Part shown: piece by piece, positions 1-64,000 of the stretch | Numbering within the stretch: the stretch's first letter is position 1 | Layout: every line of letters begins with the position of its first letter | Origin: Synechococcus sp. 8F6 | GTDB lineage: Bacteria; Cyanobacteriota; Cyanobacteriia; PCC-6307; Cyanobiaceae | Direction of reading: 5' to 3' | Assembly (NCBI RefSeq): GCF_002252665.1 | Contig: NZ_NQKZ01000001.1 | Location: 1-64,000 of the forward strand | DNA length: 64,000 nucleotides | Made by a program: the position numbers and the translations under genes | Notes under the pieces: generated by a model | Database searches by the model: none | Told to the model about the DNA's origin: nothing | What the model saw: only the letters and a program-made list of their open reading frames with translations

Positions 1-342
1 CCCGGGAGATTGTCGTCCAGCGACAACCTGGCGCCGATGGAAGCAGGCCCCAGTAGGAAGCTCCGCACAAGCCGGCGGACTCTGGGGTCCGCCGGCTCGT
101 GCGCTCCAGGGCAAGGTTCAGCGGAGGTCTCGGCGACTAACCGGCCAACGTGGTTGTCGCCTGGTGCCGATCAGAGGAACTTAGTGCTGGCAATGGCTCG
201 GACTGATGGGTAGCTCAGTTTTCGTGTCGCCTCCAGCGTCATCGCCCCCCGGTTGTCGCCGGCGACAACCGGGGGGCGATCAGTTCCCCTAACCGGCCAA
301 CTTGATTGACGCCAATCGGCCAAGGGGCTTGACGCGGGACAG
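1..342. repeat. 342-bp duplicated element, copy A
   Basis: These 342 bases recur at 12100-12441 with one difference seen (C at 180, G at 12279). The right end read on the minus strand begins TGTCCCGCGTCAAGCC and is followed by further copies of a motif like GCGWCAANCNNNTTGGCCG: about 312-335, 288-311 and 137-161 on the minus strand, and an inverted relative at 11-40 on the plus strand. Several binding-site-like repeats behind a TGT terminus are typical of ends of IS21-, Mu- and Tn7-type transposons (family knowledge). A hairpin with 11-bp arms lies at 70-97. No convincing ORF is present. The left limit is unknown because the window starts here. Confidence 0.85.
241..280. repeat. Perfect 40-bp palindrome
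   Basis: Bases 241-260 are the exact reverse complement of 261-280, with no loop. The second copy is at 12340-12379 inside the other repeat copy. The centre is GTCGCCGGCGAC. It has no following T-run, so it is not an ordinary terminator; it could be a cruciform or a dimeric protein-binding site of the mobile element. Confidence 0.9.
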
Positions 343-459
343 CTGCAGCGTGGTGAGCCCCACGCCCAGTAGCCGTGCCAGCTCGCTGGCACGGGCACCA
401 CCTTCAATGCCTTCATCGAGGATCTGCAGAGCCTTCTGGCGGTCGGTGGGCGAGGTCAA
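343..459 (-). pseudogene. IS3-type transposase OrfB, N-terminal fragment
   Basis: Directly after the stop of the OrfA-like gene, the shifted frame encodes about 38 residues (TSPTDRQKALQILDEG onwards) resembling the N-terminal helical region of IS3-family OrfB. At 342 this reading enters the 342-bp repeat and stops shortly after. The catalytic DDE domain is therefore absent, and the transposon end at 341/342 apparently interrupted the gene. Assignment rests on position after OrfA and on composition. Confidence 0.5.
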
Positions 460-962
460 TCGTCCCCGTCCTCTCCCCAGAAGGCCTGAATCTTTTTTGA
501 GGCGATCAGCAGTGCTGCCGCCTCCGCCAGAGCCTTCTCCTTCCGCCTGAGCTCCTGCTTGAGCCGCTTGATTTCCCGCTGGTCCTGGGCACGGAGCTTC
601 TCCAGCTCCTTCTGCTCTTTCAAGGTGAGCACTGGCTTTTCATTGGCATCCTGGGATGCCTGCCGCCAGCGTTCCACTTGTTCCGGGTACAGACCCCGCT
701 CGCGGCAGTAGGCACTGAGCTCGGTGGCGTTCAGCCCAGCGGTTTCCAACACCACCGTGAACTTGTCGGTGGCACCCCAGCCCTCAGGTTCCTTCTCGGA
801 TGCCGGCACCACCTCTCCCTGCAACCGCCAGGTCTTCCTCCAGTTGTAGAGGGTGACCACGTGAATGCCCAGCTCGGCTGAGATCTGGGCCACGCTCTGG
901 CGGTGCGGCGGACTCATCCGCCTTCTCACATCAGCTTTGACGGCCTCGCTGTAGCGACGCAT
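456..962 (-). CDS. IS3-type transposase OrfA (helix-turn-helix)
   Basis: A 168-residue protein with an N-terminal helix-turn-helix (residues about 5-45, including SVAQISAELGIHVVTLYNWR), a second HTH-like segment near 75-100, and a C-terminal basic/acidic coiled coil (about 115-155). This is the architecture of IS3-family OrfA proteins, which bind element ends and are joined to OrfB by frameshifting. OrfB is cut off downstream, so the element cannot move by itself. The gene begins about 50 bp from the broken 5' end of the DUF2126 gene, suggesting this insertion removed that gene's front half. Confidence 0.7.
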   Translation of the reverse strand: MRRYSEAVKADVRRRMSPPHRQSVAQISAELGIHVVTLYNWRKTWRLQGEVVPASEKEPEGWGATDKFTVVLETAGLNATELSAYCRERGLYPEQVERWRQASQDANEKPVLTLKEQKELEKLRAQDQREIKRLKQELRRKEKALAEAAALLIASKKIQAFWGEDGDD

Positions 963-1052
963 TGCTCTGCTCCATCAAGCCCCCTGGTGGAAAAGTGACC
1001 GGAATGGAGAGGCGTCAACTTTCCTGGCAGAGGGGGCGGTGGAGGCCCCCTG

Positions 1053-2852
1053 GTGCGCTGGCCCCAACGCCTGGACTCACAGCCACGCCGGCCCCTGGAG
1101 GCTTCAGCCGCTCCCGCTCTCTTGGCTGCGATCGGGGCCGGCCTGGGCTGCGAGTTGCACCCGATTGCGCTGGTCGATCCGCTGAACCCAGAGCGCCAGG
1201 TTTGGGCCGCCCCCCTCAGTCACGACGATCAGCGCTGGCAGGCGCTGCTCTGGCCCCTGGCCAAAGAACGGCGCACCCTGCTCCCGGCGCCTGGACCCGC
1301 TGGGCTGCGCCTGCCACTGCAGCACTTTCCTCAGGATGTTCCCCGCCAGGTGCTCACCCTCGAGATCACACCCCAGGGCTGGGGACTGTTTCTGCCGCCC
1401 CTGGATCGCCTGCGGCTGGAGCAGCTGCTCACAGCGATTGCTGCTGCCAGCGCACTCTGGAGCGAACCCGAGCTCAGCGGCGTGTTGCCGCTCGACACGG
1501 CTGGCCACTGGCAGGTGCTGGGGATCACCGCTGACCCCGGCGTTCTTGAGGTGAACCTGCCGGTGTGCAGCTGCTGGCACGAGTACGCCAACTGGCTGGA
1601 GTGCCTGGAGCAGGCCGGTGCAGCTGTGGGACTGCGGTCCTGGCAGTGGCGCGACGCACGTCAGGTCGGCACCGGCGGCGGCAACCACCTGCTCTGGGGC
1701 GGACCATCGCTGGAACCTGAGCGCCACCCGTTTTTTGCGCGCCCCGCCTGGCTGGTGGGGATCCTGCGCTACTGGCAGCATCACCCATGCCTGGCTTACC
1801 TCTTCAGCGGCCCCTGCGTGGGGCCCGCCTCCCAGGCCCCACGCCCCGACGAAGGCAGTGCCAACTGGCTCGATCTGGTGCTGGCCCATGCAACCCTCGA
1901 GCAACTGGGCAGCGGCGATCAGCGGGTTGCGATCAGCGAAACCCTGCGTCACCTGCACGCCGACCGCAGCGGCAACACCCATCGCAGTGAGATCAGCCTG
2001 GATAAGTTCTGGAACCCAGCCTGGCCAGGAGGCTGCCAAGGCCTAATCGAATTCCGGGCGCTGGAATCGATGCCCAACCACCACTGGAGCAGCGCCGTGG
2101 CCCTGCTCTGGCGGGCATTGGCCGTGCACCTGCTGGATCCTCAGAAGCGGCCGCGTGGGCTACGCCCCTGGGGCGAGGAGCTTCACGATCGGGCCCTGCT
2201 GCCCAGCCAGCTCTGGGCCGATCTCAAAGCCGTGCTGGCTGATCTGGCCGCCGCTGGTCTGCCGCTTGAATCCGGCGTGTTTCGCCAGATCTGGAGGTGG
2301 CGATTCCCCCAGCTGCTGCATTGGAGCGAGCCCATCAGCGGCGCTGACCTGGACATTCGTGAGGCACTCGAGCCTTGGCCCTTGCTCTGCGACACCCCGG
2401 TGGAGGGAGGGTTCACCAGCCGCTTCGTGGACAGTTCGATGCGCCGCCTCGAGCTGTGTGCCAATGGCCCTATGCGCCGCCAGTTTCAGCTTTATCTCAA
2501 CGACAGACCACTGAGATGGCCTGCCGATCCAGCCCAGCCGATCGGGCTGCGTTACCGGCAGAGCGCTCTTTACCCGTGCCTCCACCCCCGCCTGCCCCTG
2601 AATGTGCCGCTCAGCCTGCGCCTCGTCGATTTAAGCGGGCGGAGCGTGGCGGCCTGGCGACTGGACGATGGCAACGGTTGCTTTCAATCGCTTCTGGAGC
2701 CTGCGCCCCTGAAACCTGCGGGGCCGCCTTGGCCCCTGCTTCAGGGCGAGGCCTGCACGATAGATATGAGGCTCAGCAATCTTCCTGAGAACGATAACGC
2801 CGGCCAGTCTGAACAATTGCAGCGCGTTGTTGATCGAACTCAAAGGAACTAG
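1053..2852 (+). pseudogene. DUF2126 protein, N-terminally truncated (transglutaminase domain missing)
   Basis: The 599-residue reading frame matches the C-terminal half of the large transglutaminase/DUF2126 proteins, normally about 1100 residues. Diagnostic segments include GTGGGNHLLWGG and YLFSGPCVGPASQAPRPDE, then GNTHRSEISLDKFW and FVDSSMRRLE. The N-terminal transglutaminase core is absent, and homology-like sequence starts abruptly near 1015, next to the IS remnant. The final 30 or so residues (after about 2750) also look foreign, and the usual C-terminal Gly-rich segment is missing. The first codon offered is GTG. Full-length relatives are commonly found with the ATP-grasp, alpha-E and transglutaminase genes, whose intact set lies at 47337-50631. 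Probably non-functional. Confidence 0.75.
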
Positions 2853-3005
2853 CGGGATCCGCTTGGAAGCGAGCTCGATATCACCTTCATCGATCTGCTG
2901 AGCTTTTAGTTGCCGAGCAACTTTTGCCTCAGTAGTCCGAATAACAACTGCGCGACGATCCAGAAAATGGGCAAGTCTTTCCAGGTGGGCTGCATTAGCT
3001 CGCAC
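2631..3005 (-). CDS. Hypothetical ORF, probable gene fragment
   Basis: A GTG-started reading frame of up to 124 residues that I do not recognise. The first 80 or so residues (LERLAHFLDRRAVVIRTTEA onwards) look protein-like and come from a stretch (2755-3010) visibly richer in A/T than its surroundings. The last 40 or so residues are merely antisense to the DUF2126 fragment. It most likely represents a piece of an unrelated gene brought in during the rearrangement that trimmed DUF2126. Confidence 0.25.
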   Translation of the reverse strand: MRANAAHLERLAHFLDRRAVVIRTTEAKVARQLKAQQIDEGDIELASKRIPLVPLSSINNALQLFRLAGVIVLRKIAEPHIYRAGLALKQGPRRPRRFQGRRLQKRLKATVAIVQSPGRHAPPA

Positions 3006-3015
3006 AACTTATGCA

Positions 3016-3429
3016 TCAAGAGCCGCTGATGGGTTCACTGGGATGAATCTGCAGCTCGGCGTAGCCGGTAGCTGGATCCAGCTGCCGGCAGAAGCGCCAC
3101 TCCGCAAGCAGGCCAACCATCAGCTCAGCGGTGGTGCGCACCAGCGAGCCGGCGCAGAGATGGCCCCCGATCACGGTGCCGCGGCTGTCGGCCACAGCCA
3201 CATGGAGGTGAACCCCATCGGGCGAGAGCGTGCCCGCGAGGCTGAGGATCTCCAGGTCGCCCGTGATCGTGGTGCTCTCCTGCTTGCCGGCCAGCCGCAG
3301 CTGGAGCACCGACAAGCTGCCAACGGCGCTGATCACGCAGCCAGCCTGCTCCTGCTGCTGAGCCATCCAGGTTTCCAGCGCCAGGCGCAGGTCGTCGCCG
3401 GGACTGAAGCGCAGTGGCACCACCCTCAT
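3016..3429 (-). CDS. PPC/DUF296-domain DNA-binding protein
   Basis: A 137-residue single-domain protein of the PPC (plants and prokaryotes conserved, DUF296) family. Typical features are the N-terminal strand with LRFSPGDDLRLALETW, the central AGCVISAVGSLSVLQLR, and the segment HLHVAVADSRGTVIGGHL, whose histidines occupy the positions of the family's metal/ligand site. Bacterial members form trimers and are thought to bind DNA or small ligands; the exact role is unknown. Its start overlaps the stop of the acetyltransferase gene by 4 bp, so the two are probably co-transcribed. Confidence 0.75.
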   Translation of the reverse strand: MRVVPLRFSPGDDLRLALETWMAQQQEQAGCVISAVGSLSVLQLRLAGKQESTTITGDLEILSLAGTLSPDGVHLHVAVADSRGTVIGGHLCAGSLVRTTAELMVGLLAEWRFCRQLDPATGYAELQIHPSEPISGS

Positions 3430-3935
3430 GGAGTTGGCCCCTCCAGCAGCCCCTGCACCATCACCAGGGCATCCACATAGCCCAACCGCTGGTGGCGGAA
3501 TGCTCCCGGCAGGGTGCCCACCACTTGGAAGCCATTCTTCTGCCAGCAGTGGATGCCGGCGTTGTTGGTGCTCACCACCAGGTTGAACTGCATCGAGCGA
3601 AAGCCCAGCCGCCGAGCCGCCTGCAGCGAGTGCTGGCAGAGCCGGCTGCCGATCCCTTGGCGGCGGCAGTGCTCAGCCACCACATAGCCCGCGTTGGCGA
3701 CATGGGCGCCGAGGGCCAGAGAGTTGGGCCTCAGGTAGTAGGTGCCCACCACCGCCCCGGCCGGATCGACAGCCACCATCACCGCCTGGCTCTGCTCCAC
3801 CCAGGCCACCCGTGCTTCTGCCTCCGTGATGGCCGGGTCATGGGGGAACGTTTCACCAGCTCGGAACACCGGCTCCAGCAGAGCCCACACGTCCGGCCAG
3901 TCGGCCGCCTCATAGGGGCGGATCTGCAGTGGCAT
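3426..3935 (-). CDS. GNAT-family N-acetyltransferase
   Basis: A 169-residue Gcn5-related acetyltransferase. The acetyl-CoA-binding motif A is visible as VVAEHCRRQGIGSRL (about 88-102), followed by the motif B region STNNAGIHCWQKNGF. The acceptor substrate cannot be deduced. It is first in a two-gene unit with the PPC-domain gene (4-bp overlap). The adjacency could reflect a shared ligand, but that is inference. Confidence 0.8.
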   Translation of the reverse strand: MPLQIRPYEAADWPDVWALLEPVFRAGETFPHDPAITEAEARVAWVEQSQAVMVAVDPAGAVVGTYYLRPNSLALGAHVANAGYVVAEHCRRQGIGSRLCQHSLQAARRLGFRSMQFNLVVSTNNAGIHCWQKNGFQVVGTLPGAFRHQRLGYVDALVMVQGLLEGPTP

Positions 3936-4013
3936 GGGTGGGCACGACCGGGGAGAGGAACCAAGCAGAGGCTGATCCTCGTTCCCCAGCTGGGCAGCCT
4001 TCCCCGTTGCGGC

Positions 4014-4619
4014 TCAGCGCATCAGCAGACCAACAGGCCCCAGCGCCGCCACACCACCACAGAGCGCGAGCAGCAGGGCCACCCCCCGGGTCCAGGCCAG
4101 GGGCAGACGCCGCAGCACTAGGTAACTGACGCCGCTCACCAGCACTGAACCGGCAAAGGCACCCAACCACCAGAGCGCCGCAGAGCCGTCAGCCGGTGCC
4201 TCCAGCCCGTGAAGCATGGCGTGAACCGCCACCGCTGATGCCACCAGGGCGGCACAGGCACCCAACTGGGGACCCTGCTTGGAACGAAGGCAGCTCAGCA
4301 CCAGCACCGCCACCGCGCTGATTGCCAGCGCCGCGAGAAACTCGTGTGCTGGCAACGTGCCTCCTATCGCCCCAAAGACGCCGCCGCCGACGGCACCGGC
4401 CAGGGCCCAGAGCAGCAGTTGGGTCGAGATGCAGGAAGCTGCGGCCCCCACGGCGATCAGCAGCAGCAGGTGGTCGACTCCACTGATCGGATGCAGGAAG
4501 CCGGCGGCGATGCCGCCGTGGGCGATGCCATGGGCCTGAGCCGGTTGATCGAGCAGCAGCGCCAGTGCTGCCGCACCACCGATCAGGGCCAGAGTTCTGG
4601 CTGAGAAGGTCTGGGGCAT
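4014..4619 (-). CDS. hupE: HupE/UreJ-family metal transporter, probably cobalt
   Basis: A 201-residue membrane protein with a cleavable-looking N-terminus ending in AQAH and about six hydrophobic helices. The family hallmark HPISGVDHLLLLIAVG (about residues 42-57) carries metal-binding His and Asp residues, and LPAHEFLAAL follows. HupE/UreJ proteins import nickel or cobalt. Here a cobalamin riboswitch lies immediately upstream, which argues for cobalt uptake for B12 synthesis rather than nickel for urease. The start chosen is the ATG at 4619, giving the signal-like N-terminus; longer frames run into the riboswitch. Confidence 0.82.
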   Translation of the reverse strand: MPQTFSARTLALIGGAAALALLLDQPAQAHGIAHGGIAAGFLHPISGVDHLLLLIAVGAAASCISTQLLLWALAGAVGGGVFGAIGGTLPAHEFLAALAISAVAVLVLSCLRSKQGPQLGACAALVASAVAVHAMLHGLEAPADGSAALWWLGAFAGSVLVSGVSYLVLRRLPLAWTRGVALLLALCGGVAALGPVGLLMR

Positions 4620-4639
4620 TGAGAGAACCGGTCCGCGCC

Positions 4640-4805
4640 GGAGGTGAAGAGGTTGTGCACGGCGAGCGTTCTGACTGAGGCGGCCGTTGGTGGCCTCCAT
4701 CACAGCTGCGGGACAGTGACGGACTCGGCTCAGGCAAAACCTGCACCCCACCGGACTTTCCTCGTTGCCTCCAGGGAGTGACCCGCTGGAACCGATCTCT
4801 CCATT
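4640..4805 (-). promoter_or_regulatory. Cobalamin (B12) riboswitch upstream of hupE
   Basis: On the minus strand this leader carries the conserved cobalamin-aptamer blocks in order: GAGGAAAGTCCGGTG (about 4766-4752), then CTGTCCCGCAGCTGTGATGG (about 4716-4697, a variant of the CCCGCAACTGTGA B12-box core), then the GAGGCC/GGCCGCC helix elements. The leader ends about 20 nt before the hupE start, so ligand binding would probably block translation or transcription. Boundaries are approximate. B12 elements upstream of hupE are established in cyanobacteria. Confidence 0.8.
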
Positions 4806-4868
4806 GTGTGGCTGGACAGCACCGCAGAGGCCACCGCCGCCACGAGCAGGTGGGCCCAAACCGTGACC

Positions 4869-5294
4869 CTATGGGGAGTGCTCAGAGCAGGGCATCCAGC
4901 GGGATCCCATGGCATGGGCGCCGCTGCAGCCCAATTTGCGGGCTTGCTCCAAAGCCTCCTGGCGGGTGGGGTAGGCCATCAGGTTCGGCGCCATCGGGCC
5001 GGCGGAACCGTGGTGGTGCTGATGCAGGGCACCAGAAAGAGCCCCCAGGCGCCGTGGCCCCATGCCCTCAAGACCTGCCCACCAGACCCCCATCACGTTC
5101 ACGCCAACCACCAACACGCCCATCCCCACCACGCAGGCATTGAGGACACCCATCCCCACCACGCCGAGGCTGATGACCCCCATTGGCACCACGCCGATGC
5201 TCACCACACCCATCGGCACGATGCCAATCGAGATGATGCCCAGGGGCGCCACCCCGAAGGCAATCCGCTTGGGCTTGTCACCGCATTGGGCCAT
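4869..5294 (-). CDS. DUF3721 protein with glycine pentapeptide repeat
   Basis: A 141-residue protein in two parts. From residue 14 to 79 a glycine falls at every fifth position without a gap (only position 54 is Cys), giving hydrophobic units such as GVVSI, GVVPM and GVISL; this could form a beta-solenoid or be membrane-inserted. A short His cluster (HQHHH, 91-95) leads to a DUF3721 motif: C123, GAH, W133-MPC136 and H139. Cys, His and Met in this pattern suggest soft-metal binding, but no function is known to me. It lies 14 bp downstream of a second DUF3721 gene with the same motif, so they are probably an operon. Confidence 0.65.
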   Translation of the reverse strand: MAQCGDKPKRIAFGVAPLGIISIGIVPMGVVSIGVVPMGVISLGVVGMGVLNACVVGMGVLVVGVNVMGVWWAGLEGMGPRRLGALSGALHQHHHGSAGPMAPNLMAYPTRQEALEQARKLGCSGAHAMGSRWMPCSEHSP

Positions 5295-5308
5295 GGGAGT
5301 GAACGGCC

Positions 5309-5560
5309 TCAGTGGGCGTGCACAGAGCCAGGAGCGTCACCGTGCTTGGCACAGGGCATCCACTGGCTGCCCATCTTGTGGGCCCCTTTGCAGTTGAAGT
5401 GCAGCTTGGCGGCCTTCTCCGCTTCTGCCTGGGTTGGGTAGAGGGCCGGCACACCGCCTGTGCCGATGGCCGGCGCGGCAAGGCCGGCGGCCGAGAGCAA
5501 CAGGTTGGCGCCCAGCGCGGCTACCGCTGGGGCGCCCCAGGGACTGAAACGGTGCGGCAT
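5309..5560 (-). CDS. Small exported DUF3721 protein
   Basis: An 83-residue protein with a signal-like hydrophobic N-terminus (AVAALGANLLLSAAGLAAPA) followed by one DUF3721 domain: YPTQAEAEKAAKLHFNCKGA, then HKMGSQWMPC and a His-containing tail. The ATG at 5560 is preferred over the upstream one at 5611 because it places the hydrophobic segment at the N-terminus and leaves room for a promoter. The gene faces a divergently transcribed MerR regulator 147 bp away. Likely a periplasmic or thylakoid-lumenal metal-binding protein (inference). Confidence 0.65.
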   Translation of the reverse strand: MPHRFSPWGAPAVAALGANLLLSAAGLAAPAIGTGGVPALYPTQAEAEKAAKLHFNCKGAHKMGSQWMPCAKHGDAPGSVHAH

Positions 5561-5707
5561 CGGGAGGGTGGCGAGAGCAGAAAACCTGCCAGACAGAACC
5601 CTAACAGGCATCTCCAGTAGTGCGCCTCTGGTGGAGGGTTGGCGCTCAGGGTTCTCGCAGCCTGCCGATGCCTACCGTTGGGAAGCTTCCATGCAGTGGA
5701 GGGATCG

Positions 5708-6118
5708 ATGGCCCGCCGAGGATCGCTGTCAGTGGCATCCACTCCCGGCCTGCGCATCGGCGAGGTGGCCAGGCGCACAGGCCTTTCCGTGAAGACGATT
5801 CGCTTCTACTGCGACGAGGGACTGCTCCAGCCCAAGGGACGATCAGACGCTGGTTACCGCTTGTTTGATGACGAGAATCTTGCTGAGCTCACGATCATTC
5901 GTGCCCTGCGCTCGATGGATGTCGCGATCCCTGAGGTGTCGAGAATCCTGGAGGTGCGTCGCTCGGGTCTGTGCAACTGCTCTGTCTTAAAGGACAGCAT
6001 TGCGACCAAGGTGGAGTCGATCAACTTGCGGATCTCTGAGCTCGCCGCCATGAAAGACGAGCTGTCGCGCCTATTGGACAGCTGGCAGACCTGCGGTGGC
6101 AGGAGAGCTGACCGCTGA
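5708..6118 (+). CDS. MerR-family metal-type transcriptional regulator
   Basis: A 136-residue regulator. The N-terminal winged helix (residues 15-60, LRIGEVARRTGLSVKTIRFY) is classic MerR. A dimerisation helix follows, with Cys at 89, 91 and 129; the C-x-C spacing near the start of the dimer helix is like metal sensors of the MerR/CueR group, but the ion cannot be assigned. The start at 5708 follows a GGAGGG ribosome site. Divergent orientation to the DUF3721 genes suggests it controls them; a partial dyad (CTCCAG/CTGGTGGAG, 5611-5637) between the genes could be its operator. Confidence 0.8.
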   Translation: MARRGSLSVASTPGLRIGEVARRTGLSVKTIRFYCDEGLLQPKGRSDAGYRLFDDENLAELTIIRALRSMDVAIPEVSRILEVRRSGLCNCSVLKDSIATKVESINLRISELAAMKDELSRLLDSWQTCGGRRADR

Positions 6119-6387
6119 GCACTGAGCTTTCGTTTCCGCCGCTCTCTCCAATTGCCGACTAGGCAGACGCCGAAACGAACAAGCCGGGAGCGCTTATCAG
6201 CCAAGGCTATGGACGGCCTCTAAACCCCGCTCAGCTTGATCAGGCCCCTGGATGCAGATAGCCATGCTCTGGTTCTGGCCGGGCCCGTTGCGGGCTCAGG
6301 GCCCAGCAGCCCAACGGTAGCCGTCACGGACTGTGACCACCGCAATCCGGCCTAGATCGTGCTGCCTACGGTCAGAACAGTGGATGA

Positions 6388-8601
<2,214 letters not shown>

Positions 8602-8727
8602 ACAAACCCTGCCAGCAAATGCTTGCGACTACGCAGCAGATCAGAGCCTGAACGCCTTCGCAAAGCCAGCGGCTAACAGCCTGGAGTGACAGGACCTTGT
8701 CCAGCGGGTCAGACGGAGCTCATCACG

Positions 8728-8856
8728 ATGAAAGCCATCTTCCTTCTTGTGCCCGTGAAAGCCGCTCTGGCACTCGCGCTGGCCATCGGCATGACGGTGG
8801 TGATCGCCATGGTGTTCGGCGAACTTAAGGAAGACGAGCAGAGGCATCTGGAATAG
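8728..8856 (+). CDS. Small single-span membrane protein (42 aa)
   Basis: A short ORF with a ribosome-site-like GACGGAG 9 bases upstream. It encodes a Lys-bearing N-terminus, one hydrophobic helix (about residues 4-30, [19 protein letters not shown]) and an acidic tail, as in many small bacterial membrane proteins. It lies between katG and pdxH in the same direction. No family is recognised, and it could be a chance ORF. Confidence 0.45.
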
Positions 8857-8903
8857 CTCTCACAGATCTCAATAGGCTGAACCGCAACGGGAGCGTCGCA
8901 GCC

Positions 8904-9557
8904 ATGACAGGGGCCGATGAAAGGGTTGACCTGGGCCCCCTTCGCCGGGATTACGGGCGCGCCACCTTGCGTCGCAGCGACCTGCATCCCGATCCGGTGG
9001 AACAATTCCGGTGCTGGTTTGAGGAAGCCGTGGAGGCCAACCTGCTCGAGCCCAACGCCATGGTGCTGGGCAGCGTTAATGGCCAGCGCCCCAGCGCCCG
9101 CACGGTGCTGCTCAAGGCCTTTGATGCGCGGGGGTTCGTCTTTTTCACCAACACCAACAGCCGCAAGGCCCAGGAGATCGCAGCTCATCCGGCGGTGAGC
9201 TTGCTGTTTCCGTGGTATGGCCTTGAACGGCAATGCATCATCCTCGGACGAGCCGAGCGCATCAGCCTGGGCGATGCGCTGGCCTATTTCCGTTCGCGTC
9301 CCCAAGGCAGTCGCCTCGGGACCTGGGTGTCGCAGCAGAGCCGTATGATCTCCTCCCGGCAGGTGCTGGAAGACCAGTGGCGGGCGATCACCGAACGCTT
9401 CCGGCAGGGTGAGATTCCCATGCCGCCTGCCTGGGGTGGCTATAGGGTGATCCCTGAAGAACTGGAGGTGTGGCAAGGAGGCTTGCACCGCCTGCACGAT
9501 CGCTTTCGCTACCGGCGCAACGGCGATACCTGGCTGATCGAGCGGCTGGCGCCGTGA
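8904..9557 (+). CDS. pdxH: Pyridoxine/pyridoxamine 5'-phosphate oxidase
   Basis: A 217-residue FMN flavoprotein that oxidises PNP or PMP to pyridoxal 5'-phosphate. The FMN-binding segment ([20 protein letters not shown]), the [20 protein letters not shown] stretch, and the C-terminal substrate region ending [17 protein letters not shown] are all present, and the length is typical. It is transcribed on its own with the downstream broken sulfur genes in the same direction. Confidence 0.95.
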
Positions 9558-9626
9558 AGCAGCTGTGCCGCCGCCGGCGGATTAGGCGGCCTGCAGCTGC
9601 TGCAGCTGAGCTTCCAGCCGCTGCTG

Positions 9627-10283
9627 GTGCGCAGCTGCAGCCGCTGTGATTTCCAGCAGGGCAATGCACACACCCTGTGGCGCTCGATCACCGAGCAGCT
9701 GTTCAGCCTCCCCGACAGCTGCCTGCTCTATCCCGCCCACGACTACACCGGCCGCACGGTCACCTCGGTGGCAGAAGAAAAGGCCTTCAACGCCCGGCTC
9801 GGCGGCGCCGCGACGGAGCGCGATTTCGTGGGCCACATGGAGGCCATGACGCTGCCGCACCCGCACAAGATCGCCGAGGCCCTCCCGGGCAATCTGCGAT
9901 CCGGCAAGCCGCGCGACGCCTCTGCTTCCGCGCCCAGCTGGGCGCCGCTGCAGCGCAGCTATGCGGGGCTGCCCGAGCTGCCGCCCAGCTGGGTGGCCGA
10001 GCACCGCGAAGCGCTGACCCTGCTTGATGTCCGCTCCGCCGAGGAATTCCACGGCCCCGACTGCCAAGTGGCCGGCAGCCTGCTGCTGCCCCTGCCGGAG
10101 CTGGAGCAGTGCAGCGGCGAGATCCCCGCGGGCAAGCCGGTGGTGGTCTGCCATTCCGGCAGCCGCTCGGCCCTGGCCACCCACCAGCTGCTCAAGGCCG
10201 GCCACAGCCAGGTGGCCAACCTGCGCAGCGGCCTCGCCCGCTGGGGCGATGAGGGATACCCGCTCGAGGACATCGTCGCCTGA
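9627..10283 (+). pseudogene. Persulfide dioxygenase-rhodanese fusion, N-terminally truncated
   Basis: Residues 1-90 match only the C-terminal part of an ETHE1-like metallo-beta-lactamase-fold persulfide dioxygenase (CDFQQGNAHTLWRSITEQLF, then LYPAHDYTGRTVTSVAEEK and LPHPHKIAEALPGNL). The N-terminal half with the HxHxDH iron site is missing and no frame upstream supplies it. The following rhodanese domain (about 125-215) is complete, with active loop CHSGSRS. The dioxygenase activity must be lost; a rhodanese-only product is possible if the frame is expressed. It is one of several truncated genes in this segment. Confidence 0.65.
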
Positions 10284-10340
10284 TCGTTCTCCCCCGTCCG
10301 TTTCCATCCCCCCTCCACTGATCGGCATGACCCAACCCCC

Positions 10341-10595
10341 AATGCCCAGGAGCGGGCCATCCCGCTGCAACAGGTGGAGGGCAAATTCACGGTGACCACC
10401 AGCGCCGACTGGATCCTTGAGCAGCTGAATGGTGCCTTTGTCATCCGGCTCGATCCAGACGTCTCAAGCCAGGAGCACAGCCGCGCCGACGTCGACGCGA
10501 TCACCTACATCAAACAGCGCATGAAGCTCTGTCCGGTGTCGCGCAACCTGCCGGATTCAGTGGTGAAACGCATCGACCTCTCGCTTGCAGAATGA
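10341..10595 (+). pseudogene. OsmC-like protein, C-terminal fragment
   Basis: The frame from 10341 reads NAQERAIPLQQVEGKFTV and ends with KLCPVSRNLPDSVVKRI. This resembles the second half of OsmC/Ohr-type peroxidases, where a CPVS motif carries the second redox cysteine. The first half with the first catalytic cysteine is missing; an ATG exists only at 10374. It is probably a remnant. The assignment is by motif only and could be wrong. Confidence 0.45.
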
Positions 10596-10667
10596 AACCC
10601 GCAGGATCCGTGCATTCCTCCACAAGACGGATGATGATCCAATGCCCCCTGGTGCCGGTCGACACCC

Positions 10668-11105
10668 ATGTCTGACGCTGCCTCCTTCGGCTATGCGGTG
10701 CGCCTCACGGGCCTCTGGGCTGCCTGGCTGCTGGTGATGCTGTTCCACGTGGAACTGGGCCTGATGCCCCTGTTCCATGGCCTCTCGGTGGAGATCAAGA
10801 GTCAGGTGGCGTCCTCGCGGGTGCCGCGGCTGTTCCTGGCGATGCTGTTCTATTTCCTGCTGCCGGTGGGGGCGTTTCTGGTGGCGGTGCATGCAATCGC
10901 CGATCCAGCGGGCTGGAGCGCCAGCGCCCCATGGCGGGCGGCTCAGTTCTGGTTCAGCGTGGTCTACAGCCTCACCAACGTGGTGCACCTGACGGCCGAC
11001 ATCCGCATCCCTGGCTCCCGCACGGATCAGGTGCTGCTGATGGCGGTGCTCACCTTGATCGGTCTGCTGATCAACCAGCAGGCCTGGGCCTGGTGTCAAC
11101 TCTGA
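10668..11105 (+). CDS. Four-helix membrane protein of unknown function
   Basis: A 145-residue integral membrane protein with four predicted hydrophobic spans (about 12-35, 55-80, 95-115 and 120-142) and few charged residues outside them. I do not recognise the family. It ends 3 bp before the GTG start of the ZIP transporter, so the two are almost certainly co-transcribed; a role in metal transport or membrane metal homeostasis is the contextual guess. Confidence 0.7.
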   Translation: MSDAASFGYAVRLTGLWAAWLLVMLFHVELGLMPLFHGLSVEIKSQVASSRVPRLFLAMLFYFLLPVGAFLVAVHAIADPAGWSASAPWRAAQFWFSVVYSLTNVVHLTADIRIPGSRTDQVLLMAVLTLIGLLINQQAWAWCQL

Positions 11106-11108
11106 CGG

Positions 11109-11876
11109 GTGGCTACTCCGAACAGCCTGGTCTGGATTCTGGTCGGCGGGCTGCTGATGAGCCTGGTGGCGATGGTGGGTGCCCTCACCCTGCTGCTGCC
11201 GCCCCGGCGGCTCCAGCAGCTGCTGCTGCCCCTGGTGTCGCTGGCGGCAGGGTCGCTGCTGGGTGGCGCACTGTTCCACATGCTGCCGGAGGGAATGGAA
11301 GCGATGCCATCGCGCAGCGGCAGCCTCTGCATCGCCGCCGGCTTCATGACCTTCCTGGCGCTGGAGCAGTTCCTGCAATGGCACCACTCCCATCGCCATC
11401 CCGGCAGGAGCGGACCGGATGCCGCCGCAGGCGGAGCCTCCCGCCAACCGATGGCGATCCTGGTCCTGCTGGGCGACGCCCTGCACAACTTCATTGGCGG
11501 TCTGGGTATCGCCAGCACCTTCCTGCTCAACCCTGATGCCGGTGTGGCGGCCTTCGTGGCGGCCGTGGCCCATGAGGTGCCGCAGGAGCTTGGGGATTTC
11601 GCGATCCTGGTCCACAGCGGCTGGAAGCCCCGCACCGCCCTGCGCTGGAATGTCATCTCGGCACTCACCTTCCCGCTTGGAGCGGTGATCGCCTGGCTGA
11701 TCTCCCGGTCGCTGCCCGTGGGGGGCCTTGTGCTGTTTGCCTGCGGCAACTTCCTTTACATCGCCGCTTCGGATCTGGTGCCGGAGATCAAGTCGGCCCG
11801 CAGTCTGCGTGATGCCACCATCGGGTTCGTCTGGTGCAGCGCAGGTCTGCTGGTGATGATGGCGCTGGCGCAGTGA
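11109..11876 (+). CDS. ZIP-family divalent metal transporter
   Basis: A 255-residue membrane protein of the ZIP family (Zn/Fe/Mn import). Paired helices carry the signature metal-site motifs DALHNFIGGLGI (helix IV) and AVAHEVPQELGD (helix V), separated from the N-terminal helices by a His-containing loop (WHHSHRHPG) that often binds metal. The GTG start is 3 bp after the preceding membrane gene. Its stop overlaps the ATG of the truncated redoxin gene (TGATG). Direction of transport and ion cannot be read from sequence. Confidence 0.88.
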   Translation: MATPNSLVWILVGGLLMSLVAMVGALTLLLPPRRLQQLLLPLVSLAAGSLLGGALFHMLPEGMEAMPSRSGSLCIAAGFMTFLALEQFLQWHHSHRHPGRSGPDAAAGGASRQPMAILVLLGDALHNFIGGLGIASTFLLNPDAGVAAFVAAVAHEVPQELGDFAILVHSGWKPRTALRWNVISALTFPLGAVIAWLISRSLPVGGLVLFACGNFLYIAASDLVPEIKSARSLRDATIGFVWCSAGLLVMMALAQ

Positions 11877-12036
11877 TGGCCTGTGGTTGGCACCGGTGGA
11901 TGAAGCGTCGGCGCTGGCATGCATTGGCGGCTGCGCTGCTGGCGCTCTGGCTGGCCTTGGTCCCGCAGGTCACCGTTGCCGGACAAGTGCTGGAGGTGTT
12001 CGTGCGCCAGGGCTGCCCCCATTGCGCCACCGCCGC
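11876..12036 (+). pseudogene. Exported redoxin-type protein, truncated after its CxxC motif
   Basis: Translation from the ATG overlapping the ZIP stop gives a signal peptide (ALAAALLALWLALVPQVTVA) and the start of a thioredoxin/glutaredoxin fold, VLEVFVRQGCPHCATA, with the CPHC redox site at about residues 48-51. After that the sequence stops resembling a protein and runs into the repeat copy at 12100; the frame ends at 12283. In picocyanobacteria such domains normally continue into a longer, often membrane-anchored protein (family knowledge). Broken by the mobile element. Confidence 0.6.
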
Positions 12037-12099
12037 GCCCAGGCAAGCCGGCGCAGCGGCAGCCAACAGCCACAGCAGCCGTAGAGAAGCGGAGAACAG

Positions 12100-12441
12100 C
12101 CCGGGAGATTGTCGTCCAGCGACAACCTGGCGCCGATGGAAGCAGGCCCCAGTAGGAAGCTCCGCACAAGCCGGCGGACTCTGGGGTCCGCCGGCTCGTG
12201 CGCTCCAGGGCAAGGTTCAGCGGAGGTCTCGGCGACTAACCGGCCAACGTGGTTGTCGCCTGGTGCCGATCAGAGGAAGTTAGTGCTGGCAATGGCTCGG
12301 ACTGATGGGTAGCTCAGTTTTCGTGTCGCCTCCAGCGTCATCGCCCCCCGGTTGTCGCCGGCGACAACCGGGGGGCGATCAGTTCCCCTAACCGGCCAAC
12401 TTGATTGACGCCAATCGGCCAAGGGGCTTGACGCGGGACAG
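12100..12441. repeat. 342-bp duplicated element, copy B
   Basis: Second copy of the sequence at 1-342, in the same orientation, including the 40-bp palindrome (12340-12379) and the TGTCCC end on the minus strand at 12440. Its left limit cannot be fixed: 12037-12099 is non-coding-looking and may also belong to it. To the right, identity stops at 12441, inside what reads as the acidic C-terminal tail of another truncated frame (SADGEDDDEELF, stop at 12480). The gap between recognisable genes here (12036-12480) contains nothing else I can identify. Confidence 0.85.
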
Positions 12442-12479
12442 TCGGCGGATGGCGAGGACGACGACGAGGAGTTGTTCTG

Positions 12480-12788
12480 ATGCCCCTCGATCGACAGGAC
12501 CAGAACGCCGGGGCCTGGAGGGGCAGGCCCCTTCACCGGCCCGGTCCCCAGCTGCCTGCCTTCTGCCGCACCCGCCGGCCCACCACCGTGGCCGTCACGG
12601 CCAGCAGCCTCACCGCCCTGCGCCTGCTGGTTGTGCTCGGACTGCTGTTTCAGCTCAGCACCCTGCTGTTCGTGCTCGCCGGGCCCGTGCCGCCGCAGCC
12701 GCTGGCCAGCCCCAACTCCGTCTTTCGCTCCGATGCCGGCACTGACGCCGGTGAGGTTCCCCCCATCACACCGCTTTCAGACCGATGA
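12480..12788 (+). CDS. Hypothetical protein with one transmembrane helix
   Basis: A 102-residue ORF whose ATG overlaps the stop of the truncated acidic-tail frame (TGATG), a sign of translational coupling to a gene now lost. A hydrophobic segment lies at about residues 42-66 (LTALRLLVVLGLLFQLSTLL); the rest is Pro/Arg-rich and low in recognisable structure. Its stop overlaps the start of the KilA-N gene by 4 bp, so it belongs to the same transcript. Function unknown. Confidence 0.5.
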   Translation: MPLDRQDQNAGAWRGRPLHRPGPQLPAFCRTRRPTTVAVTASSLTALRLLVVLGLLFQLSTLLFVLAGPVPPQPLASPNSVFRSDAGTDAGEVPPITPLSDR

Positions 12789-13591
12789 ATCAATCAGCTC
12801 CGAATTCATCTACGCCGACTCCTTCCGCTCCGATGGCATCCCAGTCCCTGATCTCCCTTTCCTGGAATGGCACACCGATCCAGCGACGCAGCACCGACGG
12901 CTACGTCAACGCCACGGCAATGTGCCGAGCCAACGGCAAGCGGTGGACCAAATACCGCGAGTCGGACCGGGCTAACGAGTATTTGGAAGCCCTTTCGACC
13001 GAAGCCCGAATTTCGGTCCACGCTTTGATCGAGTCCCGCGCCGGAGGTGTTGATGGGGGCGAAACCTGGATTCACCCCCAGGTAGCTGTCGACCTGGCCC
13101 GGTGGATCAGCGCACCGTTCGCGGTGTGGATGGATGGCTGGTTCCTGGAGAGTCTCCAGCAGGCTCAACCGGCGCCGGTGGAATCGCCCCCGCCCCGGCT
13201 GCGAGAGGTCGAGGTGATCGCGCTGGTGGAACGCAGCATCACCCTGTTCGAGCAACTGGGCGGCCTCGATCAACGCGATCAACTCCTGTTCAAGGACATC
13301 GTGCGCAGCAACGTGCTCACCGCGAGTTCGGGACTGCTGCCCGGCGCCCCGACTGACCAAGAGCTCACCCTGGGAGATGCCTGGCTGGAGGTGTTCCAGC
13401 AAGCGCTGCCGCGCAACCAGTTCTGCGCTGCCGGCAAGCTCGTGGCCAGGGCCTACCGCCAGGAGTTCGGCGAAGAGCCCCCTTGCCGCCAACAGTTCGT
13501 TGACGGTGCCCCACGCCAGGTCAAGAGCTACCGCCGCTCCTGGTTGATCGAGACCCTCCAGCGCTTCCGCGCTCAACCGGCAGGAGGCTGA
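12785..13591 (+). CDS. KilA-N domain protein (phage-like)
   Basis: A 268-residue protein. The N-terminal KilA-N DNA-binding domain (residues about 25-120) shows TDGYVNATAMCRANGKRW and the end motif WIHPQVAVDLARWISAPFAVW. The C-terminal half is helical and of unknown role. KilA-N domains occur in large DNA viruses, temperate phages and prophage remnants. It overlaps the preceding ORF by 4 bp and the next HTH gene by 1 bp, forming a tight phage-like cassette. Confidence 0.8.
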   Translation: MNQSAPNSSTPTPSAPMASQSLISLSWNGTPIQRRSTDGYVNATAMCRANGKRWTKYRESDRANEYLEALSTEARISVHALIESRAGGVDGGETWIHPQVAVDLARWISAPFAVWMDGWFLESLQQAQPAPVESPPPRLREVEVIALVERSITLFEQLGGLDQRDQLLFKDIVRSNVLTASSGLLPGAPTDQELTLGDAWLEVFQQALPRNQFCAAGKLVARAYRQEFGEEPPCRQQFVDGAPRQVKSYRRSWLIETLQRFRAQPAGG

Positions 13592-13827
13592 TGGAGACGC
13601 CGACAACCTCATCGCGCCAGCGGGTCTGGGTCACGACAGCAGAAGCCTGCGCTGCCCTGGGCATGAGCCGCGAAACCCTCCGCCAGCTGCGGCTGCGGGG
13701 GGTGCTCACCCCCGGCAAGCACTACAGGCGTTGGGGCTGCACCCAGGGCCGGGGCCCCCTGCAGTGGCACCTCGAGAACGTGGAGGCCACCATCACCGGC
13801 TGGAGCCGGCGGCATCTGCAGCACTGA
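13591..13827 (+). CDS. Small helix-turn-helix protein (excisionase-like)
   Basis: A 78-residue protein with a MerR/excisionase-type HTH: VWVTTAEACAALGMSRETLR followed by the wing GKHYRRWG. The size and position, one base overlapping the KilA-N gene and in an element with an integrase, fit a recombination directionality factor or phage regulator. There is no experimental anchor for this exact family. Confidence 0.6.
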   Translation: METPTTSSRQRVWVTTAEACAALGMSRETLRQLRLRGVLTPGKHYRRWGCTQGRGPLQWHLENVEATITGWSRRHLQH

Positions 13828-13851
13828 CAGCCACGAAGCGGACGTAGAGTC

Positions 13852-14187
13852 ATGTCTCTACGAGTGGCCGTGAACGGCCGAGGGCGTTCCTTGACACAGT
13901 CCAGGCCTCAAGATCGCTCAGCTGACGCCTGCCAGCACTTCCCGCAGGCGATCCGCCGATGGGGGAACAGCCTGGCGGTCAGGCTCCCGGCCGATTGCCT
14001 GCGTCAGGCCGGACTGCAGGAAGGCGATCAGATCGACATCGTCGTTGGAGCTGATGGCCGCCTGAGCCTGGAGCCTCTGCGCAAGCTGGATCGCTCTGCC
14101 CTGGCCGCTGATCTGCGCCAGCTTCAGTCAACCATGCCTCTCACCCCTTCAGTGACCGAGGAATGCCGCGGCGGTGAACGCTGGTGA
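13852..14187 (+). CDS. AbrB/MazE-type antitoxin
   Basis: A 111-residue frame whose domain begins near residue 34 with a swapped-hairpin DNA-binding motif, IRRWGNSLAVRLPADCLRQA, then GLQEGDQIDIVV. This is the SpoVT/AbrB fold of VapB and MazE antitoxins. The C-terminal tail would neutralise the toxin. The 33 residues ahead of the domain are unusual, so an internal start is possible. It overlaps or abuts the PIN-domain toxin gene, giving a VapBC-like pair that represses its own promoter in known cases. Confidence 0.8.
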   Translation: MSLRVAVNGRGRSLTQSRPQDRSADACQHFPQAIRRWGNSLAVRLPADCLRQAGLQEGDQIDIVVGADGRLSLEPLRKLDRSALAADLRQLQSTMPLTPSVTEECRGGERW

Positions 14188-14200
14188 CGCTGAGCCATCG

Positions 14201-14623
14201 ATGATCTATCTCGACACCAGCGTGGTGGTGGCTCTGCTGACCCCAGAAGAACGCAGTGCGCAAGCGCTCGACTGGTTTGGGCAATCGCGCGAAACCTTGA
14301 TCAGCAGCGACTGGCTGATCACCGAAACCCACAGCGCCCTGGGAATCAAGCAGCGCCATCACGGCCTCAGTTCTGAAGCACGCCAGGCCGCTGGGGAGCA
14401 GTTCGAGCGCCTGCTGAAGGGCGGAGTGGAACTTCGTTCCCTCGATCGCGAGCGCTTTCACCAGGCCGCCGAGCTGCTCCAGGATTCGGCCATGGGTCTC
14501 CGGGCGGGTGACGCCTTGCATCTGGCGGTGGCGCTGCACAGCCGCTGCACCCATCTGGCCAGCTTCGATGGGCGGATGCAGCAAGCCGCGGCTGCCCTCG
14601 GAATGAGGCCAGCACTGCAATAA
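14201..14623 (+). CDS. PIN-domain toxin (VapC-like ribonuclease)
   Basis: A 140-residue PIN domain starting MIYLDTSVVVALLTPE. The acidic metal-binding set of the family is visible: D5, E-T in DWLITETHSALG, D in RAGDALHLAVAL and D in HLASFDGRMQ. Such toxins cleave RNA until bound by their antitoxin. A GTG at 14174 would give a 9-residue longer protein overlapping the antitoxin stop; the ATG at 14201 gives the canonical N-terminus. Confidence 0.85.
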   Translation: MIYLDTSVVVALLTPEERSAQALDWFGQSRETLISSDWLITETHSALGIKQRHHGLSSEARQAAGEQFERLLKGGVELRSLDRERFHQAAELLQDSAMGLRAGDALHLAVALHSRCTHLASFDGRMQQAAAALGMRPALQ

Positions 14624-14663
14624 GTCGCCAATCCGTTGCAGGGCCTGCAGAGGAAAGCCGGTC

Positions 14664-14918
14664 TCAGAGGGCATCAAGGCTGACCCGCACTGGCTCCTGT
14701 CCGTCCGCCAGACGCGAGTCAGTGAGACGGTTCAGCTCCAGGTCTTCCACCAGGTCCATCAGTTCCTCGTAGGCCTTAGCCGGCACGCAATAGAACGCTG
14801 GCTCGTTGCGGTTGAGCACCGCGACGGCCATCCCATCTCCCGCAGCCACGGTGGCCATGGGGTTCTTCTTGTGCTCCGAGATGCTCACTGCGATCTCGGC
14901 CAACACGCGATGCGCCAT
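14664..14918 (-). CDS. Phd/StbD-type antitoxin without adjacent toxin
   Basis: An 84-residue antitoxin-like protein: ISEHKKNPMATVAAGDGMAV followed by AVLNRNEPAFYCVPAKAYEEL, as in StbD/Phd/YefM families, then a Leu/Asp-rich toxin-binding tail. The cognate RelE/StbE toxin would normally follow directly, but downstream on the minus strand lies only the convergent PIN gene, 40 bp away. It is therefore an orphan antitoxin, perhaps left after loss of its partner. Confidence 0.75.
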   Translation of the reverse strand: MAHRVLAEIAVSISEHKKNPMATVAAGDGMAVAVLNRNEPAFYCVPAKAYEELMDLVEDLELNRLTDSRLADGQEPVRVSLDAL

Positions 14919-15033
14919 GAACAAACCGGCCCAGCTCTTCGGTGCAGTCTGAATCGTGGGAAAGAGCCGTAAGCAACCCTCAGGGCTAAGCCGGATGCGG
15001 CCCGGGCCTTCGCCAAAGCGGAGGAGGTGTTCC

Positions 15034-16286
15034 TTATGCCACCAGAAAACGCTGCTCCGCCTTGGCGAAGGCGTCATCCACCACGTCATCCCCGCACCAG
15101 CGGCTGTAGGCCGCCAGGTGGGTCTGCACGCTGTGGCCCATCGCCGCGGCCACGACCTTGGGCGGCAGGTCACAGATCACGTGGGCCCGGTGGGCGTAGC
15201 CGTGCCGGCAGGAGTAGAGCACCAGCTTTTCGCCCTGAGCTTCGTAGTCGCGCTTGAGCTCCATCCAGAGGGAGCGACGCCGCAGGTACTGGCTGATGTC
15301 CTGAGCACCATGGCCGGGACGCATCGGGGGCAGGCGATCTGCTGAGAACGAGGCCTCCAGGTTCCAGGCCGCTGACCACTGGTCGCAAGGAAGCAGCCGC
15401 AGCGGCCTGGGCTTCGTCTTACCGCGAGCTGCCACTTTTTCGTAGAGGCACCAAAGGCGTCCCTGCCTGAGCTCCAGGTGCTGGATCTCCTCGGGCCGTA
15501 AGCCATAGGCAGCGATCAACTGGAAACAAAGACGCCAGCGCTGATCTGGGATCGCTTGAACCATCGCCAGGATGTGCTCCACAGCCATCGGCGTGGTGAC
15601 CATGCGCTGCTGACGGGATCGGCCGATGTAGGGGCTGAGATCCTGGGGAGGACTCCACTCCTGGCTGAGTGCCCCCTGCTGCACCAGCCAACGCAGCAGC
15701 GCAGCGGTGTACTGCACCTGCAGCTGGCGTGTACGGCAGCCAGGCCGCTCTGCCCACTGCGCCGCCGTCAGTCGCAATAACGCGTCGGCATCAGCTGACC
15801 CGCCACTGGAACGATCGGCCAACAGCTCCACCATCAGGCCCATCCGAGGCCGGTACATCCGCTCCCATGTGGCGGTTTTGACCTCACCACTGCAGAGTTT
15901 GTGATCGCGGTAGAGCTCCACAAGGGCAGACCAGGCGAGGCTCTTGGCGGGATCTGCCGCAGACTGAACGAGGAAGCCCTATCGGTGGAAGCCAGCGGCG
16001 CCTGACCTGGGTAGAGCCTGATTAAAGCGTCTTCAAGATCCTCGCCGTCCTGAAACGCCGAATGCAGGGCCACCACCGCATCCCGCACTTCATCCACATG
16101 GTCCCCATCCCAGGGAATGGGCAGCAGCAGCTGGCGGCGATGTCCGCCGCCGGCGTTAGCCGTGATGTTCAGTCGGACCAGGCCGCGATGGTTGGCGACA
16201 CTCCAGCCACGCCGACAACCGAGGCGAGACAAGGAGTGAGACACCCCCGCACGCAGCACCGTCTCCCAGGCAAGGGGGGCAGCCAT
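15034..16286 (-). pseudogene. Tyrosine recombinase/integrase, frameshifted
   Basis: Two reading frames together make one integrase. The first (from the ATG at 16286, MAAPLAWETVLRAG) encodes the N-terminal arm/core-binding part. The second, ending at 15034, carries the catalytic domain: Arg in AAYGLRPEEIQHLE, RHGYAHRA (HxxR), GHS and the nucleophile in THLAAYSRW. They are out of register by one base near 15958-15970, where the second frame meets a TAG just upstream. If real, the enzyme is inactive; a sequencing error is possible. The gene lies 140 bp from the 3' end of tRNA-Val, the usual position for an island integrase. Confidence 0.75.
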
Positions 16287-16369
16287 GTGAGGAGGAACGT
16301 GAGAAGGTATGTGAGAAGGTTGCCCTCCAAGCCTGGCATGCCCGTGCAGAGCCAACCACACGCTGGAAC

Positions 16370-16400
16370 CCCGAAAGCCGGTGCACAAGCGGCTTTCGGG
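16370..16400. repeat. Hairpin near the tRNA-Val 3' end
   Basis: Arms CCCGAAAGCCG (16370-16380) and CGGCTTTCGGG (16390-16400) are perfectly complementary over 11 bp around a 9-base loop. On the plus strand a short T-tract (ATTTTC) follows within 5 bases. It lies between the integrase and the tRNA and could be a terminator or part of the attachment region. Confidence 0.6.
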
Positions 16401-16424
16401 AGATTTTCAAGGCCCTGCCTGAGA

Positions 16425-16496
<72 letters not shown>

Positions 16497-16540
16497 GCGG
16501 AAGGCAAACTACACCCCAATATCGGCCCGGTCCCCAATTC

Positions 16541-17512
16541 ATGACCAGACGCTCGCCTCGGCCTGTCCAGCTCCAGCGAAAGCTGCGCTGGCAAATGGAG
16601 GCCCTTGCTGTGCAGCTGCTGTTGGTGGTGCTGAGCGGGCGCTCCCACCGCACAATGATCCGTGGGATTGCGCTGGCCCATCGCCTGGCCAGGCCCTGGC
16701 TCGTTCACCGCCATGCCACAGCAATCGAGAACCTCAAGCGCGTCTACGGCGATCAACTCAGCATGCGCCAGCGCCAATTGATTGCGCAGCGCTCAATTGA
16801 TAGCTTTTTTCTATCCTGCCTGGAATCGATCATCCAACCTGTCGACAGCGCACGGATCAGCGCTGAAGGAGAGGGCCTCGAGGAGCTGTTGCGTCTGCAC
16901 CGCCAAGGCCAGGGAGTGATCATCGGCTCCTTGCATCTGGGCTGCTGGGATATTGGACTGCGATGGCTGAGTCAACAGATTGACACCCTGTCGGTGATCT
17001 ACCGGCCCGCCCGCAACCCCTACAGCGACCGCCTGCTCAACCAGGCCCGCAGCGCCAACAGCAACTGCGACTGGATCCCTCAAGGCAACGTCAAAGCCAT
17101 GTTCCGCTGGCTGCGCAGCGGCGGCAGCCTGGTCACGATGACCGACCTCTACAGCCCCAGCAGTGAGCTGCAGGTCGATTTCCTGGGACTTTCCACCTTC
17201 TTCGCCAAGGGGCCAGCGTCCCTATCCCAGAAATCAGGTTGTCCCCTGTTTCCCGTGGCCCAAGTTCGCGAAGACAACGGCCGCTTCCGCTTGATCTTCG
17301 GGGCGCCCCTCTGGCCTGGCAGCGGCCCAACGGCCCTCGCCGCCCAGATGGCCGCCCTAGCCCGCTGGCATGAACCGTGGATCCAGGGCTATGCCGAGCA
17401 GTACTACTGGATCAACCGGCGCTGGCGCGCCGGTGATGGCAGCGGCGAACGACTGCGGCCCGTCGGCCCGCCCGCAGCGCGGGTGCTGAAGCTGGCGGCA
17501 GCGGGGCCCTGA
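16541..17512 (+). CDS. LpxL/HtrB-like lauroyl acyltransferase
   Basis: A 323-residue member of the lipid A acyltransferase (LpxL/HtrB) family, inner-membrane associated. The catalytic H-x4-D is H132-D137 in GSLHLGCWD, with the downstream segment KGPASLSQKSGCPLFPVAQV typical of the fold. It may add a secondary acyl chain to lipid A; because cyanobacterial lipid A is simplified, the substrate is uncertain. The next gene starts 3 bp later, suggesting co-transcription. Confidence 0.8.
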   Translation: MTRRSPRPVQLQRKLRWQMEALAVQLLLVVLSGRSHRTMIRGIALAHRLARPWLVHRHATAIENLKRVYGDQLSMRQRQLIAQRSIDSFFLSCLESIIQPVDSARISAEGEGLEELLRLHRQGQGVIIGSLHLGCWDIGLRWLSQQIDTLSVIYRPARNPYSDRLLNQARSANSNCDWIPQGNVKAMFRWLRSGGSLVTMTDLYSPSSELQVDFLGLSTFFAKGPASLSQKSGCPLFPVAQVREDNGRFRLIFGAPLWPGSGPTALAAQMAALARWHEPWIQGYAEQYYWINRRWRAGDGSGERLRPVGPPAARVLKLAAAGP

Positions 17513-17515
17513 GCG

Positions 17516-18031
17516 ATGGCCAGCGGCCGCAGCCACGACCGCGCCACCTGGATCCTGGCGCTGCCCTTCGGGGCCCTGTGGTGGCCTTGGCTGGGGCTGG
17601 CCGGTGTTGCCGCCGCCGGAGGAGCCTTCCTGCTGGGCGGTCTGCTGCTCTCCCCCGACCTCGACACCCGCTCCAACCCCACCCAGCGCTGGGGGCCGCT
17701 ACGGCTGCTGTGGTGGCCCTACCGGCGCCTGCTGCGCCACCGGTCGCTGCTGTCTCACAGTCCTCTGCTGGGCACCGCCGGGCGACTGAGCTACCTGCTG
17801 GGGGCGTCGCTGGCGATCTGCCTGCTGCTGCAGCCCCTGGGGGGTCCGCCACCGCAACAGCTCCTGGCTGCGTGCGGCACCCTTTGGCAGACCCAACGCC
17901 CGCTGGTGGTGGCAGCGCTGGTGGGCCTGGAGGCCAGCAGCTGGCTGCACCTGATCCAGGACGGTGATCCCATGCCCAAAACACCGCGGCTGCTGCGAAG
18001 GTGGCGCCGACCACGCGGCCGCGTCCGATGA
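17516..18031 (+). CDS. DUF2227/COG2389 predicted metal-binding membrane protein
   Basis: A 171-residue protein with the family pattern: N-terminal GRSHDRATW, the LLLSPDLDTRSNP motif after the first hydrophobic hairpin, HRSLLSHSPLLGT, and a C-terminal WLHLIQDGDP. The conserved His and Asp residues resemble those of membrane metal-dependent hydrolases such as YdjM. The activity is unknown. Its stop overlaps the mazG start by 4 bp. Confidence 0.75.
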   Translation: MASGRSHDRATWILALPFGALWWPWLGLAGVAAAGGAFLLGGLLLSPDLDTRSNPTQRWGPLRLLWWPYRRLLRHRSLLSHSPLLGTAGRLSYLLGASLAICLLLQPLGGPPPQQLLAACGTLWQTQRPLVVAALVGLEASSWLHLIQDGDPMPKTPRLLRRWRRPRGRVR

Positions 18032-18933
18032 GCGCCCCGACCGATCCAAGCCGTGCCAATCCAAACCGTGCCGATCCAAGCCTGGCAGCCCTCGCCGAGC
18101 TGATCGCCGTGGTGGCCCAGCTGCGCGATCCCGAAGGTGGCTGCCCCTGGGACATCGAACAAACCCACGCCTCCCTGGTGCCCTACGTGCTGGAGGAGGC
18201 CCACGAGGTGGCCGATGCGATCCGCCATGGCAACGACGCGCACCTAGCCGAAGAACTGGGCGACCTGCTGCTGCAGGTGGTGCTGCACGCCCAGATCGCC
18301 AGTGAGGAAGGTCGCTTTGATCTCGCGCAAATTGCCCAGGGGCTGAACGAGAAGCTGGTGCGCCGCCACCCCCATGTGTTCGGCGAGGTCGAGGCGGCCG
18401 ACAGCGCAGCAGTGCGGGCCCACTGGGAGGCGATCAAGGCCGAGGAGCAGCAGGAACGGGCCGAGTGGGCCGAAGGCGAAAGCCATGCCCCCTCAGCCAG
18501 CCCCCTCAGCGATCGCCTGGCGGGCAAGGTGCGCGGCCAGCCCGCCCTGGCCGGCGCCATGACCATCTCCAAAAAAGCCGCCGCGGCCGGCTTCGAATGG
18601 GACGACATCACAGGTGTGTGGGAGAAGGTGCACGAGGAGCTCGACGAGCTCAAGGAGGCCGTAGCGGAAGCGATGGCCAGCGGCGATCGGGCCCATGCCC
18701 AGGAGGAGCTGGGTGACGTGCTGTTCACCCTGGTGAACGTGGCCCGCTGGTGCAGTCTCGACCCCGAGGCCGGCCTGGCCGGCACCAACCGCCGCTTCCT
18801 CGATCGCTTCTCCCGCGTGGAGGCAGCCCTGGGCGGCGAGCTGCAGGGCCGCAGCATCGGCGAGCTGGAGGGGTTGTGGCAGCAGGCCAAGGCCCAGATC
18901 TGGGCTGAAAACTCGCATCAGCCAGGCTGCTGA
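18028..18933 (+). CDS. mazG: Nucleoside triphosphate pyrophosphohydrolase MazG
   Basis: A 301-residue protein with two MazG domains, each with the metal-binding ExxE/ELGD signature: LVPYVLEEAHEVADAI and EELGDLLLQVV in the first, VHEELDELKEAV and EELGDVLFTLVN in the second. It hydrolyses NTPs/dNTPs to monophosphates, cleaning the nucleotide pool. The start used is the ATG overlapping the upstream stop (ATGA); a GTG 27 bp earlier is possible. Confidence 0.93.
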   Translation: MSAPTDPSRANPNRADPSLAALAELIAVVAQLRDPEGGCPWDIEQTHASLVPYVLEEAHEVADAIRHGNDAHLAEELGDLLLQVVLHAQIASEEGRFDLAQIAQGLNEKLVRRHPHVFGEVEAADSAAVRAHWEAIKAEEQQERAEWAEGESHAPSASPLSDRLAGKVRGQPALAGAMTISKKAAAAGFEWDDITGVWEKVHEELDELKEAVAEAMASGDRAHAQEELGDVLFTLVNVARWCSLDPEAGLAGTNRRFLDRFSRVEAALGGELQGRSIGELEGLWQQAKAQIWAENSHQPGC

Positions 18934-19001
18934 CCCCTCGCAACAACACCCTCACAAGAGCTGTACAAGCTGTACAGATCAGGGACAACGCCACCGACAC
19001 C

Positions 19002-19454
19002 TCAATCTTCCGGCAGCACGACCCGGCTGCTGCGCTGACTCTTGATGGCACTGCGCTGTTTCTTGGCCGCCAGGCGCCGCTCCTTGGAACCCCGGGTGGG
19101 CTTGGTGGGTCGCCGCGGCGGCGGCGGCGGCTTGAGCGCCTCCTGCAGCAGCTCCACCAGGCGCCGCTGGGCCGCCACCCGGTTTTGCCACTGGGAGCGG
19201 TGCTCGCTGGCGGCGATCACGATCGCCCCATCCACGAGCTTGTCCTCCAGCCGCCCCAGGGCCCGGGCCTGGAGCAGCGGCGGCACAGCGCCCGAGGCCG
19301 CCAGGTCAAACACCAGCTCCACCCCCGAGTCGGTGGTGTTCACGTTCTGGCCGCCCGGGCCGGAGGAGCGCGAAAAGCGCCAGGCCAGCTCCGCCGCCGG
19401 GATCCGCACCGCCGGGGTCACCTGCAGGTCGTCGCTGGGGCGCGCTGGGGCCAT
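19002..19454 (-). CDS. arfB: Alternative ribosome-rescue factor ArfB
   Basis: A 150-residue release-factor-like peptidyl-tRNA hydrolase. The catalytic GGQ is at residues 34-36 (SSGPGGQNVNT). The C-terminal tail (about 112-150) is strongly basic, as needed to enter the mRNA channel of stalled ribosomes. There is no anticodon-reading domain, which separates it from PrfA/PrfB. Convergent with mazG. Confidence 0.92.
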   Translation of the reverse strand: MAPARPSDDLQVTPAVRIPAAELAWRFSRSSGPGGQNVNTTDSGVELVFDLAASGAVPPLLQARALGRLEDKLVDGAIVIAASEHRSQWQNRVAAQRRLVELLQEALKPPPPPRRPTKPTRGSKERRLAAKKQRSAIKSQRSSRVVLPED

Positions 19455-19516
19455 GGCCTGAGCCTGTCACGGGCGACACACCGGCGATGCGCAAGGCTGG
19501 AGATTGCAACCCCTGA

Positions 19517-21210
<1,694 letters not shown>

Positions 21211-21223
21211 GCCGAAAGGGCCT

Positions 21224-21583
21224 TCAGTAACAACAGGTGCCGCTGGTGCGTTGCTCCCGCAGGCGCTCATGCTGCTGGCTGATCAGCAGCACCGCCAGGG
21301 TGGGGTGGTTGTGCAACAAGTTGAGGAAGCGCAGCCGATCGAGCCGCAGAAGTTCCACCGGCGTGCGGGCCAGGGCGTCGTTGCGGTAGATGCCATCGCG
21401 CCACACGATGTCCTGGTAGCTGCACAGCTCACCGGGCCGGTAGCAGAGCTTGTCCCCGGCTTCGCTAATCACTTCGATGATGCCGCGCCGCACGCCGTAG
21501 ATGGCATCAGCTCGGTTGCCCCGGGAAAACACCTTGGCGCCGGTGGGGAGGGTGAGAACCTCGCAATCCACCTGAGCTGCCAT
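21224..21583 (-). CDS. Cyclic-nucleotide-binding-domain protein without HTH
   Basis: About 119 residues folding as one cNMP-binding beta-barrel: EVLTLPTGAKVFSRGNRADA, YGVRRGIIEVISEAGDKLCY and a C-terminal helix. The Crp-type helix-turn-helix is absent, so it is not a standard transcription factor. The phosphate-binding cassette is not canonical, so ligand binding is uncertain. The ATG at 21583 is chosen; in-frame sequence continues upstream to 21718, so a longer protein is possible. Confidence 0.65.
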   Translation of the reverse strand: MAAQVDCEVLTLPTGAKVFSRGNRADAIYGVRRGIIEVISEAGDKLCYRPGELCSYQDIVWRDGIYRNDALARTPVELLRLDRLRFLNLLHNHPTLAVLLISQQHERLREQRTSGTCCY

Positions 21584-21732
21584 CAGCTCGATCGACGTAT
21601 TGATTGCCGGAGATGCCACCACGCCCGTCACCCCCTTCAAAATATTTGCCTCCTTAATACAACCTAGCCGCCTCGCAGTGCCCAGACTTGGCCTACAAAA
21701 GCAGGCCACTTGAAGCAAGCTTCACATTTGCT

Positions 21733-21975
21733 TCAGCTTTCTGCCAGTGCCGACTCGAGGCTGAGCTGCTGGTTCGGCTGCGCTGACGCTCCTCCTCCAG
21801 AAGCTGGCGCGGCCATCACGGGCAACCGCGGCGGACGGGCGGTCCAGTGATGACACCAGAGTTCTGCCGCCAACTCGGGATGGATCGGCAACCGCCGCAG
21901 CTGGCACCAGCCAAACTCCCCCCCCGTGGGAGGAGCGCAGTGGCGGCAGCTACGGCAGCAAGGGCGCGAACCCAT
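21733..21975 (-). CDS. Small cysteine-rich protein
   Basis: An 80-residue ORF starting MGSRPCCRSCRHCAPP, followed by FGWCQLRRLPIHPELAAELW and CHHW, then a Pro/Ser-rich tail. The ordered Cys and His residues suggest a zinc or iron-sulfur site, and the codon pattern looks protein-coding. It resembles small conserved picocyanobacterial proteins from memory, but I cannot name a family. It occupies most of the otherwise empty interval between the cNMP gene and gcvT. Confidence 0.5.
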   Translation of the reverse strand: MGSRPCCRSCRHCAPPTGGEFGWCQLRRLPIHPELAAELWCHHWTARPPRLPVMAAPASGGGASAQPNQQLSLESALAES

Positions 21976-22090
21976 CCAGGCAGGACTTGGGTCTCTCAAG
22001 GTATGGACGACTGCCGCCTCCGGGTAGCCGGAAAACCGAATCTTCCGAGTTCCTTCTGGATTCCCGCCATGGCTGCATAGGATCCACCCC

Positions 22091-23200
22091 ATGGGCCTCC
22101 AGCACACTCCCCTATATGACGCCGCCACGGCGGCTGGCGGCCGGATGGTGCCCTTCGCCGGCTGGGAGATGGCCGTGCAGTTCACCGGCCTGGTGGCCGA
22201 ACACCACGCCGTTCGACGCCAGTGCGGGGTGTTCGACATCTCCCACATGGGCGTGCTCAGCCTGCGGGGCGATGGCGCCAAGGATGCCCTGCAGGCCTTG
22301 GTGCCCAGCGACCTCTTCCGCATCGGCCCCGGCGAAGCCTGCTACACGGTGCTGCTCAATGCGCAGGGCGGCATCCGCGACGACCTGATCGTTTACGACC
22401 AAGGCCGGATCGCCGACACCGACGCGCTCTTGGTGGTGATCAACGCCGCCTGCGCCGAGGCCGACACGGCCTGGATCCGCAGCCAGCTGGAACCCCAGGG
22501 CATCACGGTGGCCGACCACAAGGGCGATGGGGTGCTGCTGGCCCTACAGGGGCCGGAGGCGGCAGGCCGGCTGGAAGCGCTGGCAGGCACCAGCCTTGCT
22601 GGCCTACCCCGCTTCGGCCACCGCAACCTCGATCTGCCAGGGATCGGAACGGCTTTTGTGGGCCGCACCGGCTACACCGGCGAGGACGGCTTAGAGCTGC
22701 TGCTGCCCCGCCCGGCGGGCCTAGCCCTCTGGCAGCGGTTCCTGGACAGCGGCGTCACCCCCTGCGGCCTCGGTGCCCGGGACACCCTGCGCCTGGAGGC
22801 AGCCATGCACCTCTACGGCGCCGACATGGATGCCACCACCACACCCCTGGACGTGGGGCTGGGCTGGCTGGTGCACCTGGAGATGCCCAAGCCTTTCATT
22901 GGCCGCGCAGTGCTGGAGCGCCAGACCACCGAGGGCGTGAAGCGCCGACTGGTGGGCCTGAAGCTGCAGGGCCGCGCCATCCCCCGCCATGGCTACCCGG
23001 TGCTGGCCGCCGCGGCCGCTGCGGGAACCACGCCGCTCGGCACGGTCACCAGTGGCGGCTGGTCGCCGAGCCTGGAAGCGGGCATCGCTTTGGCCCTGGT
23101 GCCCGCCGAGCTGGCTAAGCCGGGCACCGAGCTGGCGGTGGAGATCCGCGGCAAGGCCGAGCCAGCCCTGGTGGTGAAGCGGCCCTTTTACCGGCGCTAA
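22091..23200 (+). CDS. gcvT: Aminomethyltransferase, glycine cleavage T protein
   Basis: A 369-residue folate-binding protein that transfers the aminomethyl carbon of glycine to tetrahydrofolate. Characteristic segments: [34 protein letters not shown], and [15 protein letters not shown]. It acts in photorespiratory glycine breakdown with GcvP, GcvH and Lpd, which are not in this window. I saw no glycine riboswitch core in the 115 bp upstream. Confidence 0.95.
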
Positions 23201-23315
23201 ACATTCAGCTGTCGCCAATTCTGTACAGCCTGTACGGACTTCAGGACGGTCCACCCATCTGAGCTGCTGGGGAGCCCTCAGATGGGACAATCGCGAATCC
23301 CAGACCCGATCCCAG

Positions 23316-25142
23316 ATGCGCAGCCACGGATGCGGCGACCTGCGCCACGACGCCAGCGGCCAGGCCGTTCAGCTCTGCGGCTGGGTGGACCGCAGCCGTG
23401 ACCACGGCGGCGTGATCTTCATCGACCTGCGCGACCGCAGCGGCACCGTGCAGATCACCGTCGACCCGGACAACGGCGCTGCGATGTTTGCCGTGGCCGA
23501 GCACCTGCGCAATGAAACGGTGATCCAGGTGCAGGGCACGGTGCGCGAGCGCCCCGCCGACGCCATCAACGACAAGCTGGCCACCGGCCGCATCGAGGTG
23601 CTGGCCAGCGCCATCACCGTGCTCAATGCCGTGAAGGGCAACCTGCCCTTCCCCGTGTCGGTGCACGACGAGGAGAACACCCGCGAAGAGCTGCGGCTGC
23701 GCCACCGCTATCTCGATCTGCGCCGCGAGCGCATGAACGGCAACCTGCGCCTGCGCGCCCAGACGATTCAAGCCGCCCGCCGCTTCCTGGAAGACCAGGG
23801 CTTCATCGAGGTGGAAACGCCGGTTCTCACCCGCTCCACCCCCGAAGGCGCCCGCGACTACCTGGTGCCATCCCGGGTGTGCGGCGGCGAGTGGTTCGCC
23901 CTACCCCAGTCGCCCCAGCTGTTCAAGCAGCTGCTGATGGTGGGCGGCATCGAGCGCTACTACCAGGTGGCCCGCTGCTTTCGCGACGAAGACCTGCGCG
24001 CCGATCGCCAGCCGGAATTCACCCAGCTGGACATCGAGATGAGCTTCATGGGCCAGGAGGAGATCCTGAAGCTCAACGAAGCCCTGATCGCCAGCATCTG
24101 GAAAAGCGTGAGGGGTGTGGAACTGCCCCGCCCCTTCCCGCGCCTCACCTGGCACGAGGCCATGGCGCGCTATGGCACCGACCGGCCCGACACCCGCTAC
24201 GGACTGGAACTCTCCGATGTCTCCGACCTGGTGGCCGACATGGGCTTCAAGGTGTTCAGCGGTGCGGTGGCCGCCGGTGGCTCGGTGAAGTGCATCGCCG
24301 TGCCCGGCGGCAATGACGCCATCAGCAACGTGCGCATCAAGCCCGGCGGCGATGTGTTCAGCGAGGCCCAGAAGGCCGGTGCCGGTGGGCTGGCCTTCAT
24401 CCGCGTGCGCGAGGGCGGCGAGATCGACACCATCGGCGCCATCAAGGACAACCTCACAGACGCCAAGAAGGCCGAACTGCTGGCCCGCACCGGGGCCGAG
24501 CCCGGCACCCTGCTGCTGTTCGGCGCCGGCGACACCGCCACGGTGAACAAGGCCCTCGATCGGGTGCGCCAGTTTCTGGCCCGCGAGCTGGGCCTGGTGA
24601 AGCCCGACCGCGACAACGACAGCTGGAACTTTCTCTGGGTGGTGGATTTCCCGATGTTTGAGTTCAACTCAGACGAGAACCGCCTCGAGGCCCTGCACCA
24701 CCCCTTCTGCGCCCCCAACGCAGACGATCTCAGCAACGACCCGGCCGCCTGGGCCACCACCCTGCCCACGGCCCGCGCCCAGGCCTACGACCTGGTGCTC
24801 AACGGCCTGGAGCTGGGCGGCGGCTCCCTGCGCATCCACGATTCGGCCCTGCAGCGCCAGGTGCTGCAAACCATCGGCCTGCCCCTCGAAGAAGCCAACC
24901 AACAGTTCGGCTTCCTGATGGACGCCCTCGACATGGGCGCCCCGCCCCACGGCGGCCTGGCCTTCGGCGTGGACCGGATCGTGATGCTGCTGGCCGGCGA
25001 GGAGTCGATCCGCGACACCATCGCCTTCCCGAAAACCCAGCAAGCCCGCTGCCTGATGACCCAGGCTCCGGCCGGGGTGTCTGGCAAGCAGCTGGAGGAG
25101 CTGCACGTGGCCAGCACCTGGGTGGACGAGGAAGCTGGCTGA
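23316..25142 (+). CDS. aspS: Aspartyl-tRNA synthetase
   Basis: A 608-residue class II synthetase of bacterial size: an N-terminal OB-fold anticodon-binding domain, the catalytic core with motif 2 [20 protein letters not shown] and motif 3 [12 protein letters not shown], and the inserted GAD domain (about 285-420). Whether it is discriminating or also charges tRNA-Asn cannot be told by eye. Monocistronic; a paired TGTAC motif lies about 90 bp upstream. Confidence 0.97.
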
Positions 25143-25212
25143 AAACCAAAACAAATCGGGGGAATCAACGCCTCCGCCCCCATGCGGGCAACGGTGAAGC
25201 AACCACCGACCG

Positions 25213-26136
25213 TTGCGGTTGCCCAACACCCCCGCCATCACCGACCTGGTGCGGCTCTATCTCCAGGACATCGGCCGGGTTGACCTGCTGAGCCAGGAGG
25301 AGGAGCTCACCCTGGCTCGCCTGGTGCAGCGGCGCGAGCGACTTCTGCAGGAGGGAGCTGAGCCCGAGCTGGCTGCAGGCGAACGGCGCCAGGCCTTGCA
25401 CCGCGGCAAGCGGGCCAAGGAGCGGATGATCCAGGCCAACCTGCGACTGGTGGTGGCGGTGGCCAAGAAGTACCAGCGTCGCGGCCTGGAACTGCTGGAT
25501 CTGGTGCAGGAAGGCACCCTCGGGCTGGAGCGGGCCGTGGAGCGCTACGACCCAACCCGCGGGTTTCGCTTCAGCACCTACGCCTACTGGTGGATACGCC
25601 AGGGGATCACCCGGGCCATCGCCAGCCAAAGCCGCACGATCCGGCTACCTGTGCACATCACCGAGAAGCTCAACCGGATCAAGCGCGCCCAGCGGGAGCT
25701 CACTGCCCGCCTCGGCCGCACCCCAACCGTGGCCGAGATCGCCCGGGATCTGGAACTCAGCGAAGCAGCGGTACGCCAGACCCTGCTGCAGGTGCCCCGC
25801 CCCGTCTCCCTGGAAGGGCGAGTGGGAAAGGACCAGGACACGGAGTTGGGCGATCTGCTGGAGGACAGCCACAGCACACCGGAGCAGGAGCTGGCCCGCG
25901 AGCAACTCCACAACGACCTCACAGCCCTGCTGGAGGAGCTGAACAGCCGTGAGGCCGAAGTGATCCGCCAGCGGTTTGGCCTGGAGGACGACACACCCCG
26001 CACCCTGACGGAAATCGGAGAAGCCCTGCACCTGTCCCGGGAGCGGGTGCGCCAGATCGAATCGCGGGCCCTGCTGAAGCTGCGTCAGCCCCAGAACCGC
26101 TGCCGGGTGAAGGATTACCTGGGCAGCCTCGACTAA
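25213..26136 (+). CDS. Group 2 sigma-70 factor
   Basis: A 307-residue sigma factor with regions 1.2, 2 (LDLVQEGTLGLERAVERYD and FSTYAYWWIRQGITRAIA), 3 and 4 (TLTEIGEALHLSRERVRQIE). It lacks the acidic region 1.1 of primary sigma factors, so it is a group 2 alternative sigma of the SigB/C/D/E type common in cyanobacteria. The TTG at 25213 is the only start offered that keeps region 1.2 intact; translation may begin elsewhere nearby. Confidence 0.9.
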   Translation: MRLPNTPAITDLVRLYLQDIGRVDLLSQEEELTLARLVQRRERLLQEGAEPELAAGERRQALHRGKRAKERMIQANLRLVVAVAKKYQRRGLELLDLVQEGTLGLERAVERYDPTRGFRFSTYAYWWIRQGITRAIASQSRTIRLPVHITEKLNRIKRAQRELTARLGRTPTVAEIARDLELSEAAVRQTLLQVPRPVSLEGRVGKDQDTELGDLLEDSHSTPEQELAREQLHNDLTALLEELNSREAEVIRQRFGLEDDTPRTLTEIGEALHLSRERVRQIESRALLKLRQPQNRCRVKDYLGSLD

Positions 26137-26181
26137 ACCAGCCAAACCGGGCTAAAACGAAGTCACTACGGATAAGCCGCC

Positions 26182-26667
26182 ATGGCCAACACCGCACCCC
26201 CGATTGACATCGGCATCCCCGAGCCCCAGCGCCTGCAGATCGCCGAGGGGCTGGGCCGGGTGCTGGCCGACAGCACCGTGCTCTACGCCAAGACCCACGG
26301 CTTCCACTGGAACGTCACCGGGCCGATGTTCAACACCCTGCACCTGATGTTCATGGAGCAGTACACCGAGCTGTGGATGGCCCTCGACGCCATCGCCGAA
26401 CGCATCCGCGCCCTGGGCTGCCCGGCACCCTTCGGCGGCGCCACCTACGGCCAGCTCTCCTCCATCCCCGAAACCCAGGGCATCCCGGCCGCCCTGGAGA
26501 TGGTGCGCGAGCTGGTGCTGGGCCATGAGGCCGTGGCCCGCACGATCCGCAGCGTGATGGTTACCGCCGACGCGGCCAACGACCAGCCCACCGCCGACCT
26601 GCTCACCCAACGGCTGCAGATTCACGAGAAGACCGCCTGGATGCTGCGCAGCCTGCTGGAGGGTTGA
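26182..26667 (+). CDS. Dps-family ferritin-like protein
   Basis: A 161-residue Dps-type protein. The inter-subunit ferroxidase residues fit the family spacing: H42 and H54 on one subunit, D69 and E73 on the partner ([11 protein letters not shown] and [12 protein letters not shown]). Dps dodecamers oxidise ferrous iron with H2O2 and store it, protecting DNA. Monocistronic with a large inverted repeat downstream. Confidence 0.92.
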
Positions 26668-26740
26668 CGGAGTGCCGATTGGGCGTCTGGCTTCCGCCGA
26701 GCGAAAGCCTCCAGGGCTGAGCGGGCCCAAGCCCTCCCCC

Positions 26741-29139
<2,399 letters not shown>

Positions 29140-29153
29140 TCACGACTCGCTGA

Positions 29154-29684
29154 TCACTGCAGACTCGCCGGGCGCTCCTGGCTTTCGGCCTTCCACAGGC
29201 GCCAACGCAACTCCAAGGGCCGGGGCGCATCCACCACGATGGGACGGCTGGCGTTGTAGGGCACCACAAACGGCTGGCCAGCCATCGGCACAAACGCGCT
29301 GCGGCGGGACTGATCCGGTGGGCAGGCCATGCGGGTGGAGGCCAGGGACCCCACATCCGTGACTCGGTAGATCACCGGGCCACCCTTCTGGGCGGGTTTC
29401 ACGGGGCGCAGCTTGCCGCCGAACACCTGACGATTGCAATCCACCAGGGCCATCTGGCCGACGATCAGCTGCACCCGCCAATCAGCGGGGTTGGATGACA
29501 TCACCGCATCCGCAGAGGGCCGCAACACCCCCGGCAGCTGGATCACCCAACGCCGATCGCCGGCGGCGGGCTTGGGGTAGCTGGAGAGATCGAGCCTGGG
29601 GATGGCGCCTGCGGGGGCCCCAACCAGCAGGAGCGTCATGCCCGTGGACAACAACGCCGAGAGGCGAACCAGTCCCATCACCAT
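29154..29684 (-). CDS. eco: Ecotin-type serine protease inhibitor
   Basis: A 176-residue exported protein with a signal peptide ending near APAGA. The mature part follows ecotin: WRVQLIVGQMALVDCNR, FGGKLRPV, LASTRMACP, PYNASRPIVV and LRWRLWKAE. The C83-C121 pair matches the ecotin disulfide. The reactive-site loop reads S-T-R-M-A-C where E. coli has S-T-M-M-A-C, placing Arg118 at P1, which would favour trypsin-like proteases. Ecotins sit in the periplasm as dimers. The gene lies antiparallel between queE and queC. Confidence 0.85.
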   Translation of the reverse strand: MVMGLVRLSALLSTGMTLLLVGAPAGAIPRLDLSSYPKPAAGDRRWVIQLPGVLRPSADAVMSSNPADWRVQLIVGQMALVDCNRQVFGGKLRPVKPAQKGGPVIYRVTDVGSLASTRMACPPDQSRRSAFVPMAGQPFVVPYNASRPIVVDAPRPLELRWRLWKAESQERPASLQ

Positions 29685-29820
29685 GGCGGCCTTGCGGTTG
29701 CACTGCCGCCATCGTGGCGGGATTGAGCGCCGCTGGCCTCAGGGAAGATGTACATCTGTACAACCTTTGTGAGCGACTCGCGAACCAGACCCTCGCCCTG
29801 GCCGTTTCGCATCCGTGACC

Positions 29821-30507
29821 ATGCCTCCTCCGCCCCTGGCCATCGCCCTGCTCTCCGGCGGTTTGGATTCCGCCACCGCCGCGGCCCTGGCGGGCGAGGC
29901 CGGCCACCGCGTGATCGGGCTCTCCTTCGATTACGGCCAACGCCACCGCCGCGAACTGGAAGCCGCCACGGAGCTGGCCGTCGCCCTGGGCCTCGAGGAA
30001 CACCACACCATCGCCGTCAACCTGGCGGCCTGGGGCGGCTCTTCCCTCACGGATGGAGCCCTGGCCATCCCCATCGATGGCGTCGAGGCAGGTGTGATTC
30101 CCAGCACCTACGTGCCAGGCCGCAACACCGTGTTCATCGCCCTGGGGCTGAGCCTGGCTGAAGCCCGCGGCGCCGAGCGGCTGGTGCTGGGAGTAAACGC
30201 TGTTGACTACTCCGGCTATCCCGACTGCCGCCCCGACTACCTGGCCGCCTTCCAGACCCTGGCCAACCTGGCCAGCAAGGCCGGTCGCGAAGGCCACGGC
30301 GCCCAACTCTGGGCGCCGCTGGTGAGCTGGAGCAAGAAGCGCATCGTGCAGGAAGCCCTGCGGCTGGGGGTGCCGATTGCGACCACCTGGAGCTGCTACG
30401 CCGGCGGCGAGCAACCCTGCGGCGTGTGCGACAGCTGCCGCATCCGCGATGCCGCCCTGATCGAAGCCGGACGACCCGACCTGGCCAGCCAGCCGACGGC
30501 CCCATGA
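29821..30507 (+). CDS. queC: 7-cyano-7-deazaguanine (preQ0) synthase
   Basis: A 228-residue adenine nucleotide alpha-hydrolase. The PP-loop [12 protein letters not shown] is at the N-terminus; zinc ligands appear in [15 protein letters not shown] near the C-terminus. It converts carboxydeazaguanine to preQ0 with ATP and ammonia. The ATG at 29821 is used; GTG at 29815 is an alternative. The stop overlaps pabB by 4 bp. A paired TGTAC motif is 60 bp upstream. Confidence 0.93.
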
Positions 30508-31832
30508 GCCAGCGCCACCCCCTGTCCTGGCGGGAGCCCTGGCCGTTGGTGCAGGCCCTGGCCGCGGCACTGGGCAGCGAAGGGCTGGTGTGGCTCGATG
30601 GCGATGGCAGCCCCCAGGGCCGCTGCAGCCGCCTGGGCCTGGCACCACTGGAGCAACGGGTGTGCCGAGGGTTACCGGGCCAGGCCGGGGCAGAGGATCC
30701 CTTTGCCGAGTTGGCCGCCCTGGCCGAGGGCGGCGGCCACTGGATGGGCTGGCTGAGCTACGAAGCCGGGGCCTGGGTGGAACCGGCCTCCCACTGGCAT
30801 CACCCCGACATGGCCCTGCTCTGGGCCGCCCGCCACGACCCGGTGCTGGTGATCGACCACGAGGCCCGGGAGCAGTGGCTCGAAGGCGAAGATCCAGCCC
30901 GGCTGGCCGCCTTTGCGGCGCTGCTGGCTGGCCTGGATCTGGACGGGGCAGGCACCCACACCCCGGCAGGCCCGCCACTGGCAGCCATCCCCCCGACGGC
31001 CTGGCACTGGCACACCCCACCCGAGCGGTTCGCCGAGCAGGTGGCGCAGATCCTCAGCTGGATCGCCGCCGGCGATCTCTTTCAGGCCAACCTCACCGCC
31101 TGCTGCGAACACCAGCTGGAGGGCGCCGCCGATCCCCTGGTGCTCTACAGCCGCCTGCGCCGCGCCTGCGCCGCACCCTTTGGCGGCCTGGCGATCGCTG
31201 GTGCCGCTGCGGCCGGAGAAGCGGTGCTGTCGGCCTCGCCGGAGCGCTTTCTGCGGGTGGATGGGGCCGGGCTGGTGGAAACCCGGCCGATCAAGGGCAC
31301 CCGGCCGCGCCACCGCGACCCCGAGGCCGATGCGGATGCCGCCGCCGACCTGGTCTGCAGCCCCAAGGACCGGGCCGAAAACGTGATGATCGTCGATCTG
31401 CTGCGCAACGACCTGGGCCGGGTGTGTGTGCCGGGCTCGATCCAGGTACCCCAGCTGGTGGGTCTGGAGAGCTACCGCCAGGTGCACCACCTCACCTCCG
31501 TGGTGCAGGGCCAGCTGCGGCCCGGGCTCGCCGCGATCGACCTGCTGCGGGCCTGCTGGCCGGGGGGGTCGATCACCGGCGCCCCCAAGATCCGCGCCTG
31601 TGAGCGGCTGCATGGCCTTGAGCCGGTGCCCCGCGGGCCCTACTGCGGCTCCCTCTTCCGGTTGGGGAGCGATGGCAGCTTCGACAGCAGCATCCTGATC
31701 CGCTCACTGCTGCTGCGCGGCCAGCGGCTGCGGGCCCATGCCGGCTGCGGCATCGTGGCCGACTCCGATCCCGGCGGGGAAGCCGAAGAACTGGGTTGGA
31801 AGCTGCAACCGCTGCTGGAGGCCCTGGCATGA
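30504..31832 (+). CDS. pabB: Aminodeoxychorismate synthase component I
   Basis: A 442-residue chorismate-binding enzyme (anthranilate synthase I/PabB superfamily). Active-site segments: [34 protein letters not shown], and [15 protein letters not shown]. The neighbouring pabC-like gene, overlapping by 4 bp, makes p-aminobenzoate for folate the likely product, rather than tryptophan synthesis. No glutamine amidotransferase partner is in the window. Confidence 0.88.
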
Positions 31833-32725
31833 GCAGTCCAGCTGCGACCATCGCCTGGCTGGCCGACCCCTCGGGGCCAGGGTGCTGGGGCCCGCCGGAA
31901 GATCTGGCGCTGCCGATCAGCGATCGGGGCCTGCTGCTGGCCGATGGCGTGTTTGAAACGCTGCTGGTGGAGGGGGGCCGCGCCTGGCTGCTGGAGGAGC
32001 ACCTCGATCGCTGGCAGCGCTCCGCTGCCCTGCTGGCCCTGCCGCCCCCACCGGGCGTGGCGATCGTGCAACCCCTGATCACAGAAGCCATCCAGCGCAG
32101 TGGCATCGGCAGTGGCCGTGGCAGCAGTGGCGCCCTGCGGCTCAACTGGAGTCGGGGCAGCGGGGGCGCCGGCGGGGGGGGAAGCCGGGGGATCGCCATT
32201 CCCAGTGCGTGCACCCCGAGCTTCTGGCTGCAGCTCAGTGCCATCGAGCCGTGTTTTGAGCCGGTGCGGGTGATCGTCAGCCCCACCGAAGAGCGCAGCG
32301 CCACCAGCCTGCTGAGCCGTTGCAAGAGCTTCGCCTACGGGCCCTCGATCCAGGCCCGCCGCCAGGCCCGCGAAGCCGGCGCCGACGACGCCCTGCTGCG
32401 CAGCACCGCTGGCGGGCTCTGCTGCGGCACCACCGCCAACCTGCTGCTGCGCCGCAACGGCAGCTGGATCACGCCGCCGCTGAGCCATGGCTGCCTGCCG
32501 GGCGTCATGCGGCAGCAGGCCCTCGATCGAGGCCTGCTGGTGGAGCAGCCGATCCAGGAGCAGGATCTGACCCGCTGCGAAGCGGCCTGGTTGATCAACA
32601 GCCTGGGCTGCCGGCCGATCAGCCACCTGGATGCCACCCCCCTGGCCGGCGAGGTCGCGGGCAGCAGCCTTGGCGGTGAGGCCGAGACGTTCTGGCGGCA
32701 ACTGCTCCTGCCCAGGCGAGGATGA
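31829..32725 (+). CDS. pabC: Class IV aminotransferase, likely aminodeoxychorismate lyase
   Basis: A 298-residue fold-type IV PLP enzyme. It has ISDRGLLLADGVFETLLVEG at the N-terminus, the PLP lysine in SRCKSFAYGPSIQARRQA, and the phosphate-binding GLCCGTTANLLL. D-amino-acid and branched-chain transaminases share this fold; the 4-bp overlap with pabB favours ADC lyase, releasing pyruvate to give p-aminobenzoate. Confidence 0.82.
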   Translation: MSSPAATIAWLADPSGPGCWGPPEDLALPISDRGLLLADGVFETLLVEGGRAWLLEEHLDRWQRSAALLALPPPPGVAIVQPLITEAIQRSGIGSGRGSSGALRLNWSRGSGGAGGGGSRGIAIPSACTPSFWLQLSAIEPCFEPVRVIVSPTEERSATSLLSRCKSFAYGPSIQARRQAREAGADDALLRSTAGGLCCGTTANLLLRRNGSWITPPLSHGCLPGVMRQQALDRGLLVEQPIQEQDLTRCEAAWLINSLGCRPISHLDATPLAGEVAGSSLGGEAETFWRQLLLPRRG

Positions 32726-32743
32726 TCACATGACGACTCGTTG

Positions 32744-34327
32744 ATGACCAGCTCCGGACTCTCCCGCCAGCTGGGGCTGCGCAGCCTCACCCTCGCCGTG
32801 GTCACCAGCACCATCGGCTCGGGCTGGCTGTTTGCCCCCTTCTATGCCGCCCGCAGTGCTGGCCCGGCCGCTCTCGGCGCCTGGCTGTTGGGCGGCGTGC
32901 TGGCCTTCAGCCTGGCCCTGGTGTTTGCCGAGCTGGGCTCCCTGGTGAGCAGTTCCGGCGCCCTGGCCCAGATCCCCCTGCTCAGCCACGGCCGCACCGC
33001 CGGCTTCATCGGCGGCTGGAGCGCCTGGATCGCCTACCTGGCCCTGCCCACCATTGAGGTGCTGGCGGTGTTGCAATACCTGGCCAGCAGCTTTCCCTGG
33101 CTCACCGTGGCGGCCACCACCAGCCAGGGCGGGGCCGGCCAGGTGCTGAGCGGCCCAGGACTGGCCCTGGCCACGGCCCTGCTGGTGGTGCTGGCCTGGA
33201 TCAACCTGGCGGGCGTGGGCTGGTTGGCCCGCTGGATCGATGGGCTCACGGCCTGGAAGCTGGCCATCCCCCTACTGATCTCGATCACACTGATGCTGGC
33301 CTCGGGCCATTGGGGCAACCTGCGCGCCATCCCCCAGGCCCCCGCCCAAACCTTGCAGGGCATGGTCACGGCGATCAGCAGCGGCGGCATCCTGTTTTCC
33401 CTGCTGGGATTCCGCACCGCCATGGATCTGGCTGGCGAGGCCCGCCGGCCCCAGCGCACCGTGCCCCTGGCTATGGCTCTCGGCCTGGGCATGTCCCTGG
33501 CCGTCTACGTGATCCTGCAGTTGGCCTTCCTGGTGTCCGTTCCCCCCGACCAGCTCACTGGCGGCTGGGCCCGGCTGCAACTCAGCGCCCATGGCGGACC
33601 GCTGGTGGCCCTGGCCATGGGCCTGGGCCTCGGCTGGGTGGCGCGGCCGCTGCTGCTTGATGCGGTGATCTCCCCCAGCGCCACGGCCATGGCCTACATG
33701 GGCGCCTCGGCCCGGGTGGGCTGGATGATGGGTCGCTGTGGGCTGCTACCGGGCAGCCTCGGACGGCTCAACCGCCAGGCGGTGCCTTCGGTGGCGCTCC
33801 TCGTGAGTTTGGCCATGGGGGTGCTGATGCTGCTCAGCGGCCCCAGCTGGCAAACCGTGGTGAGCTTCCTAACGGCCACCTTGGTGATCGCTCTGGCCAT
33901 GGGCCCGGTGAGCCTGATCGCCTTGCGCAAGCAGCTGCCCCAGGCCCACCGCGCCTACCGCCTGCCCGGTGCCCGCCTGTGGTGCCCCGCCGCCTTCGTG
34001 CTGGCCACCTGGGCGATCAGCTGGTGCGGCAGCAGCGCCCTGCGCGGCGCCAGCCTGATCGTGCTGGTGCCGGCGGGCCTGTTTGCTCTGGCTGATCGGC
34101 AGCAACTGCGCCAGGGCCTGTGGTGGTTTCTCTACCTGGGCGGCATCGTGGCCATCACCAGCATCGAGCTGGGCCTAACGACCCAGCTCAGCGTGTTGGC
34201 GGCCTGGGCACTGGTGGTGTTTCCCATCGCCACCGGTTCACGGCTGGCGCAGGCCCACCCAGGGGCCCAGGTTGAGCCCACTCAGTTGCAACCCGATCAG
34301 TTGCAGCCCATCGTCGAGATGCGGTAG
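32744..34327 (+). CDS. APC-superfamily amino acid permease
   Basis: A 527-residue inner-membrane transporter with about 12 hydrophobic helices. The APC signature is the first helix, SLTLAVVTSTIGSGWLFAPF, whose broken glycine region binds the substrate. The substrate is unknown. Transcribed after pabC with a 15-bp gap; its 3' end overlaps the convergent secreted-protein gene by 31 bp. Confidence 0.85.
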   Translation: MTSSGLSRQLGLRSLTLAVVTSTIGSGWLFAPFYAARSAGPAALGAWLLGGVLAFSLALVFAELGSLVSSSGALAQIPLLSHGRTAGFIGGWSAWIAYLALPTIEVLAVLQYLASSFPWLTVAATTSQGGAGQVLSGPGLALATALLVVLAWINLAGVGWLARWIDGLTAWKLAIPLLISITLMLASGHWGNLRAIPQAPAQTLQGMVTAISSGGILFSLLGFRTAMDLAGEARRPQRTVPLAMALGLGMSLAVYVILQLAFLVSVPPDQLTGGWARLQLSAHGGPLVALAMGLGLGWVARPLLLDAVISPSATAMAYMGASARVGWMMGRCGLLPGSLGRLNRQAVPSVALLVSLAMGVLMLLSGPSWQTVVSFLTATLVIALAMGPVSLIALRKQLPQAHRAYRLPGARLWCPAAFVLATWAISWCGSSALRGASLIVLVPAGLFALADRQQLRQGLWWFLYLGGIVAITSIELGLTTQLSVLAAWALVVFPIATGSRLAQAHPGAQVEPTQLQPDQLQPIVEMR

Positions 34328-34779
34328 GTGAAGCCGGTAGCGGCTTGATCGGCACTGGCGCCGATCTTGAAGTTGAGCTGGCTCACGGTCTTGCCGGGGA
34401 TCGCCGGGAAGGGGCCCCACATCCGACCCGTTCCCACCTGGGGTGCAAACGACTCGTTGATCACCTGCAGGCTGGAGCCATCGGTGAACTTCAGGTATCC
34501 CTGAATCGGATAGGTGGCACTCACCGAGGAGTTGGCGGTGAAGAAAAACTTGTAGCTGCCGTAAGGCTGGGTGACGAAGAAATCGGTGTTCCAGTTGGGG
34601 CGGCCAAAGGGATTGCCCGGCCCAATCGTCTTGGTGATGATGTTGGTGACGCCATCGCCACCAACGGGGGCCAGGAACTGACAGGTCTGCGCCTGGGCCG
34701 GCAAGGAGCCCGCCAGGAGACCTGTGCTGCAGAGACCTGCGGCGGCGGCGGCGGCAACAAAAGAAGAGCGCATCAACAA
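34297..34779 (-). CDS. Secreted protein of unknown function
   Basis: A 160-residue protein with a clear signal peptide (AAAAAAGLCSTGLLAGSLPA, cleavage near AQA-QT). The mature 130 residues are Gly/Thr/Phe-rich, predicted all-beta, with single cysteines near each end that could pair. I do not recognise a family. Convergent with the permease, tail to tail. Confidence 0.65.
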   Translation of the reverse strand: MLMRSSFVAAAAAAGLCSTGLLAGSLPAQAQTCQFLAPVGGDGVTNIITKTIGPGNPFGRPNWNTDFFVTQPYGSYKFFFTANSSVSATYPIQGYLKFTDGSSLQVINESFAPQVGTGRMWGPFPAIPGKTVSQLNFKIGASADQAATGFTYRISTMGCN

Positions 34780-34870
34780 TCCAAAGCGTGAACTTGAGGC
34801 CCAGTCCTAGCCAGGGAGCAGGGACTCGACAACCAACCCGTCACCAGGCCCAATCACCAGACCCAAAGCT

Positions 34871-35632
34871 TCAAACGCTCAGGAAGCGCTGGATCATCTC
34901 CTTGCTGAGGTCGGCGGTGGAGCCACTGGCCACGATGCCCCCCTTCTGCATGGCGTAATACCAATCGGCCTGGCGCACGAAGCTGGCGTGGTGCTCGACC
35001 AGCAACACGGAAATCCCCGTCTCGCGAATGATCCGAGCCACGGCGCGCTGAATGTCGAGCACCACGGAGGGCTGGATGCCTTCGGTGGGCTCATCGAGCA
35101 GCAAGAGGCGGGGCTTGCCCAATAGGGCGCGGGCAATCGCCAGCTGCTGCTGCTGGCCGCCGGAGAGGTCGCCACCGCGGCGGGCCAAAAACGTTTCCAA
35201 CACGGGAAACAGCTCAAACACCAGCGGATCGATGTGGCGATGGCGCGCCATCCCCCCCGGTAGAGCTTCCAAGCCCAGCAACAGGTTTTCGCGCACGGTG
35301 AGCTGGGGGATGATCTCCCGCCCCTGGGGCACGTAGCCGATGCCGGCCCGGGCCCGGCGATGGGGCGGCAGACCGCCGCAGGCGCTGCCAGCCAGGTCGA
35401 TGCGACCGCTGCGCTGGGGCACCAGACCGATGATCGACTTGAGCAGGGTCGTCTTGCCGACGCCATTGAGCCCGATCAAGCAGGCCATCTGACCGGGCGC
35501 GATCGACAGGTCGACGTTGCGGAGGATATGGCTCTCCCCGTAGTAGACGTTCAGCCCGCGCACGCTCAGCAGGTGGCCGGCCTCGTCCTGGGGGGGATAG
35601 GAGTGAGAGGTCATGGTGGGGGAAGAGATCAT
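34871..35632 (-). CDS. urtE: Urea ABC transporter ATPase UrtE
   Basis: A 253-residue LivF-type ATPase: Walker A GLNGVGKTTLL, signature LSGGQQQQLAIARALL, Walker B LLLLDEPTEGI. Last gene of the urtABCDE operon, overlapping urtD by 4 bp. With UrtD it powers high-affinity urea uptake. Confidence 0.93.
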   Translation of the reverse strand: MISSPTMTSHSYPPQDEAGHLLSVRGLNVYYGESHILRNVDLSIAPGQMACLIGLNGVGKTTLLKSIIGLVPQRSGRIDLAGSACGGLPPHRRARAGIGYVPQGREIIPQLTVRENLLLGLEALPGGMARHRHIDPLVFELFPVLETFLARRGGDLSGGQQQQLAIARALLGKPRLLLLDEPTEGIQPSVVLDIQRAVARIIRETGISVLLVEHHASFVRQADWYYAMQKGGIVASGSTADLSKEMIQRFLSV

Positions 35633-36420
35633 GCGTCTGCCTCAACGCCGCTGTCCTCGACGCCGCTGTCCTCAACGCCGAGGTACACCTCAATCACGCG
35701 GGGATCGCTCTGCACTGCATCCATCGGGCCCTCACACAGCACGTGGCCCTCGTGCAGCACGGTGACCGGGCAATCGAGCTCGCGGATGAAGTCCATGTCG
35801 TGCTCAATCACCAGCACGGTGTGGTCACCGGCCAGGCTGCGCAGCAGAGCCCCGGTGCGCTCGGTTTCCTCCTCGGACAGGCCGGCGACGGGCTCATCCA
35901 CCAGCAGCACGTAGGGATCCTGGGCCAGCAACATGGCGATCTCAAGCCACTGCTTCTGGCCGTGGGACAAGCTGCCAGCCCGCTGGGAGGCATGGGCCTC
36001 CAGACCAACCACCGCCAGCAACTGCTGCACCCGATCGCGCTGGCGGCTGTCCAGACCGCCGAACAACAGGCTGAAGGGGGCGTGGCTGCCCTTCACGGCC
36101 AGCTCGAGATTGCGCCGAGGGGTGAGGTTTTGATACACCCGTGGCGTTTGAAACTTGCGGCCGATGCCGAGCCGGGCGATGCGGTGCTCGGCAATCCCCA
36201 GCAGCGAGCGCCCTCGAAACACAACATCCCCTTTGGTGGGGCGCACCTTGCCGGTGATCACATCGAGGAAGGTGGTTTTGCCAGCACCATTGGGACCGAT
36301 TACGGCCCGCAACTCACCGGGAGCCAACGACAGATTGAGGTCGTTGAGCGCCAAGAAGCCATCGAAGCTGACGCTCACCTGGCGCAGTTCAAGCACTGGG
36401 GTGGAAGCGGACACCGTCAT
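35629..36420 (-). CDS. urtD: Urea ABC transporter ATPase UrtD
   Basis: A 263-residue LivG-type ATPase: Walker A GPNGAGKTTFLD, signature LSHGQKQWLEIAMLL, Walker B VLLVDEPVAGLSEEE. The start at 36420 overlaps urtC by 4 bp. The C-terminal end is a short repeated acidic tail (GVEDSGVEDSGVEADA) caused by tandem 15-base repeats at 35640-35685; this tail is unusual and probably dispensable. Confidence 0.93.
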   Translation of the reverse strand: MTVSASTPVLELRQVSVSFDGFLALNDLNLSLAPGELRAVIGPNGAGKTTFLDVITGKVRPTKGDVVFRGRSLLGIAEHRIARLGIGRKFQTPRVYQNLTPRRNLELAVKGSHAPFSLLFGGLDSRQRDRVQQLLAVVGLEAHASQRAGSLSHGQKQWLEIAMLLAQDPYVLLVDEPVAGLSEEETERTGALLRSLAGDHTVLVIEHDMDFIRELDCPVTVLHEGHVLCEGPMDAVQSDPRVIEVYLGVEDSGVEDSGVEADA

Positions 36421-37553
36421 GGGGCACCTCCGGGGATAGAGCCAAGGGCCTCGCGTTCGGCCTGCACGGCGGGGTCGAGATCCAGGCCGGGATAGGTGGG
36501 TGCCAGTGGCGGCCAGCCCACCATCGCCTGGATCTGACGGGGGCCGCCCTGGCGCCACCAGCCGACCAGACCATCGGGCAGGGCCGTGACCACCAACAGG
36601 AACAGACCACCCTGGATGAACAACCAGGTTTCCGGCAGCTGCTCACTCACCAGGCTCTTGGCGTAGTTGATCAGCACGGCGCCGAGCACCGCACCGATCA
36701 GGGTGCCGCGGCCGCCCACCGCAACCCAGATCACCATCTCGATCGAGAAGGGCACCGCCATGTACTGGGGCGAGACGATGCCCGACTGCACGGTGTAGAG
36801 CGCACCGCTGACACCAGCCATGGCACCCGCGATGGCGAACACCAGGGTCTTGTAGGCGGTGGGGTTGTAGCCGGTGAAACGCAGCCGCGGCTCGTCGTCG
36901 CGGATGGCGATCAGGGCATCGCCAAAGCGGCCGCGGGTGATCCAGCGGCACAGCGCCCAGGCTGCCACCACCAGCACCAAGGTGAGCCAGAAGAGGTTGC
37001 GCTGCATGGCGTCGCTGCCCACCAGCTCCCCGAAAATCCGAGCCGTATCAGTTTTGAGACCGTTGGTGCCGTTGATCAACTTCTGCTGGCCATTGAAGAA
37101 GTTGAAAAACACCAGCAAGGCCGCCTGGGTGAGGATCGAGAAATAGACCCCCTTGATGCGGTTACGAAAGACCAGGTAGCCGAGCACTCCGGCCACCAGG
37201 GCCGGCAGCACCCAGATGCATAAACCGGTAAACAGCGGTGAATGGAAGGGTTGCCAGAAAGCCGGCAGGGCCTTCACGCCATACAGGCCAAAGAACTCCG
37301 GCAATTCACCGGGTGGCAAGGCAAGCAGCTGCAGGTGCATGCCAACGGCATACCCACCGAGGGCAAAGAAAATGCCTTGCCCCAGGCTCAGCATCCCGGT
37401 GAAGCCCCAGATCAAATCGATCCCCAGGGCCACAATCCCCAAGGAAAGAAAACGGCCCAGCAGATTGAGCCGGAACGGCGGCAGGATCGCCGGAAGAATC
37501 AGGCCGGCTGCCACAAGCAACAGCCAGGGCAGCCAGGTGCGCCATTTCGCCAT
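36417..37553 (-). CDS. urtC: Urea ABC transporter permease UrtC
   Basis: A 378-residue LivM-like membrane subunit with about 9-10 helices. It has the typical GIDLIWGFTGMLSLGQGIFF near residue 45 and the cytoplasmic EAA-like loop RFGDALIAIRDDEPRLRFTG. It lies 3 bp downstream of urtB. Confidence 0.93.
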   Translation of the reverse strand: MAKWRTWLPWLLLVAAGLILPAILPPFRLNLLGRFLSLGIVALGIDLIWGFTGMLSLGQGIFFALGGYAVGMHLQLLALPPGELPEFFGLYGVKALPAFWQPFHSPLFTGLCIWVLPALVAGVLGYLVFRNRIKGVYFSILTQAALLVFFNFFNGQQKLINGTNGLKTDTARIFGELVGSDAMQRNLFWLTLVLVVAAWALCRWITRGRFGDALIAIRDDEPRLRFTGYNPTAYKTLVFAIAGAMAGVSGALYTVQSGIVSPQYMAVPFSIEMVIWVAVGGRGTLIGAVLGAVLINYAKSLVSEQLPETWLFIQGGLFLLVVTALPDGLVGWWRQGGPRQIQAMVGWPPLAPTYPGLDLDPAVQAEREALGSIPGGAP

Positions 37554-37556
37554 GGC

Positions 37557-38714
37557 TCAGGCCTCCACCATGCGGCCCTTCTGCGGAAACAGACCAGCCG
37601 GCCTGAACTGCAGAAACACCACAACCAAAGCAAACACGAGCACCTTGGCCATCGAGGTGGTGGCGAAGAAGGTGATCAGCTCATTGAGGCCAGCGGGCAT
37701 GGCGGGCCACACCAACAACAGCGAACCCGAACCGATCACGTAGCTGAGCACGCCGATGCCCAGGGCCGCCACCACGGTGCCGAGGAGTTTGCCAACCCCG
37801 CCGAGCACCACCACCATGAAACAGTCGACGATGTAATTGCCGCCCAGGTTGGGGCCTACCGAACCCAGCAGGGTTACCGCCACACCGGCCACACCGGCCA
37901 AACCGGATCCCACCAAAAAGGTGAGCGCGTCGACGGTTTCGGTGGGAATCCCCAGGCAGTCACTCATCGAGCGGTTTTGGGTGACGGCGCGAATGCGGAT
38001 CCCCCAGACACTCTTCTGCAGAAACCAATGCACGGCCACCAGGGCCAGGGCCGTGAGGGCAATGATGAATAGACGGGCCGTGGGCATGTTGACGGCACCG
38101 AGATCGACCGAGCCCCGCAACCAAACCGGTGCGGTGACATCAATGTTGCGGGCACTGAACCAGGGCTGATCCAGCACCCGCACGCCACCCAAACCAGAAG
38201 CCAGGGCGATGCCAACCAGGCCGGCGATCACCCAGGTGGCCACTCCAAGCACAGGCGCCCAGCGGCGCTGCCCCCAGGGCCTGGGCAACAGCCGCGGCGC
38301 CACCAGGCCCAGGGCGACGGCCACCAGCAGGCCAATCACAAAAGCACTGCTCACCGATCGCACGAACTGCTGCAAGATCAGGCTTACGCCCCAGGTGGCC
38401 AGCAACGTTTCCAGGGGCCGGCCATAGAGACGACGAATCACCGTTTTCTCCAGCAGCAAACCAGCCAGGCCACTCACCAGAAAGGCCAGCGGAATCGCCA
38501 CCAGGATGTAAAGCGGGAAGATCCCCTGTAGCGGTCCATTTTTGAAGAGGTTTTGCACCACAAACGTGGTGTACGCGCCCAGCATCATCAACTCGCCGTG
38601 GGCCATGTTGATGACACCCATCAAGCCGAAGACCACGGCCAATCCCAGGGCCGCCAGCACCAGCACCGAGCCGATGGCCAGGCCGTTGAAGAGTGTGTCG
38701 TAAAGAAGATCCAT
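37557..38714 (-). CDS. urtB: Urea ABC transporter permease UrtB
   Basis: A 385-residue LivH-like membrane subunit with GVINMAHGELMMLGAY near the N-terminus and VGIRIRAVTQNRSMSDCLGI in the ATPase-contacting loop. It pairs with UrtC to form the channel. It is separated from urtA by 96 bp holding a terminator-like hairpin, so expression may be lower than that of urtA. Confidence 0.93.
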   Translation of the reverse strand: MDLLYDTLFNGLAIGSVLVLAALGLAVVFGLMGVINMAHGELMMLGAYTTFVVQNLFKNGPLQGIFPLYILVAIPLAFLVSGLAGLLLEKTVIRRLYGRPLETLLATWGVSLILQQFVRSVSSAFVIGLLVAVALGLVAPRLLPRPWGQRRWAPVLGVATWVIAGLVGIALASGLGGVRVLDQPWFSARNIDVTAPVWLRGSVDLGAVNMPTARLFIIALTALALVAVHWFLQKSVWGIRIRAVTQNRSMSDCLGIPTETVDALTFLVGSGLAGVAGVAVTLLGSVGPNLGGNYIVDCFMVVVLGGVGKLLGTVVAALGIGVLSYVIGSGSLLLVWPAMPAGLNELITFFATTSMAKVLVFALVVVFLQFRPAGLFPQKGRMVEA

Positions 38715-38750
38715 GGCGCCCAGTAGGGCTCAGCAAAGGGAAATCACAGG

Positions 38751-38781
38751 AAATAAAAGAGGGGGAGACAATGCTCCCCCC
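38751..38781 (-). terminator. Terminator-like hairpin between urtA and urtB
   Basis: Read on the minus strand: GGGGGAG, loop CATTGT, CTCCCCC, then TCTTTTATTT. This is an intrinsic terminator structure 30 bp after the urtA stop. Read-through would still supply urtBCDE, so it probably sets a higher level of the binding protein relative to the rest. Confidence 0.8.
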
Positions 38782-38810
38782 GGTCATGACGCAATTGGCG
38801 AGCCCAGGGC

Positions 38811-40103
38811 TCACATCTTGAACTTGCCAGCGTCGGGGCGGTTCTGGGTCCAGTCGCAGGTGAAGCCCTTGGTTTCGGGCACGTACTGATTCCAGGCCAC
38901 GGGCTTCACGAAGCCTTTGTTCTCGAGGATCTTGAACATGCCATCCTTCTGCACCTCACCGATCAGCACGAGCTTCTCGACGTGGTGGTTGGGCTGCACG
39001 GTCACCTTGCCCTCGGGAGCATCGAAGCTCACCCCAATCAGGGCCTCGCGCACCTTGTTGTCATCAACGCTATTGGCCTTCTCGGCAGCAGCAGCCCAGA
39101 GGTACACCATCATGTAGGCGGCTTCAGCGGGATCACTGGTGACCCGGCTGTCGCCGTACTTGGCCTTGAAGTTTTTGGTGAACTCCTTGGAGGCCGGGGT
39201 GTCGAGGCTCTGGAAGTAGTTCCAGGCCGCATAGGTGCCTTCAAGATATTCAGGACCAATCGCGGCGATCTCCTCTTCGGCGATCGAGAAGCTCATGATC
39301 GAGTAGCCATTGGCCGGGGTGATCCCAGCGGCCTTCATCTGTTTGAAGAAGGCCACGTTGCTGTCGCCGTTGAGGGTGTTGACGATCACACCGCCCTTGG
39401 GCAAGGCCTGCTTGATCTTGGCAATGATCGGAGCCACTTCCGTGTTGCCGAGGGGCAGGTAGTCCTCGCCCACCACCTTGCCGCCGTTGGCCTTGAGCTG
39501 CTCCTTCATGATCGTGTTGGCGGTACGTGGATACACGTAGTCCGAGCCCACCAGGAAGAAATCTTTGCCCTTGTTCTGCAGCAGCCAGTCCACGGCAGGC
39601 TCGGCCTGCTGGTTGGGTGCTGCACCGCTGTAGAAGATGTTCTTGGAACACTCCTGACCTTCGTACTGAATCGGGTAGAAGAGGAAGTGGTCCTTGGCCT
39701 CAAACACCGGCAGCATCGCCTTGCGGCTGGCGGAGGTCCAGCCACCGAAGACGACGGCCACCTGGTCCTGATCGATCAGCTTCTTGGCCTTCTCAGCAAA
39801 GGTGGGCCAATCGGAAGCACCGTCTTCCTCAACAGGGACGATCTTGAGCTTCTTGCCATCGACCAACACGCCACCCTTGGCGTTGATCTCATCGATGGCC
39901 ATCAACTCGGCTTCGGCCACCGTGTTTTCGGAGATGGCCATGGTGCCGGAGCGGGAGTGAAGGATGCCCACCTTCACTTCGCCGTCAAAGTCCCCGGAGG
40001 CCTGCTCACCGCCACCACAGGCCACCAGCGACAGGCTGGCCGCCACCGCCGTGGCACCGGCGACATAACGGAAGGCCGCCTTGCGCATGAGGGAAGGATG
40101 CAT
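38811..40103 (-). CDS. urtA: Urea-binding lipoprotein UrtA
   Basis: A 430-residue periplasmic solute-binding protein of the branched-chain amino-acid/amide family. It has a lipobox SLVAC with Cys29, then KVGILHSRSGTMAISE and AVVFGGWTSASRKAMLPVFE, typical of UrtA/FmdD. ATG at 40103 is chosen; Met6 is an alternative. First gene of the operon, behind an NtcA-like promoter. Confidence 0.95.
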   Translation of the reverse strand: MHPSLMRKAAFRYVAGATAVAASLSLVACGGGEQASGDFDGEVKVGILHSRSGTMAISENTVAEAELMAIDEINAKGGVLVDGKKLKIVPVEEDGASDWPTFAEKAKKLIDQDQVAVVFGGWTSASRKAMLPVFEAKDHFLFYPIQYEGQECSKNIFYSGAAPNQQAEPAVDWLLQNKGKDFFLVGSDYVYPRTANTIMKEQLKANGGKVVGEDYLPLGNTEVAPIIAKIKQALPKGGVIVNTLNGDSNVAFFKQMKAAGITPANGYSIMSFSIAEEEIAAIGPEYLEGTYAAWNYFQSLDTPASKEFTKNFKAKYGDSRVTSDPAEAAYMMVYLWAAAAEKANSVDDNKVREALIGVSFDAPEGKVTVQPNHHVEKLVLIGEVQKDGMFKILENKGFVKPVAWNQYVPETKGFTCDWTQNRPDAGKFKM

Positions 40104-40159
40104 AAAAACTCCTACGAAAAAACCGCTGAATGTGCCGCTGCTGTTCAGCGGTGCTGTGG

Positions 40160-40202
40160 AACGTATCCAGCCGAACGGGTTACGCTGTGTAGCGGTTGCA
40201 AC
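40160..40202 (-). promoter_or_regulatory. NtcA-type promoter of urtA
   Basis: On the minus strand GTTGCAACCGCTAC (40202-40189) matches GTA-N8-TAC with one mismatch. After 23 bases follows TACGTT (40165-40160), matching the TAN3T -10 element. That is the layout of NtcA-activated promoters, which respond to 2-oxoglutarate under nitrogen limitation. The start codon is about 50 bases beyond the expected transcription start. Confidence 0.75.
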
Positions 40203-40301
40203 GATTCCTTCAACCGCTGCAACGAAGGCATCAACACAACTGAATCCATCACAACAAAGCAACATTCAGCGGCAGCGCTGTCTGTGGCGATGGCTACCAA
40301 A

Positions 40302-40898
<597 letters not shown>

Positions 40899-40907
40899 CC
40901 GAGGCCC

Positions 40908-41636
40908 TCAGCTGCGAAACAGCCTGGAATAGAGCTCGGCATGGCGCAACTGGGCCAGGCCCGATCCCACGCCTCCGCTCCAGAGCGCATCAGGATCAGC
41001 GACCGCCAGCTCAGCGGCGCGGGCGGCAATCAACGGCGCCAGCCCGAGCTGCAACCGCTGGCCCTCGGTGGCCCCCAGGGGTACAAGGCGCACGGCGGCG
41101 CTGATCTGGTTGGCCGTCCAGCCGTAGAGATAAGCCTCCTCCAGCGCAGGGGAGCCGATCTCCAGGCACAGCCCCGCCCAAGCGAAGGCCGCCGGCCAGG
41201 CCAGGGATGGCGGCGCTGCCCCAGGCTCCAGCTCTGGCAGGGGCCAGCCCAGATCAGCCAGCAGCTGCAGCAGCGACGCCCCCATCTGGCGCTGCTGAGC
41301 CCGCAGCTCCGGTGCTTCCCGCAGGGCCAGCAGCCACCCATCAAGATCGCGCATGGCTGTGGCCCCGCCGGCATCGCCCTGACGCCAGCGCTCCAACCCC
41401 TCAGCCAGCGCAGCGAGGGCGGCAGCTTCCAGCGCCAGGGTGCCCCGCTCCAGTTCGGCCCGCAGCCAGGGCAACAGGGCCGCTGCATCGCTCAGGCGAC
41501 CCTGCTGAACCAGCACCTCCAGGCCCTCGGAATAGCTGAAGGCGCCCACCGGCAGGGCCGGGCTCACCAGCTGCAACAGCCGCAACCGGGCCGCCGCCGG
41601 CCCGCCGGCCCCCTCAGTGGTCATGGTCACTGGCAT
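40908..41636 (-). CDS. ureF: Urease accessory protein UreF
   Basis: About 242 residues, helical, with the family N-terminus LLQLVSPALPVGAFSYSEGL and the C-terminal AAVRLVPLGATEGQRL. It acts as activator of UreG in the urease maturation complex. It starts inside the end of ureE (23-bp overlap); an alternative ATG at 41624 would shorten it by 4 residues. Confidence 0.92.
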   Translation of the reverse strand: MPVTMTTEGAGGPAAARLRLLQLVSPALPVGAFSYSEGLEVLVQQGRLSDAAALLPWLRAELERGTLALEAAALAALAEGLERWRQGDAGGATAMRDLDGWLLALREAPELRAQQRQMGASLLQLLADLGWPLPELEPGAAPPSLAWPAAFAWAGLCLEIGSPALEEAYLYGWTANQISAAVRLVPLGATEGQRLQLGLAPLIAARAAELAVADPDALWSGGVGSGLAQLRHAELYSRLFRS

Positions 41637-42132
41637 GGGAATGAGCGTGCCCCGCATAGGCCCCCGCTTCCGGGCAGAACGGTGCCCGCAGCCGCCGCAA
41701 CTCAAGCCCGCGATGCTCCAGCAGATCGGCCAGCACGCTGTCGTGGAGCAGCAGCAACCGATCGGCGTGGATCTCCATCGCCACGTGGCGATTGCCCAGG
41801 TGATAGGCCGCCTGCAGCAGGGCCAAGCTGTCGTGCGAGCCAATCTCCAGCACATCCTCCTCAGCTGCCACCACCTCCACTGCCACCCCCGGCGAAGACA
41901 CCCCCAGCGAGGCGTCAGAAGCCTGCGCCGGCAACAACCACTCACCCGGCCGCAGGGGTTCCTGGCGGGGGAGCTGCAACAGCACCTCCTGGCCTTCCTG
42001 GCACACCCGCCGTCCTCGCAACTGGCTGCGCTCGTGGGCTCGCAGCGGCAGGCGCCAGTGCTGGGCCAGCTGGCCCGGCCTGGAGGCCTGGCGGGCAATC
42101 AGCTGAAGTGGCCCCAGGAGCTGGTCAGCCAT
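41614..42132 (-). CDS. ureE: Urease nickel metallochaperone UreE
   Basis: A 172-residue protein with the UreE N-terminal domain (LRAHERSQLRGRRVCQEGQE), the central LLQAAYHLGNRHVAMEIHAD containing the conserved dimer-interface His, and a His-rich tail (HAHSHASDHDH) that binds Ni. ATG at 42132 is taken, matching the family start. Forms ureEFG with the next genes. Confidence 0.9.
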   Translation of the reverse strand: MADQLLGPLQLIARQASRPGQLAQHWRLPLRAHERSQLRGRRVCQEGQEVLLQLPRQEPLRPGEWLLPAQASDASLGVSSPGVAVEVVAAEEDVLEIGSHDSLALLQAAYHLGNRHVAMEIHADRLLLLHDSVLADLLEHRGLELRRLRAPFCPEAGAYAGHAHSHASDHDH

Positions 42133-42190
42133 GGCAGCCAATGGGTGTGCAGTGGTCCTTCCAAGCGTGATCCATCCTGGAGCGATCCAA

Positions 42191-43822
42191 TTAATGCGTG
42201 AGGCGGGGATCCTGCACCACCTCAAGCAGCTTCTGGCGGCTCAACTGGGAACGCACCACCAAGGGCAGGGGATCGGCGCCCATCGTCACGCCGCCCTCTT
42301 TCTGCGCTGACGGCACCAGGGCCGGGGCCGGGCCGTCCGTGCGCAGATGACGATCAAAAAAGGCCAGGCTCAAACCCCGCAGCTCTGTTCGGGCCAAGGC
42401 CCTGTCCGGCCCCAGCAGAATCGCGGGCAAGCTGGCAGGGCCATCCAGGAACGAGAGATGGGTGCCGTGCTGCTGCATCACCAGCAGGGAATCCGGCTGC
42501 CTGATTGCCGAATAAGGCACAAGCTGCTGGGACGCAGCCGGAGCAAACACATCCTGGCTGCCGGCGATCACCAGCAGGGGTACCGCCACGTCTGCCATCG
42601 ACGTCGCACTGAAGATCGGATTGGTGACCGGGTTCACGGCCACGGCCACCCGCACCCTGGGATCGCGGAAGTCGCGCCGCTCCACCACCTCGCCAGGGGC
42701 CTGGCACTGCCAGATCACCGCTGGATTCAGCACTAGCCGGGCGGGATCCGCCAGGGCCCTGCAGCCCTGCTTGAGGTGGTCCCAATCGAGGCTGGCGCCA
42801 GCCAGGGCCACCGCGGTGTAGCCACCGAGCGACTGGCCCAGCACCCCCACAGCATCGGTGCGCACCAGTTCACCCCAACGGCTCTGCACCTGATCGATCA
42901 GGTCGCTCACGGTGTGGGGTTGGCCGTACCAGGCGTTGGGCTGGGGAATCGTGCCGGTGCCCCGAATCGCCGCCTGTATCGCCTGGCCACTGGCGAAGGG
43001 GAAGTTGAGCGCAGCCACCGCATAGCCGTGGGACGCCAGGTGCTGGCCCAGGTAGAGCAGGGCGTTCATCTCTGCGTTCAAGCCGGGGGCCAGCACCACA
43101 AGGGGGGCTGGGGCCGGAGCCTGCGGCAGGTAGGCCAGGGCCTCGACCTGGCTGCCATCACGACCAACGAACCCAAAGGATTCGGTGCTGAAGTGGCGTT
43201 GCCCTGAACCTGCCCAGGCCTCCAAACTGAAACCATCCGGCGGCGATCCAGCGCCCAGCGCCAGCATGCGGGGATACAGCTGACTGAGCAGATTCTGTTC
43301 GTGGCTGATCTGCTCAGCCAACGACTGCACCGCCGCGAGATTCACCCCCAGGCTCGGCAGCGGATAGGCCTCCAACACATCAATCAGCCGCAGCTGTCCA
43401 TCGCCCGCCTCAGCCGCCGCCTGGATCAAGGCGGACGACACAGCGGCCTGGGCAACAGCCGGGGGCCGATCCAGCACCTTCACCAACTGCTGAAGAATGC
43501 GCTCCCCCAGCGGCGTGGAGAGAAAGTTGGCCACCATCACCGTCGTGACGGGGAGCGGCTGGCTCAGGGCGGTGCGCAGGTCCTCACGCTGGGCTGGCTT
43601 GAGGCGATCGAGAAAGAAGCGCAGGTCGGGGTTGATCGCACCAGTCCGGGCGAAATCCGCCAGGGCCGGCACCGCAACCGAGCGTTCCAGCTCCCCCAGT
43701 CGGGCCGTGACCCGCTGGGCTGCCGATGCCGGCGCGCCTGCCAGGCTGCAGCCAGCCAGCAGGAACGCCAGCCGCCATGACCAGCTCCATCGCCAGCGTT
43801 CTCTCGATCGCCAGCGTTCCAT
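42191..43822 (-). CDS. DUF1400/alpha-beta hydrolase, exported
   Basis: A 543-residue protein with a signal peptide holding a lipobox-like AGCSLAG, an N-terminal DUF1400 domain (about 35-160), and an alpha/beta hydrolase domain with nucleophile GQSLGGYTAVAL, oxyanion region VVLAPGLNAEMNALL and the catalytic His in QQHGTHLSFLD. Such cyanobacterial proteins are predicted lipases or dienelactone-hydrolase-like enzymes; the substrate is unknown. It splits the urease locus on the minus strand, opposite ureD. Confidence 0.82.
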   Translation of the reverse strand: MERWRSRERWRWSWSWRLAFLLAGCSLAGAPASAAQRVTARLGELERSVAVPALADFARTGAINPDLRFFLDRLKPAQREDLRTALSQPLPVTTVMVANFLSTPLGERILQQLVKVLDRPPAVAQAAVSSALIQAAAEAGDGQLRLIDVLEAYPLPSLGVNLAAVQSLAEQISHEQNLLSQLYPRMLALGAGSPPDGFSLEAWAGSGQRHFSTESFGFVGRDGSQVEALAYLPQAPAPAPLVVLAPGLNAEMNALLYLGQHLASHGYAVAALNFPFASGQAIQAAIRGTGTIPQPNAWYGQPHTVSDLIDQVQSRWGELVRTDAVGVLGQSLGGYTAVALAGASLDWDHLKQGCRALADPARLVLNPAVIWQCQAPGEVVERRDFRDPRVRVAVAVNPVTNPIFSATSMADVAVPLLVIAGSQDVFAPAASQQLVPYSAIRQPDSLLVMQQHGTHLSFLDGPASLPAILLGPDRALARTELRGLSLAFFDRHLRTDGPAPALVPSAQKEGGVTMGADPLPLVVRSQLSRQKLLEVVQDPRLTH

Positions 43823-43872
43823 GGTGATGGCCTTACACAAAATCACCCTAGGAAAGAGGCTCGAACGCGCCA

Positions 43873-44820
43873 ATGGTGGCTTTGCAAGCAGCAGAAGCAA
43901 CAGCCGAATCCTCCTGGCAGGCCAAGGCCTGGCTGGAACTGGATCGGCCCGGCTCCGGCGGCGCTGGCGAGCGGGTGCAGCACCAGGCCGGAGCGCGCGC
44001 CCCACTGAAGTGGCTGCGGGCCACCCACCACAGCGATGGCTCGCTGGAATTGCCCCTGCTGCACACCGCCGGCGGCCTGGTGGGGGGCGACCGGCTGGAG
44101 CTGCGGGTGCACAGCCACAACCAGGCCCGGGCCCTGCTTACCAGCGTGGCGGCCCAGAAGGTGTATGGATCGGTCGGGCGCTTCCGCAGCCAGCCCCAGG
44201 GCCGCTGGGCTCACCAACAGCTCAGTTTTGAGCTGGACGGCCACAGCTGGCTCGACTGGATGCCGCAGGAACTGGTGATGTACAGCGGCGCCCTGATGGA
44301 GCAGCGGATCGCCGTGCGCCTGGCCGAGGGCGCCAGTTTCCTGGCCAGCGACGTGGTGCGACTGGGCCGCAGCTCCGCCGGAGAAGACCTGGGGGAGGGC
44401 TGCTGGCGCTCGCGACTGGAGATCAGCCGCCGGAGCGGCAACAGCAATCGTTGGGAACTGGTCGATGCGGTCAGCCTGGACAGGACCAGCCTGGACGGGG
44501 AGCACGGCATGGCCGGCCAGCCGGTGTTCGGCACGCTGGTGTGGATCGCACCGAGCACCCTCGACCCGGCGAGCCGCGCCGCCGTGCTGGCCGAGGCGCG
44601 CAACAGCAGGGCAGGCCTGAGCGGCACCATGGCCTGCGGCCTGCTGGAGTCGGGGCTGATAGCCCGCTACCGGGGAGACTCAAGCCAGGCGGCCCGGTTC
44701 TGGTTCACCCGCATCTGGTCAGGCGTCCATCAGGTGTGTGGCCATCCCGCCCCGCCGATCCCGCGGGTGTGGCCGTTTCAGGAACAGCCCCTGGCAGCAC
44801 CCCCAGGAGGTTCAAGCTGA
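43873..44820 (+). CDS. ureD: Urease accessory protein UreD (UreH)
   Basis: A 315-residue scaffold protein: LLHTAGGLVGGDRLELRVHS, then ALLTSVAAQKVYGSVGR and LDWMPQELVMYSGALMEQR, all conserved in UreD/UreH. It binds apo-urease and recruits UreF-UreG. It leads the plus-strand ureDABC operon; ureA starts 51 bp downstream. Confidence 0.94.
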   Translation: MVALQAAEATAESSWQAKAWLELDRPGSGGAGERVQHQAGARAPLKWLRATHHSDGSLELPLLHTAGGLVGGDRLELRVHSHNQARALLTSVAAQKVYGSVGRFRSQPQGRWAHQQLSFELDGHSWLDWMPQELVMYSGALMEQRIAVRLAEGASFLASDVVRLGRSSAGEDLGEGCWRSRLEISRRSGNSNRWELVDAVSLDRTSLDGEHGMAGQPVFGTLVWIAPSTLDPASRAAVLAEARNSRAGLSGTMACGLLESGLIARYRGDSSQAARFWFTRIWSGVHQVCGHPAPPIPRVWPFQEQPLAAPPGGSS

Positions 44821-44871
44821 ACGGGACGCCAGAGCCCGTCCCTGCCAGAGTTGGGCCATGCGAATTGGGCG

Positions 44872-45174
44872 ATGCACCTCACCCCCCAGGAAAAGGACAA
44901 GCTGCTGATCGTCACCGCCGCCCTGCTGGCGGAGCGGCGGCTGAACCGCGGCCTGAAGCTCAACCACCCCGAGGCCGTGGCCTGGCTCAGCTTCCAGGTG
45001 CTGGAGGGCGCCCGCGATGGCAAAAGCGTGGCTGCCCTGATGGCCGAGGGCAGCACCTGGCTCAGCCGCGACCAGGTGATGGAAGGCATTCCAGAGCTGG
45101 TGAGCGAGGTGCAAATCGAAGCGATGTTTCCCGACGGCACCAAGCTCGTGACCCTGCACGACCCCATCCGCTGA
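44872..45174 (+). CDS. ureA: Urease subunit gamma
   Basis: A 100-residue subunit, exactly the usual length, starting [20 protein letters not shown] and including [14 protein letters not shown] and [19 protein letters not shown]. It associates with UreB and UreC in a trimer of trimers. An earlier ATG at 44851 would add 7 non-family residues. Confidence 0.96.
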
Positions 45175-45189
45175 TCCCCGCACACCCTG

Positions 45190-45507
45190 ATGGCCCCCCT
45201 GATCCCCGGCGAACTGCTCCCCGAACCCGGCGACCTCGAGCTCAACGCCGGCCGGCCCGTCACCACCGTGCTGGTGGCCAACAGCGGCGATCGGCCGGTG
45301 CAGGTGGGATCCCACTTCCACTTCCATGAGGCCAATAGCGCCCTCAGATTCGACCGTGACGCCACCCGCGGCCTGCGACTCGACATCCCCGCCGGCACGG
45401 CGATCCGCTTCGAGCCCGGCGACAGCCGCGAGGTGCAGCTGGTGCCGTTTGCCGGCGAGCGCCGCGTGTTCGGCTTCAACGGCCTGGTGAACGGCCCCCT
45501 CGACTGA
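45190..45507 (+). CDS. ureB: Urease subunit beta
   Basis: A 105-residue subunit, [20 protein letters not shown], with [18 protein letters not shown] and [12 protein letters not shown], as in bacterial UreB. It lies 15 bp after ureA and 25 bp before ureC. Confidence 0.96.
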
Positions 45508-45532
45508 CGCGCGACCCCCGCATCCCCAACCC

Positions 45533-47245
<1,713 letters not shown>

Positions 47246-47336
47246 CGAGATCTGCTGTTGCTGATCTTTCGTAGCAACCCACACCGGCACTGACCCCCAC
47301 GGCTGGACATGATCCCGCCACGCCCAGTGGTCCGGC

Positions 47337-48788
47337 ATGTTTACCGAATACAAACCCAGTGGGGGCTACGACGAATACTTCAGCGCCGTCGATGTGCCGC
47401 GCAGCGCCCTGAGCCCCCTGCTGTCCTCCCTGGGCCAACTGGGCCTCGATGAACTCAACCGCAACCACGCCGCGGCCGGCGTGCTGCTGCGGCGCCTGGG
47501 GGCCACCTTTCGCCTCAACGGCTCCGGCAGCCATGTTGGTGAGCGCATCCTTCCCTTCGACCCCCTGCCCCGCCTGATCAGCAGCGGCGACTGGCGGACC
47601 CTGGAGCGAGGCCTGTTTCAGCGCCTCGAGGCCATTGACCTCTTCTTGGCCGACGTCTACGGGCCCCAGCGGATCCTGGGCGACGGCGTGATTCCCCGCG
47701 AAGACGTCGAAAGCTCCCAGGGCTGGCGCCCCCAGCTGCAGGGATTCGAGCCGCCCCTGGGCCGCTGGTGCCACATCTCCGGCCTGGATCTGGTGCGCGA
47801 CGGCCAGGGCACCTGGCGCGTGCTGGAAGACAACCTGCGCTGTCCCTCAGGCGTGGCCTACTTCCTGGAAAACCGGCGGGTGATGAAGCGGATGTTCCCG
47901 AGCCTGTTCTCAGGGCGCACGGTGCAACCGATCGACGACTACCCCTCCCACCTGCTGCAGACCCTGCGGGAGCTCGCCCCCTGGACCGACACCCCCAAGG
48001 TGGTGCTGCTCACCCCCGGGGTGTTCAACAGCGCCTATTTCGAGCACAGCTACCTGGCCCAACAGATGGGCATCCAGCTGGTGGAAGGGCGCGATCTGGT
48101 GTGCCAAGACGACCGGGTGTGGATGCGCAGCACTGCCGGCCTCGAACCGGTGGATGTGATCTACCGGCGCATCGACGACGACTTCCTCGATCCAGCGGTG
48201 TTCCGCAGCGATTCGATGCTGGGAGTGCGCGGCCTGATGTCGGCCTACCGGGCCGGCCGGGTGGCGATCGCCAATGCGCCCGGCACCGGCGTCGCCGACG
48301 ACAAGCTGATCTACGCCTACGTGCCGGAGATGATCCGCTACTACCTGGGCGAAGAACCGATCATCGAAAACGTGCCCACCTATCTCTGCTCCCGGGAGGA
48401 CGACCGCACCTATGTGCTGGCCCACCTGGGTGAGCTGGTGGTGAAGGCGGTGGCCGAGGCCGGCGGCTACGGCATGTTGATTGGCCCCCATGCCAGTGGC
48501 GAGGAGATCGCTGAATTCGCCGCCAAGATCCAGGCCGATCCCCGCAATTACATCGCCCAGCCCACCCTGGAGCTCTCCACCGTTCCGTCGTTGAGCGAGG
48601 GCGAACTGTTCCCCTGCCACGTCGATCTGCGGCCCTACGTGCTGCGCGGCAAGGGGGCCTGGGTCAGCCCCGGCGGCCTCACCCGCGTGGCCCTGCGCCG
48701 GGGTTCGCTGGTGGTGAACTCCTCCCAGGGGGGCGGTTGCAAGGACACCTGGATCGTCAGCGAGAACGAGGAGGCCTTGCCATGCTGA
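47337..48788 (+). CDS. Circularly permuted ATP-grasp protein (DUF404/DUF407)
   Basis: A 483-residue protein of the CP ATP-grasp type 2 family: YDEYFSAVDVPRSALSPLL at the start, RVLEDNLRCPSGVAYFLENR and ILGDGVIPREDVESS in the core, and CHVDLRPYVLRGKGAWVSPG near the end. These are predicted peptide ligases. It opens a three-gene operon with the alpha-E protein (7-bp overlap) and a transglutaminase, a conserved set predicted to make or modify a peptide; no product is known. Confidence 0.9.
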   Translation: MFTEYKPSGGYDEYFSAVDVPRSALSPLLSSLGQLGLDELNRNHAAAGVLLRRLGATFRLNGSGSHVGERILPFDPLPRLISSGDWRTLERGLFQRLEAIDLFLADVYGPQRILGDGVIPREDVESSQGWRPQLQGFEPPLGRWCHISGLDLVRDGQGTWRVLEDNLRCPSGVAYFLENRRVMKRMFPSLFSGRTVQPIDDYPSHLLQTLRELAPWTDTPKVVLLTPGVFNSAYFEHSYLAQQMGIQLVEGRDLVCQDDRVWMRSTAGLEPVDVIYRRIDDDFLDPAVFRSDSMLGVRGLMSAYRAGRVAIANAPGTGVADDKLIYAYVPEMIRYYLGEEPIIENVPTYLCSREDDRTYVLAHLGELVVKAVAEAGGYGMLIGPHASGEEIAEFAAKIQADPRNYIAQPTLELSTVPSLSEGELFPCHVDLRPYVLRGKGAWVSPGGLTRVALRRGSLVVNSSQGGGCKDTWIVSENEEALPC

Positions 48789-49741
48789 GCCGCGTTGCCG
48801 ATTCGCTCTACTGGATCAACCGCTACGTGGAGCGAGCCGAAAACATCTCGCGCTTTGTGGAGGTGAGCGAAGCCATGGCACTCGACTGCCCGCCCGGCAG
48901 TGCCGAGCCCTGGTTGCCCTTGGTGGATGCCAGTGGCGAACGGGAGCTGTTTGATCGCCTCTATCCAACCGGTGGAGCCGACCAGGTGGTGGAGTTTCTG
49001 GTGCGGGCCGAGGACAACCCCAACAGCGTGGTGAACTGCATCGCCATCGCCCGGGAAAACGCCCGTCAGATCCGCGAGGTGATCACCACCGAAATGTGGG
49101 AGCAACTCAACGACATCTATTGGACCCTGCTCGACAACGAGGGCTTCTGGAAGCAGCCGCCCCAGGAGCAGCTGCGCGACATCCGCCGCGCTTGCCAACT
49201 CTTCTATGGCATCACCGATGCCACCCTCAGCCGCGACCTCTCCTGGCAGTTCAGCCGGCTGGGACGGGTGCTGGAGCGGGCTGAAAAAACGACCCGCATC
49301 CTCGATGTGAAGTACTTCCTGCTGCTGCCCTCCCCCGATGAGGTGGGTGGCGTGCTGGATGAACTGCAGTGGATCTCCCTGCTGCGCAGCGCCGGGGCTT
49401 ATCAGATGTTCCGCCAGTCGCGCCAGCAGGCGATCGAACCCAAAGCGGTGGCGTCCTTTCTGCTGCTCGACCCGATCTTCCCGCGGTCGGTGCGCTACTG
49501 CCTCGAGCGCATCAACGAAGCCCTCAAGATCGTGCGCGGCCAAGCAGTGCCTGGGGCTCCGGATGATCTGGAATGCCTCAGTGGGCTGACCCTGGCCCGC
49601 TGGAGCTACACCTCCATCGACGAGCTGATCGCCGGAGGACTGCATGAATCGATTGACGCCCTGCAGAGCGACCTCAACCGACTCCATGATCTGATCGAGC
49701 AGCGCTACTTCATCGCCGAGCCCGCATGCGTGCCCGCGTAA
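48782..49741 (+). CDS. Alpha-E domain protein (DUF403)
   Basis: A 319-residue all-helical protein with the family N-terminus MLSRVADSLYWINRYVERAE and a repeated relative near FSRLGRVLERAEKTTRILDV. Alpha-E domains regularly accompany the CP ATP-grasp and transglutaminase genes; the biochemical role is unknown. Overlaps both neighbours (7 and 16 bp), so translation is coupled. Confidence 0.88.
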   Translation: MLSRVADSLYWINRYVERAENISRFVEVSEAMALDCPPGSAEPWLPLVDASGERELFDRLYPTGGADQVVEFLVRAEDNPNSVVNCIAIARENARQIREVITTEMWEQLNDIYWTLLDNEGFWKQPPQEQLRDIRRACQLFYGITDATLSRDLSWQFSRLGRVLERAEKTTRILDVKYFLLLPSPDEVGGVLDELQWISLLRSAGAYQMFRQSRQQAIEPKAVASFLLLDPIFPRSVRYCLERINEALKIVRGQAVPGAPDDLECLSGLTLARWSYTSIDELIAGGLHESIDALQSDLNRLHDLIEQRYFIAEPACVPA

Positions 49742-50631
49742 TCCACACCTTCACCTACCGGTACAGCGCACCCGTGCTGCTGGGACCACACCGCTTCTGC
49801 CTGAAGCCCAGGGGCCATGGATTCCAGCGACTGTTGGATTTCCAGCTGGCCATCAGCCCGGAGCCGGGGCGGCTCTATCCCCTAGTGGCGGCCAGTGGTG
49901 ATGAGATTTTGCGGGCCCGCTTCAGTGGTGCTGCAGACGCCTTCACCGTGCGGGCCAGCAGCCTGGTGGACACCGAAACAGCGCCGCTGCTGCAGGCCTG
50001 CCTGGAAGACAACGAGCCGCTGCTGCCCTATCCGGTGGGCCATCTGAACGGCGACCTGGCCGGCAGCCTCGAGGGCTGGCTACCCAATGGCCAGCACGAT
50101 CCCGCGGCGGTGGACGTGGCCCAGGAAGCCCTGATGGGGAGCGATCAGCGGGCCTTGATGTTTCTGCAGCAGCTGGTGGAAATGATCCAAGACCGGGTCA
50201 AATACACCCAGCGCCACGTGGGCCCCGCCTGGCCTGCCGGGCGCACCCTCAAGGAGCGGGTGGGCTCCTGCCGCGACCTGGCCATGCTGATGGTGGAATC
50301 CTGCCGCTGCGTCGGGCTGCCGGCCCGCTTCGTGAGCGGCTACCACCTGGTGGAGCCGAAACCCGAGCGCTACGACCTACACGCCTGGGCGGAGGTGTAC
50401 CTGCCCGGCGCCGGCTGGCGGGGCTACGACCCCAGCGGCATAGGTGTGATTGACGATCGCTACATCACCCTGGCCACCTCCTCGAAACCCGAACTCACGG
50501 CCGCCATCACGGGCAGCTTCTCCGGCCCCGCCGGCGTTGAAAGCGCCCTGGAGTGGAGCATTGACGCGGAGATCGAGGAGCCGGCGCTTACCAGCTCACT
50601 CCATGCAACTTCGGCAGGGGTGCCGTCTTGA
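49726..50631 (+). CDS. Transglutaminase-like cysteine protease family protein
   Basis: A 301-residue protein: an N-terminal beta domain (FTYRYSAPVLLGPHRFCLKP) and a transglutaminase core with Cys182 (GSCRDLAMLMVESCR), His219 (YDLHAWAEVYLPGAGW) and Asp235 (YDPSG). All three catalytic residues are present. Likely a peptidase or amide-forming partner of the ATP-grasp enzyme. The 3' end overlaps the convergent cupin gene by 44 bp. Confidence 0.9.
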   Translation: MRARVIHTFTYRYSAPVLLGPHRFCLKPRGHGFQRLLDFQLAISPEPGRLYPLVAASGDEILRARFSGAADAFTVRASSLVDTETAPLLQACLEDNEPLLPYPVGHLNGDLAGSLEGWLPNGQHDPAAVDVAQEALMGSDQRALMFLQQLVEMIQDRVKYTQRHVGPAWPAGRTLKERVGSCRDLAMLMVESCRCVGLPARFVSGYHLVEPKPERYDLHAWAEVYLPGAGWRGYDPSGIGVIDDRYITLATSSKPELTAAITGSFSGPAGVESALEWSIDAEIEEPALTSSLHATSAGVPS

Positions 50632-51091
50632 AGGTGGTGGCAAACAGCCGGGGAATGCGACGGCTGTTGTAAACGCGGAATTCGCGCAGCACCGATGCAC
50701 CCTCCTCGCGCACGGCCTGGTTGAGCACCACCGAGCCATCGTGATCGGACACCGAGCGATGGAAGGTGCCGGGGGGAATGCGCAGGATGTCGCCACCGGT
50801 CTCGAGGCGCACGATGTGGAAGGGATAGTTCCAGCCGAAATTCACCAGATAAAAGGTGCGCCCGCCATGCAGGGCCAGCAGGTTGTCCTCCTGGTGGGGA
50901 TGCAGATAGAACTGCCAGGCACCGGTCTTCTCCTCATCGGGGGGGCTAACCGCCGGACCGGAGTGGATCACCAGATCGCGGGCATTCGAGCTGGCAACGG
51001 TGATGTCGAAAAAGCGAACAGCCGGGGTATCGCGAAACTTCTCATAGGGGACCAGCTCAAACATCGGCGCCGTCTTGGGGGTGGCGGACAT
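50588..51091 (-). CDS. Cupin-like protein
   Basis: A 167-residue single-domain beta-barrel protein: FYLHPHQEDNLLALHGGRTF has a His-rich cupin motif 1, and GGDILRIPPGTFHRSVSDHD fits motif 2 (PPGxxH). Metal-binding His and Glu residues are present, but the substrate is unknown. Its last 44 bp are antisense to the transglutaminase gene. Confidence 0.72.
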   Translation of the reverse strand: MSATPKTAPMFELVPYEKFRDTPAVRFFDITVASSNARDLVIHSGPAVSPPDEEKTGAWQFYLHPHQEDNLLALHGGRTFYLVNFGWNYPFHIVRLETGGDILRIPPGTFHRSVSDHDGSVVLNQAVREEGASVLREFRVYNSRRIPRLFATTFKTAPLPKLHGVSW

Positions 51092-51224
51092 GGGAAGAGG
51101 CGCCGTCCAACCGGCACCAAGGCAATGGCTCAATGAACCGCACCACCCCTGTCCCGGCCGTTGCATCGACTACCCAATCCCTGCTCCCACAGGCCAGTTC
51201 CCTGGCTGGTTGCGCGTGGCTGGC

Positions 51225-52013
51225 TCAGAAGGGGATCGGCATCTCCACCGCCGCCGGCTCGGGAGCACAGGACGCCACCCGTTGATTCACCACTTCCCCG
51301 ATCACCACGATCGAGGGGGAGGCCAACTCCGCGCGGCACACCTCAGCCGCCAGCTGGGCCAACTCGGCAATCACCCAGCGCTGGCCGCGCACCGTGCCCT
51401 GTTGCACCGCAGCAGCAGGCGTCGACGGATCGAGGCCCCCGGCGATCAACTCTTCGCAGATGTGGGGCAGGTTGTGCAGCCCCATGTAGATCACCAGGCC
51501 GTCGCTGCTGCGGGCCAGGCCGCGCCAGTCGACGCCGGGCCGGGCCTTGTCGATCTCCTCATGGCCGGTCACAAACGTGACGGAGCTGCCGGCCCGCCGG
51601 TGGGTCACCGGAATGCCCACATAGGCCGGAGCAGCGATGCCCGCAGTCACCCCCGGCACCACCTCCACGGGCATCCCCTGGCGCTCCAGGTGGGCGGCTT
51701 CCTCACCGCCGCGGCCAAACAAAAACGGATCGCCGCCCTTGAGGCGCACCACGCAGCGGCACCGGCCCGCCAGCTCCACCAGCACCGCATTGGTGGAGGG
51801 CTGGGGCACCGAGTGGTGGCCGCGGCGCTTGCCCACGAAATGCTTCTCGGCGCTGTCCGGCACCAGGGCCAGCACCTCGCGCGGCACGAGCGAGTCGTAC
51901 ACCAGCGCGTCGCACTGCTGCAGCAGGCGCTGGGCCTTCACCGTGAGCAGATCGGGATCCCCAGGGCCCGCCCCCACCAGATACACCGTGCCCGGCGGGT
52001 TGGCGCCGCTCAT
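51225..52013 (-). CDS. cobA: Uroporphyrinogen-III C-methyltransferase
   Basis: A 262-residue SAM-dependent methylase: GAGPGDPDLLTVKAQRLLQQ, RLKGGDPFLFGRGGEEAAHL and VPGVTAGIAAPAYVGIPVTHR are the family signatures. It makes precorrin-2 for siroheme and B12. It overlaps the upstream chelatase gene by 4 bp and sits next to nirA, indicating siroheme supply for nitrite reductase. Confidence 0.94.
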   Translation of the reverse strand: MSGANPPGTVYLVGAGPGDPDLLTVKAQRLLQQCDALVYDSLVPREVLALVPDSAEKHFVGKRRGHHSVPQPSTNAVLVELAGRCRCVVRLKGGDPFLFGRGGEEAAHLERQGMPVEVVPGVTAGIAAPAYVGIPVTHRRAGSSVTFVTGHEEIDKARPGVDWRGLARSSDGLVIYMGLHNLPHICEELIAGGLDPSTPAAAVQQGTVRGQRWVIAELAQLAAEVCRAELASPSIVVIGEVVNQRVASCAPEPAAVEMPIPF

Positions 52014-53374
52014 GGCAGGGCCTCCAGCTCGGCCAGCAGCAGCTGACGAAAGCGAGCGCGCTGCAACAACGGCGGACCCACCAGGGAGGCGAGGCTGTCG
52101 GTCAGCCGGTTGGCGGCCAGGGCCAGGGGCAGCAGGGGCGGCGGTGCTGGAGCGCCGGCGATCGGGGCTGGGATCAGGCTGCTCAGGAGACCCTCGCCAC
52201 TGGGGTCACTGTATGAAGCGGGCACGCAGCGGGCGCCGGTGCACGCCTCCAGATGGGCGAGGAAACGCCGGGCCAGAGGGCCCTCCAGGGGATGGTGCAG
52301 CAGCAGGGGCTGGGGGGGCGGCTGAGCGGGTGGCTGGGCCGCTCGCTCGCACAGCTCCGCCATCTCGGCGGCCAGGGCGCGTTGCCAGGCGGGCCAGGCG
52401 CCTAAGAAAGGCAGCCGCCGCACGGGGCCCTGCAGCCGCCAATGGGCGGCAATGGCGGGAATGTCGTGGCGCACATGGCCGCCTGGCAGGAGCATCAGGG
52501 GCACCAGGGTGAGCGGCAACGCGCTGGCCTCGCCCACAGCAGCAGGTCGCCCGGGGGGCTCGCCGGTGAGGGCCTGTAGCAACACCGGCGCTCGCCGACG
52601 CCGCTCCAGCTCAGCCGCCAGCTCCAGCAGCTCCGGAGGCACCACCCCGCCGGCGCGGCCGTGCACCACCAGCAGCAGGGAGCTGGCCAGGGCCTGGGGG
52701 AGGGACAGAGCCGCCAGCCGCCGCTGACGCCGCTGCTCCACCGCAGCATCCAGGGGCACACCTGCCAGGGCGACCAACTGGGCACGGGCCGCGGGCAAAC
52801 GGGCCAGCAAATCGACGGCTGCAGCGGCGAGCGACGAATCGTGGTCGGTGGCGAGGCGGCGCAGCCAGTTGGCCAGGGCGGCCTGCGGCCAGGCACTGAG
52901 GCCAACGGCCAACCCCTCCAGGGCCGCGCGCCGCACCGCACCGGGCTGCGGAGCCAAGGCCCAACGGGCCAAGAGCGCCCCGTCCTGGGGCTGGCGCTGG
53001 AAGCCCAGCAACGGCAACAGGCAAGCGCTCATCTCAGGGGCTCCAGACTGGTCTGGACTGGCCAGGCGATCCCGCAGCCAGGCCGCCAGCAAAGGATCGC
53101 GAACCCCGCCGATCAGGGCTGGCCAGCGGGGATCAGGGCTGGGTAGCTGCCACCACCAACGCAGCAGGCGCAGGGCCGATGGCCCATCTAGGCGTTCTGC
53201 CAGCACCGTGAGGACGTCAACATCGACGGCAACGGAGCCAGCCTCAATCGCGGCCACCCAGCCAGCGGCTTGCCACCCGGACGTCCGGCGCCAGCGCTGC
53301 AGCTCCGGCAAGCGATCCGGATGGCCGCAAGGTGGCAACCGCAACGGCGCATCGGCGTGGTTCAAACGATGCAT
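52010..53374 (-). CDS. CbiX/SirB-like chelatase fused to a helical N-terminal region
   Basis: A 454-residue protein. Residues 1-225 are Leu/Ala/Trp-rich helical and look HEAT-repeat-like. From about 233 a CbiX-type chelatase begins: SLLLVVHGRAGGVVPPELLE with the metal-site His, then LTLVPLMLLPGGHVRHDIPA with the second His. SirB/CbiX inserts iron or cobalt into sirohydrochlorin. Between cobA and nirA, it probably completes siroheme. Confidence 0.78.
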   Translation of the reverse strand: MHRLNHADAPLRLPPCGHPDRLPELQRWRRTSGWQAAGWVAAIEAGSVAVDVDVLTVLAERLDGPSALRLLRWWWQLPSPDPRWPALIGGVRDPLLAAWLRDRLASPDQSGAPEMSACLLPLLGFQRQPQDGALLARWALAPQPGAVRRAALEGLAVGLSAWPQAALANWLRRLATDHDSSLAAAAVDLLARLPAARAQLVALAGVPLDAAVEQRRQRRLAALSLPQALASSLLLVVHGRAGGVVPPELLELAAELERRRRAPVLLQALTGEPPGRPAAVGEASALPLTLVPLMLLPGGHVRHDIPAIAAHWRLQGPVRRLPFLGAWPAWQRALAAEMAELCERAAQPPAQPPPQPLLLHHPLEGPLARRFLAHLEACTGARCVPASYSDPSGEGLLSSLIPAPIAGAPAPPPLLPLALAANRLTDSLASLVGPPLLQRARFRQLLLAELEALP

Positions 53375-53452
53375 ACCGCCGGGTCGGGAAAGCTTGGCAA
53401 AATGGCGAGGCTGCGGTGCTGGATCTGGCCCCGGAGAGGTTGGATCAACAAT

Positions 53453-55000
53453 TCACGCTGGCATTGGCCGGCGGCGGGCGCCGAAGCGCTCCACCAGCAA
53501 CTGCTCCAGCACATCCGGCAGGTCGCTGAGCGGCACGCCCTTGTCGTGCAGCTCGGCCAGCTTCGGCTCGGCATCCATCGAGCCGCCCAGAAAAATCTTG
53601 GCGGCCTCCACCATCTCGCCGTCCTTGCGGGCCTTGGCACCCATCAGACCGATCTGGCCCATGTAGGGCTGGCCGCAGGCGTTGGGGCAGCCGGTCCAGT
53701 GCATGCGCACCGCATGGGGCAGCTCGACGCGCTGCTCCAGCTCCTCCAGCACCGCCTGGGCCGCGCCCTTGGTGGGGATCAGAGCGAAGCTGCAGTAGGC
53801 GTTGCCGGTGCAGCTCACCGCCTCGGCCTGCAGGGGCGAGGGATCGGGGCGGAAGCGCTGCAGCAGCGGTTCGGCCAGCAGGGCCTCGAGACGCTCGGCC
53901 GGCACATTCACAATCAGGGCGTTCTGGGCCTCGGTGAGCCGCAGCTCGCCGCTGCCATAGATGCGGGCCAGCCGGGCCAGCTCCACCATCCCCTCGGCAT
54001 CCAGGCGCCCCATCGGCACATGCAGCCCCGCCCAGTGCAGGCCCTGCTGCTTTTGAGATTGCACACCCAGGCCATCGCGGGGCGCCCGGGTCACCAGATG
54101 GCTGCCGTCGTGGGCGGCAGCGGTGGCGGGATCGCCGCCTAACTCCGCCCAGGTGCTGAGCACCGCCTGGCGATAGCTCTCCACACCCAGCTGGTCGATC
54201 AGATACATCAACCGGCTCTTGTTGCGCTGCTGGCGATTGCCGGAGCGCTCGTAGTGGCGCAGCACCGCCAGGGTGAAGCCGGGTAGCTGCTCGGCCGGCA
54301 GCCACAGCCCCAGCGGGATCGCCAGTTCGTTGCGCTGGGCCGAGAAGAAACCGCCCACCATCACCGTGAAGCCCAGCGCGCCGTTGTGGTGGGCCGGCAG
54401 GAAGGCCAGGTCGTTGTGGAGCAGAAAGCTGTCGGGGGCGCCGCCGACGGCCACGTTGAACTTGCGGGGCAGGTTGCGCGGGCCGGCCGGACCCAGCAGC
54501 GCCGCCTGGATGGCGTCCACCAGGGGCCGGGTGTCGACGATTTCCTCAGGATCGATGCCGGCCAGGGGATTGCCGGTGACGTTGCGCGGGTTGTCGTGGC
54601 CCGACTGGCGGCTGGTCAGTCCCACCCCCTCCAGCGCCGCCATCAAGGGCGCCATGTCTTCGAGCAGCAAGCCCCGCAGCTGGATGTTCTGGCGGGTGGT
54701 GAGGTCGGCACTGCCGTGCTCGCCGCAGCGGTCGATCACATCGGCCAGCACCGCCAGCTGCTCGGCGCTGATCACGCCATTGGGCAGGCGCAGCCGCACC
54801 ATAAAGCGCCCAGGGGTCACCGGCCGGAAGAAGATGCCCAGCCACTTCAGCCGGATCGTGAGGGTGGCCTCGTCCAGGGCTTCCCAGCCCTGGCGGCCCA
54901 GCTCCTCCAATCGGGGCGCCAACTCGAGGCCGCAGAGATCGGCTTTGGCCTGCTCCACCTTGCTGAGCACAGGCGGGGAAGAAACAGAAACGCTGGTCAT
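53453..55000 (-). CDS. nirA: Ferredoxin-nitrite reductase
   Basis: A 515-residue siroheme/4Fe-4S enzyme reducing nitrite to ammonium. Cluster cysteines: CTGNAYC and CPNAC in the C-terminal half (C-x5-C and C-x3-C); siroheme contacts include HGSADLTTRQNIQLRGL. The start at 55000 gives MTSVSVSSPP. No redox extension is present, as expected for ferredoxin-dependent NirA. A hairpin (55034-55065) lies in the leader; no GTA-N8-TAC was found there. Confidence 0.95.
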   Translation of the reverse strand: MTSVSVSSPPVLSKVEQAKADLCGLELAPRLEELGRQGWEALDEATLTIRLKWLGIFFRPVTPGRFMVRLRLPNGVISAEQLAVLADVIDRCGEHGSADLTTRQNIQLRGLLLEDMAPLMAALEGVGLTSRQSGHDNPRNVTGNPLAGIDPEEIVDTRPLVDAIQAALLGPAGPRNLPRKFNVAVGGAPDSFLLHNDLAFLPAHHNGALGFTVMVGGFFSAQRNELAIPLGLWLPAEQLPGFTLAVLRHYERSGNRQQRNKSRLMYLIDQLGVESYRQAVLSTWAELGGDPATAAAHDGSHLVTRAPRDGLGVQSQKQQGLHWAGLHVPMGRLDAEGMVELARLARIYGSGELRLTEAQNALIVNVPAERLEALLAEPLLQRFRPDPSPLQAEAVSCTGNAYCSFALIPTKGAAQAVLEELEQRVELPHAVRMHWTGCPNACGQPYMGQIGLMGAKARKDGEMVEAAKIFLGGSMDAEPKLAELHDKGVPLSDLPDVLEQLLVERFGARRRPMPA

Positions 55001-55033
55001 TGGCGGCAGCGGGGGCGCAAAGGAACGTCGGAC

Positions 55034-55065
55034 GTCCCAAGCAGGCCGGGAAGGGCCTGTGGGAC
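55034..55065. repeat. Hairpin in the nirA / phosphoribosyltransferase intergenic region
   Basis: GTCCCA (55034-55039) and CAGGCC (55042-55047) pair with GGCCTG (55054-55059) and TGGGAC (55060-55065), leaving a 2-base bulge and the loop GGGAAG. It lies 34 bp before nirA and 59 bp before the divergent gene. It is not followed by a T-run and is probably an RNA leader structure or protein site. Confidence 0.6.
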
Positions 55066-55123
55066 CCGAGCAAGCGCCGATGAGAGCTACGCCGTCGGGA
55101 ACAAAAACAGGGAAGTGGCACCC

Positions 55124-56290
55124 ATGGCGGCGGCGCAGACTTCCGTGCTGGATGATTTCCTTGCTGAAAATCAACGAGATTGTGCGCTGAGGCGCCCGCT
55201 GTCCGTGTCGCAACCGCTACCGAACATCAGCAGCCGCCGAGACCAACAGCTGCAGGCCCTCGGAGGGGCTCGGGCCCAGTTCCGCGAGCTGATCGGCAAG
55301 GTGGGCAGTGGCGAACACACCAGCACCGGACTCAGCCGGGACGAGGCCCGCATCGCCACAGACCTGATGCTCCAAGGCAAGGTGAGCGAAGCCCAGCTGG
55401 GTGCCTTTCTGATCGCCCACCGCATCCGCAGGCCGCTGCCCATTGAGCTGGCGGGCATGCTCGATAGCTACAGACAGAACGGCCCGGTGCTGGAAACCCC
55501 AGGCAAGCGGGCGCTCAGTTTCGGGGTGCCCTACGACGGCCGCAGCCGCACCGCACCGCTGCTGCCGCTGCTGGCGCTGCTGCTGGCCAGCAGCGGGGTG
55601 CCGGTGGTGCTGCATGGCGGTGATCCGATGCCGGTGAAATACGGCGTCACCCTGGCGGAACTGTTTGCAGCGCTCGGCATCACCTGGCGCGGGCTCACAC
55701 TCACTGCTGTGCAGGAGAGGTTGGATCTGCACAACCTGGCGCTCACCCACCAGCCCGACCACTTCCCGGCGGCCGAACGGCTGGTGCCGGCCCGCGATGA
55801 AATCGGCAAGCGTCCGCCGGTGGCCAGCCTGGAACTGCTGTGGACGCCCCACCGGGGCCAGCATCTGCTGGTGAGCGGCTTTGTGCATCCGCCCACCGAG
55901 AAGCGGGCCTGGGAAGCACTCGGCGCCGCAGACGAAACCGATGTGCTCACGGTGAAGGGGCTTGAGGGCTCCACCGACCTCCCCTCCAGCCGCGCCGGCA
56001 TCACCGCCCGGCTGCGCCAGGGAAGCATGGAGAGGCTGTTGCTGCACCCGCGCGACCACGGCCTCCATGGCGACGACGTGGCCTGGGAAAGCCTGGCAAC
56101 CTGGCAAGCGCAAGCGCTGGCTGCACTTAAAGGTAAGGGGCCCCTGGCCTGGCCACTGCTCTGGAATCTAGGCGCCTACCTCTGGCTCAGCGATCAGATC
56201 GACAGCCTGCCCGCAGCCCTCGAGCAGGCCCGCGCCCTGCTGGCAGCCCGCAGTGGCGAGCGCCTCCGGCAGACATTGGCCAATCGGTAG
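55124..56290 (+). CDS. Anthranilate phosphoribosyltransferase-family protein (TrpD2-like)
   Basis: A 388-residue member of the TrpD/nucleoside phosphorylase fold III superfamily. The helical N-terminal domain shows GLSRDEARIATDLMLQGKVS and LGAFLIAHRIRRP; the PRPP loop region is altered (LHGGDPMPVKYGV). Copies next to nirA are common in cyanobacteria, so a role tied to nitrate assimilation or a nucleic-acid-binding YbiB-like function is likelier than tryptophan synthesis. Divergent from nirA. Confidence 0.8.
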   Translation: MAAAQTSVLDDFLAENQRDCALRRPLSVSQPLPNISSRRDQQLQALGGARAQFRELIGKVGSGEHTSTGLSRDEARIATDLMLQGKVSEAQLGAFLIAHRIRRPLPIELAGMLDSYRQNGPVLETPGKRALSFGVPYDGRSRTAPLLPLLALLLASSGVPVVLHGGDPMPVKYGVTLAELFAALGITWRGLTLTAVQERLDLHNLALTHQPDHFPAAERLVPARDEIGKRPPVASLELLWTPHRGQHLLVSGFVHPPTEKRAWEALGAADETDVLTVKGLEGSTDLPSSRAGITARLRQGSMERLLLHPRDHGLHGDDVAWESLATWQAQALAALKGKGPLAWPLLWNLGAYLWLSDQIDSLPAALEQARALLAARSGERLRQTLANR

Positions 56291-56300
56291 CAACCGCCAC
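56287..56300 (+). promoter_or_regulatory. Candidate NtcA box before nrtA
   Basis: GTAGCAACCGCCAC fits GTA-N8-TAC with one mismatch and matches the urtA box at 12 of 14 positions. It overlaps the stop codon of the preceding gene and lies 153 bp before the nrtA ATG. The -10 that should follow (near 56323) is weak. The 5' leader also holds hairpins at 56335-56358 and 56401-56427. Confidence 0.5.
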
Positions 56301-56452
56301 TCTCCCCTGGCGGGCCGGCGTGGTGTCTTAGTTGGGTCGGTCAGCTCATGCGCCGACCTGATCTTTTGGCCGGTTCGGTGCGCTTTGTTGTGGAGCCCGA
56401 CCGGAGTGCAGTTCGCCATCACTCCGGCAGCATCCACGCCGCTCCGCAACAC

Positions 56453-57769
56453 ATGTCCAATTTTTCGCGCCGCAAGTTTCTGCTCACTGCCGCTGGCTCG
56501 GCGGCCGGTGCCCTCTGGCTCGCCGCCTGTGGCGGCCCTGGCAAGAAACCTGAAATTCAAGCCACCAGCTCGGCCAGCGGCGTTGACGCTCCCGAAGTCC
56601 CAGGCGCCACCCTGGGCTTCATCGCCCTCACCGATGCCTCCCCGCTGATCATTGCCTCCGAGAAGGGTTTCTTTGCCAAACACGGCATGCCCGAAGTGAA
56701 GGTGGTGAAGCAAACCTCCTGGGCTGGCACCCGCGACAACCTGGAACTTGGCAGTGAACGGGGCGGCATTGACGGCGCTCACATCCTCACACCGATGCCC
56801 TACCTGCTCACCACAGGTTCCATCACCAAGAGCCAGAAGCCGTTGCCGATGTATATCTTGGCTCGGCTCAATGTGAATGGCCAAGGCCTCTCACTCTCCA
56901 ATGAATTCCTGGCCGAGAAGGTCACCATCAAAGACCCGAAGATCAAACAAATTGCCGAGAGGAAAAAAGCCAGCGGCAAACTGCTGAAAGCCGCCATGAC
57001 TTTCCCAGGTGGAACGCACGATCTATGGATGCGTTACTGGCTGGCAGCCAATGGCGTGAATCCGGCCACCGAAGCCGACCTGGTGGTGGTCCCACCAGCC
57101 CAGATGGTGGCCAACATGCAAACCGGCACCATGGACACGTTCTGCGTGGGCGAGCCCTGGAACCAGCGCACCGTAAATCAGAAGCTTGGCTATACAGGAG
57201 CCATCACCGGCGAACTCTGGAAAGACCATCCTGAAAAGGCCTTCTCGATGCGCTCCGATTGGGTGGACAAAAACCCCAAGGCGGCAAAGGCCTTGCTGAT
57301 GGCCGTCCAGGAGGCCCAGATCTGGTGCGAGGACCCTGCCAATCTCGATGAACTCTGCGAGATCACCTCGAGAGACCGCTACTTCAGGTGCAGCGTGGAA
57401 GACATCAAGCCCCGACTGGCCGGCAGCTTCGACTACGGAGACGGGCGCAAGGTGGCGAACACTCCGCTGAAAATGCACTTCTGGAGTGACCAAAACTCTC
57501 ACTCCTTCCCCTACAAGAGCCACGATCTTTGGTTCCTCACCGAGGACATCCGCTGGGGCTATCTGCCCGCAAACACCGACACCAAGGCCTTGATCGACCG
57601 TGTGAACCGCTCCGATCTGTGGCGTGAGGCCGCCACCGCCATCGGTCAGGCGCAGGCCATCCCCGCCAGCGATTCCCGCGGCAAGGAAACGTTCTTCGAC
57701 GGCGTGGTGTTCGATCCGGCAGACCCCAAGGGCTATCTGGCCAGCCTCACCTTCAAAACCTTGAAGTAG
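56453..57769 (+). CDS. nrtA: Nitrate/nitrite-binding lipoprotein NrtA
   Basis: A 438-residue substrate-binding protein with a twin-arginine-like start (FSRRKFLLTAAG) and lipobox LAAC with Cys26. The core shows GFIALTDASPLIIASEKGFF, QTSWAGTRDNLELG and FCVGEPWNQRTVNQKLGY, as in NrtA/CmpA. CmpA (bicarbonate) is a close relative, but the nrtBCD and narB neighbours fix nitrate as the probable substrate. Confidence 0.93.
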   Translation: MSNFSRRKFLLTAAGSAAGALWLAACGGPGKKPEIQATSSASGVDAPEVPGATLGFIALTDASPLIIASEKGFFAKHGMPEVKVVKQTSWAGTRDNLELGSERGGIDGAHILTPMPYLLTTGSITKSQKPLPMYILARLNVNGQGLSLSNEFLAEKVTIKDPKIKQIAERKKASGKLLKAAMTFPGGTHDLWMRYWLAANGVNPATEADLVVVPPAQMVANMQTGTMDTFCVGEPWNQRTVNQKLGYTGAITGELWKDHPEKAFSMRSDWVDKNPKAAKALLMAVQEAQIWCEDPANLDELCEITSRDRYFRCSVEDIKPRLAGSFDYGDGRKVANTPLKMHFWSDQNSHSFPYKSHDLWFLTEDIRWGYLPANTDTKALIDRVNRSDLWREAATAIGQAQAIPASDSRGKETFFDGVVFDPADPKGYLASLTFKTLK

Positions 57770-57772
57770 ATC

Positions 57773-57791
57773 GCCGGCGCCCATCGCCGGC
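57773..57791. repeat. Stem-loop between nrtA and nrtB
   Basis: GCCGGCG and CGCCGGC arms of 7 bp around CCCAT, immediately after the nrtA stop. There is no T-run. Such a structure typically stabilises the upstream binding-protein mRNA; it parallels the urtA/urtB hairpin. Confidence 0.6.
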
Positions 57792-57835
57792 CCACCCCAT
57801 CACCCCTTCCAGCTCACGCGTTCCCCTTCCCATTG

Positions 57836-58666
57836 ATGACCACGACGCTCAGCCCAGGACAGCGGCGCAGGCGTTCCGGCCTGCCTGCGCTCAAGCAGGC
57901 CCTGCCCTATCTCCTCTGCATCGGCGCCTTTCTACTGGCCTGGCAGATCCTCTCCGCCTTTCTCGGCCAAGCCCGTCTTCCAGGCCCGATCAACGTGATT
58001 GCGAACACCTGGGATCCCTACATCAGCCAGCCCTTCTTTGATGAGGGCGGCACCAGCAAGGGCCTGGGCTGGCAGATCCTGATCTCCCTACAACGGGTGG
58101 CTGTGGGCTATGGCCTGGCTGCCCTGGTGGGCATCGGCATTGGCGGCTTGCTCGGCCTCAACCGCTTCGCCGGCAAGGGCTTCGATCCGGTGGTGCAGGT
58201 GCTGCGCACGGTGCCGCCATTGGCGTGGTTCCCCATTTCGCTGATGGTGTTTCAGGACGCCAACACCTCGGCCATCTTCGTGATCTTCATCACGGCGATC
58301 TGGCCGATCATCATCAACACCGCTGTGGGCATCCAAGAGATCCCCCAGGACTACACCAACGTGGCCCGGGTGCTGCGCCTGAGCAAGCGGGCCTACATCC
58401 GCAACATCGTGATTCCAGCCACGGTTCCCTACGTGTTCACGGGTCTGCGGATTGCCGTGGGTCTGGCCTGGCTGGCCATCGTGGCCGCCGAGATGCTCAA
58501 GGCCGACGGTGGCATCGGCTATTTCATCTGGGATGCCTACAACGCCGGTGGCGAATCAAGCTCCAGCCAAATCATCCTGGCCATTCTCTACGTGGGGGTG
58601 GTGGGTCTGCTGCTCGACCGACTGGTGGCCTGGGTGGGCCGCAAGGTGAGCAAGGGGGCCAGCTGA
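57836..58666 (+). CDS. nrtB: Nitrate ABC transporter permease NrtB
   Basis: A 276-residue membrane subunit with six helices and the EAA loop NVARVLRLSKRAYIRNIVIP; TVPPLAWFPISLMVFQDANT is typical of the NrtB/SsuC family. It follows nrtA by 66 bp and precedes the first ATPase by 1 bp. Confidence 0.93.
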   Translation: MTTTLSPGQRRRRSGLPALKQALPYLLCIGAFLLAWQILSAFLGQARLPGPINVIANTWDPYISQPFFDEGGTSKGLGWQILISLQRVAVGYGLAALVGIGIGGLLGLNRFAGKGFDPVVQVLRTVPPLAWFPISLMVFQDANTSAIFVIFITAIWPIIINTAVGIQEIPQDYTNVARVLRLSKRAYIRNIVIPATVPYVFTGLRIAVGLAWLAIVAAEMLKADGGIGYFIWDAYNAGGESSSSQIILAILYVGVVGLLLDRLVAWVGRKVSKGAS

Positions 58667-58667
58667 G

Positions 58668-59477
58668 ATGGCCACCGGACTGCTCACGGTTGATGCCGTC
58701 ACCCAGACCTTCAACCTCGATGACGGCGGCCGATACGTGGCCCTGCAGGATGTGAATCTCGACATCCGCGCCGGCGAGTTTGTCACCCTGATCGGCCACT
58801 CCGGCTGCGGCAAGAGCACCCTGCTCAACCTGATGGCTGGCCTCAGCCAGGCCACCGAGGGCGGCATCCTGATGCATGGCCGCCAGGTCGCCGATCCGGG
58901 GCCGGAGCGGATGGTGGTGTTCCAGAACTACTCGCTGCTGCCCTGGCTCACGGTGCGCCAGAACATCGCCCTGGCGGTGGACACCGTGTACCCCAAGCTC
59001 AACCCAGCCGAGCGGCGGGAGATCGTGGAGCGCAACATCCAGCTGGTGAATCTCACCGCTGCAGCTCAGAAATTCCCAGCCGAACTCTCCGGCGGCATGA
59101 AGCAGCGAGTGGCGATCGCCCGGGCCCTGGCGATCCGGCCCACGTTGCTGCTGCTGGATGAACCGTTCGGCGCCCTCGATGCCCTCACCCGCGGCAACCT
59201 GCAGCAGCAGCTGATGCAGATCTGCCAGGAGTCGAAGCTCACCGCCGTGATGGTGACCCACGACGTGGATGAAGCCCTGCTGCTCTCCGACCGGGTGGTG
59301 TGTCTGCGCAACGGCCCGGCCGCCGGTATCGGCCGGATCGTGGACGTGCCGCTGCCACGCCCCCGCGACCGGCTGGCGGTGATGAACCATCCCGATTACT
59401 ACCACCTGCGCGCCGAGCTGATCCATTTCCTGCAGGAGCAGCGCCGTCTCAAACAACAAGCCGCCGCCCCCAGATGA
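58668..59477 (+). CDS. nrtC: Nitrate ABC transporter ATPase, short NrtC-position subunit
   Basis: A 269-residue ATPase: Walker A GHSGCGKSTLLN, signature LSGGMKQRVAIARALA, Walker B LLLLDEPFGALDALT. In Synechococcus elongatus NrtC is about 660 residues because a C-terminal NrtA-like regulatory domain is fused to the ATPase; here that domain is absent. It sits in the nrtC place and overlaps the next ATPase by 4 bp. Confidence 0.88.
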   Translation: MATGLLTVDAVTQTFNLDDGGRYVALQDVNLDIRAGEFVTLIGHSGCGKSTLLNLMAGLSQATEGGILMHGRQVADPGPERMVVFQNYSLLPWLTVRQNIALAVDTVYPKLNPAERREIVERNIQLVNLTAAAQKFPAELSGGMKQRVAIARALAIRPTLLLLDEPFGALDALTRGNLQQQLMQICQESKLTAVMVTHDVDEALLLSDRVVCLRNGPAAGIGRIVDVPLPRPRDRLAVMNHPDYYHLRAELIHFLQEQRRLKQQAAAPR

Positions 59478-60307
59478 CCACCACCACCGCTGCCAGCAAA
59501 GCCAGCTCCGCCGCCACCAGCCAAGCATTTCTGGAATTCCGGGATGTGGGCCAGGTGTTCCACACCCGCCGCGGCCCCTTCGAGGCCCTGCGTGACATCA
59601 ACCTGCAGGTGCGCCAGGGGGAATTCCTCTGCGTGATCGGCCATTCCGGCTGCGGCAAGAGCACCCTGCTGAACATGGTGTCGGGCTTCCTGCAGCCCAG
59701 CAGCGGGGCCGTGACCCTGGATGGCATCCCGATCGAGCGGCCCGGCCCCGATCGGATGGTGGTGTTCCAGAACTATTCCCTGCTGCCCTGGCTCACCGTG
59801 TGGCAGAACGTGGAGATGGCCGTGAAGGCCGCTCGCCCGGAGCTGGATGCCCCCAGCCGGCGCGAGGTGGTGAGCCATCACCTGGAGATGGTGGGACTGA
59901 TGGAGGCCAGCAGCAAGCGACCAAGCCAGCTTTCCGGCGGCATGCGCCAACGGGTGGCGATCGCCCGAGCCCTGGCCGTGACCCCGGCGGTGCTGGTGCT
60001 GGATGAACCCTTCGGGGCGCTGGATGCGATCACCAAAGAAGAGCTGCAGGAAGAGCTGCTGGCGATCTGGCGCGAGCAGAAGCCCACGGTGCTGATGATC
60101 ACCCACGACATCGATGAGGCGCTGTTCCTTGCTGATCGCATCGTGATGATGACCAACGGGCCCTCAGCCACCATCGGCGAGATCCTGGAAGTGCCCTTCG
60201 AGCGGCCCAGGAGCTACGAAGCGATCCAGGACGATCCCCGCTACGGCCAGCTGCGCAACCACGCCCTCGACTTCCTCTACCGCCGCTTCGCCCACGAGTT
60301 GGACTGA
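59474..60307 (+). CDS. nrtD: Nitrate ABC transporter ATPase NrtD
   Basis: A 277-residue ATPase: GHSGCGKSTLLNMVSGF, LSGGMRQRVAIARALA and VLVLDEPFGALDAIT. The start at 59474 overlaps the previous stop and removes a long spurious extension. With the other ATPase it should form the heterodimer that drives NrtB. It ends 30 bp before the convergent narB. Confidence 0.92.
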   Translation: MTTTTAASKASSAATSQAFLEFRDVGQVFHTRRGPFEALRDINLQVRQGEFLCVIGHSGCGKSTLLNMVSGFLQPSSGAVTLDGIPIERPGPDRMVVFQNYSLLPWLTVWQNVEMAVKAARPELDAPSRREVVSHHLEMVGLMEASSKRPSQLSGGMRQRVAIARALAVTPAVLVLDEPFGALDAITKEELQEELLAIWREQKPTVLMITHDIDEALFLADRIVMMTNGPSATIGEILEVPFERPRSYEAIQDDPRYGQLRNHALDFLYRRFAHELD

Positions 60308-60337
60308 GGCAGCGATCACTGGGGACAAGATCGAAAT

Positions 60338-62482
60338 TCAGGCGGGGGCCAGCGCCACCGCTGCCCCCTTCAGTTCGGGCTGCTTGGAGATCGGGCAGCC
60401 CAACTCGTGCATCAACCGATTGGCCTCGCAGGCCAGCTCCCCCTGGGAGGCGCCCCAGTGCATGGGCAGGAACACCGTGCCCGGGCGGATGCGTGCACTG
60501 AGCTGCACCTTCACCAGCAGGGCGCCGCGGCGGGAGCGCACCTGCGCCATCCCCCCCTCCTCCAGCCCGGCCTGGGTTGCATCGTGGGGGTGCACCTCCA
60601 GCAGTGGTTCGGGGTGGGCCTTGGCCACCCGCGCCACATGGGCGGTGCGGGTCATGGTGTGCCAGTGGCCCAGCAACCGGCCCACGGTGAGCACCAAGGG
60701 ATAGGCGGCATCGGGGGGTTCGGCCAAACCCAGCGGTGGATCGGCCCAGAGGCGCGCCCGGCCAGAGGGGGTGGGAAAGCGACGGCCATCGCAGCCGGTT
60801 TCGGTGTAAAGCCGCTCCTGGCCACCGCCCGGCTCCGTGCCGCCAGGAAACGGCCATTGCTGGGGGCCGTGGTCGGCCAGGAGCTGGTGGCTGAGGCCAC
60901 TGCTGTCGCACAGTCGGCCGGCGGTGAGCGCCACGAATTCGGCATACACCTCGGCCGCCGTGCCGTAGTTGAACTGCTCCACAAAACCGAGCCGCCGGCC
61001 CAGCTCGGCAAAGATCGCCCAGTCGGGGCGAGCCTCACCCGGGGGCTCGCGAAAGGCGCGGCAGAGGGTGACGCGGCGCTCGGAATTCACCATCACCCCC
61101 TCCTTTTCGCTCCACTGGGCAGCCGGCAACACCAGGTGGGCCACCGCCTCGGTTTCGGTGCCGGCGTAGGCCTCGCTGAGCACCACCAGCGGGCAGCTGG
61201 CCACCGCCGCCCGCACCCGATCGAGGCTGGGCAGGCTCACCAGCGGGTTGGTGGCCGCCACCCACCAGAGGTCGAGCTCGCCCCGCTCCATCGCCTCGAT
61301 CTGCTGCCACACCGCCAGGCCGGGCTCGGGCACGATCGATCCGGGCGCGACACCCCAATGGCGCTCCACCTCAGCGCGGTGCTCCGGATCGCTCACAGTG
61401 CGGTAACCGGGCAGCAGCTGGGCCAGGCCACCCACCTCGCGGCCGCCCATGGCGTTGGGTTGGCCGGTGAGCGAGAAGGGTCCAGCGCCGGGCCGGCCGA
61501 TCTGGCCGCTCACCAGGTGCAGATTGCAGATCGCCGCCACGGTGGCGGTGCCCTCGCGGCTCTGGTTCACCCCCATCGACCACAAACTCAGCGCGGCTGC
61601 GGCCTCACACCACCAATCGGCCAGCTGGCGCAGATCCGCTTCGGCGATGCCGCACACCGCCGCCGCCCGGGCCGGCTCCCAGGCCCGCCAGAGCGTCTCC
61701 AGCTCGGTGAAGCCCTCGGTGTGGACCGCCACGAAGGCCTGGTCCACGCCACCCCGCTGCAGCAGCAGGTGGCCCAGCCCGCAGAGCAGGGCCAGGTCGG
61801 TGCCCGGGGCGATCGCCAGGTGCAGATCGGCGGCGTCGCTGGTGGCGGTGGCGCGCGGATCCACCACCACCAGCCGCGGCCCGGCCCCCTTGCGCCGGCG
61901 CTTGAGCAGCCGCTGGAACAACACCGGATGGCACTCGGCCGTGTTGGTGCCGATCAGCAGCACCAGGTCGGCCAGGTCGAGGTCGTCGTAGCAGCAAGGC
62001 GGACCATCGGAGCCGAGGCTGCGGGCGTAGCCCGCCACCGCCGAACTCATGCACAGCCGCGAGTTGGCATCGAAGTTGTTGCTGCCCAGGGCACCCTTGA
62101 GCAGCTTGTTGGCCGCGTAGTAGTCCTCGCAGAGAAACTGGCCGGAGCCGTAGATCGCCAGCGCCTGGGGCCCCTTGCTGGCCAGGGTGGCCTGGATGCG
62201 CTCCACCAGCAGGCTGAAGGCCCGCTCCCAGCTGATCGCCTCGAAGGGCTGGTCGGTGCGGGCGCGCCAGAGGGGCGTGGTGAGCCGGTTGTGGTGCAGG
62301 GTTTCGCCAACGGTGGCGCCCTTCACGCACACCTGGCCCAGGGACGAGGGGTGGTGGCGGTCGCCGCGGGCGGTGCAACTGCCGCCGGGTTCGGCTGGCG
62401 CTTTGAGCTCCAGGCCGCAGCCCACGCCGCAGTAGGGGCACTGGGCCCGGGCGACTGGGCTGGCGGAGGAGTCAGTTGCCAT
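60338..62482 (-). CDS. narB: Assimilatory nitrate reductase NarB
   Basis: A 714-residue molybdopterin oxidoreductase reducing nitrate with ferredoxin. The 4Fe-4S ligands are C15, C18, C22 and C52 (CPYCGVGC, QVCVKG). The Mo-ligand region is NSRLCMSSAVAGY, and the C-terminal molybdopterin domain is complete. Its start lies only 29 bp from the divergent narM gene, so its promoter must overlap narM. Confidence 0.96.
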   Translation of the reverse strand: MATDSSASPVARAQCPYCGVGCGLELKAPAEPGGSCTARGDRHHPSSLGQVCVKGATVGETLHHNRLTTPLWRARTDQPFEAISWERAFSLLVERIQATLASKGPQALAIYGSGQFLCEDYYAANKLLKGALGSNNFDANSRLCMSSAVAGYARSLGSDGPPCCYDDLDLADLVLLIGTNTAECHPVLFQRLLKRRRKGAGPRLVVVDPRATATSDAADLHLAIAPGTDLALLCGLGHLLLQRGGVDQAFVAVHTEGFTELETLWRAWEPARAAAVCGIAEADLRQLADWWCEAAAALSLWSMGVNQSREGTATVAAICNLHLVSGQIGRPGAGPFSLTGQPNAMGGREVGGLAQLLPGYRTVSDPEHRAEVERHWGVAPGSIVPEPGLAVWQQIEAMERGELDLWWVAATNPLVSLPSLDRVRAAVASCPLVVLSEAYAGTETEAVAHLVLPAAQWSEKEGVMVNSERRVTLCRAFREPPGEARPDWAIFAELGRRLGFVEQFNYGTAAEVYAEFVALTAGRLCDSSGLSHQLLADHGPQQWPFPGGTEPGGGQERLYTETGCDGRRFPTPSGRARLWADPPLGLAEPPDAAYPLVLTVGRLLGHWHTMTRTAHVARVAKAHPEPLLEVHPHDATQAGLEEGGMAQVRSRRGALLVKVQLSARIRPGTVFLPMHWGASQGELACEANRLMHELGCPISKQPELKGAAVALAPA

Positions 62483-62511
62483 GGGGCCATTGGACCAAGG
62501 CGGAGCGTCCG

Positions 62512-63018
62512 ATGATGGTGGCGGTTGTTACCGCGATTCCCCTGAGCTCCCCCCTGGCCAGCGCCTGCTTCGGCTTCGAGGCCGACTTCACCGCCGACCT
62601 GCGCTGCATCCCGATGGCGGTGCGGCGCAAGCTGGATCTGGCCGGCGTGAAGCTCAAGCTGCAGCACTGGAGTGAGCTGGGCGAAACCGAGCGCCAGGAG
62701 CTGCTGGCCTGGGCCGACGATGCCGCCGCCATCGAGGCGCTGCATGCGCACCTGCTGGCGCGCACCGCCGGTCTCAGCGCCGGCCAGGCCAAGGAGCTGC
62801 CGCGTCCCAGCGGGGAGCCCTGGCAGCAAAGCGAGGAGCTGCCCGCAGTGCTGGCCGCCTCCTGCACCCAGCTGGGTCTCGGGGTGCGGGCCGGCGACTG
62901 GGCAGAGCTCACCGAGCTGCAACGCTTCGCCCTGGTGAAACTCAGCCACCCCGGCCACGAACACCGCAACCTGCCGCGGGCGCTGGCCGAGTTCGGGTTG
63001 CTGGCTGAGGCGCGCTGA
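62512..63018 (+). CDS. narM: Nitrate reductase-associated protein NarM
   Basis: About 168 residues of the Nitr_red_assoc family, shown in cyanobacteria to be needed for active NarB: FGFEADFTADLRCIPMAVRR, LAGVKLKLQHWSEL and HLLARTAG. ATG at 62512 or 62515 is likely; earlier frames extend to a TTG at 62476. Divergent from narB. Confidence 0.88.
   Translation: MMVAVVTAIPLSSPLASACFGFEADFTADLRCIPMAVRRKLDLAGVKLKLQHWSELGETERQELLAWADDAAAIEALHAHLLARTAGLSAGQAKELPRPSGEPWQQSEELPAVLAASCTQLGLGVRAGDWAELTELQRFALVKLSHPGHEHRNLPRALAEFGLLAEAR
62518..62531 (-). promoter_or_regulatory. Candidate NtcA box before narB, inside the narM start
   Basis: On the minus strand GTAACAACCGCCAC differs from the nrtA box at one base. 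It is within the first codons of narM (MMVAVVT), 35 bp before the narB start, and no good -10 follows, so coding constraint could explain it. Confidence 0.35.
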
Positions 63019-63036
63019 ACAGTGGCGCCCTGAGCC

Positions 63037-63492
63037 TCACCACTTGCGATAAGGCAGAAACTTGCCGTTCATGGTCACCACCACCCGATCGCCCTTGGGG
63101 TCCTCCTGCTTGGCGACGGTGAGGCTGAAGTCGATCGCCGACATGATGCCGTCGCCGAACTGCTCCTGAATCACGTCTTTGAGCGGCAGGCCGTAAACCT
63201 GGAGGATCTCGTAGAAGCGATAGAGCAGCGGATCGGTGGGGATCACCGGATCGAGGGCCCCTTTGATGGGATAGGTGATGAGGGCCTCCAGCAAGGCTGA
63301 GCGCTCGGGCTCGCTCACCTGCAGAGCCTCCAGCAGGGCCTGGGCCTGATCGGCGGAAGCCGTGGCCTGGCCGTAGAGCAGGCTGGCCGTCCAGACCTCG
63401 TCCTGACCCAGGCGAGCACCGAGGTCGGCGAAGCTGAGACCGCTGCGGCGCTTGGCGTCGAGAAGAGCCGTGGTGTGGGGAGGCAGAGCCAT
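63037..63492 (-). CDS. cynS: Cyanate hydratase (cyanase)
   Basis: A 151-residue enzyme converting cyanate and bicarbonate to ammonia and CO2. Catalytic residues R92, E95 and S118 align with E. coli R96, E99 and S122 ([24 protein letters not shown]). The N-terminal HTH-like domain is present. It adds another nitrogen source and removes cyanate arising from urea or carbamoyl phosphate. Confidence 0.96.
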
Positions 63493-63515
63493 GGAGCGAT
63501 CGAAGGAGCGGCGGG

Positions 63516-63557
63516 ACCCTATGGGGGAACGGCGACCTGCCTGGCAGCCGTTGTTAC
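63516..63557 (-). promoter_or_regulatory. NtcA-type promoter of cynS
   Basis: On the minus strand GTAACAACGGCTGC (63557-63544) fits GTA-N8-TAC with one mismatch. After 22 bases comes TAGGGT (63521-63516), a TAN3T -10. The expected transcription start is about 17 bases before the cynS ATG. It lies within the divergent mobA start region. Confidence 0.7.
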
Positions 63558-64000
63558 AGGGGCCCTTGCGCACCTGCCTGCTGAGCGGCGGCGAGAGCCG
63601 GCGCATGGGCCGCGACAAGGCGCTGCTGCCCCACCCTGAAGGCGGCACGTGGCTTGAGCGCACCTTGCGCCTGCTGGCCCAGCTGGAGGCGCCGATCACC
63701 CTGCTGAGCCGCCATCCGGCGCACCTGGAGCTGGCCCCGCCTCCGATCACCGCCCTCGCTGAACCGCCCCCCTGGGAAGGCCCCCTGCTGGCCCTGCACC
63801 GGTTGATGCAGCGCCACCCCGACGAGCGCCTGCTGCTCTGCCCGGTGGACATGCCGGATCTCAGCCTCGCGGCCCTGCACACTCTGCTGGCGGCGGCGAC
63901 TGGCGAGGCAGATCCCACCCGACTCCACCTGGCCCATGACGGCGAGCGCCTGCAACCGCTGCTGGGCCTCTACCCGAGCAGCGCCCCAATCCGGGCTCAC
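63521..64000 (+). CDS. mobA: Molybdenum cofactor guanylyltransferase MobA (partial)
   Basis: An open frame running off the right edge (160 codons shown): [20 protein letters not shown] is the nucleotide-binding signature of MobA, and [13 protein letters not shown] is the metal-binding Asp region. It attaches GMP to molybdopterin, needed by NarB-type enzymes. A start at 63491 is also possible in the same frame; that ATG overlaps the cynS start codon antiparallel. Confidence 0.85.

Follow-up and report, generated by a model that had tools for sequence, protein, structure and literature searches.

A ten-residue glycine repeat with a methionine/histidine ladder, fused to DUF3721, as a putative soft-metal handling factor of picocyanobacteria

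Results and Discussion

The fusion gene and its operon

The window, i.e., the whole stretch of 64,000 nucleotides of Synechococcus sp. 8F6 DNA analysed here, carries a reverse-strand gene in which a glycine-rich repeat is joined through a His-rich linker to a C-terminal DUF3721 domain (Table 1). The initial annotation had reported glycine at every fifth residue from 14 to 79 with Cys54 as sole replacement, and this is exactly what the translation contains, glycine occurring at residues 14, 19, 24, 29, 34, 39, 44, 49, 59, 64, 69, 74 and 79 and cysteine at 54. The 14 units had also been called unbroken, which overstates the case, as 13 of the 14 positions are occupied by glycine and the longest uninterrupted run is eight. 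When the letters of the protein were shuffled 20,000 times, no shuffle gave 13 of 14 glycines, the maximum being 10, and a run of eight appeared once. At the DNA level, the proposed period of 15 bases had to be corrected, Tandem Repeats Finder returning a unit of 30 bases, corresponding to ten residues, with 3.2 copies and 77% matches.

Both parts of the protein were recognised by Pfam. The repeat is a member by score of PF01744, the GLTT repeat (E 8.3e-14; 51.3 bits against a cut-off of 21), and residues 108-140 match PF12518 over the entire profile (positions 1-33 of 33; E 4.8e-17; 61.8 bits against a cut-off of 27), confirming the C-terminal DUF3721 motif noticed earlier. The statement that the repeat is not of the classic A(D/N)LxX pentapeptide type agrees with the lack of any match to PF00805 at E values up to 1. 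The initial observation was accurate, and its subject is a known but unexplained protein family: PF01744 and PF12518 are both known by name and both lack a known function. A search of an open library of papers returned no mention of "GLTT repeat", PF01744, "DUF3721" or PF12518. The present analysis adds the named repeat family, the ten-residue unit, the Met/His ladder and the metal-related neighbours.

Table 1. Positions of the fusion gene, its parts, the adjoining genes and the promoter-like elements within the window
Feature	Position	Strand	Basis and remarks
GLTT-repeat and DUF3721 fusion gene, 141 aa	4869..5294	(-)	Open reading frame and translation, start ATG; Pfam PF01744 and PF12518
Repeat region, residues 14-79, pentads with initial Gly	5058..5255	(-)	Super-repeat GVVPMGVVSI; Met28/38/48/58/68, first rung taken by Leu18
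His-rich linker joining the repeat to DUF3721, residues 91-99 (HQHHHGSAG)	4998..5024	(-)	Translation
DUF3721 domain, residues 108-141 (C123, H127, M129, M134, C136, H139)	4872..4973	(-)	Pfam match 108-140; conserved columns
Companion small gene with DUF3721, first of the operon	5309..5560	(-)	PF12518, 58.1 bits; signal-peptide-like start by eye
HupE/UreJ-like membrane protein, downstream	4014..4859	(-)	PF04955, E 1.2e-13; frame opens at TTG
MerR-family regulator, divergent	5708..6118	(+)	Pfam MerR_1, E 2.8e-18; CxC before the dimer helix (position by eye)
Promoter-like element, operon side, CTCCA-N15-TGGAG then TAGGGT	5598..5636	(-)	Between the MerR start (5708) and the companion gene
Second dyad, MerR side, CTCCA-N5-TGGA...TAGG	5671..5701	(-)	Divergent promoter

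DUF3721 also occurs as a sole domain, as in the companion gene of the same operon. The start of this gene is likely the ATG at 5560, giving a protein of 83 residues. The other candidate ATG, at 5611, adjoins a dyad; the choice was made by eye. Judging from the sequence of its N-terminus, the companion protein is probably exported. The frame of the downstream HupE/UreJ-like gene probably has its true start later than the TTG at which it opens.

Conservation and distribution of the fusion protein

A search of 60 relatives gave hits in 37 genomes, in some cases to the DUF3721 part only or to the repeat only. Relatives in named genomes amounted to 408 stretches, and the analysis was carried out on the best 80 of these 408, whose record titles refer to Cyanobium, Synechococcus (WH 5701 and WH7803 included), Prochlorococcus, Vulcanococcus, Aphanothece, Microcystis elabens and uncultured cyanobacteria. 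Relatives with the repeat are thus abundant, which disposes of the possibility, raised by the initial annotation, that no homologue exists. Repeat and DUF3721 lie in one frame in 80 out of 80 loci of this best set. Over residues 14-68, the 80 frames differ from the window at 574, 310 and 1850 first, second and third codon positions; of the codon differences, 1442 are synonymous and 716 nonsynonymous. All comparisons were made against the single window sequence and are hence not independent. On these comparative grounds the 141-residue frame is a real gene, as the fusion is kept in relatives and constrained at the codon level. One of the 80 loci (L096) comes from an assembly titled Gammaproteobacteria; in all likelihood this is a Synechococcus contig that was binned wrongly.

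The DUF3721 core, C.G.H.MG..WM.C, is conserved in 80 of 80 loci and is followed by a histidine in 79. The linker of the 80 fused relatives contains at least three histidines in 69 cases and none in six. A frame consisting of DUF3721 alone lies directly upstream, within about 75 bases, in 65 of the 78 loci with enough sequence and is absent from that place in the other 13; the upstream frames have starts that look by eye like signal peptides or lipoprotein signals.

Across 292 cyanobacterial genomes, PF01744 was found in 69, a few of which (G046, G073, G098 and G127) hold on reading other low-complexity frames or none, and PF12518 in 36, all belonging to the window's own family. The GLTT proteins read outside that family carry the repeat without DUF3721. 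A second, short GLTT-only paralogue follows the fused gene in one locus (L107:6621-6836) and also in L007, L011, L013 and L016; it has "APRG", i.e., an arginine, on the first rung, lacks DUF3721 and was met in 1 of the 78 loci of the upstream-gene survey.

Two other readings of the operon were rejected. No relative was found in phage, plasmid and viral collections, one search of which gave nine stretches matching a pattern, none of them confirmed, so that a mobile element finds no support there; a role in antiphage defence was discarded as neither operon protein matched a PADLOC family at E 0.01.

The ten-residue unit and the Met/His ladder

The true repeat unit is ten residues long, GVVPMGVVSI, and the window protein reads in tens as GVAPLGIISI GIVPMGVVSI GVVPMGVISL GVVGMGVLNA CVVGMGVLVV. 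Met28, 38, 48, 58 and 68 are invariant in an alignment of 47 sequences. We then considered 19 GLTT proteins from cyanobacteria outside the window's own family. The fifth position (phase 5) of their units comprises 118 cells, occupied by Met in 82, His in 28 (together 110), Thr in 6 and Ala and Ile in one each, and within the counted repeats 28 of 29 histidines and 82 of 87 methionines fall on this phase. Since the pentad to be called phases 1-5 was set for each sequence by its Met and His residues, the uneven division of these residues between the pentads is in part built in. Still, the last position of the alternate pentad (phase 10), usually Ile, Phe, Val, Ala or Leu, lacks Met and His altogether in 18 of the 19 proteins and has one in L153, and the remaining phases have nearly none. 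Histidines stand on the ladder in 11 of the 19 proteins, at the first two or three rungs, the later rungs being Met, and eight proteins have a ladder without a His rung. At least three histidines are found within the last 40 residues of 16 of the 19.

Methionine and histidine are both soft-metal ligands. Their exchange is not an easy hydrophobic swap, as one to Leu or Ile would be, because changing ATG into CAT or CAC takes at least two base changes. A ladder of these residues might bind a soft metal. The window's own family offers a different picture, as its 486 phase-5 cells in 81 frames contain 405 Met, 78 Leu, 2 Gln, 1 Arg and no His. This Met/Leu pattern without histidine is as compatible with a structural ladder as with a metal-binding one, and it is the main weakness of the metal reading.

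The first alternative to be weighed is a purely structural Met ladder, i.e., the hydrophobic stack of a thin beta-solenoid that would act as a scaffold or membrane-associated element, metal being touched only by DUF3721 or the His tail. Leu or Phe ladders hold other solenoids together. The whole repeat is hydrophobic, Met or Leu fill 483 of the 486 cells mentioned above, eight of the 19 distant members manage without a His rung, and DUF3721, the curated motif of metal type, is not part of the repeat. Against this, a hydrophobic demand would make Leu, Ile and Phe common at phase 5 of the distant proteins, where together they account for 1 of 118 cells, and the histidines of 11 of these 19 members sit on the ladder phase and hardly elsewhere (28 of 29). 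We regard the structural ladder as a serious but rather unlikely explanation.

Some known repeats and metal binders can be compared with this protein. PF01744 (6 copies) also matches the ten distant members that were scanned, which is no independent test as they were found through PF01744; its name and description, unlike the features found here, include no ten-residue unit, Met/His ladder or His-rich ends. PF12518 is fused to the repeat here and elsewhere also stands alone. The A(D/N)LxX pentapeptide repeats of PF00805 adopt the Rfr fold, a right-handed quadrilateral beta-helix, and share the five-residue period, but the present repeat has a ten-residue unit and no A(D/N)L pattern. Pentapeptide_2 (PF01469) gave weak matches, below the cut-off, to four of the ten distant members (E 0.0026-0.039). 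The midge antifreeze protein is a ten-residue solenoid with a tight coil and glycine every five residues; it provides a geometric parallel and no more, the fold of the present repeat not being established. CopM, SilE and the Met filter of Ctr1 use Met and His as copper ligands in helical, disordered or channel proteins; the use of these residues is alike, but here they are placed on a strict ten-residue hydrophobic repeat. CopM also appears in the available text of PMC4182526 and PMC13421787.

Structure prediction

The structure prediction proposed by the initial annotation was run with AlphaFold for the full-length protein (47 sequences) and, as a second model, for residues 1-80 (57 sequences), resulting in mean pLDDT values of 54.0 and 54.6, respectively. 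Both models place strands about every ten residues, with a tendency towards coils of 10 or 20 residues, which at pLDDT 54-55 does not count as evidence. Foldseek comparison of both models with the PDB found no match at E 0.001 or better; in a sequence search of the PDB the best E value was 0.046, and the three alignments displayed end in His tags. Of the two ideas in the initial annotation, that of a hydrophobic solenoid presenting a soft-metal site is the one that has been strengthened: the strict ten-residue Met/His phase, the conserved DUF3721 core and the metal genes in several neighbourhoods speak for it. Its fold is modelled at pLDDT 54-55. A section heading in the accessible part of a paper on a knotted solenoid links that solenoid to Brevundimonas (PMC13123833).

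A membrane or envelope beta structure that has nothing to do with metals, for example part of a pore or of the cell surface, would suit the stretch of about 55 residues (14-68) that is free of charge and the exported look of the partner protein, the latter judged by eye. Yet the fusion protein begins with MAQCGDKPKR, in which no signal peptide is evident by eye, and such a structure would leave the gene neighbourhood, the His-rich ends and DUF3721 unexplained. We therefore consider it very improbable.

The divergent regulator and its promoter region

The operon is faced in the window by a divergent gene for a MerR-family regulator, whose cysteines at the dimer helix recall divalent-metal sensors. 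Compared with NCBIfam models, it scored 79.3 bits for CadR-PbrR (cut-off 151.45), 78.9 for CueR (cut-off 147.4) and 73-75 for ZntR, all below the cut-offs. It misses the CueR equivalog cut-off, and the CadR-PbrR and CueR models come to a near-tie below their thresholds, so that the regulator is not assignable to copper. Clustering placed a divergent MerR gene in 23 of 81 loci; a strict pattern, applied to 77 loci, gave 16 with such a gene, the window among them.

The operon-side dyad (CTCCA-N15-TGGAG plus TAGG, or a near variant) occurs in 11 of the 16 MerR loci against none of 61 others, and the MerR-side dyad in 13 of the 16 against 1 of 61, both patterns having been devised after inspection of the 16 MerR-locus sequences. 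The MerR protein may control the operon through these operator-like elements. The two dyads of this divergent promoter lie within 5598-5701, and their spacers of 15 and about 5 differ in length by about one helical turn. A scan of 4600-5800 with the sigma-70 consensus revealed no promoter.

Gene neighbourhood in picocyanobacteria

Gene clusters, each named from one representative, were counted at any distance within the sequence retrieved around 81 loci, which extended at most 6 kb in each direction and less on the many short contigs. A Fur-family gene cluster (PF01475) occurs in 24 of the 81 loci, an iron-uptake-type porin in 20, and two HupE/UreJ clusters (PF04955) in 13 each. AztA-like and AztB-like ABC genes of zinc/manganese type, both below the cut-off, were found in nine and seven loci, and an SO_0444-like Cu/Zn efflux gene, also below the cut-off, in six. 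The metal is not pinned by these neighbours, because they include the Zn/Mn-type ABC genes, arsenic genes, the iron-uptake-type porin and the Fur-family gene. Among the arsenic genes, L092:525-1502 encodes the arsenosugar radical SAM protein ArsS (TIGR04167, 447 bits against a cut-off of 300), the cluster of which is present in 14 of the 81 loci.

Gene neighbourhood in other cyanobacteria

The layout of the neighbourhood was also drawn for 23 loci, 21 of which lie outside the window's own family. In L145 the repeat gene is immediately preceded by a c-type cytochrome gene and followed by DUF1775 and CopC-CopD genes. In L153 and L159 a BlaI-type regulator (PF03965, 100.8 and 111.6 bits) lies 27 and 43 bases past the repeat gene and is followed by a peptidase, which scored 30.4 and 21.4 bits with PF01435 (M48; cut-off 20.3) and 21.1 and 24.2 bits with PF05569 (M56), below the cut-off of 31. 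An HMA protein is encoded 1.7 kb from the repeat gene in L159, and a DUF411 protein nearby in L163.

As described in the available portions of PMC7896320 and PMC9252766, the BlaI-type PetR (Slr0240) and the protease PetP (Slr0241) of Synechocystis form a copper-dependent plastocyanin/cytochrome c6 switch, the genes conserved around petR being petP, comB and petJ (PMC9252766). L153 and L159 share with this system the order of a BlaI-type regulator followed by a peptidase, a likeness matched by Pfam profile only. According to the same partial text, the PetRP regulon contains two functionally uncharacterised proteins, of which Slr0602 is one (PMC7896320), and slr0601-slr0602 are named in the accessible part of PMC12382314. 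The portions available of four papers on metal stress (PMC3865332, PMC8374608, PMC3744912 and PMC4182526) do not name the repeat gene, nor is it mentioned in those of PMC13421787 and PMC9252766.

As a control, CopC, HMA, P1B ATPase and BlaI-type genes were counted throughout the same genomes. One of them lies no more than 3.5 kb from the repeat gene in five of 21 genomes against 0.29 expected (P ~9e-6), an estimate to be read in the light of families chosen after four of the five places had been seen (the G112 ATPase surfaced afterwards), rounded genome sizes and related genomes that are not independent. In the other 16 genomes none of these genes lies within that distance. We take the count as support and not as proof. 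The CopC gene adjoining the repeat gene is the single copy among the 23 genomes, and in two genomes the full-length BlaI-type gene adjoining it is the sole copy.

These data also bear on whether the metal might be zinc or cadmium, a Zn/Cd-responsive MerR protein driving the export or buffering of divalent metal. This would agree with the tie of the regulator between the CadR/ZntR and CueR models, with the AztA-like and AztB-like genes counted above (nine and seven of 81 loci, below the cut-off) and with the P1B ATPase in the neighbourhood of the repeat gene in L166, which passes the Cd-family cut-off, fails the Cu one and scores as Zn/Cd type. Methionine, however, is a poor zinc ligand by established chemistry, and the clearest single-copy neighbours elsewhere, i.e., the only CopC of the 23 genomes and the sole full-length BlaI-type gene in two, are of copper type. 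We consider zinc or cadmium in place of copper improbable.

L166 (G047, contig C2, 685-700 kb) is a metal island in which the repeat gene and three P1B ATPase genes lie within 15 kb; a Met/His-rich protein with MMGGDHMMCGDGMMGG repeats, seen by eye and belonging to no Pfam family, is encoded next to the ATPase gene.

Proposed function

We propose that the repeat protein is a putative metal-handling factor of picocyanobacteria which binds a soft metal, probably copper, through its Met/His ladder, a proposal in which our belief and our doubt are about equal. The ten-residue repeat would have two sides, be turned by glycine at each five residues and stack one Met per unit, or His in many distant relatives, so that a ladder of soft-metal ligands might run along one edge of a thin structure. 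Further metal sites may be present in the His-rich linker and in DUF3721 with its Cys, His and Met residues. The protein would be produced together with the small, probably exported DUF3721 protein, a divergent MerR regulator adjoining the pair in some genera, and would most likely buffer, store or transfer copper(I), or else a different soft metal, between the cell interior and the periplasm. The regular repeat, the phase of the ladder, its conservation, the gene pair and the regulator with its operator-like dyads are observed in the sequences, and metal binding by the ladder, copper as the metal, control by MerR, fold and location are inferred.

A bolder version, which we put forward as tentative and on the whole unlikely, is that the repeat folds into a thin beta-solenoid with ten residues per coil and a continuous edge of five to seven Met/His ligands. 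This would be a new mode of holding soft metals found across cyanobacteria, tied to copper by PetRP-like or CopC neighbours in some genomes, joined to the lineage-specific DUF3721 in picocyanobacteria of oceans and lakes and accompanied by a metal-type MerR in some genera.

Copper affects where in the ocean the different picocyanobacteria do well. Marine cyanobacteria are more sensitive to copper than eukaryotic phytoplankton, as stated in the accessible part of PMC3744912, and the handling of excess zinc by Prochlorococcus is called unknown in that of PMC8374608. If the proposal is correct, the conserved pair of a probably exported DUF3721 protein and a Met-ladder repeat-DUF3721 protein, with MerR in some genera, represents a concrete candidate for metal handling in picocyanobacteria. 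Two Pfam families without known function would then gain a first testable role, and the repeat might provide a new metal-binding architecture simple enough for design.

Other features of the locus

An open frame antisense to the fusion gene (4806-5441, (+)) reads as His-rich (HHVHANHQHAHPHHAG...), but it is a mirror of the Met, Ile and Gly codons and not a gene; it clusters as antisense in 81 of 81 loci, the window included. A PCC-domain protein (PF03479) is encoded at 3016-3429 (-), and its cluster is near the operon in seven of 81 loci. Finally, a peroxidase-family gene of 731 residues (PF00141) lies at 6406-8601 (+), just past the MerR gene, and appears KatG-like by its length and on reading.
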